A DNA stretch of 26,440 nucleotides from a virus. How positions within the stretch are numbered: the first letter of the stretch is position 1; each line of letters starts with the position of its first letter. Positions 1 to 26,440 of this stretch are shown in pieces. The stretch lies in the IMG/VR virus record IMGVR_UViG_3300035698_001324, positions 1-26,440 of that record. One strand, written 5' to 3'. The notes beneath the pieces are model-generated. The model did not search any database. It saw only the letters and a program-made list of their open reading frames with translations, and was not told the DNA's origin. The position numbers and the translations under genes are program-made.

Positions 1-37
1 TAAAGAACAGCAGTTCTGGTGGAAGTTAAAATCATGA
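1..37 (+). CDS. MORN-like repeat protein, C-terminal end only (partial)
   Basis: Bases 2-34 read KEQQFWWKLKS and stop at TGA 35-37. This is the same C-terminal tail (QFWWKL plus two or three residues) that closes the next gene, so a further member of the repeat-protein array starts left of the window. Its stop overlaps the next ATG as ATGA. The function is unknown. Confidence 0.75.
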   Translation, partial: KEQQFWWKLKS

Positions 38-366
38 AAACAGATGGAATGCATACCAATGGAAATGGCACCAAACATTGGTTCTTGAATGGCGAATATC
101 ATAGAACTGATGGCCCTGCTATTGAATATGCAGATGGCGACAAATATTGGTACTTGAATGGTGAATATCATCGAACAGATGGTCCTGCTATTGAAACTGC
201 ATATGGCACCAAACATTGGTTCTTGAATGGCGAACGACATCGAACAGATGGTCCTGCTATTGAATATGCAGATGGCGACAAAGGATGGTATTTGAATGGC
301 GAACAAGTGACCATGGAAGATGTTCTAACTAAAGAACAGCAGTTCTGGTGGAAGTTAAAATCATGA
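34..366 (+). CDS. MORN-like repeat protein, 3 repeats
   Basis: This 110-residue protein has a short head (MKTDGMHTNGNGTK), three 23-residue repeats of the form xWyLNGExHRTDGPAIEyADGdK, a half repeat, and a tail ending QFWWKL. The repeats resemble MORN-type (MORN_2/YwqK-like) motifs, which form small beta-hairpin units; their role in phages is not established. No signal peptide or membrane segment is visible. I chose ATG 34 rather than the in-frame GTG at 19 because the head MK/NxDGMHT is shared by all members and ATG 34 overlaps the preceding stop as ATGA. The sequence GGTGGAAG, eight or nine bases upstream, can serve as ribosome-binding site; it lies inside the codons for the preceding protein's WWK. 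Function unknown. Confidence 0.8.
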   Translation: MKTDGMHTNGNGTKHWFLNGEYHRTDGPAIEYADGDKYWYLNGEYHRTDGPAIETAYGTKHWFLNGERHRTDGPAIEYADGDKGWYLNGEQVTMEDVLTKEQQFWWKLKS

Positions 367-629
367 AAACAGATGGAATGCATACCAATGTAAATGGCAC
401 CAAATATTGGTACTTGAATGGCGAACGACATCGAACAGATGGTCCTGCTATTGAATATGCAGATGGCGACAAATATTGGTACTTGAATGGCGAATGTCAT
501 AGAGAAGATGGACCTGCTATTGAATGGACAGATGGCACCAAATCATGGTATTTGAATGGCTGTAAAGTAAACATGGAAGATGTTATCACTGATCCAAAAG
601 ATCAATTCTGGTGGAAGTTAAGATTATGA
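363..629 (+). CDS. MORN-like repeat protein, 2 repeats
   Basis: This 88-residue member of the same family has two full 23-residue repeats (with HRTDGPAIE and HREDGPAIE), a half repeat and the tail EDVITDPKDQFWWKLRL. ATG 363 overlaps the previous TGA (ATGA) and is preceded by GGTGGAAG. A longer GTG-started version from 348 is possible but would prefix residues that no other member has. Near-identical DNA with the gene before it indicates recent duplication. The function is unknown; the different repeat numbers in neighbouring copies (3, 2, 5) suggest expansion and contraction by recombination. Confidence 0.8.
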   Translation: MKTDGMHTNVNGTKYWYLNGERHRTDGPAIEYADGDKYWYLNGECHREDGPAIEWTDGTKSWYLNGCKVNMEDVITDPKDQFWWKLRL

Positions 630-1096
630 ATGTAGATGGAATGCATACCGATTCAAATGGTAACAAACAATGGTTCTTTAATGGCAAACTACATAGAGAA
701 GATGGCCCTGCTATTGAAAATGCAAATGGCAATAAACAATGGTTCTTTAATGGTGAACGACATAGAGAAGATGGCCCTGCTGTTGAATATGCAAATGGCA
801 TCAAAGAATGGTATTTAAATGGCGAACGGCATCGCGAAGATGGCCCTGCCCTATATGCAAATGGCAACAAACGATGGTTATTTAATGGTAAACGACATAG
901 AGAAGATGGCCCTGCTATTGAAAAATCAAATGGCACCAAAGTTTGGTACTTGAATGATAAACTTCATAGAACTGATGGCCCTGCCGTCGAATATGCAAAT
1001 GGCAACAAGTATTGGTACTTAAATGGCAACCTAGTAAACATGGGAGATGTTATCACTGATCCAAAAGATCAATTCTGGTGGAAGTTAATATCATGA
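626..1096 (+). CDS. MORN-like repeat protein, 5 repeats
   Basis: This is the longest member of the array, 156 residues. After MNVDGMHTDSNGNK come five repeats with the core HREDGPAIE or HRTDGPAVE, a half repeat, and the tail GDVITDPKDQFWWKLIS. The third repeat is one residue short (DGPALYANGNK). Its repeats use ANGNK where the first two genes use ADGDK, so it forms a separate subfamily with the next copy. The start overlaps the previous stop as ATGA, with GGTGGAAG upstream. The function is unknown; a binding or scaffold role would fit repeat proteins but is inference. Confidence 0.8.
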   Translation: MNVDGMHTDSNGNKQWFFNGKLHREDGPAIENANGNKQWFFNGERHREDGPAVEYANGIKEWYLNGERHREDGPALYANGNKRWLFNGKRHREDGPAIEKSNGTKVWYLNDKLHRTDGPAVEYANGNKYWYLNGNLVNMGDVITDPKDQFWWKLIS

Positions 1097-1224
1097 ATGT
1101 AGATGGAATGCATACCGATTCATATGGCGACAAATTTTGGTACTTTAATGGCGATATACATAGAGAAGATGGCCCTGCTATTGAAAATGCAAATGGCGAC
1201 AAAGAATGGTTATTCAATGGATGA
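1093..1224 (+). pseudogene. Truncated MORN-like repeat gene
   Basis: The sequence starts like the preceding gene (MNVDGMHTDSYGDK, ATGA overlap, GGTGGAAG upstream) and encodes one full repeat, then EWLFNG followed immediately by TGA. The half repeat and the QFWWKL tail present in all other copies are missing, so the 43-residue product looks like the remains of a deletion. Translation could continue in another frame into the short reading frame at 1217-1297. A functional short protein cannot be excluded. Confidence 0.6.
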
Positions 1225-1297
1225 AAAAGGTAATGTTTTCTTAGTGGAAATGGATGAATATCAATCATATTCTCTAACCGAAGTTGTGGTTCTATGA
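1217..1297 (+). CDS. Short reading frame after the truncated repeat gene
   Basis: ATG 1217 opens a 26-residue frame, MDEKGNVFLVEMDEYQSYSL plus six more residues, ending at TGA 1295-1297, which overlaps the next ATG as ATGA. This start/stop coupling matches the rest of the array and suggests the frame is, or was, translated. There is no clear ribosome-binding site, so it may be the frameshifted C-terminus of the gene at 1093 rather than an independent gene. It resembles nothing I know. Confidence 0.3.
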   Translation: MDEKGNVFLVEMDEYQSYSLTEVVVL

Positions 1298-1477
1298 CAG
1301 ATGCGGACAAGCAAAACTTTTGGGCGGCTTTGAGTCTACCTGCCGAAGATATCGGTGAATGTGAAACATTCTGGCGACGAATGTACTGACCTCTGGGTAT
1401 GGGATGGGATAAACCGTGATGTATGGGATGGGATAAACCGTGATAGATCAGTTTTGCTTGGCGAATCTATTAAATAA
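1294..1477 (+). pseudogene. KQxFW-box / WxWDG small protein, frameshifted copy
   Basis: ATG 1294 (ATGA overlap) begins MTDADKQNFWAALSLP, the N-terminal box of the small-protein family found at 8844-13284. This frame stops at 1389 after 31 residues. In the +1 frame the sequence continues GDECTDLWVWDGINRD, which is the family's usual C-terminus, and ends at TAA 1475-1477. A single frameshift around 1360-1390 therefore separates two halves of one family member. A tandem 24-bp duplication then repeats VWDGINRD. Whether a 31-residue product is made is unknown. Confidence 0.65.
1397..1444 (+). repeat. Perfect 24-bp tandem duplication
   Basis: Two identical 24-base copies (1397-1420 and 1421-1444) begin GTATGGGATGGGATAAACCG and encode VWDGINRD twice. 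Being a multiple of three, the duplication keeps frame within the broken small-protein gene. Perfect identity suggests a recent slippage event. Confidence 0.9.
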
Positions 1478-1495
1478 TATTATTCAAACATTTTT

Positions 1496-1504
1496 GATAA
1501 ATAC
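1496..1504 (+). promoter_or_regulatory. Late promoter motif GATAAATAC
   Basis: GATAAATAC matches the T4-type late promoter core (TATAAATA) at seven of eight positions and lies about 77 bases before the virion-like gene at 1581. The same motif precedes most structural genes in this window. Confidence 0.6.
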
Positions 1505-1510
1505 TCCTGT

Positions 1511-1547
1511 ACTGGCGAAGACCAGACTTATGCGGACACCATCCGCG
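1511..1547 (+). other. Possible structured 5' leader
   Basis: Between the late motif and the gene at 1581 are two potential small hairpins: CTGG/CCAG (1512-1515 with 1522-1525) and GCGGA/TCCGC (1532-1536 with 1542-1546). They would lie in the 5' untranslated region. No known riboswitch was recognised and the stems are short, so they may be fortuitous. Confidence 0.3.
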
Positions 1548-1580
1548 TAGCCCTAGAACGGCATTACAAGGAGAAACAAT

Positions 1581-1979
1581 ATGGGTCGTCCAATTAATAA
1601 AAACAAAATCGGCAGTGGTTCTGGTAAAATTCGAGTATCACGTCACTTTTTCACAGGCGCTTCTGAAGCTTCAGCGGTTGCATGGATCGTTAACCAGCGT
1701 TCAACTGTAGATTTCACAGTTTCTGACGGTGTAACAACGGAAGTATTAACACTTATCGAAAATGCTGGTGGCGGATTAGTCGCTGGTCAGTGTGCTATTG
1801 ATTTAACACTAAATGATTCGTCAGTGGTTCAAGTTACTAAACTTCGTAACCGCACAGTTCAGTATGGTCACACAGTAGGTGATTCGACTGACGGTGATCA
1901 GATTTGGTATGAATTTGCAACTGGCGTAGATGACGGTGATAACGCAACAGATCGTGCTATCATTGATACACAGCCTTAA
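1581..1979 (+). CDS. Small virion-associated-like protein (MGRPINK family)
   Basis: This 132-residue protein begins MGRPINKNKIGSGSGKIRV. Its composition is rich in beta-branched residues with regular alternation, as expected of an all-beta structural protein. Proteins starting MGRPLNK followed by a beta-rich body are common hypothetical virion proteins in marine T4-like phages; that family memory is the only basis for a structural assignment. A strong ribosome-binding site (AAGGAG) lies eight bases before ATG 1581. A late-type promoter lies upstream and a terminator directly downstream, so it is probably a single-gene late transcript. Confidence 0.6.
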   Translation: MGRPINKNKIGSGSGKIRVSRHFFTGASEASAVAWIVNQRSTVDFTVSDGVTTEVLTLIENAGGGLVAGQCAIDLTLNDSSVVQVTKLRNRTVQYGHTVGDSTDGDQIWYEFATGVDDGDNATDRAIIDTQP

Positions 1980-2001
1980 ATCTAAAAAGATATAAAAAAT
2001 G

Positions 2002-2035
2002 ATAGCCGTGGTAAATATACTGCGGCTATTTTTTT
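2002..2035 (+). terminator. Rho-independent terminator
   Basis: The stem ATAGCCG (2002-2008) pairs with CGGCTAT (2023-2029) around a 14-base loop and is followed by a run of T. It ends the transcript of the gene at 1581. Confidence 0.75.
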
Positions 2036-2055
2036 ATGTGTGGGGTTAGTTGTGT

Positions 2056-2622
2056 ATGGAAGAGGCTTTTGTAATTGGAAACGGTATTTCCCGTCTTGAC
2101 ATTGATTTAGAAAAAATTGATGGCAAAACGTATGGGTGCAATCTATTATACGAAACATTCCAGCCAGATGTTTTGGTGGCGGTAGATGCGAAGGTTGCTA
2201 ATCGTATTCAGAATTTGGATTACTGCAAAACACATATATTGTATACACGTGAGCCTAAATCTGATTCGGGTGCAATAAAAATTGAAAAGAATTGGGGATA
2301 TAGTTCTGGTCCAGTAGCTATTACGTTGGCGTGTCAGGATAATCCACGATACGTATATATGATTGGATTTGACCTTAAAGGAACGGCACAGGGAAAGTTA
2401 AACAACGTATATGCAGACCGTGAAAACTATAAAACATCGGACATGGATGAGACACATTACGGTAATTGGATTCAACAAGTTCAACAAATAATGAAAGATT
2501 ATCCACAAATTAAGTTTATTCGGGTTAATCCGCACTTAGATTACAGTCCGAGGGAATGGACAGAAAGCAGAAATTATACCACTATGTCGTTAAAACATTT
2601 CCTACAAAAGATAAATATATAA
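2056..2622 (+). CDS. Phage Rossmann-like protein of unknown function, copy 1
   Basis: This 188-residue protein opens with a short strand and a glycine motif (AFVIGNGISR), then KTYGCNLLY, VLVAVDAKV, WGYSSGPVA and YVYMIGFDL. The pattern is shared with the protein at 8118-8756 (IGNG, YGCN, D-K-V, MLGFD). I know similar hypothetical proteins from cyanophages and other marine myophages, but no function is established. The alternating strands and helices suggest a Rossmann-type or glycosyltransferase-like fold. ATG 2056 is chosen over the in-frame TTG at 2050 because it gives the usual N-terminus. Its upstream region is only weakly purine-rich (GGGG at 2042). The end of the gene contains the late promoter of the fibre gene. 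Confidence 0.65.
   Translation: MEEAFVIGNGISRLDIDLEKIDGKTYGCNLLYETFQPDVLVAVDAKVANRIQNLDYCKTHILYTREPKSDSGAIKIEKNWGYSSGPVAITLACQDNPRYVYMIGFDLKGTAQGKLNNVYADRENYKTSDMDETHYGNWIQQVQQIMKDYPQIKFIRVNPHLDYSPREWTESRNYTTMSLKHFLQKINI
2610..2618 (+). promoter_or_regulatory. Late promoter motif GATAAATAT
   Basis: GATAAATAT overlaps the last codons of the preceding gene and lies 20 bases before the GTG start of the fibre gene, with TAGGAG between them. Confidence 0.55.
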
Positions 2623-2637
2623 AAGTAGGAGTTTACC

Positions 2638-5109
2638 GTGGCAAAAAAGTTAATTACTAATGGTGCATATAATATTGAGGCGACTGGCGACGTTACATTA
2701 TCGAGTACGGGTGGCACTGTTTCTTTTGCGGCACCGGGTGCTGTAACCTTTGTTGACGTACTTATAACTGGAAACTTAGATGTTCAAGGTTCTTCTACTG
2801 CGGTTGATAGTACAAACACGACTATTAAAGATAATATCATTGTTATCAACCAAGGTGAATCTGGAACAGGAATCACGTTAAATTACGCAGGAATCGAGGT
2901 TGATCGTGGTTTGGCTGATAATGTTCAGCTTCGTTATAATGAAATAACTGATGCTTGGCAAATCACAAATGACGGGTCTACGTTTTTAAATATCTTCGCA
3001 GGGGCGGGCACTGCGCTTGAAAACATTCTAGAAGATACAACCCCACAACTTGGTGGAAATTTGGATGTAAACGGTAATAGTATTGTTTCTACATCCAATG
3101 GAAACATCGTATTTGCACCAAACGGAACAGGTGATGTGTTGCCGGGAACGGATAGTACCTATGATTTCGGCGCAACAGCCACACGATGGGCAAACATTTA
3201 TTCTGATGCTATTGATGCGACGAGTATCACTGGTACGCTACAAACAGCAGCACAAACAAATATTACTTCGGTCGGAACACTTAATGGGTTGGGCGTAACT
3301 GGAACAGTGACGGTCACTGGACAACTCGATGTAGACAACCTATCACTGAATACCAATACTGTGACCGCAACGACTGGTGCTATTACACTTACCCCTGCTG
3401 CTGGTAGTGCGGTCAATCTAGATGATACAAACATCACCGCTGATGGTGGTGTATTCACTATTGTTGGACAGCTCGACGTTGATAATATAAACATCAACGG
3501 CAACACTATTAGTTCAACCGACGCAAACGGCGCTATTATTCTAACTCCAAACGGCACGGGTGCCACACAGGGAGTTGTAAATATAAATACTAACTCTGCT
3601 ATAAATCTAGCCGCGGGAACAACAGCCGAACGACCAGCAGCATTTGGTACTGCTGGTGATTTTAGATACAACACATCCACTGCTAATGTTGAATATTCAG
3701 ATGGCGGCTCATGGACGGCGTTAATTGGTATTTCCACCAATACGATTTCACAGGGAAACACCGATATATCTATTGCGGATGCTGGTGCTGGAACGATAAC
3801 AGCAACAGTTGACGGGTTAACACAACTTACAATAAACACGACAACCGCTGATTTCCAAGATAATACCATTACGACCACCGGCACCCTCAATGCTGGCGCT
3901 ATTACAACTAATAACTCTATCCAATTCTCTGCGGCATCTTCATACTTTGGTGCTGGTACGACGGGTGTCTATCGTGACGCTGGTGGTGGTCTTATTCTTC
4001 AAGGTCAAGGCTCAACGAATGATATAGCAATTCTAAACGACGCATCAGTTACGGTTATCTCGATTGCTACTGGAACTTCAGATGTTACGTTTACTGGGTC
4101 CATTGATGCTACTTATTACAGAACAGATAGCAACGTTGCCGGTAACCAAACATCGGCTGGTGTTATGGATTATAATCTTAACACAACTAGGTTCTTATCG
4201 TGGGGTGCTGCCGCAACTGATGGAACATTCAGTTGGCTTTGTGGTCAGGGTGGGTCCGCAGCATCCCTTGAAATGACACTTTCACCAACTGAACTAAATC
4301 TTCAAAACAACGCCATCACAACCACTGGAACCCTAAGTGCTGGTGATGTTAATCTATCCAGCACAAACCCCACATTAACATTAAATGCCACAACAAACGA
4401 TAGCGGCATTATGACTATTGGGTTCGATAACAATAACACTGTTGCTGCTAAGAGCCAGATTGTAGCTGAGAGTGTTGGCAGTTGGGGGCGTTCTAACCTT
4501 CACTTTGTCGTTGATTACGCAGCGGATGCAAATGCGCCAGTATTAGGTACAGACACAGTTCTATTGCTTAGTGGTACTGATGGTTCGGCTACGTTTGCTG
4601 GTGATATTCGAGTAACAACCGGTGATATCCTACCAGCAGCCGATTCGACCATTCAAAACGTAGGAACAGTGGCAGACCCTTGGACCAATATGCACGCAGC
4701 ACAGTTCTTTGGAACAGCAACATCGGCACAATATGCCGATTTGGCGGAAAACTATCTAGCAGACGCTGACTATGAAGAAGGTACAGTGCTTGACTTTGGC
4801 GGCGCTCATGAAATAACACAATCAAAACTAGACCATTCACGTAGGATTGCTGGTGTTGTATCGTTATATCCAGCAAGTCTTATGAATAGTGCATTAGAAG
4901 GTAACCATGTAACGGCGGTCGCACTACAAGGACGTGTGCCCGTAAAAGTTCAAGGATCGATACGTAAAGGCGATATGATGGTATCGGCTGGCAATGGTCG
5001 AGCACGTGCTGAAGCAGAGCCGATGATGGGTTCAGTTATTGGCAAAGCACTTGAAGATTTCGATGGTGGCGTCGAAGGTATCATTGAAGTAGTTGTGGGC
5101 GTTAGATAA
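2638..5109 (+). CDS. Tail fibre-like virion structural protein
   Basis: This 823-residue protein is rich in T, N, G, A and D, with many repeats of the kind TITTTGTLNAGAI, GNLDVNGNSI and ITLTPNGTG, as found in elongated beta-structured phage fibres. Around residue 331 there is a short RPAAFG...FRYNTSTANVEY...W module like those in fibre and decoration proteins. The last ~120 residues (AQYADLAENYLADADYEEGT, LDHSRRIAGVVS, LQGRVPVKVQGSIRKGD, IGKALEDFDGG, IIEVVVG) match a C-terminal domain common in cyanophage and pelagiphage structural proteins, probably involved in trimerisation or surface display. The start is GTG with TAGGAG upstream. The stop lies 2 bases from the convergent NUDIX stop. Receptor specificity cannot be read. 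Confidence 0.8.
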   Translation: MAKKLITNGAYNIEATGDVTLSSTGGTVSFAAPGAVTFVDVLITGNLDVQGSSTAVDSTNTTIKDNIIVINQGESGTGITLNYAGIEVDRGLADNVQLRYNEITDAWQITNDGSTFLNIFAGAGTALENILEDTTPQLGGNLDVNGNSIVSTSNGNIVFAPNGTGDVLPGTDSTYDFGATATRWANIYSDAIDATSITGTLQTAAQTNITSVGTLNGLGVTGTVTVTGQLDVDNLSLNTNTVTATTGAITLTPAAGSAVNLDDTNITADGGVFTIVGQLDVDNININGNTISSTDANGAIILTPNGTGATQGVVNINTNSAINLAAGTTAERPAAFGTAGDFRYNTSTANVEYSDGGSWTALIGISTNTISQGNTDISIADAGAGTITATVDGLTQLTINTTTADFQDNTITTTGTLNAGAITTNNSIQFSAASSYFGAGTTGVYRDAGGGLILQGQGSTNDIAILNDASVTVISIATGTSDVTFTGSIDATYYRTDSNVAGNQTSAGVMDYNLNTTRFLSWGAAATDGTFSWLCGQGGSAASLEMTLSPTELNLQNNAITTTGTLSAGDVNLSSTNPTLTLNATTNDSGIMTIGFDNNNTVAAKSQIVAESVGSWGRSNLHFVVDYAADANAPVLGTDTVLLLSGTDGSATFAGDIRVTTGDILPAADSTIQNVGTVADPWTNMHAAQFFGTATSAQYADLAENYLADADYEEGTVLDFGGAHEITQSKLDHSRRIAGVVSLYPASLMNSALEGNHVTAVALQGRVPVKVQGSIRKGDMMVSAGNGRARAEAEPMMGSVIGKALEDFDGGVEGIIEVVVGVR

Positions 5110-5111
5110 CG

Positions 5112-5531
5112 TTAAAACGTATCTTCGATAGTTATAAGTTTATCCTTTATAGTCTGTTCATTTAATGATGAAAATAAGGCGGGATGCAATGGTTTTGGCC
5201 AACCATTTAGTTTTGTCCAGCAATAACCACTATGTTCATTATTTAAAATAGGAATAAACTCATTCATTATAATGAATACAAACGTTTGATATTCGAACTT
5301 CTTATCGGCGCTTGTGAACTTTTCGATAGGTAATACCTTTTTATAAGGCACTGTCATTCCAAGTTCTTCTTCAATCTCACGCATAACACCTTCGAATTCG
5401 GTTTCATTCTTATGAACTTTGCCGCCGGGAAAGCACCAAGTATTGGCGTGACGATGATTGTCACGTAATAAAAATAGATATCGACGGGTATTTGTACAAA
5501 AGAATAATGCACCAGCACTTTTTATTTTCAT
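5112..5531 (-). CDS. NUDIX hydrolase
   Basis: This 139-residue protein has a complete NUDIX box at residues 37-59: GKVHKNE, then seven residues, then REIEEELGM, fitting Gx5Ex7REUxEExGU with all metal-binding glutamates present. NUDIX enzymes hydrolyse nucleoside diphosphates linked to another group; the substrate here (damaged nucleotide, ADP-ribose, NAD or mRNA cap-like end) cannot be told from sequence. ATG 5531 is the natural start and the length is typical. It lies alone on the minus strand between the fibre gene and gp15, with its own late-like motif upstream. Confidence 0.9.
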   Translation of the reverse strand: MKIKSAGALFFCTNTRRYLFLLRDNHRHANTWCFPGGKVHKNETEFEGVMREIEEELGMTVPYKKVLPIEKFTSADKKFEYQTFVFIIMNEFIPILNNEHSGYCWTKLNGWPKPLHPALFSSLNEQTIKDKLITIEDTF

Positions 5532-5535
5532 ACTG

Positions 5536-5543
5536 TATTTAAC
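5536..5543 (-). promoter_or_regulatory. Late-like promoter motif GTTAAATA (minus)
   Basis: On the minus strand the sequence reads GTTAAATACAGTATG and runs into the NUDIX start codon five to seven bases later. It is a weaker match to the late core than others in the window, and no Shine-Dalgarno sequence is visible between motif and ATG. Confidence 0.4.
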
Positions 5544-5546
5544 TAC

Positions 5547-6923
5547 TTAGATGACGATGGACCAGTTTCCTGAACGATGAATGCCTTGATAACTTAAAAT
5601 CCATTGTGTGCCATCCCATTTGTATTGAATAGATGTAGTGAGATTAGATACATACTGGGTAGAGGTGGTAGCACTTGCATCAAAAGATACTGCCCATGCA
5701 CCGCCTGTATATTCGACAATATCATTTGCACTTGCTACAAGACTGCCCCAAGCATCGGGACCATCCGTATTATTAGCATCACCTACGTCCTGTGTGATTA
5801 AATATCGTTGACCGTTTGTAGCAGCAGCTAATCCAGCACCCGGACCACTTCGTAGCGGATCAATAATCTTATTTACAGCATCTAAACTATTGGTTGGGAT
5901 AGTGTCTGTATCCACATTATAAAGAAGTTTATAGTCGTCGGCGGGATGTAAACTAACTGTTCCTACCACATCTGTATCGTCATCGAGAGTGATGCGTAAC
6001 TGTGAAATGCCATTTTGGAAATCACCAAAAGCATCCAAAAATGCCTTCCAAGTGACTGTATCTTCACCAACCCGTGTTACGCCGCTTAATGGATCATTTT
6101 GATCTACGACTGTGTTGGTGTCTTCTAACAACTGAACTTCGCCATTTAGTAATAATACACTATAGTTATTCCACGTTGTTTTAACACGATTACCAAGAAG
6201 TAAATCATTGTCAATGATGCCATCATTGAAGCTTCCAGATTCATCAAATACGGAAGCAATAATGGTTTTGATAACGCCTAGCTTTTTTTGCTTTGCGGGC
6301 GGAGTAATCCAAATCGGAAGTTCGAATGTGAATGTTGCAATATCAATGCTGTCATCGGTGCCTGATGGAACATTCCTGTTAGAATACACTAGCCCAGTTC
6401 TTTCCATTCTGGTTAGTGAAGTCCAATCAATATAGTTATCAGTAGACTGGATTTCCAATGCTGGATTAAAAATCCATGATATTTGTTCAATAAGCATATG
6501 TTTTTGTGACAGATTACTTGTCCATATATCTACGTTAATAGTCATAGTATGTGGCGCTGGCATTAAACGCTCGATAGTGAATGCATTACCCTGTGTTGTA
6601 GTGAACTCGCCTGAATTTTCATCAAAGTCACGTTGGCGGATATGCATTTTATCAACGTGTGTTGGGTTCTGTAACCAGTCACGACGATAATCAAGTGCAG
6701 TGATATAAAATGCCATCATTGGTGTTGGAATCATTGTGTTTTCGCTATTACGACGAATGATTGCGTTAACTACTTCCGACGCATTGCCGTAACGAACAGG
6801 CACAGTTTTGTATTGAACATTACCAGCATCATCCTTGCCATATTCAACCTGAAAGTTGCTGAATACTCGGCTTATCTGTAATAAAAATCGTCTTATTTGT
6901 TCATCGTAAAAAAATCGCTGCAC
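5547..6923 (-). CDS. Tail sheath stabiliser and completion protein, gp15-like
   Basis: The N-terminal ~235 of 458 residues follow T4 gp15: FFYDEQIRRFLLQISRVFSN matches the T4 start (YFYNSSFRRY...LFSN), followed by KTVPVRYG, MIPTPMMAFYI, APHTMTINVDIWT, EQISWIFNPALEI and FELPIWITPP in the expected order. Gp15 forms the terminator ring at the head-proximal end of the contractile tail. T4 gp15 has 272 residues; here some 200 are added at the C-terminus, including a GQRYLI...EYTGGAWAV...YKWDGTQWILS module like those in fibre and sheath proteins. The start is GTG, three bases after the previous stop, with GAGGATAA upstream. It is cotranscribed with the gp14-like gene. Confidence 0.85.
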   Translation of the reverse strand: MQRFFYDEQIRRFLLQISRVFSNFQVEYGKDDAGNVQYKTVPVRYGNASEVVNAIIRRNSENTMIPTPMMAFYITALDYRRDWLQNPTHVDKMHIRQRDFDENSGEFTTTQGNAFTIERLMPAPHTMTINVDIWTSNLSQKHMLIEQISWIFNPALEIQSTDNYIDWTSLTRMERTGLVYSNRNVPSGTDDSIDIATFTFELPIWITPPAKQKKLGVIKTIIASVFDESGSFNDGIIDNDLLLGNRVKTTWNNYSVLLLNGEVQLLEDTNTVVDQNDPLSGVTRVGEDTVTWKAFLDAFGDFQNGISQLRITLDDDTDVVGTVSLHPADDYKLLYNVDTDTIPTNSLDAVNKIIDPLRSGPGAGLAAATNGQRYLITQDVGDANNTDGPDAWGSLVASANDIVEYTGGAWAVSFDASATTSTQYVSNLTTSIQYKWDGTQWILSYQGIHRSGNWSIVI

Positions 6924-8078
6924 TTAGTTATCCTCGCTCGGAGTTAATGCTTTGCTTAACGCCACTCGTTCGTCCAACACAATATTATCATCGGCTGTGG
7001 TTGTATTATCATTATTTACGAAAGTATCACGTAATGTCAGACCGTCGCCCGGTGTCATTGACGTTCTTTCCGTATCCTCAATCTTAACCCATCGTGATCC
7101 GCTGTATCTAAATAATCGATTTGGTAAGTAATCCAAGCGAAGGAAATATTCGCCTTCGACGGGGTTACTTGAAAACTCAGTTCCACTAGTTATTGCGTAA
7201 CCATTGGGCGCAAGTCCGTCGCCAGTTAGATAACCGTCAGTCCATCCATTTCCTTGCGGCGTTGTTGCGGATTGTGGAACGCCATTGGGATCAGTATAAT
7301 CTTCTGGTTCACCGGGATTGCCTTCGCTATCACTATCCATAACATAGAACTGTGATGTGTCGTATCCAGATTGTGGAACTTCTGCTTCGGCAGCAGCAAT
7401 AACCGCTGCGTTATTTACCAACTCGGTATTATAAACACTAAGAAGGTCACGTAATGTTTGATCGCCGTTTCCGTCTACATCGGTTCCTTCCTGAATTTGA
7501 TTAAGAATAGCCGAATATTCCTGAGAATCAGTCATTGGTTTTACTTTAATACGCCATAGATGCGGCCACCACGTAGGCGAATACCCTTCCCCTGCACGGC
7601 TTGCATCATCTACAACATAAAACTTTTTTAGGGCAACAGGCACACCATCATTCAAATCCCAATAATCGATTAGATGCGGTAATTCCAAAACGTCACCGGG
7701 CAATATTTTACGTCCGATTCGTTCAACCATATCATTAATATGGAAAGTCAAATAAAGGTTATCGTTTGTGAGAAATGCACCAAATTGTTCATTGCTTAAA
7801 TCATTATCTTGAGTATTATAATGTCCACGTAGTTCATACACATCAGTCTCGTATTTGCGGTCACGATTTTCCAAGAATAATAAATCCTGAATACCGAGAA
7901 TGCCATCGGAAACTGGTTGTGATGGATCACTGGATGAGCCTTGATTATCGGCAGTACCCAATAACTTATGCACGAGCATAGATGTTCCGCCAATGGTAAA
8001 TTGTTCAGAAACCTGACGGTCAATGAAGCGATAATCGTGGTCGTGCTTACCATTTTGCCATAAACTTAAACGAGGCAT
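6924..8078 (-). CDS. Neck protein, gp14-like (putative)
   Basis: This 384-residue protein includes DRKYETDVYELRGHYNTQDN, FLTNDNLYLTFHINDMVERI, GRKILPGDVLELPHLIDYW, KKFYVVDDASRAGEG and WRIKVKPMTDSQEY. The order 'protein synthesis of a hinge strand - GDVLELP/GDLIYFP - KFYVV - LWRIK' resembles gp14 neck proteins of T4-like phages, and its position next to gp15 supports this. Residues ~240-384 carry an appended low-complexity region with an EGEYFLRLDYLPNRLFRY-SGSRW module. ATG 8078 has AAGGAG at good spacing. If not gp14, it is another neck or tail-completion structural protein. Confidence 0.6.
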   Translation of the reverse strand: MPRLSLWQNGKHDHDYRFIDRQVSEQFTIGGTSMLVHKLLGTADNQGSSSDPSQPVSDGILGIQDLLFLENRDRKYETDVYELRGHYNTQDNDLSNEQFGAFLTNDNLYLTFHINDMVERIGRKILPGDVLELPHLIDYWDLNDGVPVALKKFYVVDDASRAGEGYSPTWWPHLWRIKVKPMTDSQEYSAILNQIQEGTDVDGNGDQTLRDLLSVYNTELVNNAAVIAAAEAEVPQSGYDTSQFYVMDSDSEGNPGEPEDYTDPNGVPQSATTPQGNGWTDGYLTGDGLAPNGYAITSGTEFSSNPVEGEYFLRLDYLPNRLFRYSGSRWVKIEDTERTSMTPGDGLTLRDTFVNNDNTTTADDNIVLDERVALSKALTPSEDN

Positions 8079-8097
8079 ATATAATACTCCTTTTAGT

Positions 8098-8113
8098 TAT
8101 TTATCGTAAATAC
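8098..8113. promoter_or_regulatory. Divergent late promoter pair
   Basis: On the minus strand GATAAATA (8105-8098) lies 20 bases before the gp14-like start. On the plus strand CGTAAATAC (8105-8113) lies four bases before ATG 8118. The two motifs abut, so one short region may drive late transcription in both directions. The plus-strand ATG is too close for a Shine-Dalgarno sequence. Confidence 0.5.
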
Positions 8114-8117
8114 ACAT

Positions 8118-8756
8118 ATGACTTTAACTGTTTGTATAGGCAATGGCGAAACTCGTGAAAAATATAACCTTGAGTTACTCAATGGGCATAATACCTACGG
8201 ATGTAACGTTATCGCAAGGGATTGGACACCAAAACACCTTTATGCGTGTGATAAAAAAGTAGTCGAAGAGATAGTTGAGTTGGGAAAGTCAGTTCATACA
8301 AGACCCGAATGGTATTCGAAATTCAATAAATATCCGTTTGTTAAATATTTCCCCGATTTACCACATAGCGGCGACAATCGACGGGATCAGCCAATGCACT
8401 GGGGTTCGGGCGGGTATGCTACATATGCAGCGTGTCAAACACATCCAACACAAATATATATGCTTGGGTTTGATATTTACTCACCGAATGGAAATAACAA
8501 TATATATAAGGGAACTGACCACTATGCTAGTTCAGAAGATACGCCTGTAGACCCTAGTTATTGGATATATCAATTAAACAAACTGCACGAACTTTATAAA
8601 GATATTGAATTTATATATGTATATCCTTCTGACTGGATATGTTTCCCGGCATCGTGGATAACACCTAATGTTACGAGGATGGAAATGAAATACTTTAAAA
8701 TAATAGTTGACAACGTTAGTAGGCATATTAACAACAAAGTCTTTCAAGTTACCTAA
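8118..8756 (+). CDS. Phage Rossmann-like protein of unknown function, copy 2
   Basis: This 212-residue protein is a diverged paralogue of the one at 2056-2622. Shared landmarks are VCIGNGETREKY, NTYGCNVI, LYACDKKVV, WGSGGYATYAACQ and IYMLGFDIYS, followed by a tyrosine-rich C-terminal third. Cyanophage proteins of this type are usually annotated hypothetical. A nucleotide-sugar or pterin-type binding fold is possible from the glycine motif, but no catalytic residue can be named. The ATG lies four bases after a late motif and lacks a ribosome-binding site, so the message may be leaderless. A strong terminator follows. Confidence 0.65.
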   Translation: MTLTVCIGNGETREKYNLELLNGHNTYGCNVIARDWTPKHLYACDKKVVEEIVELGKSVHTRPEWYSKFNKYPFVKYFPDLPHSGDNRRDQPMHWGSGGYATYAACQTHPTQIYMLGFDIYSPNGNNNIYKGTDHYASSEDTPVDPSYWIYQLNKLHELYKDIEFIYVYPSDWICFPASWITPNVTRMEMKYFKIIVDNVSRHINNKVFQVT

Positions 8757-8781
8757 GTAAGTTAAATACAATAATGAGAAA

Positions 8782-8808
8782 GGCGGGGCTTCGGCTCCGT
8801 CTTTTTTT
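8782..8808 (+). terminator. Rho-independent terminator with TTCG loop
   Basis: GGCGGGGC (8782-8789) pairs with GCTCCGTC (8794-8801), with two G-T pairs, around a stable TTCG tetraloop, followed by seven T. It insulates the late gene at 8118 from the sigma70 promoter that begins two bases later. Confidence 0.9.
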
Positions 8809-8809
8809 G

Positions 8810-8838
8810 TTGACATTTTGGTATATGAATGGTATATT
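8810..8838 (+). promoter_or_regulatory. Sigma70-type promoter, TTGACA-N17-TATATT
   Basis: The -35 is TTGACA (8810-8815) and the -10 is TATATT (8833-8838). The ATG of the first small gene is at 8844, five bases after the -10, so transcription would begin at or next to the start codon. Confidence 0.8.
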
Positions 8839-8843
8839 GGTGC

Positions 8844-9047
8844 ATGGATAAAGATAAGCAAAAGTTCTGGGATAATCTACGTGAACCCATTTTTGTACAT
8901 TATGACTGTCATACCTGCATGTGGAGTAATCGTCCTGATTGTGAAGATATTGATGGGACGGGATGTATGGGTTTGGAACATCCCAGAGACAACCCTAACA
9001 ATTTGTGGGAATGGGATGGTAAAACATACGAAGATGGATATGAATAA
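8844..9047 (+). CDS. KQxFW-box / CxxC / WxWDG small protein 1
   Basis: This 67-residue protein begins MDKDKQKFWDNLREP, has CHTC and further cysteines (CED, GCMG) in the middle, and ends LWEWDGKTYEDGYE. Family pattern: [D/K]KQxFWxxL..P, CxxC, two more Cys, WxWDG. The four cysteines could bind zinc. The upstream in-frame GTG at 8829 lies within the promoter, so ATG 8844 is the likely start, giving a leaderless message. Its end overlaps the next gene by 8 bases (ATGAATAA). I recognise no characterised homologue. Confidence 0.75.
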   Translation: MDKDKQKFWDNLREPIFVHYDCHTCMWSNRPDCEDIDGTGCMGLEHPRDNPNNLWEWDGKTYEDGYE

Positions 9048-9186
9048 AGATAAGCAACAGTTTTGGGAAACGTTAACGCAACCTAATAAAAAAGGTTGTT
9101 ACAACTGGATGGATGGATATGAATAAAGATAAGCAACAGTTTTGGGAAACGTTAACGCAACCTAATAAAAAAGGTTGTTACAACTG
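9033..9186 (+). repeat. 75-bp direct repeat, offset 79 bp
   Basis: Bases 9033-9107 and 9112-9186 are identical. They cover the 3' end of one small gene and the start of the next (ATGAATAAAGATAAGC through the codons for GCYNC/W). The duplication created the short intervening reading frame 9040-9126. Confidence 0.9.
9040..9126 (+). CDS. Truncated KQxFW small protein 2 (28 residues)
   Basis: The sequence is MNKDKQQFWETLTQPNKKGC plus YNWMDGYE. The first 23 residues equal the start of the next gene, after which the frame jumps directly to the family's last residues (DGYE), so an internal deletion has removed the cysteine region. It overlaps the preceding and following genes by 8 bases each. It may be a non-functional by-product of tandem duplication that merely keeps translational coupling. 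Confidence 0.5.
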   Translation: MNKDKQQFWETLTQPNKKGCYNWMDGYE

Positions 9187-9319
9187 TGTGTTTAATAAAG
9201 ATGACGAGGATGATTGCAACAACTGGGGTAACACGGCTTGTGAACAAAACCTTGAGGATTGGAAATGGGATGGTGAAACATATGACGATGGATATGAATG
9301 GCAGCGTCCTCGAACATAA
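9119..9319 (+). CDS. KQxFW-box / CxxC / WxWDG small protein 3
   Basis: This 66-residue protein begins MNKDKQQFWETLTQPNKKGC. It has cysteines in CYNC, DDC and TAC, an acidic centre (KDDEDD), and ends with DWKWDGETYDDGYEWQRPRT. It is a good full-length family reference. An in-frame ATG at 9113 exists, but ATG 9119 matches the other members and gives the 8-base overlap with the previous stop. The four cysteines (CxxC, C, C) fit a small zinc-binding fold; function unknown. Confidence 0.75.
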   Translation: MNKDKQQFWETLTQPNKKGCYNCVFNKDDEDDCNNWGNTACEQNLEDWKWDGETYDDGYEWQRPRT

Positions 9320-9339
9320 AACATGTTCAGGATTGCGAC

Positions 9340-9469
9340 ATCAAAGATTATACCGCCGAGATTTAGGTGCTGCTGTGAAATCACCCGAGTCAACAGGAGT
9401 TTACTCATTGCGTATAATAGCAAGCAACGTCAGGTCGAGTTAGAAATGGAGATTAATCGTCGTGGATAA
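9340..9469 (+). pseudogene. Degenerate copy of the 38-residue gene
   Basis: This stretch matches bases 9722-9826 closely. It lacks one base (ACCGCCGAG for ACCGACCGAG) and carries an insertion of about 26 bases after AAATCACC, so the frame is broken. The last 57 bases (9413-9469) are identical to 9770-9826. Its former stop (TAA 9467-9469) overlaps the GTG start of the next small gene by 8 bases. Confidence 0.75.
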
Positions 9470-9692
9470 CGATAAGCAAAAGTTTTGGGATGATTTAAAA
9501 GCGCCACCCCCGTATGAGCGTAGTTGTTGGAACTGTGCGCACGGAATGCGTGAAACCGATTTAAATGGCTTCCTAGTAATGGGCGGGTGTGCTGTTACTG
9601 CATTGAGATTTTGTAAACGGAGTGTATATAACAACTATAGCTTCGGCGATAAATGGGTTTTGCTTAAAAAAGAGGTTGACAGAAACGCATAA
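9462..9692 (+). CDS. KQxFW-box / CxxC small protein 4, GTG start
   Basis: This 76-residue protein begins (GTG)DNDKQKFWDDLKAPPPYERS, with CWNC and two later cysteines (GGCAV, RFCKR). The C-terminus differs from the family: instead of WxWDG it ends FGDKWVLLKKEVDRNA. GTG 9462 is supported by ATGGAG upstream and by the N-terminal box starting immediately. The 3' end overlaps the -35 of the next promoter. The changed C-terminus suggests fusion or replacement by recombination at the repeat boundary. Confidence 0.65.
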   Translation: MDNDKQKFWDDLKAPPPYERSCWNCAHGMRETDLNGFLVMGGCAVTALRFCKRSVYNNYSFGDKWVLLKKEVDRNA

Positions 9693-9703
9693 TAATGTAT
9701 AAT
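9676..9703 (+). promoter_or_regulatory. Sigma70 consensus promoter, TTGACA-N16-TATAAT
   Basis: Both hexamers are perfect (9676-9681 and 9698-9703). ATG 9710 starts six bases after the -10, again predicting a leaderless transcript. The -35 lies within the last codons of the preceding gene. Confidence 0.85.
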
Positions 9704-9709
9704 ACTTTT

Positions 9710-9826
9710 ATGAAACACAGAATCAAAGATTATACCGACCGAGATTTAGCTGCTGCTGTGAAATCACCATATAATAGCAAGCAACGTCAGGTCGAGTTAG
9801 AAATGGAGATTAATCGTCGTGGATAA
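9710..9826 (+). CDS. 38-residue basic/charged protein
   Basis: The product is MKHRIKDYTDRDLAAAVKSP followed by YNSKQRQVELEMEINRRG. It is highly charged and predicted helical. The strong consensus promoter that ends six bases before the ATG, and the existence of a second (broken) copy at 9340-9469, argue that it is a real gene rather than chance. No Shine-Dalgarno sequence is present. The composition could suit a small nucleic-acid- or protein-binding helix, but no function can be assigned. Confidence 0.65.
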   Translation: MKHRIKDYTDRDLAAAVKSPYNSKQRQVELEMEINRRG

Positions 9827-9886
9827 AGGAAATATTATGCGTATCAAACCTTCGTGAAAAAAGTGAAGAGGGTAACTGATGGATAA
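9819..9886 (+). other. Two tiny overlapping frames (12 and 10 codons)
   Basis: GTG 9819 opens MDKGNIMRIKPS (stop 9855-9857), overlapping the 38-residue gene by 8 bases. GTG 9854 opens MKKVKRVTDG (stop 9884-9886), overlapping it by 4 bases and the next gene by 8. The chained overlaps mirror those of the neighbours. These may be remnants of deleted family members or carriers of coupled ribosomes; they may not encode useful products. Confidence 0.3.
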
Positions 9887-10076
9887 CGATAGGCAAAAGT
9901 TTTGGGATAACCTAACTATTCCACCAGATGCAAGGGACGACTGTAGATATTGTGTTAGGGAAAAAATGTTTTCGGATGCGTATGATTGCATTTTTTACAG
10001 AACATACTGCGCATCGTGTATGAATGGTATCGAAGACCATTGGGAATGGAACGGAAAGTTCAAAGTCGATGAATGA
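9879..10076 (+). CDS. KQxFW-box / CxxC / WxWDG small protein 5
   Basis: This 65-residue protein begins MDNDRQKFWDNLTIPPDARD, has CRYC, YDC and CASC in the centre, and ends HWEWNGKFKVDE, where WxWNG replaces WxWDG. GAAGAGGG lies a few bases upstream of ATG 9879, giving it a clear ribosome-binding site. It overlaps the next member by 8 bases (ATGAATGA). Five cysteines, of which CxxC and CxxC could coordinate a metal. Confidence 0.75.
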   Translation: MDNDRQKFWDNLTIPPDARDDCRYCVREKMFSDAYDCIFYRTYCASCMNGIEDHWEWNGKFKVDE

Positions 10077-10290
10077 AAAAGAAGCCTTTTGGAATGCACT
10101 GAGACAACCCGCGGTGAAAGGGTGTTGTAACTGTAAGTTTAATAAAAACGATGAAAATGATTGTATTAAATGGACCAGTATAGCTTGCGCATAAGAGAAA
10201 CCATCACATCGGTATACCCTACCCGATTGGGAATGGGATGGAGAAACATTTGTCGATGAATATGATAATATCATTGACACGATAAAATAA
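10069..10290 (+). pseudogene. KQxFW small protein 6 with in-frame TAA
   Basis: ATG 10069 begins MNEKEAFWNALRQPAVKGCC and follows the protein at 9119 closely (CNCKFNKNDENDC, SIACA), then meets TAA at 10192-10194 after 41 residues. The same frame continues EKPSHRYTLPDWEWDGETFV and ends at TAA 10288-10290, so the conserved WEWDGET C-terminus is intact and in frame beyond a single stop codon. A nonsense mutation in a recent copy is simplest; readthrough is possible. The truncated product would still keep all four cysteines. Confidence 0.65.
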
Positions 10291-10301
10291 TCTGCTATAA
10301 T
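10274..10301 (+). promoter_or_regulatory. Sigma70 consensus promoter, TTGACA-N16-TATAAT
   Basis: Perfect hexamers at 10274-10279 and 10296-10301 with a 16-base spacer. ATG 10309 lies seven bases after the -10. The in-frame ATG at 10300 overlaps the -10 itself and so cannot be in the transcript. Confidence 0.85.
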
Positions 10302-10308
10302 GCAAACT

Positions 10309-10896
10309 ATGGATATAGTAGAACAAAAACTTCGCGACCGACATCTTCAACCTGACCGCTATCATGTGTCGTGGGATGATGAAGTTGCGACTTTTCTATT
10401 GTTCAATCTATCGGGACAAATCATTGGATATCAAAACTATCGGTGGGATGCTGACAAACAGCAAGACAATGACCCGAGAATGTCCCGATATTACAAACAT
10501 GTTCCGAAAGCTTCACGTTTAGAAGTATCCACGCCTGATGATTGTACAACATATCCGTGGGTGAAACGCCGTGAAAAAATGCAGCCGTTAGCAGTTTGGG
10601 GTTTAGAGACTTATAACTACCGTAAAGACGTTTTATTTGTAGTTGAGGGGGTATTTGACGCCACAAGGCTACATCACCTCTCCTTGCCCTGCGTAGCGGC
10701 TCTCAGCAACGATCCTAAGAAGCTTCTACCTTGGTTAAAGGCTTGTGGACGCCATACAATAATGATTTGTGATGGTGATAAGGCTGGTCGTAAGTTAGCC
10801 AAGCTTGGCAATGAATCGGTGATATTGCCTGATGGAAAAGACCTTGGTGATATGACTGATGCAGAAGTCGAAAAGGTAGTAGAAAAATGGATGTAG
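10309..10896 (+). CDS. TOPRIM-domain protein (primase-related)
   Basis: This 195-residue protein has a TOPRIM signature in its second half: LFVVEGVFDATRL (around residues 110-122; catalytic-type glutamate plus glycine) and MICDGDKAGRKLA (around 151-163; DxD metal motif). The spacing is typical of TOPRIM domains of DnaG-type primases and small phage TOPRIM proteins. The N-terminal half (YHVSWDDEVATFLLFNLSG, IIGYQNYRW) resembles the region that precedes TOPRIM in phage primase-helicases. There is no helicase domain or zinc finger, so it is a stand-alone protein; synthesis of primers is plausible but unproven. ATG 10309 is chosen on promoter grounds, with a probably leaderless message. The unknown gene at 10900 follows after 3 bases. 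Confidence 0.8.
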   Translation: MDIVEQKLRDRHLQPDRYHVSWDDEVATFLLFNLSGQIIGYQNYRWDADKQQDNDPRMSRYYKHVPKASRLEVSTPDDCTTYPWVKRREKMQPLAVWGLETYNYRKDVLFVVEGVFDATRLHHLSLPCVAALSNDPKKLLPWLKACGRHTIMICDGDKAGRKLAKLGNESVILPDGKDLGDMTDAEVEKVVEKWM

Positions 10897-10899
10897 ATA

Positions 10900-11298
10900 A
10901 TGTATGAAACATATGAAAAATGCAAGTTTGCGATGGCGTTAAAAGGCAATATACCGCCCGTCTGTCTTGGGCTTGGCGAAACCAGTTTGGATTCTTCGAT
11001 GCGGAACTATTATGAACTTGGATTATCGCCGGGCGGAATGCTTACTAAACTATTATCCAATGATGTTTTTGGTGCTTGGGATAGTTGCCATCCAAATCTA
11101 AAAGGTGAGCTTGGCTTGGCTACCGACCGTATACGAGCATACATACCCCGATATTGTTATGGCGATCCAGATACAGTTCAACGATGGATTGATATGGGCG
11201 GCATCGAAGGATGGCAAGATGCTGGAAACGATTGGGAATGTCCATGGACTATGCATACCCGTGAATGGTCCAAATACTATATAGATAGACAGTTTTGA
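10900..11298 (+). CDS. Hypothetical protein downstream of TOPRIM gene
   Basis: This 132-residue protein starts MYETYEKCKFAMALKGNIPP three bases after the TOPRIM stop and is probably in the same transcript. It is rich in W, Y, G and D, with no transmembrane segment or recognisable motif. The centre reads LGLSPGGMLTKLLSNDVFGA and the end is tryptophan-rich (WECPWTMHTREWSKYYI). No clear ribosome-binding site precedes it, which fits translational coupling. I do not recognise the family. Confidence 0.6.
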   Translation: MYETYEKCKFAMALKGNIPPVCLGLGETSLDSSMRNYYELGLSPGGMLTKLLSNDVFGAWDSCHPNLKGELGLATDRIRAYIPRYCYGDPDTVQRWIDMGGIEGWQDAGNDWECPWTMHTREWSKYYIDRQF

Positions 11299-11312
11299 TT
11301 AAAAAATAGGTA

Positions 11313-11340
11313 TTGACAATGCTTTTTATTATAGTATACT
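11313..11340 (+). promoter_or_regulatory. Sigma70 promoter, TTGACA-N16-TATACT
   Basis: TTGACA at 11313-11318 and TATACT at 11335-11340. Unlike the three promoters before it, this one has an ordinary leader of about 20 bases with AAGGA before ATG 11368. Confidence 0.8.
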
Positions 11341-11367
11341 ATATACTACACAAAAGGATATATTATT

Positions 11368-12531
11368 ATGGCTAAATCAGCGTTATTAAAAACAAAAAGA
11401 AAGAACAAGGCTATCCGTTCGCCAAAGTTCGTTGATACAAAGTATCTCGGATTTGAACCGGAATGGGAAGGTGCTGATGAATGGGATGCTATTAAAATCG
11501 ATAGGCAGAAGGTTTATGGATACAACTGGTATAACTATTTCCACGATATATCCGACCTTAAAAAGAATCTTCACGACTGGATGCAACGGGAAAAGTATTC
11601 AGTTACTGATATTAAACTGGTTAAGTCTTGTCCTGATACTAAACTTAGCACAGCCACGGTCGCATTAGCCACGATGCTTATGCGTGGAATGCCCGATACT
11701 GAAAGCGACTGGTTGCGTGACCGTATTGCCACGCTTATCGAACATGGCAAAACCGTAAAGGAAGTAAAGAAAAAGGTTGAAAAGAAAAAAGGATATCAGC
11801 CAACGATTCAAGAACGTATGCGTGAACAGTTATCCAATATCATTGGTGAAATGGACGAATGGGAAGATGGCGTAAGTAACGACCTCAAGTTCGCCGCACC
11901 CGATGTCATTGGCTGGCTGAAATCTAATGAGATTGCACAAGTGCATATTGCCAAGATTGTTGAATATTACACACCAAAACTCGAAGAAATCAAATCATTG
12001 AATAGTAAGAATGTTGCCGATGATTTAAAAGAAGGATATTCACATCTAACCAAATCAGACATAACCCGCATCATCAAGTTTTATGAAAATATTATTGATG
12101 GGCTTGGTGTTTATCATAAGTTCAAACAAGTTAATCGAAAGGTTCGCACAAAGAAAGCGCCTACCGCAGCCAAACTTGTGGCAAAACTAAAATATAAGAA
12201 GGAAGATAAAGACAATAAACTTGTCAGTATCAAGCCATCCGATATCGTGGGTTCTACTGTTCTGTGGGTTTTCAATACAAAGACACGTAAGCTTGGTATT
12301 TATAAAGCTGACCCAAATGCTGGACAACTTAGCGTAAAAGGTTCAACTATTATTGGATTTGATGAAAATGTAAGTGTTGCAAAGACACTACGTAAGCCAG
12401 CAGACCAGTTAAAGGAGTTCAGCAAGGCTGGTAAAGTTAAACTTCGCACATTCCTTAGTGATATTAAGGCTGTTGAAATAAAGTTGACAGGACGCATTAA
12501 CGCCGACACTATCTTATTATCAACATATTAG
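11368..12531 (+). CDS. Hypothetical lysine-rich T4-like phage protein
   Basis: This 387-residue protein begins MAKSALLKTKRKNKAIRSPK. It is rich in K and E, with a likely coiled or helical central part (VKEVKKKVEKKKGYQPTIQE, IGEMDEWEDGV, IVEYYTPKLEEIKSLNS) and a more compact C-terminal third (IVGSTVLWVFNTKTRKLGIY, GSTIIGFDENVSVAKTLRKP). Similar hypothetical proteins occur in marine T4-like phages, often near early or replication genes; function is unknown. The strong sigma70 promoter suggests early expression. AAGGA precedes the ATG. Confidence 0.7.
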   Translation: MAKSALLKTKRKNKAIRSPKFVDTKYLGFEPEWEGADEWDAIKIDRQKVYGYNWYNYFHDISDLKKNLHDWMQREKYSVTDIKLVKSCPDTKLSTATVALATMLMRGMPDTESDWLRDRIATLIEHGKTVKEVKKKVEKKKGYQPTIQERMREQLSNIIGEMDEWEDGVSNDLKFAAPDVIGWLKSNEIAQVHIAKIVEYYTPKLEEIKSLNSKNVADDLKEGYSHLTKSDITRIIKFYENIIDGLGVYHKFKQVNRKVRTKKAPTAAKLVAKLKYKKEDKDNKLVSIKPSDIVGSTVLWVFNTKTRKLGIYKADPNAGQLSVKGSTIIGFDENVSVAKTLRKPADQLKEFSKAGKVKLRTFLSDIKAVEIKLTGRINADTILLSTY

Positions 12532-12540
12532 GATAAACAC

Positions 12541-12753
12541 ATGGATAAGCAAAAGTTTTGGGAAGCATTAGCAGCACCATCCATACAACATTGTAATAAC
12601 TGCGTTCATGGTAAACCTCACGGCGAATGGTGCAAATCCGATTTCTTTGGTACGATACTGGATTCAGTATGCGAATGTCATGCCAAACCCCGAGGGGAAA
12701 TCCATGGTTCGGAAAGAAACCACCATTGGCAATGGGATGGAAAACATGAATAA
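12541..12753 (+). CDS. KQxFW-box / CxxC / WxWDG small protein 7
   Basis: This 70-residue protein begins MDKQKFWEALAAPSIQHCNN, with cysteines at CNNC, EWC and CEC, and ends HHWQWDGKHE. It follows the 387-residue gene after nine bases, with AGGA upstream, and is probably cotranscribed. Its end overlaps the next copy by 8 bases. The central part contains several His (HGKPHGE, CHAKP), which could add metal ligands. Function unknown. Confidence 0.75.
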   Translation: MDKQKFWEALAAPSIQHCNNCVHGKPHGEWCKSDFFGTILDSVCECHAKPRGEIHGSERNHHWQWDGKHE

Positions 12754-12791
12754 GCAAAAGTTTTGGGAAGCATTAGCAGCACCATCCATAC
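12545..12791 (+). repeat. 42-bp direct repeat from gene duplication
   Basis: Bases 12545-12586 and 12750-12791 are identical and encode the KQKFWEALAAPSI box of two adjacent small genes. The 3' parts of the two genes (codons for GSERN-HWQWDG) are also nearly identical, marking a recent tandem duplication. Confidence 0.85.
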
Positions 12792-12874
12792 GTGGATGCC
12801 ATGGTGTCCGCCGTTCTGACATAGATGGTTCAGAAAGAAACCCCCATTGGCAATGGGATGGTGAAAATGACTAA
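12746..12874 (+). CDS. KQxFW small protein 8, cysteine region deleted
   Basis: This 42-residue protein begins MNKQKFWEALAAPSIRGCHG and ends HWQWDGEND. Compared with the previous copy it has lost about 28 residues, including three of the four cysteines, so the presumed metal site cannot form. It overlaps both neighbours by 8 bases. It may be a decaying copy, or the two end boxes may matter more than the cysteines. Confidence 0.6.
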   Translation: MNKQKFWEALAAPSIRGCHGVRRSDIDGSERNPHWQWDGEND

Positions 12875-13079
12875 GGAAGAGTTTTGGCAAAACCTTAAAG
12901 ACCCACTTCCATCGGATCGCATATGCGGTAACTGTAAATGGGATGAAACTTTGCATATTATCGGGAGGGATGCGGACTACAATGATCTTGACGTGTGCGA
13001 TAGATGCACTAGATTTATAGTGATGATTAATCAGGAAGATTGCTATAATAGATGGGAATGGGATGGTGAAAATGACTAA
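12867..13079 (+). CDS. KQxFW-type / CxxC / WxWDG small protein 9
   Basis: This 70-residue protein begins MTKEEFWQNLKDPLPSDRIC, with CGNC, CDRC and a fifth cysteine, and ends RWEWDGEND. The box is KEEFWxxL rather than KQxFW. It is one of the best preserved full-length copies, with two CxxC pairs that suit zinc coordination. It overlaps the preceding and following genes by 8 bases (ATGACTAA). Function unknown. Confidence 0.75.
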   Translation: MTKEEFWQNLKDPLPSDRICGNCKWDETLHIIGRDADYNDLDVCDRCTRFIVMINQEDCYNRWEWDGEND

Positions 13080-13284
13080 GGAAGAGTTTTGGGATGATCT
13101 TCAATACGATCCTAACTTTGAACCCACAGAAGTAATAATGGATATTATGAAAACCCTTATTGAATAGGGGGTTACTGATTTATATCCTGCCGTGTATGCT
13201 GAAGTTGATAAACTTCCACAATGGCAATGGGACATTATTGGTGATTGTTTAGTGATGTATACGGAAACCAATGAACCTCTATGA
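13072..13284 (+). pseudogene. KQxFW-type small protein 10 with in-frame TAG
   Basis: ATG 13072 begins MTKEEFWDDLQYDPNFEPTE, identical at the start to the previous gene, and stops at TAG 13165-13167 after 31 residues. The same frame continues GVTDLYPAVYAEVDKLPQWQ, then WDIIGDC, and ends at TGA 13282-13284, exactly 70 codons in all like its neighbour. The family's tryptophan motif (PQWQWD) is therefore kept in frame behind an amber codon. The CxxC pair is absent. The stop abuts the convergent stop of the gp13 gene. Confidence 0.6.
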
Positions 13285-14043
13285 TTAACCTTGAATCCAC
13301 GCTAATGGAGTATTTCCTACTTCAAACTGTTTAATAGATTCCATGCATTCGTCAATAAGTGCCTGACCTTCAGCCTTCAACGCATCACCGTTGAGGGTTG
13401 TTCCGCCACCGGGTCCAACAACTGTTGAAAACTTAGACCGTGCTTCGCCAAGCATCATTTTACATACACCTAATGAATACTGTTCAAGCCAAGGCAAGCA
13501 TTCTTTATCTTGTAATAAAGTATCATCGGGTTTACGGTTATAAAGCCATAGCAAAATAGATTCACCAGACCCTTTGATATTACGCACAAGTGTAAGTTTC
13601 TTTGATACGGGTTCCCACGTAAAGTTGATATACCCACCAAACATTCTTGCGGCTAGTTCTTGATATTGATTAAATAGTTCGTATGTAGCAAGACCGCCAA
13701 GGCGACCCGCTTGTAAAAGATATGTATTAACGAAAGCGGCTTCAAATGGTTCAAACTGCGTTGCTTGACCAGCTGCACCAGAACCGATACCACGACGAAA
13801 TACTTGACGAACTTCCATAATGTTATCATCAAGAATGTATTCCTGCTGACCTCGAACCAAGTCGAGAAATCCATAACTTTCTTCCATGGCGTTATCTGTG
13901 CGTTGACGAAATACACGTAAGGCACGATCCAACGCCATATCGATGTGGGCGGCGTCAAGTTCAACCGTGACCATTCCTGAACCTAACGACAGCATTATGT
14001 AATCAGCTACATTATTTCTTAGTGTTGATAAATCAGTTGGCAT
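13285..14043 (-). CDS. Neck protein, gp13-like
   Basis: This 252-residue protein contains TVELDAAHIDMALDRALRVF near the N-terminus, then QQEYILDDNIMEVRQVFRRG, LLQAGRLGGLATYELFNQYQ, FTWEPVSKKLTLVRNI, SILLWLYNRKPDD and SKFSTVVGPGGGTTLNGDAL, ending GNTPLAWIQG. This order is characteristic of gp13 head-completion/neck proteins of T4-like marine phages; gp13 and gp14 join the filled head to the tail. AAGGA lies upstream of ATG 14043, and a late motif before that. It lies on the minus strand apart from gp14 and gp15, with the small-gene island between. Confidence 0.75.
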   Translation of the reverse strand: MPTDLSTLRNNVADYIMLSLGSGMVTVELDAAHIDMALDRALRVFRQRTDNAMEESYGFLDLVRGQQEYILDDNIMEVRQVFRRGIGSGAAGQATQFEPFEAAFVNTYLLQAGRLGGLATYELFNQYQELAARMFGGYINFTWEPVSKKLTLVRNIKGSGESILLWLYNRKPDDTLLQDKECLPWLEQYSLGVCKMMLGEARSKFSTVVGPGGGTTLNGDALKAEGQALIDECMESIKQFEVGNTPLAWIQG

Positions 14044-14061
14044 AGTTCACGTCCTTTATAC

Positions 14062-14069
14062 TATTTATG
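14062..14069 (-). promoter_or_regulatory. Late promoter motif CATAAATA (minus)
   Basis: The minus strand reads GCATAAATAGTATAAAGGACG ahead of the gp13-like ATG, so a late core is followed by an AAGGA ribosome-binding site. Confidence 0.55.
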
Positions 14070-14118
14070 CTTACAGTTGGTATTGTGCCATCTTCCGAGG
14101 TTTGATATAGTTTTTATA

Positions 14119-14148
14119 TTGAAAGTTGCACAAACAATAAGGTATAAT
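14119..14148 (+). promoter_or_regulatory. Sigma70-type promoter, TTGAAA-N18-TATAAT
   Basis: TTGAAA at 14119-14124 and TATAAT at 14143-14148. The transcript would start near 14155 and have a leader of about 40 bases that contains the palindrome at 14166-14185. Confidence 0.65.
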
Positions 14149-14165
14149 ATTACTATACATTAAAA

Positions 14166-14185
14166 ACAAGTAAATATTTACTTGT
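14166..14185 (+). promoter_or_regulatory. 20-bp perfect palindrome in the kinase leader
   Basis: ACAAGTAAATATTTACTTGT reads the same on both strands. It lies downstream of the presumed start of transcription and just before the GGAAAGG ribosome-binding site, so it could be an operator for a dimeric regulator or an RNA hairpin acting on translation. Confidence 0.5.
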
Positions 14186-14197
14186 GGAAAGGAAACG

Positions 14198-14932
14198 ATG
14201 ACAGTGATTTTAGGGATTTGCGGATTTAAAGGCAGTGGCAAAGATACAGTCGCTGACCATTTAGTAGAACATCACGGATTTACCAAAATCAGTTTTGCTG
14301 ATAAACTTAAAGATGCGTGTGCCACTATTTTTGAGTGGGATCGTGATATGCTTGAAGGTTCAACTGCCGAAAGTCGTGAATGGCGAGAAGAGGTTGATGA
14401 ATGGTGGGCAAATCGGCTTGAAGTAGAAAACTTTTCACCTAGACTTGCGCTACAGTGGATGGGTACTGAAGCAGGACGCAATGTATTCGGACAGAATATT
14501 TGGTGTGCAGCAATGGAAAAGTTTATATTAGAAAATCCCGATAACTATGTTATTCCTGACGTTCGATTCCGAAATGAAGTCAAAATGATTCACAATATGC
14601 GTGGTAAGATTATGCGAGTAAAGCGTGGTCCTGAACCTGATTGGTTTAATGACGTAAAGGCTTGGAATAAAGTTGAAAAAGATGGGTCGATGCCAAACGC
14701 TATTCCGCCCAGTGTCATTAGTAATATTCATCCAAGTGAACGAGAATGGATTGGTGAAAAAATGGATATTCATCTTGAAAATGATTCCACTATTGAACGA
14801 CTATGTGAAGTAACCGAAGTTATCCTTGGGTTGGTCGAAGTCGCTGGAGTTCCAGAAGACCTTACAAGTCAATCCGAAGATCACCTTGACGCCACCCTTG
14901 CGGATCAAGACTTAACTCAATCTGACAGTTAG
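14198..14932 (+). CDS. Deoxynucleoside monophosphate kinase (T4 gp1-like)
   Basis: This 244-residue protein, close in length to T4 gp1 (241), starts MTVILGICGFKGSGKDTVAD. The P-loop is GFKGSGKDT at residues 9-17. It is followed by FADKLKDACATIF and LQWMGTEAGRNVFGQNIWCA, and by VIPDVRFRNEVKMI, the Asp-Val-Arg-Phe motif of the dNMP kinase family. The enzyme phosphorylates dNMPs from host DNA breakdown and de novo synthesis to dNDPs for phage DNA. The last ~25 residues (EDLTSQSEDHLDATLADQDL) are an acidic tail not needed for the fold, encoded antisense to the next gene. GGAAAGG precedes the ATG. Sigma70 control suggests early expression. Confidence 0.85.
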   Translation: MTVILGICGFKGSGKDTVADHLVEHHGFTKISFADKLKDACATIFEWDRDMLEGSTAESREWREEVDEWWANRLEVENFSPRLALQWMGTEAGRNVFGQNIWCAAMEKFILENPDNYVIPDVRFRNEVKMIHNMRGKIMRVKRGPEPDWFNDVKAWNKVEKDGSMPNAIPPSVISNIHPSEREWIGEKMDIHLENDSTIERLCEVTEVILGLVEVAGVPEDLTSQSEDHLDATLADQDLTQSDS

Positions 14933-15209
14933 AACACACCGTTTTAATATTTGATATATGTATATTATTTCGGTCATTATCAATAAAGAACACAAATAGC
15001 TGATCTTGGAACCGTGGCTTGAACCCACATTTTTCACATACTGATTTCTTAATATACCCCGCTCTAATCCAGCGGGGTTTTATTTTCATCAGATTTTTCT
15101 TCATACCTAAACAAGTTTCACATAATGTTCGATAATATATACGCCCATTACGGTAGCAGTTAACTGCTTTTGGCTCCTTGCCGCATTTATTGCATAGTGG
15201 TCTACCCAT
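14862..15209 (-). CDS. HNH-like zinc-finger protein, catalytic His lost
   Basis: This 115-residue protein has four cysteine pairs: CNKC, CETC, CEKC and CSNC. It resembles small HNH-type proteins frequent in marine phages (MGRPLC.KC... YYRTLCETC). Where an active HNH enzyme has a histidine before the Asp-Asn stretch (HHIDGNRNN), this one reads FVFFIDNDRNN, and the final CxxCH is CSNCQ, so the histidines of the active site are missing. It may bind DNA or RNA without cutting. Its 3' end overlaps the dNMP kinase gene by 71 bases on the opposite strand. A late-like motif lies only four bases from the ATG. Confidence 0.65.
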   Translation of the reverse strand: MGRPLCNKCGKEPKAVNCYRNGRIYYRTLCETCLGMKKNLMKIKPRWIRAGYIKKSVCEKCGFKPRFQDQLFVFFIDNDRNNIHISNIKTVCSNCQIELSLDPQGWRQGDLRIDL

Positions 15210-15212
15210 ATT

Positions 15213-15220
15213 TTATTTAG
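15213..15220 (-). promoter_or_regulatory. Late-like motif CTAAATAA (minus)
   Basis: The minus strand reads CTAAATAAAATATG, with the motif ending four bases before the ATG. The palindrome CCCTTATAAGGG (15221-15232) lies directly upstream of the motif and includes the only purine-rich stretch, which would be outside a transcript starting at this motif. Confidence 0.4.
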
Positions 15221-15232
15221 CCCTTATAAGGG
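15221..15232. other. 12-bp palindrome CCCTTATAAGGG
   Basis: A perfect 12-base palindrome lies in the divergent gap between the zinc-finger gene and the sheath gene. Its role is unknown; it might be a regulator site or chance. The gap 15210-15326 otherwise holds the promoter motifs listed here. Confidence 0.3.
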
Positions 15233-15264
15233 AAAGGTTTTTACCCGCTATTTTGGGCTATTGC

Positions 15265-15309
15265 CTAAATATATATAAGTAAATCTGTAACGATTTCGCA
15301 TATATTTAG
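15265..15309 (+). promoter_or_regulatory. Late promoter motif within a nested inverted repeat
   Basis: CTAAATATAT (15265-15274) is repeated inverted as ATATATTTAG (15300-15309), with a second small stem AAATC/GATTT (15281-15285, 15292-15296) inside. The left arm is a plus-strand late-like motif for the sheath gene; the right arm is the same motif facing left. GAGAGAGG, the sheath ribosome-binding site, follows immediately. Confidence 0.45.
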
Positions 15310-15326
15310 AGAGAGGAAATAATAAT

Positions 15327-18300
15327 ATGGTATTAGTAAGCCCCGGCGCAGAAGTAACAATCATTGATGAAAGTTTTTATGTTCCCGGTTTAACAGCAAC
15401 CGTTCCACTTGTAGTTGTAGCAACAGCTCAAGATAAACTAAGCGGTGCAGGAACAGGAACAGCGGCAGGAACACTCGCCGCAGCAGCGGGCGATGTATAT
15501 CTTATTTCATCGCAACGTGAACTAACAAATACATTTGGTAACCCATTATTTTACCAAAGCTCAAATGGTTCAGCCTTGAATGGTTATGAACTAAACGAAT
15601 ATGGTCTTATGGCTGCATACAGTGTTCTCGGTGTTTCTAACCGTTGCTATGTTGTTCGTGCAGACGTTGATTTGGGTGCACTAGTTGGAACAACATCTCG
15701 TCCGACAGGAAATCCATCAAACGGAACATATTGGTTTGATACTTCAAGTGCTTCTCTTTGGGGAATATTCCAGTGGAATAAATCAACTGGAACGTTTACA
15801 AATAAGATTCCAACGGTTATCACTTCGGCTACTGATCTTAGTGTTGGTGTTCCAAAAACTTCAATCGGCGCAATCGGAGATTATGCGATTGTGGCAACAA
15901 ACGTCGAAAATCCTCTTTATTACAAAAACAGTAGCAACACATGGGTTCTTGTAGGTTCAAATGCTTGGCAGATTTCAGTACCAACAGTTCAAGGTACGGA
16001 AACTTCTCCTACATTCACAGCAGCTGAAACAATAGTTGTAAACGGAACAACGGTTACACTTTCTAGCACAACGCTTTCTAGTGTTGTTTCTGATATTAAC
16101 ACAGCGGGAGTTCCGGGTGTAACGGCAGCAGCAGTTAATAACCGCCTTGAACTCTATGCAGATTTGGATGCAGATACAGATGGTGATTCATCAGTTCTTG
16201 ACCAAGGTATTCTACTTGCAGAAGGAAGCGGCACCCCGCTTGCAGATGCTGGTATTACGGTGGGAACATATTATGCACCGACATTAACACAAGCAGGACA
16301 CACCAGTGTTCCAGCGTGGAAATCAACTGATACAACACCACGTCCTACTGGTTCGGTTTGGATTAAGACAACAACACCAAATACAGGTGCTGACCTTTCT
16401 ATGTACGTTTACAGCACAACAACTGAATCTTTCAGTGCGGTTGATGCACCGTTATACGAAAATGATCGTGCAGCAAACAATGGATTAGACGTTTCTGGCG
16501 GCGGCGAAAGCATCGCAGTAGGAACGCTTTATACACAGTTTGATGTAGATGAAGATGATACAGCTACATATAAGATTTTCCGTCGTTATTCGGCTGGCGA
16601 TCTTGAAGTAACAGGAACAGAAACATCTGCTGTTATTACAGCTTCAGACACATTCACATTACAAGAATCCGCAGTATCATCAACTACGCTTTCGGCAGCT
16701 ATTGTAGTGACAACATCTGGAACAGACCTTACTTCATTGGCAAGTGACATTAACGGTGCTGGACTTACATATGTATCTGCTGAAATCACTTCAACTGGTG
16801 CACTAAAGATTAAGCATAGTGCTGGCGGCGTGATTGTTGCTAAAGACACAAGCGGAACACCACTTGCAGATGCGGGTATTTCAACAAGTATCACATCGGG
16901 GCAAGTTCGTGCTGGTAACAATGTCGATTTGATTTTATCAAACTGGGTTGCACCAACATATACTGCATCTTTGACCGCACCTTCACAAAATCCATCAGAC
17001 CTTACTTACTGGTATGATGCATCGACTGATGTTGATGTTATGGTTCACGATGGCACAAACTGGGTCGGATATCAAAACCTAGCAAACGACACACGTGGCT
17101 TTGATCTATCGGATACTGATCCAGCGGGTGTTATTGTATCGGCAACGGAGCCAACAACACAAAGTGACGAAACAACTCTTGTTGTCGGTGACCTTTGGTT
17201 GGATTCGGGCGATCTTGAAAATTACCCAGCAATGTATCGTTATGAAACAGTTTCTGGTGAAAACAAGTTTGTTCAGATTGATAATACCGATCAAACAACT
17301 GAAAATGGTATCGTATTTGCTGATGCTCGTTATATGGGCGACACAACTACGGACGTAGTTACCGGAACGGTAACTACGGTGGCTGATTTGTTAGTCATTG
17401 ATACGGTTGACCTTGATGCACCTTCGCCAGCACTTTACCCACGTGGTACACTATTGTTTAATACTCGCCGTTCAGGTGGAACAGTTAAGCAGTTCCGCAC
17501 AGATTACTTCTCAAGAACAAACTTCAGTGATGTATCCGTATATCCAACACTTCCTACTGAAAAGGATGCGTGGGTAACGGCTTCAGGTAATAAATCTGAT
17601 GGTTCACCATATATGATGCGTAAAGCACAACGTCAGATTGTATCAAAAGCTATGAAATCAATAGTAGATAGTAGCACTGATTTACGTGAAGAACAGCGTG
17701 CATTCACATTGTTAGCGGCACCGGGTTATCCAGAATTAATTGCTAACCTAGTAACACTAAACAATGATCGTGATTCTACTGGATTCGTAGTGGGTGATAC
17801 GCCGATGCGTTTATCCACAGTAGGTTCTGCATTACAGAATTGGGCAACCAATGCAAGTGGTGCTGCTGGAACAGGCGAAGATGGACTTCTAACAAACGAC
17901 ACGTATCTTGGAATATTCTATCCTTCGGGACAGACAAATGATCTAAGTGGTAATACGGTTGTTGTTCCACCATCACATATGATGCTTCGCACACTTATTC
18001 GTTCAGATGATCGTTCATATCCTTGGATGGCACCAGCTGGTGTTCAGCGTGGACAGATCGACAATGCATCTGGTCTAGGTTATGTGGATATCAATGGCGA
18101 GTTCGTAGGAACTAACGTTGGTAAAGGAACCCGTGACACATTGTATGAAAATGACATCAACGCATTGACATTCATTAATGGAACAGGTCTTGTTAACTAT
18201 GGTAACAAAACACGCCATAGTACATCATCCGCCCTTGATCGCATTAACGTGGCACGTTTGATGGCATATGTTCGTAGAGAACTTGATGCAATATCAAAGC

Positions 18301-18575
18301 CGTTCGTATTTGAACCAAATGATAAGATCACACGTGATGAACTAAAGCAAGCAGTTGAACAGTTAATGAATGATTTGGTTGCAAAACGTGGTATCTATGA
18401 CTACTTGGTTGTATGTGATACGACTAATAACACACCAACACGCATTGATCGTAATGAACTTTACGTTGATGTGGCGATTGAGCCAGTTAAAGCAGCTGAA
18501 TTTATATTTGTTCCAGTTCGCTTGAAAAACACTGGTGAAATATCTTCTGGAAATGTAGCAGCGGCAAACGGCTAA
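15327..18575 (+). CDS. Tail sheath protein, gp18-like, with large insertion
   Basis: This 1082-residue protein is longer than T4 gp18 (659). Residues 1-120 (MVLVSPGAEVTIIDESFYVP, RCYVVRADVDLG) and about 700-1082 (TLLFNTRRSGGTVKQFRTDY, YPWMAPAGVQRGQID, YENDINALTFINGTGLVNYG, KPFVFEPNDKITRDELKQAV) carry the conserved sheath core that contracts on infection. Residues ~121-700 are inserted: four short P-x-G-x-x-W/Y modules (near 125, 337, 550 and 606) and two related beta modules of the kind LSSTTLSSVVSDINTAGVPG and TSGTDLTSLASDINGAGLTY, each ending GTPLADAGI. Such inserts occur in some marine T4-like sheaths and should project from the tail surface. A terminator follows. Confidence 0.92.
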   Translation: MVLVSPGAEVTIIDESFYVPGLTATVPLVVVATAQDKLSGAGTGTAAGTLAAAAGDVYLISSQRELTNTFGNPLFYQSSNGSALNGYELNEYGLMAAYSVLGVSNRCYVVRADVDLGALVGTTSRPTGNPSNGTYWFDTSSASLWGIFQWNKSTGTFTNKIPTVITSATDLSVGVPKTSIGAIGDYAIVATNVENPLYYKNSSNTWVLVGSNAWQISVPTVQGTETSPTFTAAETIVVNGTTVTLSSTTLSSVVSDINTAGVPGVTAAAVNNRLELYADLDADTDGDSSVLDQGILLAEGSGTPLADAGITVGTYYAPTLTQAGHTSVPAWKSTDTTPRPTGSVWIKTTTPNTGADLSMYVYSTTTESFSAVDAPLYENDRAANNGLDVSGGGESIAVGTLYTQFDVDEDDTATYKIFRRYSAGDLEVTGTETSAVITASDTFTLQESAVSSTTLSAAIVVTTSGTDLTSLASDINGAGLTYVSAEITSTGALKIKHSAGGVIVAKDTSGTPLADAGISTSITSGQVRAGNNVDLILSNWVAPTYTASLTAPSQNPSDLTYWYDASTDVDVMVHDGTNWVGYQNLANDTRGFDLSDTDPAGVIVSATEPTTQSDETTLVVGDLWLDSGDLENYPAMYRYETVSGENKFVQIDNTDQTTENGIVFADARYMGDTTTDVVTGTVTTVADLLVIDTVDLDAPSPALYPRGTLLFNTRRSGGTVKQFRTDYFSRTNFSDVSVYPTLPTEKDAWVTASGNKSDGSPYMMRKAQRQIVSKAMKSIVDSSTDLREEQRAFTLLAAPGYPELIANLVTLNNDRDSTGFVVGDTPMRLSTVGSALQNWATNASGAAGTGEDGLLTNDTYLGIFYPSGQTNDLSGNTVVVPPSHMMLRTLIRSDDRSYPWMAPAGVQRGQIDNASGLGYVDINGEFVGTNVGKGTRDTLYENDINALTFINGTGLVNYGNKTRHSTSSALDRINVARLMAYVRRELDAISKPFVFEPNDKITRDELKQAVEQLMNDLVAKRGIYDYLVVCDTTNNTPTRIDRNELYVDVAIEPVKAAEFIFVPVRLKNTGEISSGNVAAANG

Positions 18576-18599
18576 TATAGCCATTATAAATGAAGAAAT

Positions 18600-18624
18600 G
18601 GGGGTTTTATACCCCCGTTTTTTT
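18600..18624 (+). terminator. Rho-independent terminator after sheath gene
   Basis: GGGGG (18600-18604) pairs with CCCCC (18612-18616) around a seven-base loop, followed by GTTTTTTTG. Confidence 0.8.
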
Positions 18625-18634
18625 GTCTAAAATT

Positions 18635-18644
18635 TAATAAATAC
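18635..18644 (+). promoter_or_regulatory. Late promoter motif TAATAAATAC
   Basis: AATAAATAC lies 25 bases before the tail tube ATG, with CAGGAG between. With the terminator just upstream, the abundant tube protein has its own transcript. Confidence 0.6.
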
Positions 18645-18669
18645 TAATAACAAACAGGAGTTATATAAT

Positions 18670-19287
18670 ATGTCAGTTTCTTCATTGAACAAATTCACAG
18701 TTCCTTTGGATAATGACCAAAGCGCAAATCAACAGGGATTACTATTCCCAAAATTAGCATACGGTTTTCGTGCTACATTTGAAAACTTTGGTATCAGTTC
18801 TCCAAGAACCGAACTAACAAAACAAATCAAAACATTTGCTCGTCCGAAGCTAGCATTTGAACCACTAACAGTTGATGTATACAACTCAAAGGTACACTTT
18901 GCTGGTAAGCACACTTGGGAAGATATCACAGTATCATTCCGTGATGATGTATCTGGTGCAGTAACACGCTTGGTTGGTGAACAGGTTCAAAAGCAGTTTG
19001 ATATGATGGAACAAAGCCGTGCTTCTTCTGGTATTGACTATAAGTTTATTTCCCGCTTCGAAGTTCTTGATGGTGGTAACGGACAGTTCGATGCCAACGT
19101 TCTTGAAACTTGGGAAATGTATGGTTGCTTTATCACAAACGTTGCTTATAGTGACGGTGATTATGCTTCATCTGAACCAATGACAGTTGATGTTACACTT
19201 CGTTTTGATAACGCAGTTCAAACACCACTTGGCACTGGAGTTGGTGTGGATATCGGTAGAACACTCGGAACAGTCTTTACAGGCTAA
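18670..19287 (+). CDS. Tail tube protein, gp19-like
   Basis: This 205-residue protein begins MSVSSLNKFTVPLDNDQSAN. It contains KLAYGFRATFENFG, KTFARPKLAFEPLTVDVYNS, GKHTWEDITVSFRDDVSGAV, LVGEQVQKQFDMM, LETWEMYGCFITNVAYSDGD and PMTVDVTLRFDNA, the classical gp19 pattern and spacing. Gp19 hexamers stack to form the inner tube through which DNA passes. The length is slightly above T4 gp19 (163 residues). CAGGAG precedes the ATG. It sits directly after the sheath gene, as in other T4-like phages. Confidence 0.92.
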   Translation: MSVSSLNKFTVPLDNDQSANQQGLLFPKLAYGFRATFENFGISSPRTELTKQIKTFARPKLAFEPLTVDVYNSKVHFAGKHTWEDITVSFRDDVSGAVTRLVGEQVQKQFDMMEQSRASSGIDYKFISRFEVLDGGNGQFDANVLETWEMYGCFITNVAYSDGDYASSEPMTVDVTLRFDNAVQTPLGTGVGVDIGRTLGTVFTG

Positions 19288-19299
19288 TAGGATACTCGT

Positions 19300-20508
19300 A
19301 TGAGTAGTGTAAACAAATTCCTAAAGCAGATTGTGCAGGGAGATACCGTGAGGGATTATGCTCACGGCTCCCAAGCTTTCGTTGCTGATACATATGCTTA
19401 TCAACCCAGATATAAGCATCTGTTTCATGTTGTGTTTAACTTTTCTCCTGAAGCTAAACCATACCTTGATGGTAAAATCACCACCAACGAAAAAGGCGAC
19501 TTGCATTTATTTGTAAAAGGATGCGACTTACCGCAGTTCAACATTGATATCGAAGACCGCAATCAGTACAACCGACATAGAACAACACAGCATAGAATAA
19601 ACTATCAGCCAGTTGGAATAACATTTCATGATGATCAGAGTGACATTATTCGTAAACTTTGGTATGCATATTATAGCTTCTTTTATCAAGACCCTGAATA
19701 TTCAACAAATTCATCAACATTGGACCGTGCGTATACGGTGAATGATGTTTATTCAAATCGTGAACATATTTCATGGGGTATGGATCGTGGACCACGTAAT
19801 GCATCATCCGCAAAACAGTTTTTTACTGATATTCGTGTATATTCTATGTGGCAGAAGAAATTTGTTGAACATACATTGGTTAATCCTGTTATTACATCTT
19901 TCGGTCACGACAGACACGATTATGCAGATGGAACATTTATGGAACATAATATGCAAGTCCAGTATGAAACAGTGGTGTATGCCACGGGTCTTGTCAATGA
20001 TGATTCTCCTAAAAACTTCGCCATTGATCATTATGATAGAACACCTAGTCCAATAACTCCATTGGGCGGCGGAACTAATTCTGTATTCGGGCAAGGTGGA
20101 TTACTCGATGCCGGTCTTGGTGTTGTTGAATCATTTTCATCGGGCAATATACTCGGTGGAATATTTGGTCTTGGTAGAACAGTATTTAATAATCGTAACT
20201 CGGATTTTAAAAGCATTATCACTGATGAACTGAAACAAGCTGGAAAAGATTTTTTACGTGGTAAAAATCCACTTTCAAACTCTGTATTTCCAAGAATGTC
20301 GAATATAGTAAAATCTAATAGTGCCCAAGGAAACTCACCGCCGCCCAATAGAACGGTAAATAGTAATACAGTGATATCTCAAAAGCAAGTAATCCAGAAA
20401 CGTTCAACTCCTGTATCTACTATGCCACCTATAAATAGAGGGCGGTCTAAAGTTACACTTATAAATACTCCTAATAGAAACTTGAGCGATACTGAAGGGA
20501 GTTTTTAA
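19300..20508 (+). CDS. Tail tube-fold virion structural protein
   Basis: This 402-residue protein has a tube-like N-terminal part: VGITFHDDQSDIIRKLWYAY, TDIRVYSMWQKKFVEHTLVN, NMQVQYETVVYATG. This resembles structural proteins encoded just after gp19 in cyanophages, with a gp19-type fold; they are candidates for tail-tube initiation or baseplate-junction roles (gp48/gp54-like), which is inference. From about residue 250 onwards the protein is glycine- and serine-rich, ending in basic low-complexity sequence. AGGA lies upstream. The end contains a strong late promoter, and its stop overlaps the next ATG by one base (TAATG). Confidence 0.7.
   Translation: MSSVNKFLKQIVQGDTVRDYAHGSQAFVADTYAYQPRYKHLFHVVFNFSPEAKPYLDGKITTNEKGDLHLFVKGCDLPQFNIDIEDRNQYNRHRTTQHRINYQPVGITFHDDQSDIIRKLWYAYYSFFYQDPEYSTNSSTLDRAYTVNDVYSNREHISWGMDRGPRNASSAKQFFTDIRVYSMWQKKFVEHTLVNPVITSFGHDRHDYADGTFMEHNMQVQYETVVYATGLVNDDSPKNFAIDHYDRTPSPITPLGGGTNSVFGQGGLLDAGLGVVESFSSGNILGGIFGLGRTVFNNRNSDFKSIITDELKQAGKDFLRGKNPLSNSVFPRMSNIVKSNSAQGNSPPPNRTVNSNTVISQKQVIQKRSTPVSTMPPINRGRSKVTLINTPNRNLSDTEGSF
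20460..20468 (+). promoter_or_regulatory. Late promoter motif TATAAATAC
   Basis: An exact match to the T4 late core TATAAATA, within the coding sequence of the tube-like gene and 40 bases before ATG 20508. Confidence 0.65.
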
Positions 20509-20894
20509 TGGCAGTCCGATATACAAACTTACCAAATACAGACTTATCTGTTGAACAATCACAGGAAGATAAAACCAGAACATTCTTTGACGGATATTTT
20601 GAACAGTCGGTAACTATTACTGGTGCAGAATGGGATGTGGTATATGCATTTTCTCTTAATAAAACAGGAAATGAAGATCAAGCAACATCGTTATCGGAAG
20701 CTATCATTGCTAGTGCTGATGCACAGGAAGTTAATACAACCGATGTAATCAATGAGTTAAAAAAATACGATAGTTTACATTTGGATCAAGTGCTGGCATT
20801 GTATTTCAATGAAACACGCAGGGGCACAAGTTTATTAGGTTATTCCAACCCTATCGTTCCCAATAAATATGTATCACGAAATATAGATGCCTAA
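20508..20894 (+). CDS. Hypothetical protein before gp4
   Basis: This 128-residue protein begins MAVRYTNLPNTDLSVEQSQE. AGGGAG lies just before the ATG. It is acidic, with a helical C-terminal half (NTTDVINELKKYDSLHLDQV). It lies between a tube-like gene and gp4, and its stop overlaps the gp4 start by 8 bases (ATGCCTAA), so the two proteins are made together and may act together in virion completion. No family was recognised. Confidence 0.65.
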   Translation: MAVRYTNLPNTDLSVEQSQEDKTRTFFDGYFEQSVTITGAEWDVVYAFSLNKTGNEDQATSLSEAIIASADAQEVNTTDVINELKKYDSLHLDQVLALYFNETRRGTSLLGYSNPIVPNKYVSRNIDA

Positions 20895-21327
20895 CTTTGC
20901 AAGAGGTAAGTTTTATCCCAAAAATCCACAAAAATATGTAGGTAATAAAGTCCCTACGTATAGATCATCATGGGAAATGAGTTTTATGGGTTTCTGCGAC
21001 CAAAATCCGCATATTGTTCAGTGGGCTAGTGAGTCTATAAAAATACCATACCTTGATCCAATCGATGGTCGCCGCAGAAAATACATTCCAGATTTCTTAA
21101 TACAATATCACGATAAAAACGGTAAAGCGCATACTGAACTGATTGAAATAAAACCAAAGAAACAAACAACCTTGAAAGAAGCTGGTCGTTCTAAGAAAGC
21201 ACAGGAAGCCGTTATACTTAACGAAGCCAAATGGAAAAGTGCAGTCGCATTTTGTGATAGAATGGGTATTATATTCCGCATTTTAACAGAGGATGATTTA
21301 TTTCTTAACGGAAAAAAACGTAAATAA
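20887..21327 (+). CDS. Head completion protein, gp4-like nuclease fold
   Basis: This 146-residue protein (T4 gp4 is 150) begins with KFYPKNPQKYVG and TYRSSWEMSFMGFCDQN, followed by VQWASESIKIPYLDPIDGRR, RKYIPDFLIQ and TELIEIKPKKQ. These match T4 gp4, a protein needed to complete filled heads. The residues E30, D69 and E87-x-K89 form a PD-(D/E)xK-type site, as in TnsA-like endonucleases, so it may trim packaged DNA. It is translationally coupled to the preceding gene by an 8-base overlap and followed by a gp16-like gene. Confidence 0.9.
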   Translation: MPNFARGKFYPKNPQKYVGNKVPTYRSSWEMSFMGFCDQNPHIVQWASESIKIPYLDPIDGRRRKYIPDFLIQYHDKNGKAHTELIEIKPKKQTTLKEAGRSKKAQEAVILNEAKWKSAVAFCDRMGIIFRILTEDDLFLNGKKRK

Positions 21328-21331
21328 ATAT
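21323..21331 (+). promoter_or_regulatory. Late promoter motif AATAAATAT
   Basis: The motif overlaps the gp4 stop codon and ends three bases before ATG 21335. No ribosome-binding site lies in between, predicting a leaderless message for the gp16-like gene. Confidence 0.5.
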
Positions 21332-21334
21332 AAT

Positions 21335-21826
21335 ATGAAACAGTTAGAAGATATTTTGAACCTTGCCCCTGCCGAAGCCGATGATGATATCGAAGAATAC
21401 GTAGAAGTTGATACGGAAAAAGCAAAACACGACATTGAAGAATACCAAAAAGCATCGGGCAATGCCGACCATATTGATGCAGCATTACCGCCAGTAGATG
21501 GTCTTGATGAACACGCCAGAGAAATGGATAGTTTGGCAAAAAAAGCAGAAGAGGCATATGACGATCTAATAAACCTTGGAATGAATGTAGATACACGTTC
21601 ATCGGGGCGTATTTTTGAGATTGCGGCATCTATGCTAGGTCATTCTATTTCTGCAAAGAATAGTAAGATTGATAAGAAGCTAAAAATGCTTGATTTACAG
21701 CTTAAAAAGCAAAAACAAGACCGTGATGCTGGTATCGATGATGATACTATTAAGTCAAGCGGTGAAGTAGTAGATCGTAATGAGTTTCTGCGTGAGTTGT
21801 TAGCTAATAAAAAAGACGAACAATGA
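21335..21826 (+). CDS. Terminase small subunit, gp16-like (putative)
   Basis: This 163-residue protein matches the length of T4 gp16 (164). It starts MKQLEDILNLAP, like gp16's N-terminal short helix, followed by an acidic stretch, then a long helical region (LAKKAEEAYDDLINLGMNVD, GRIFEIAASMLGHSISAKNS, KLKMLDLQLKKQKQD) and a C-terminal RNEFLRELLANKK helix. This head-to-tail order is that of T4-type small terminases, which regulate gp17 and bind DNA ends. The in-frame start at 21293 is rejected because it would overlap gp4 and lack the usual beginning. The gene lies about 3.5 kb before gp17 rather than adjacent. Confidence 0.65.
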   Translation: MKQLEDILNLAPAEADDDIEEYVEVDTEKAKHDIEEYQKASGNADHIDAALPPVDGLDEHAREMDSLAKKAEEAYDDLINLGMNVDTRSSGRIFEIAASMLGHSISAKNSKIDKKLKMLDLQLKKQKQDRDAGIDDDTIKSSGEVVDRNEFLRELLANKKDEQ

Positions 21827-21833
21827 TAAATAC
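21825..21833 (+). promoter_or_regulatory. Late promoter motif GATAAATAC
   Basis: The motif overlaps the stop of the gp16-like gene and lies 21 bases before ATG 21855, with GTGAGG between. Confidence 0.6.
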
Positions 21834-21854
21834 AATAAGTGAGGATATCGTTAA

Positions 21855-22433
21855 ATGAAAACCTTTAAGAACTATTTAACAGAAAGTGTTAAAGAATATA
21901 ACTTCTGTGTAAAATTAGCTGGGCTTGATGAAGCGCCGGATATGGACCATTTTGAGACAATGTTTGAGAAGTATGGCTTGAAAAGCATGTCAAATTTCAA
22001 ACAAACCCCAATTCAGGAACACCCGATGGACTTTTATAATATCACAAATAGTGATGTATATATTTCAGAAGTATCTTTTGATTACCCAGTAACTTCAAAT
22101 GAACTTTACCATTACATTCAAGAACAATCAGGGCTTACGGGTAAGCAGGTTGTTGTGATTAATTCATCTCATCCAGAAGAAATTTCACGTGAAGAAAAAA
22201 TTTCCAAAGGTGAAGAGCCTTATGTGCCATTATTGGATTCAGAATATGAACAAGATGCATATGAGATTGAATATGGTGATGCATATAATGGTAATATGTT
22301 GAAAGAGCTTGAAACCCGTCAGTATGAATTCGATGCAGGTAAAACACCAGCAGCAAAAACAACTAACGATGATCCTATAAATACAAAAGCAGTTATGAGT
22401 GATCGTGGCGAATACAACTCGGGGAAAAAATAA
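21855..22433 (+). CDS. Virion or prohead-associated hypothetical protein
   Basis: This 192-residue acidic protein begins MKTFKNYLTESVKEYNFCVK, with LAGLDEAPDMDHFETMFEKY following. Similar MKTFK-x-LTES beginnings occur in many marine T4-like head-related proteins; LTE fits the general T4 prohead protease cleavage pattern ([L/I]xE), which is suggestive only. The central part (DVYISEVSFDYPVTSNELYH) resembles a compact alpha/beta domain. Its stop overlaps the next ATG by one base. The structural or assembly role is inferred from position and composition. Confidence 0.6.
   Translation: MKTFKNYLTESVKEYNFCVKLAGLDEAPDMDHFETMFEKYGLKSMSNFKQTPIQEHPMDFYNITNSDVYISEVSFDYPVTSNELYHYIQEQSGLTGKQVVVINSSHPEEISREEKISKGEEPYVPLLDSEYEQDAYEIEYGDAYNGNMLKELETRQYEFDAGKTPAAKTTNDDPINTKAVMSDRGEYNSGKK
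22376..22384 (+). promoter_or_regulatory. Late promoter motif TATAAATAC
   Basis: An exact late core lies within the preceding coding sequence, 48 bases before ATG 22433. Confidence 0.6.
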
Positions 22434-24394
22434 TGAACTTTAATGACGTATATAAGAAGATTGCACTTCTAGAAACTGAAGGCGAAGGCTGTGAATGTGG
22501 ACCTGAATGTAAGTGCGGCGGTAAATGTGGCGGCAAATGCGGCGACGGTAACTGCCCTTGTGAATGCGGTGATAACACTGGTAATAAAACTAACGAATCC
22601 TATTTTGCAGACGAACGTAAGGGTTCGGGCAAATCGGGCGAAAAAGTTTCCGAAAACAGTAGTAAGATGCCACCAGAACTTGTGGAGTTGATTCAGAAGT
22701 ATAAGAAAGCACAGGAAACTCGTAGACAGTCATATCGTGAGCTAGAAAAAACTGGCAAGTATAGCGATGCTGAAATCGTTCAGCAGCTACCAAGCACGAA
22801 AATCAAGACTGCTATCAACCAACTATTGAGCAAATATTATAAGCAATACCCAGAACAATCACGTAAATGGGCAGAACAGATTCCAGAGTCAGCAAAGATG
22901 AAAAGAAAAAACAGCAAACTTTATGAAGAAGCTCAGATTAATCTATCTATTACGGATTTGTCGTCAACTGATGCAGAATCATTGTCGCAACTACTGCACC
23001 TTGCTGGTATTGCACAGACAAAAAGCGTTAGTTTTGACCAGCCAGTAGATGATATGATGGGCGATCCAATGGGTGATCCAATGGGTGGCGATGATATGGG
23101 AATGGAACCTATAGGTGGAGTTCCCGGCGATCTTCCACCAATGGGCGGAGATACTATCGGTGTTGATGATATGGCTGCACTTGATCAAGAACCAGAAATG
23201 GACATGGAACCAGAAATGGGCATGGAACCAGAAATGGGCATGGAACCAGAAATGGGCATGGAACCAGAAATTGGCGGTGATTATGAAGGTGGATTTGATG
23301 CCGAAATGGGTGCTGATGATGCTGGTATGGAGATTGAACCATTAGATGATTTGGGTCCAATGTCAGCAGACGATGATATGGCTGTTGCCAACACATGGGA
23401 TAATGATTCAGCTGAAATGGATGGAGAAATGGATAGTCCAGAAGAACTAGAAGATGATTTCAATATGAACGATCTTCTTCAACTTGCTGGAATGGAAAGA
23501 CTACCCGAAGATGAAAAAGTTTGGGATAATGAGCCAGACGAAGAAACATCAAGCGAATATAGTAATATGCCTAGCGGCGGACCAAATATGAAGAAGTCTA
23601 AGCGAGCTGGTGCACCACACGCAGTTAAAGTTGTAGAACGTGCAAACTCTTTGCGCAATAAACTAAAAAACTATAAGGATACATACACTATGAGCGATAT
23701 TAAAAAATTAATGGAAGCTATCGATACTCTTGAAGCGGAAGCTATTGAAGAACAAGAAACAACGATTGAAGAAGTTGAACTTGACGAAGCAGAAATGACC
23801 GATAAGGCAAAAGAAGCATGGTCCCGCAAACAATGGACCAAGAAAGATGATTCCGATTCCTATAGAACCAAAAATTCAGAAGAGGAAGAGGAAGATAAGC
23901 TTGAAGAAGCAGAAATGACCGATAAGCAAAAAGAGTTCTTCGGTAAGAAATCTGACAAAAAAGACGATTCCGATGATGATAAAGAAGAAGTAGACGAGGC
24001 ATTCGAAGAAGACCCTGACGGAATGGATGCGCAAAAACGCCAGTATGCACGCGATCATTCTAAAAAGTTAAGAGATCAAAAATCTAAAGAAGAAACTAAC
24101 GAATCTCATGAACAAAAGATTCTTGCCACTAATGGCCAGTATGTAGTTAGTTCTGGACCTTCATCTGACGGAAGCCGTATTACAACTGTTACATTTAGAG
24201 ATAACGTAATTTCTACTGGTGATTTTGATCGAGGAGCCGATGGCTGGTTTATGAATATTGATGGTCAGCAAGGACAAGAGTTCTTTTCTGATGCACAGGC
24301 AATGGCCGATTTTTTCGCACAAGGTGCTAAAATTGAAGAATCACATTACCATGCTATTCTAAATCAAATGAAAGCAACTGTTAATCATAAATAA
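22433..24394 (+). CDS. Large acidic scaffold-like protein with Cys-rich N-terminus
   Basis: This 653-residue protein is strongly acidic and rich in M, E, D and K. Residues 20-45 hold nine cysteines in CxC and CxxxC spacing (CECGPECKCGGKC and CPCEC), like metallothioneins. Two LLxLAG motifs occur (LLHLAGIAQ, LLQLAGMERL). Residues ~253-280 are repeats of EPEMGM, and residues ~430-560 contain repeated AEMTDKxKE blocks among acidic low-complexity sequence. The last ~90 residues look folded (GQYVVSSGPSSDGSRITTVT, FDRGADGWFMNIDGQQGQEF). Composition resembles T4 prohead core or scaffold proteins, but identity is unproven. It overlaps the previous stop by one base (TAATG) and is followed by a terminator. 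Confidence 0.65.
   Translation: MNFNDVYKKIALLETEGEGCECGPECKCGGKCGGKCGDGNCPCECGDNTGNKTNESYFADERKGSGKSGEKVSENSSKMPPELVELIQKYKKAQETRRQSYRELEKTGKYSDAEIVQQLPSTKIKTAINQLLSKYYKQYPEQSRKWAEQIPESAKMKRKNSKLYEEAQINLSITDLSSTDAESLSQLLHLAGIAQTKSVSFDQPVDDMMGDPMGDPMGGDDMGMEPIGGVPGDLPPMGGDTIGVDDMAALDQEPEMDMEPEMGMEPEMGMEPEMGMEPEIGGDYEGGFDAEMGADDAGMEIEPLDDLGPMSADDDMAVANTWDNDSAEMDGEMDSPEELEDDFNMNDLLQLAGMERLPEDEKVWDNEPDEETSSEYSNMPSGGPNMKKSKRAGAPHAVKVVERANSLRNKLKNYKDTYTMSDIKKLMEAIDTLEAEAIEEQETTIEEVELDEAEMTDKAKEAWSRKQWTKKDDSDSYRTKNSEEEEEDKLEEAEMTDKQKEFFGKKSDKKDDSDDDKEEVDEAFEEDPDGMDAQKRQYARDHSKKLRDQKSKEETNESHEQKILATNGQYVVSSGPSSDGSRITTVTFRDNVISTGDFDRGADGWFMNIDGQQGQEFFSDAQAMADFFAQGAKIEESHYHAILNQMKATVNHK
23189..23272 (+). 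repeat. 18-bp in-frame repeat (EPEMGM)
   Basis: About five units of ATGGAACCAGAAATGGGC or close variants encode EPEMDM and EPEMGM, ending in EPEIGG. The near-identity suggests replication slippage within the acidic protein. Confidence 0.85.
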
Positions 24395-24420
24395 CGTTAC
24401 TAAAAAAATATAATCAATAA

Positions 24421-24450
24421 AAAACCCCAGATTTTGAAGTCTGGGGTTTT
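24421..24450. terminator. Bidirectional rho-independent terminator
   Basis: AAAACCCCAGA (24421-24431) pairs with TCTGGGGTTTT (24440-24450) around an eight-base loop. With A-runs on one side and T-runs on the other it can end both the plus-strand scaffold-like gene and the minus-strand HNH gene. Confidence 0.9.
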
Positions 24451-24454
24451 TTCT

Positions 24455-25000
24455 TTAAACAGCTTTTTTATAAACCACCTTTCGGTATGGTTCAAGATAC
24501 TTAGCCCAACTAGGATGCTTAATCATCAGTGGCTTATCACGCATAGCGAACATCATCTGATGTGGATCAGGTTTATAAGGTTCACGAATAGGATGCATTT
24601 CCATACGGTCAGCCTTCTGTTCATTACACATCTTACATGCAGTGGCACAGTTTTCCCACGATGTTTTCCCACCCAACGCACGAGGACGCACGTGGTCAAT
24701 CGTTAGTTCGCCTTTTTCAAAAGTATCACTGCAATACTGACACTGATATAGATCACGCAAGAAAATATTATCCTTGCTGTATCTAACAGCCTTCTTGAAA
24801 TCAAAGTATTCAGTAGTGATAACCAACGCTGGTACAGGGAATGCAAGCTTTTGACTGTGCACAACCCAATCGTCATAGTGTGCTATTGTTTTGACACGAT
24901 CTAGGACGAGCAGTTTCATTACACGTTGCCACGAAATTGCGCTCAGTGGTATTACTGACATTGGCTCATATGATGCGTTAAGGACCAAACAATCGGTCAT
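24455..25000 (-). CDS. HNH endonuclease
   Basis: This 181-residue protein starts MTDCLVLNASYEPMSVIPLS, the usual beginning of a widespread HNH family in bacteria and phages. The nuclease domain has CQYCSDTFEKGELTIDHVRP, then RALGGKTSWENCATACKMCN and EQKADR: two CxxC zinc pairs, the catalytic-type DH and the central Asn, all intact. Such stand-alone HNH enzymes may act in packaging, homing or host DNA attack; which applies is unknown. It lies between the scaffold-like gene and the terminase block, on the opposite strand, with both a sigma70 promoter and a late motif upstream. AGGAG precedes ATG 25000. Confidence 0.88.
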   Translation of the reverse strand: MTDCLVLNASYEPMSVIPLSAISWQRVMKLLVLDRVKTIAHYDDWVVHSQKLAFPVPALVITTEYFDFKKAVRYSKDNIFLRDLYQCQYCSDTFEKGELTIDHVRPRALGGKTSWENCATACKMCNEQKADRMEMHPIREPYKPDPHQMMFAMRDKPLMIKHPSWAKYLEPYRKVVYKKAV

Positions 25001-25020
25001 TTTCTTTCTCCTATTAAGGG

Positions 25021-25028
25021 TATTTATG
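25021..25028 (-). promoter_or_regulatory. Late promoter motif CATAAATA (minus)
   Basis: The minus strand reads GCATAAATACCC about 21 bases before the HNH start codon, with AGGAG in between. Confidence 0.55.
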
Positions 25029-25039
25029 CCCCGTCTGCT

Positions 25040-25067
25040 ATTATATCATAATATAACTTAAAGTCAA
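25040..25067 (-). promoter_or_regulatory. Sigma70 promoter, TTGACT-N16-TATAAT (minus)
   Basis: On the minus strand TTGACT (25067-25062) and TATAAT (25045-25040) are separated by 16 bases. Together with the late motif just downstream it gives the HNH gene two candidate promoters, one early and one late. Confidence 0.7.
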
Positions 25068-25074
25068 TATAAAA

Positions 25075-25083
25075 GATAAATAT
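25075..25083 (+). promoter_or_regulatory. Late promoter motif GATAAATAT
   Basis: The motif ends four bases... that is, GATAAATATCAT leads directly into ATG 25087 with no ribosome-binding site, so a leaderless late transcript is predicted for the Usg-like gene. Confidence 0.5.
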
Positions 25084-25086
25084 CAT

Positions 25087-25338
25087 ATGACGGTTGAATA
25101 CACCAATAACCGATTAACCACCTTGCAAATATATTATTATGTGCCGGATTACACTTCGTTAATCCAAGAGTTTGTCTGGCAATATGAAGACTGTCAGCCA
25201 CAATACCCACGAACACACCAATTTCTCAATTATTGGCACATCAACATCGACGCCGTTATTTCTGAAATTTTACTCGCCCACACTACTAAATATGGTGCAG
25301 AAAAAATACAACGGGTTGATTGGTTTCAGCCTAGATAG
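25087..25338 (+). CDS. Usg-family protein
   Basis: This 83-residue protein contains NNRLTTLQIYYYVPDYTSLI, QEFVWQYEDCQPQYPRTHQF and LNYWHINIDAVISEILLAH. This matches the small Usg protein of alphaproteobacteria (RLTTAEILYHMPDHP, LLQ-FVWQ-YDLAPDFP, FLDFWQREIEG). Usg was named from its place upstream of tryptophan genes; its biochemical role is unknown. The full family length is present. It sits immediately before the terminase gene (9-base gap), so it may be expressed late with packaging genes. No Shine-Dalgarno sequence precedes the ATG. Confidence 0.75.
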   Translation: MTVEYTNNRLTTLQIYYYVPDYTSLIQEFVWQYEDCQPQYPRTHQFLNYWHINIDAVISEILLAHTTKYGAEKIQRVDWFQPR

Positions 25339-25347
25339 GGAGATAAA

Positions 25348-26274
25348 ATGTCAGAAGAACTAGTTAAAAAACCAAATATGAAAATGGTATATACACGTGA
25401 GCAAATGATAGAGTTTGCAAAATGTGCTGATCCGATAACTGGTCATAAATATTTTCTGGAAAATTATTTCTATATTCAGCACCCTACCAAGGGTCAACTT
25501 AAATATTCACCGTTCGAGTTTCAAGAAAGACTGGTGGATACATATCACCACAATCGTTTTGCCATTGCGCTTATGCCACGACAGACGGGAAAATCGACAA
25601 CAGCAGCGGGATACCTATTATGGTTTGCTATGTTCAAGCCTGATAGTATTATTCTTGTAGCAGCACATAAACAATCAGGTGCAGCTGAGATTATGCAACG
25701 TGTGCGATACGCTTACGAACTATGTCCCGATTTCATTAGATGCGGCGCAACTACATATAACAAAAACTCATTGGAGTTTGATAACGGTTCAAGATTGGTG
25801 GCACAAGCTACGACAGAAAACACGGGTCGTGGTATGTCAATCACGTTATTATATCTAGACGAATTTGCATTCGTTCGTAATACAATCGCCAGTGAATTCT
25901 GGACTTCAATGCGTCCTACGTTAGCAACAGGTGGTAAATGTATTATCACATCAACGCCAAACTCCGATGAAGATCAGTTTGCCCTAGAATGGAAAATGGC
26001 AAACAAAACTGTAGATGATTTTGGAAATGATACGGGTATTGGAACGAATGGATTTAAAGCATTCAGATCATTCTGGCACGAACATCCAGACCGTGACCAA
26101 AAATGGGCAGACGACGAAGAACAGGCTATTGGTACTGAAAAATTCAGGCGGGAACACTGTTGCGTGGTACACTCTTCTTTGATAACTATTCAAGATGAAA
26201 ATGGTGCCACTAGTATTGTTGATATAGGAACACTGTATAAAAAATTTAGAGATGATGATTTCCTTGATAAATAA
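25348..26274 (+). CDS. Terminase large subunit, N-terminal part fused to split-intein fragment
   Basis: Residues 1-271 form the packaging ATPase: Walker A MPRQTGKST (76-84), Walker B LLYLDEFAF (167-175, D171/E172) and the coupling motif TSTP (201-204), with the Q-like FEFQERL upstream. T4 gp17 has about 610 residues; here the ATPase ends at GTEKFRREHC, just where the RNase H-fold nuclease domain should begin, and C272 starts an intein-like sequence that runs 37 residues to TAA 26272-26274. A functional terminase would therefore need trans-splicing to a C-terminal half encoded outside the window. AGGGAG precedes the ATG. The ATPase translocates DNA into the prohead. Confidence 0.9.
   Translation: MSEELVKKPNMKMVYTREQMIEFAKCADPITGHKYFLENYFYIQHPTKGQLKYSPFEFQERLVDTYHHNRFAIALMPRQTGKSTTAAGYLLWFAMFKPDSIILVAAHKQSGAAEIMQRVRYAYELCPDFIRCGATTYNKNSLEFDNGSRLVAQATTENTGRGMSITLLYLDEFAFVRNTIASEFWTSMRPTLATGGKCIITSTPNSDEDQFALEWKMANKTVDDFGNDTGIGTNGFKAFRSFWHEHPDRDQKWADDEEQAIGTEKFRREHCCVVHSSLITIQDENGATSIVDIGTLYKKFRDDDFLDK
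26161..26271 (+). other. N-terminal split-intein fragment (37 residues)
   Basis: The segment begins CVVHSSLITIQDENG and continues through SIVDIGTLYKKF to LDK. It fits intein block A (CxxxDT/SxLITIxD) followed by the I-x-x-LYK element, with Cys1 as the splicing nucleophile. The AceL-TerL atypical split intein, also found in a terminase, has a similarly short N-fragment (25 residues, beginning CVYGDT and ending around LYKRLA as I recall). An ordinary split intein has an N-fragment of about 90-100 residues. Blocks B, F and G are not in this frame and must be supplied in trans. Confidence 0.8.
26266..26274 (+). promoter_or_regulatory. Late-like motif GATAAATAA
   Basis: The motif overlaps the stop of the terminase N-part and lies 28 bases before ATG 26303, so the inserted gene may have its own late transcript. 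Confidence 0.4.
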
Positions 26275-26302
26275 GTATGAAACGATTTCAAGGAGAATAT
26301 AA

Positions 26303-26440
26303 ATGAGTGCTACATACGAAACATCAAAAATTGACAATGAAAAATATTGTAAATCAAATGGGCAATTCACGAAACATCTTAAACAACATAGTTATACATA
26401 TCAGTCCTATTATGAAGAATACATCACGGGTATTTCTCCA
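26303..26440 (+). CDS. Probable homing endonuclease, N-terminal part (runs off window)
   Basis: 46 codons are visible: MSATYETSKIDNEKYCKSNG, then QFTKHLKQHSYTYQSYYEEY and ITGISP. The pattern C..NG.FT.HL......TY.-YYE.Y resembles the N-terminus of free-standing phage homing endonucleases, where a small zinc-finger-like region precedes the nuclease. AAGGAGA lies six bases before the ATG. Its place directly after a split-intein N-fragment matches the 'fractured gene' arrangement (Dassa and co-workers), in which an endonuclease gene separates two intein halves. It does not encode the intein C-fragment in the visible part. The assignment rests mainly on context. Confidence 0.55.
   Translation, partial: MSATYETSKIDNEKYCKSNGQFTKHLKQHSYTYQSYYEEYITGISP

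Follow-up and report, generated by a model that had tools for sequence, protein, structure and literature searches.

Small proteins built around a short FW box have multiplied in a single lineage of jumbo phages. The box is maintained by selection on the protein, the copies have exchanged their cores at its edge, and the same box is found on other, unrelated proteins of the phage. The family was examined in a stretch of 26,440 nucleotides from the IMG/VR virus record IMGVR_UViG_3300035698_001324 (the window) and in two long contigs of the same or a very similar phage.

The FW-box family in the window

By a six-frame scan together with a profile, ten boxed copies were located on the + strand at 8844-13167, plus one at 1294, which bears out the original prediction of an eleven-member family. 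The pattern does not occur at all in the reversed window. A complete copy is taken here as one with the box, CxxC, at least four cysteines and WxW[DN]G. The cluster had been predicted to run to 13284 and to hold, with the outlying copy, seven intact members; the cluster itself stands, but it ends at about 13167, and five copies (8844, 9113, 9879, 12541 and 12867) are complete. Adjacent copies often share a few bases, each beginning inside the end of the one before it.

Box starts, + strand: 8844, 9034, 9113, 9462, 9879, 10069, 12541, 12746, 12867, 13072; also 1294
1294..1389, + strand: copy 11, broken, frame lost after the box; WVWDG remnant at 1394, in a different frame
8810..8838, + strand: sigma70-type promoter TTGACA-17-TATATT, 11/12, before the first cluster
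8844..9047, + strand: copy 1, complete, 67 aa, profile E 1e-16
9034..9126, + strand: copy 2, 30-aa partial unit, remnant of a 79-bp tandem duplication
9113..9319, + strand: copy 3, complete, 68 aa, profile E 1e-13
9462..9692, + strand: copy 4, 76 aa, GTG start, box and four Cys, lacks WxWDG
9879..10076, + strand: copy 5, complete, 65 aa, WEWNG, profile E 4e-17
10069..10290, + strand: copy 6, a single in-frame TAA at 10192, WEWDG tail downstream at 10228
11313..11340, + strand: sigma70-type promoter TTGACA-16-TATACT, 11/12, ahead of the gene at 11368, which heads the second cluster
12541..12753, + strand: copy 7, complete, 70 aa, profile E 4e-18
12746..12874, + strand: copy 8, short form, 42 aa, one Cys, box and WQWDG, lacks CxxC
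12867..13079, + strand: copy 9, complete, 70 aa
13072..13167, + strand: copy 10, frame lost after the box; tail remnant WQWD near 13222

The centre of copy 9 is nearly identical to that of a copy on the 230-kb contig described below. An exact 57-nt repeat (9413-9469 and 9770-9826; peptide YNSKQRQVELEMEINRRG) lies ahead of copies 9462 and 9879.

An alignment of 44 members gives the consensus MxxDKExFWxxLxxP, followed by CxNC, two more spaced cysteines and then WEWxG. The F of the box and cysteines 1, 3 and 4 are invariant. The alignment thus has the four invariant or near-invariant cysteines looked for in a zinc protein, while single copies may miss one or more of them.

The family resembles no catalogued group, in keeping with the earlier statement that no described function was known for it. 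In Pfam, PHROG, NCBIfam and PADLOC, at most two of the 44 members match any one family, the hits being scattered (best E 0.0044), and a profile search of the PDB returned weak ALKAL matches only (E 0.034 and worse), which were judged not credible. Searching 50,697 phage records with two tblastn queries gave nothing above noise. One DNA pattern run over a collection of genomes from 84,980 species gave 28 loci, none of them convincing by profile; the best is a 29-aa ORF at E 3.5e-6. Absence in such pattern scans is weak evidence, since they detect only copies with one exact spacing. A locus from the first pattern scan (L025) was discarded as a chance match. The literature search, with subscription journals mostly outside its coverage, yielded no paper recognised as describing a cysteine family with an FW box.

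With regard to the timing of expression, the + strand between 8741 and 11400 contains four sigma70-type sites scoring at least 11/12, against a null mean of 0.09 and a maximum of 1 in 400 simulations. At the laxer threshold of at least 9/12 there is no enrichment (23 sites against 21.5 in shuffles). Strong sites on the + strand of the 230-kb contig number 46, compared with 4-7 in simulated sequence; of 65 such sites on the two long contigs, only four lie no more than 200 nt upstream of a copy. The late-type element [TC]ATAAATA precedes several structural genes but only one of 60 copies. Strong sigma70-type promoters ahead of both window clusters, together with this near absence of late-type ones, make it likely that the family is expressed early, as had been predicted.

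Two other ORFs lie among the copies. The one at 10300-10896 is primase-like, its best match being one part of the phrog_849 DNA primase profile (positions 224-337 of 435), and is possibly a truncated primase; it is preceded by a 12/12 sigma70-type promoter. The other, at 11368-12531, heads the second cluster and encodes a phrog_11903 protein (E 3e-66) with relatives in 25 phage records.

The phage and the spread of the family

The window comes from a jumbo phage whose nearest named relatives, judged by terminase (58.6% identity), are Pseudomonas phage PA5oct and its kin. The sample is probably from Ace Lake in Antarctica: the available text of PMC9716671 assigns neighbouring IMG numbers to that lake, although it does not show the exact ones. 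The large terminase frame at 25348-26440 seems, by eye, to enter an intein near 26170. A contig of 77,972 bp is identical to window positions 4033-26440 (100% identity). When 200 PA5oct ORFs were searched against this 78-kb contig, a second contig of 230,059 bp and the window start, 73 had a match: 38 on the 230-kb contig only, 29 only on the 78-kb contig or the window start, and six on both, five of these six matching repeatedly at a single pair of loci. The gene type at those loci (78-kb contig, 13523-14764; 230-kb contig, 206854-208323) matches five separate PA5oct ORFs and is a repeated gene family. Gene order relative to PA5oct is largely kept. The two contigs and the window start would then be complementary parts of one phage genome of about 312 kb, the assembly probably having broken at MORN-like repeats; alternatively, they may come from two very similar phages that co-occur.

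Outside the window the profile recovers dozens of further copies. At E<=1e-3 the iterated profile finds 53 domains, of which the 230-kb contig holds 39 and the 78-kb contig 14. Boxed copies in the inferred genome number 60 at E<=0.1 and 52 at E<=1e-3, a count that presumes the joining of the complementary contigs; it covers both contigs and the window start, counts the part of the window repeating the 78-kb contig once, and omits profile matches with neither an FW nor an FI box (one row, G5 8038). Of the 60 copies, 32 are complete and 28 incomplete. At 139-152 kb of the 230-kb contig (L032, L033), the copies are interspersed with ORFs that by eye are glycosyltransferase-like and radical-SAM-like.

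In related phages the family is sparse. Three other contigs of the PA5oct group, preselected for holding a match, carry one, one and two copies. A profile search of six isolates (PA5oct, Atu_ph07, Phosso, Ochrobactrum phage OC, Celeribacter P12053L and Vibrio 2.275.O) found the family in none of them. The profiles matched 9/9 and 4/4 records preselected for holding the family, figures that are positive controls and not frequencies. With 52 copies here against one or two in its kin and none in the isolates, a rare small gene has expanded in a single lineage.

Selection, recombination and the box on other proteins

Purifying selection acts on the K-x-x-F-W-x-x-L box at the protein level. Over 56 boxes, pN/pS was 0.04/1.25 at K, 0/0.67 at F and 0.09/0.97 at L, and at the unconserved columns of the box pN was close to pS. 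Thus the measured substitution rates agree with the predicted conservation of the boxes. The codons for K, P, C and G vary across copies, and conservation at the DNA level only was therefore dropped as an explanation. A bias is seen at two residues, F being TTT in 50 of 57 boxes and the N of CxNC being AAC in 29 of 32, which is taken as a sign of recent spread or shared ancestry.

The remainder of the protein is constrained as well. In four pairs chosen as alignable, dN/dS was 0.17-0.38 for the whole ORF and 0.12-0.57 for the centre where it could be computed, values obtained by a crude method from few sites with saturated dS. These values indicate purifying selection, and positive selection was dropped. 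The fast divergence between the boxes that had been predicted is, on this evidence, not adaptive in that sense; much of it reflects mosaic recombination.

Copy pairs are indeed mosaic, with cores swapped at the conserved box end. In the pair 33913/151625 the box region has no synonymous changes in 8 sites, against 15.2 in 20.7 in the centre. In the pair G1_68929/G5_151016 the situation is reversed, with 7.0 in 9.8 in the box region and 6.2 in 22.8 in the centre, so that here the centre is the younger part. In a syntenic operon, the genes of a related contig enclose one copy, and at the corresponding place the present phage has copies at 31415, 32348, 33176, 33913 and 34136. Loss is visible in a comparison of three contigs from close strains (about 97-99% identity), one of which lacks exactly one 197-bp unit, the junction falling within an identical box start. 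Other indels between close strains, mostly frameshifting, also fall inside copies, and in a 4,977-bp aligned block between strains the sole gap sits in a copy; the contigs being metagenomic, single indels may be assembly errors. The comparisons indicate that copies spread via tandem duplication and box-centred recombination, and that they often decay.

The box is not confined to the cysteine family. Its pattern occurs 92 times across both contigs and the window start: 48 times in the family, 16 times at the C-termini of MORN-like proteins, 23 times near the start of other ORFs and five times elsewhere. The control counts were four and zero in the reversed contigs and three in forward PA5oct (287 kb). 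Tandem MORN-like NGxxHRxDGPA repeat proteins occupy window positions 19-1224, and 26 such units are present on the 230-kb contig. Three of the boxes lie in this part of the window:

334..357, + strand: box EQQFWWKL at the C-terminus of a MORN-like protein
597..620, + strand: box KDQFWWKL at the C-terminus of a MORN-like protein
1064..1087, + strand: box KDQFWWKL at the C-terminus of a MORN-like protein

Among the 16 MORN-like segments, 14 end in FWxx[LMI]; of the two exceptions, one was judged a false MORN call and the other has a different end. These proteins have the FWxxL box in common with the cysteine family, but carry it C-terminally and are otherwise unrelated repeat proteins. No NGxxHRxDGPA units were found in PA5oct and three related contigs, and the MORN-like proteins of Celeribacter phage P12053L and Agrobacterium phage Atu_ph07 (one read from each) have no box. 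As for the 23 start-proximal boxes, several are family fragments or chance occurrences and, on reading, about a dozen are open small ORFs that have no cysteine core; one related contig likewise has boxed ORFs lacking cysteines. Some of these cysteine-free ORFs may be decayed copies and not independent users of the box.

Possible roles and comparison with known systems

The reading preferred here, held tentatively and at somewhat less than even confidence, is that the members are early-expressed small adaptors with one shared docking helix, variable cores held by cysteines and a conserved tail. The N-terminal amphipathic helix K-x-x-F-W-x-x-L-x-x-P would dock on one common partner, a hub of either the host or the phage. 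The four-cysteine core, probably with one zinc, would present loops that differ between copies, and the W-x-W-[DN]-G tail would be the third part. Different cores would bring different targets, those of the host possibly among them, to the same hub. Copies would arise through tandem duplication and recombination at the conserved ends, exchanging cores between constant ends, and would disappear when a unit is deleted or its frame shifts. The best hint of a docking function is the presence of the box on otherwise unrelated proteins, and for this reason the common docking motif of the original prediction is favoured. Two AlphaFold2 models, both weak (mean pLDDT 65.8 and 65.4), have nothing in common but a helix spanning the box (residues 3-13 and 2-12), so that the core fold and the zinc stay putative. 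Against the adaptors stand the 28 incomplete copies of 60, which are also compatible with a near-neutral expansion, and the small share of sigma70-type sites (4 of 65) close upstream of a copy.

A broader proposal, possible but less probable, is that the FW box serves as an address tag throughout the phage. A single hub, of host or phage origin, would then read the same helix on about 80 small proteins, covering the cysteine family, the MORN-like repeats and others, and recombination at the tag would yield new combinations of cargo.

The members could also be zinc-dependent regulators that bind nucleic acids, each copy having its own DNA or RNA site and the helix serving for dimerisation or polymerase contact. 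The four-cysteine core and the early-type promoters would suit such a role, and there is a precedent: for the roughly 35 zinc-ribbon copies of Bacillus phage G, the available text of Iyer et al. 2021 (PMC7824862) suggests roles as transcription factors or structural proteins. The phage G expansion is likewise specific to its lineage and made of small proteins of the four-cysteine type in a jumbo phage. Unlike the present family, it shows no FW box, and its copies lie mostly in one long array (about 352-371 kb) with others scattered, whereas here there are many small clusters. When 36 of its members were re-found in the first 400 kb of phage G, reciprocal profile searches with the family of gp32 (YP_009015343.1) over that region gave E>0.6 only, and the whole phage G record contained no match at E<=10. 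This lack of homology, and the same box at MORN-like C-termini, which a regulator would leave unexplained, make the regulatory role unlikely.

Two further explanations are each a little less likely still. The first likens the members to the internal proteins of T4: the box would direct them to the capsid without being cleaved off, and the variable part would enter the cell with the injected DNA and block host defences. By analogy with T4, a conserved L/I-x-E cleavage motif would be expected after the N-terminal signal. The design is the same in that IPI-IPIII are small, variable between phages, and composed of a short constant N-terminus and a divergent remainder; according to the available part of the source, only about 10 N-terminal residues are needed for targeting in T4, and IPI inhibits a restriction enzyme (PMC9026906). 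The FW box, however, has no conserved cleavage motif (L-x-E in just 11 of 57 boxes), the cysteine core is conserved here, and the box is C-terminal on the MORN-like proteins. Other proteins of the phage begin, by eye, with more T4-like M[KR]...FLxE leaders, and the single late-type promoter among 60 copies also speaks against packaging into the virion.

The second is a near-neutral family of microgenes, in which short tandem repeats recombine and copies multiply while most of them do little. It would account for the many incomplete copies (28 of 60), for the unit loss and frameshifts among close strains and for the exact short tandem duplication, but not for purifying selection at the protein level on the box and on whole ORFs, nor for the retention of one or two copies by related contigs. 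Lastly, RiPP-like peptide precursors, with a constant leader and a variable cysteine core modified by phage enzymes, are very improbable: the constant N-terminus, the variable centre and several ORFs that by eye are radical-SAM-like (140-148 kb of the 230-kb contig) fit them, but the cysteine positions and the C-terminal tail are conserved, and no radical-SAM-like neighbour was seen by eye at the window clusters or at copies in other phages.

The theme of paralog expansion in jumbo phages is known. For phages G and 121Q, the available text of Hua et al. 2017 (PMC5646251) describes arrays with over 30 similar genes, and so does that of a 2026 review; the 121Q array, likened here by description only, is likewise one gene family expanded in a jumbo phage. 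Such expansions, of at least 30 small genes, have been reported yet not explained. The present family provides a clear case of phage gene copies exchanging cores at a conserved end, with intermediates visible among close strains. The shared box is a new and testable clue: as its eight residues are kept on proteins that share nothing else, the function can be tested through a single partner of the box.

What the first reader, a model, noticed from the sequence alone, without database searches (positions are those of the whole stretch)
26158..26440. Fractured terminase gene with an atypically short N-split intein
The terminase ATPase domain ends at FRREHC and the frame changes to CVVHSSLITIQDENG...IGTLYKKF, an intein N-terminus, stopping 37 residues later. 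A separate gene with its own ribosome-binding site follows. Split inteins usually break after about 90-100 residues; a break after about 25-37 is rare and recalls AceL-TerL, found in the same protein family. Production of an essential packaging motor would depend on protein trans-splicing, and the intervening gene may be the mobility enzyme that spreads the insertion.
Basis: partly seen in the sequence, partly recalled or inferred. Interest (0 to 1): 0.92.

Follow-up and report, generated by a model that had tools for sequence, protein, structure and literature searches.

The report
Split-intein packaging gene in Antarctic phage
A phage's DNA-packaging motor gene is broken in two by a gene that probably encodes a DNA-cutting enzyme, and the two protein halves carry matching pieces of a self-splicing protein (a split intein) that should stitch the motor back together; it is a well-supported new member of a small known class rather than a new kind of thing.

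Summary
Confirmed, and the missing half was found. The window is an IMG/VR fragment ending at 26440. IMGVR_UViG_3300022821_000015 (77,972 bp) is 100% identical over window 4033-26440 and continues. Its gene order is: TerL ATPase half + 37-residue IntN; a 341-residue endonuclease-like gene (Pfam DUF7487, PD-(D/E)XK motif); then a 112-residue IntC fused to the TerL nuclease half. Joined in silico, the exteins give a TerL that aligns without a gap to 72 uninterrupted relatives. Profiles built from these and related loci hit the two chains of the solved atypical split intein Cat-TerL (CatN E=2.6e-7, CatC E=3.6e-17), at the same TerL site. The IntC model has a HINT fold. The family is large: 45 distinct IntC sequences, carrying either a DUF7487 or an unrelated HNH nuclease. 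A second viral lineage, present in the Ace Lake assembly, shares the nuclease at dS=0.02 while IntC is at 0.50 and TerL at about 1.5 or more, which is evidence of recent exchange of the nuclease cassette. Splicing and DNA cleavage are inferred, not shown.

The parts
25348..26160 (+). N-extein: TerL (gp17-type) ATPase half, residues 1-271, ending ...FRREHC
   Evidence: Pfam Terminase_6N E=3.2e-17; PDB gp17 hits; aligns to uninterrupted TerL relatives with no gap at the joint
26161..26271 (+). IntN: 37-residue N-terminal split intein fragment, Cys1 first; stop at 26272-26274
   Evidence: Leave-out profile E=5.6e-7 in the window; the family profile hits CatN of PDB 6dsl at E=2.6e-7
26290..26295 (+). 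AAGGAG ribosome-binding site of the next gene
   Evidence: read directly in the sequence
26303..26440 (+). First 46 codons of the free-standing putative homing endonuclease (341 aa in L003:5956-6981; DUF7487; four-Cys motif; PD...EVK motif). The rest lies beyond the window, followed in L003 by IntC (6969-7304) and the TerL nuclease half (7305-8069)
   Evidence: L003 100% identical over the overlap; Pfam DUF7487 E=3.4e-35; PHROG homing endonuclease; alignment A3

Best explanation
The essential packaging-motor gene terL is fractured by an atypical naturally split intein of the AceL/GOS-TerL kind. Two polypeptides are made: TerL-ATPase + IntN (37 aa) and IntC (112 aa) + TerL-nuclease. IntN and IntC associate into one HINT fold, excise themselves (Cys1, block-B Thr/His, Asn112, Cys+1) and join the halves into a normal TerL (...RREHC-CEF...). 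Between them lies a separately translated PD-(D/E)XK-type (DUF7487) endonuclease, which most likely cuts intein-free or differently occupied terL alleles so that repair copies in the element. Shown by sequence: the anatomy, the homology, the insertion site, the seamless extein joint, the selection on IntC, the HINT fold of IntC in a model, and the recent exchange of the nuclease cassette between two virus lineages. Inferred: that the pair splices in the cell, and that the nuclease causes the spread.
For: Downstream half found. IntN and IntC profiles hit the CatN and CatC chains of 6dsl, the consensus of GOS-TerL and AceL-TerL; L166, an AceL-like locus at the same TerL site, aligns with Cat including its native flanks EFE| and |CE. 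IntC model pLDDT 93.9; top 50 PDB fold matches are inteins or intein-like HINT domains, including Cat and VidaL. Catalytic positions in 43 IntC sequences: block-B Thr 42, block-B His 43, Asn112 43; Cys1 in all 32 aligned IntN; Cys+1 present. Joined exteins align through the junction of 72/72 uninterrupted relatives with no gap. IntC dN/dS about 0.06 between L003 and L077. Nuclease: DUF7487 E=3.4e-35, PHROG homing endonuclease, invariant PD..E.K residues. Nuclease dS 0.02 versus IntC 0.50 and TerL-N 1.49 between the same two lineages, with a sharp left edge inside IntN. Only one TerL-N match in the 78-kb contig.
Against: No splicing or cleavage assay. The penultimate His of block G is replaced by Ser (Ser or Lys in 41 of 43 relatives), which could mean slower Asn cyclisation. 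The viral genome is incomplete, so an intact terL elsewhere is not fully excluded. The nuclease fold matches are individually weak (best E=0.03), and the full nuclease model is only moderate (pLDDT 73, pTM 0.48).
Confidence: 0.9

Rival explanations
1. Genes in pieces: the intein no longer splices, and the ATPase and nuclease halves work as two separate, non-covalently assembled subunits, with intein remnants hanging on.
For: Penultimate His absent; a nuclease insertion that left a phage gene working as two polypeptides is known for T4-like nrdA (cited in PMC3322345 and PMC10448857).
Against: IntC is under strong purifying selection (dN/dS about 0.06); the catalytic residues are kept in dozens of relatives; the homologous Cat/AceL/GOS inteins splice in vitro (PMC11766414).
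Confidence: 0.06
2. The halves are joined at RNA level (group I/II intron) or by programmed frameshifting or read-through, not by protein splicing.
For: Phage genes with internal endonuclease genes are often intron-interrupted (general knowledge).
Against: No Rfam match in the 10.9-kb locus; intein blocks sit exactly at both extein borders; read-through alone would not remove IntN or IntC.
Confidence: 0.02
3. The break is an assembly or sequencing error in a continuous intein.
For: The window ends 166 bases after the stop, at an assembly break.
Against: An independent 78-kb contig reads through the whole region with the same stop; L077 and many relatives have the same three-gene order.
Confidence: 0.01
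4. The endonuclease gene is an independently mobile free-standing element that inserted into an intein gene; it moves by itself between intein alleles, and the intein is only its safe harbour.
For: The near-identical tract between L003 and L077 covers the nuclease plus only short intein flanks; two unrelated nuclease families occupy the same split point, and L148 shows a swap.
Against: No DUF7487 copy of this close type was found outside terL inteins in the one scan made (five loci, close relatives only). Compatible with the main explanation rather than opposed to it.
Confidence: 0.35

Closest known systems
AceL-TerL / GOS-TerL and their consensus Cat (PDB 6dsl): atypical naturally split inteins in terminase large subunit
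   Same: Same TerL insertion site (L166, with the EFE|C...N|CEF flanks of Cat, lies at the same TerL position), same short-IntN/long-IntC split (25 and 37 residues published; 37 here), profile matches to both chains. Ace Lake, the named source of AceL, also holds this virus.
   Different: IntC about 30% identical to the other subgroup of the family and clearly distant from Cat; penultimate residue Ser instead of His; Cys1/Cys+1 (GOS uses Ser1/Cys+1). AceL-like contigs L166/L167 are a separate branch.
Fractured genes with split inteins and a free-standing homing endonuclease (Dassa et al. 2009; paper not readable here, known from citations and general knowledge)
   Same: Gene half + IntN, separate endonuclease gene, IntC + gene half.
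   Different: Nuclease here is DUF7487 with a PD-(D/E)XK-like motif; the family described there is, from memory, VSR-like. Split point is near the intein N-terminus.
VidaL (PDB 6vgv) and gp41-1 split inteins
   Same: HINT fold; profile E=3.9e-13 and 1.7e-13.
   Different: Different host genes; gp41-1 has the canonical split position (general knowledge).
Walker-B-site TerL split inteins of cultured T4-like phages (PspYZU05, Yersinia TG1, Krischvirus kaaroe)
   Same: Short IntN at the end of a TerL-N ORF, nuclease between or fused, IntC + TerL-C.
   Different: Inserted at ...IYIDE|C...SHN|CAFI, a different TerL site; penultimate His present.

Membership tests
AceL/GOS-TerL atypical split inteins | IntN of about 25-40 residues, IntC of about 100-112, on separate ORFs | tested here: met
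   37 and 112 residues on ORFs separated by another gene
AceL/GOS-TerL atypical split inteins | Sequence homology of both fragments to known members | tested here: met
   Family profiles: CatN E=2.6e-7, CatC E=3.6e-17
AceL/GOS-TerL atypical split inteins | Insertion in TerL at ...|CEF | tested here: met
   REHC|C...N|CEF; L166 shares the site and matches the Cat flanks
AceL/GOS-TerL atypical split inteins | Penultimate His in block G (SHN): a common but not defining feature | tested here: not met
   SN here; H in only 1 of 43 of this subgroup. Not taken as excluding membership, since inteins lacking it are known (general knowledge); it marks a subgroup
AceL/GOS-TerL atypical split inteins | Protein trans-splicing activity | not testable with these tools
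   Needs co-expression
Intein (HINT domain) | Nucleophile at residue 1, block-B Thr/His, terminal Asn, Cys/Ser/Thr at +1, HINT fold | tested here: met
   Cys1, Thr47/His50, Asn112, Cys+1; HINT fold
Fractured gene arrangement | Free-standing homing endonuclease between the two split halves | tested here: met
   ORF 5956-6981 of L003; PHROG homing endonuclease E=6e-8, DUF7487 E=3.4e-35. Endonuclease activity itself not tested
PD-(D/E)XK nuclease (ORF2) | PD...(D/E)XK motif in a matching fold | tested here: inconclusive
   Motif invariant in 9 sequences; fold hits are mostly PD-(D/E)XK-type nucleases, but none with E<=0.001

The most novel reading that the evidence does not exclude
The nuclease plus the two edges of the split form a mobile cassette that moves between different split-intein alleles in co-resident viruses, creating working hybrids of one lineage's IntN with another's IntC; and this large subgroup lacking the block-G His is a distinct splicing variant.
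Probability: 0.4. Interest if true: 0.68.

Novelty: new member of a known kind. Interest (0 to 1): 0.55.

Why it matters
Short-IntN natural split inteins are rare, valued tools: a short tag can be made synthetically and ligated to a protein. This survey turns a few published TerL examples into dozens of naturally diverged pairs with matched halves, most without the penultimate His, and includes a natural experiment in which the nuclease cassette has just moved while intein and host gene had long diverged. It also gives DUF7487 a probable function and shows viable cultured phages that should depend on trans-splicing for their packaging motor.

Tried and rejected
Frameshift or sequencing error: rejected, second contig identical. 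RNA intron: no Rfam match. Intact terL elsewhere: one TerL-N match only in the 78-kb contig. Bacterial genome scan with the IntC profile: 26 stretches matched a pattern, none confirmed. Nuclease profile against PDB sequences: no match. Pfam scan of the 38 codons around IntN (26158-26271) and of the 46-codon nuclease start: nothing, too short. The key papers on GOS-TerL, Cat and fractured genes are not held; a 2025 review was used instead. A paper search for TerL split inteins in phage genomes found none.

Full report
WHAT IS IN THE WINDOW. The ORF at 25348-26274 encodes a gp17-type terminase ATPase half, followed in frame by a 37-residue intein N-fragment (26161-26271) and a stop. A separate ORF with AAGGAG seven bases upstream begins at 26303. 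The IntN match is significant: a profile of 30 other IntN sequences, leaving out this one and its closest relative, picks this stretch out of all 710 reading-frame segments of 20 residues or more at E=5.6e-7, next best 0.33.

WHAT LIES BEYOND. The window is a virus fragment. IMGVR_UViG_3300022821_000015 (77,972 bp, locus L003) is 100% identical over window 4033-26440 and reads on: nuclease ORF 5956-6981 (341 aa); IntC + TerL-C ORF 6969-8069, whose start overlaps the nuclease stop by 13 bases, which suggests coupled translation (inference). IntC is 112 residues ending ...YYANTVLASN, then Cys+1 and the TerL nuclease domain (Terminase_6C E=2.3e-7). The window's end is an assembly break: it shares exactly 127 bases with IMGVR_UViG_3300023296_000483, the usual look of two neighbouring contigs in a k=127 assembly (inference).

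IT IS THE AceL/GOS-TerL KIND. Profiles of 43 IntC and 32 IntN relatives hit, as best PDB matches, the two chains of 6dsl, the 'consensus engineered intein' Cat, designed from GOS-TerL and AceL-TerL according to PMC11766414. L166, with a 24-residue IntN CVAGDTIVETEKGKIKIEDLYKKM, matches Cat including the flanking EFE and CE residues and sits at the same TerL position as the window, so the insertion site is the published one. The AlphaFold model of IntC (pLDDT 93.9) matches inteins and intein-like HINT domains in all 50 best PDB folds, Cat and VidaL among them. Catalytic positions: Cys1 in all 32 aligned IntN; block-B His and final Asn in 43/43 IntC, block-B Thr in 42. The penultimate residue is Ser (24), Lys (17), Ala (1) or His (1).

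THE JOINT IS EXACT. The two exteins, placed end to end, align through the junction of 72 of 79 related loci with no gap (RREHG|CEFLIYDETLI in the commonest); the seven others carry an intein there. Empty sites are therefore common, as homing needs.

THE FAMILY. An IntC-profile scan returned 99 relatives, best 80 kept. IntN lengths where both halves are readable are 24-39 residues in 49 loci, some of them the same contig fetched twice. Of 45 distinct IntC sequences, 29 have an HNH nuclease, 11 a DUF7487 nuclease and 5 none; the IntC tree separates the two types, with one well-supported swap (L148, DUF7487, beside L116, HNH; 99/94). Derivatives include continuous mini-inteins at the same site (L106, L154), split inteins without a nuclease (L096, L155), and IntN fused to an HNH remnant (L128, L131).

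THE NUCLEASE. ORF2 has DUF7487 (E=3.4e-35) and PHROG homing-endonuclease matches, a four-Cys motif, and invariant residues E223, D269, E280 and K282 in 9 sequences (YYPDIFIPDENRIIEVKS). Fold matches are individually weak (best E=0.03) but are mostly PD-(D/E)XK-type nucleases: RecE, PA endonuclease, Hjc, Vsr, PvuRts1I. It is therefore probably a PD-(D/E)XK homing endonuclease.

EVIDENCE OF MOVEMENT. L077 (3300035034_000053) carries the same element in a diverged virus. Synonymous divergence between L003 and L077 is TerL-N 1.49, TerL-C saturated, IntC codons 16-112 0.50, the nuclease 0.02, and the first 15 IntC codons 0. The identical tract starts abruptly inside IntN (about 50% identity before, 100% after L003:5888) and fades inside IntC. 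So the nuclease with short intein edges was exchanged recently, and L077 combines a different IntN with a nearly identical IntC. IntC dN/dS of about 0.06 argues that it is functional. Both lineages occur in IMG metagenome 3300035698 (L088 100% identical to L003 over 4,036 bp, L092 99.7% identical to L077), which PMC8542988 lists as an Ace Lake, Antarctica, dataset. Both contigs start at the same point inside the shared nuclease gene, consistent with the repeat that also broke the window's assembly (inference).

MECHANISM, SHOWN AND INFERRED. Shown: anatomy, homology, site, exact joint, selection, exchange of the nuclease cassette. Inferred: trans-splicing in the cell, DNA cleavage, homing. That phages can live with a terL in two pieces is supported by cultured relatives with the same principle at the Walker-B site, most strikingly Campylobacter phage PC14, whose TerL-N + IntN (81038-81661, minus) and IntC + TerL-C (107886-109214, plus) lie about 26 kb apart on opposite strands.

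VERDICT. The finding is right in substance, and its predictions held. It is a new member of a known kind: a split TerL intein in a fractured gene. The added interest lies in the size of the family, the loss of the block-G His, the two interchangeable nuclease families, and the caught-in-the-act cassette exchange.

Noticed in passing
L077:691-2595: The TerL-N half of this relative also carries a second, continuous intein at the Walker A motif (RQTGK|...HN|ST) with LAGLIDADG-like motifs (by eye): two inteins in one terL, one continuous and one split.
   Followed up: partly
L178:1483-2199 and L174:3498-4826 (Campylobacter phage PC14, KX236333.1): TerL halves with IntN and IntC about 26 kb apart on opposite strands in a cultured phage; only one TerL-N match in the genome.
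   Followed up: partly
L168:1757-3508 (Krischvirus kaaroe; same layout in L169, L170): The TerL-N + IntN ORF runs on into an endonuclease-like domain in one 583-residue protein, so the nuclease is fused to the N-precursor.
   Followed up: partly
L171, L173 (Pseudomonas phage PspYZU05, Yersinia phage TG1): Fractured terL at the Walker-B site, with an approximately 200-residue nuclease-like ORF between the halves; annotated only as two terminase genes and a hypothetical protein.
   Followed up: partly
L179:1709-3844 (phage SRB7757): Continuous mini-intein at the Walker-B site of terL.
   Followed up: no
window 24455-25000 (-): HNH endonuclease gene (Pfam HNH E=1.4e-15) shortly upstream of terL on the other strand; a possible further mobile gene.
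   Followed up: no
window 65-1029: Arrays of a 69-bp repeat encoding NGNKQWFFNGERHREDGPAV-like units; related sequence matches the L092 contig at 72-78%.
   Followed up: no
window 9033-9186: Perfect tandem duplication of a 79-bp unit.
   Followed up: no
window 23189-23275: 18-bp tandem repeats coding for (EPEMGM)n inside a 653-residue acidic protein.
   Followed up: no
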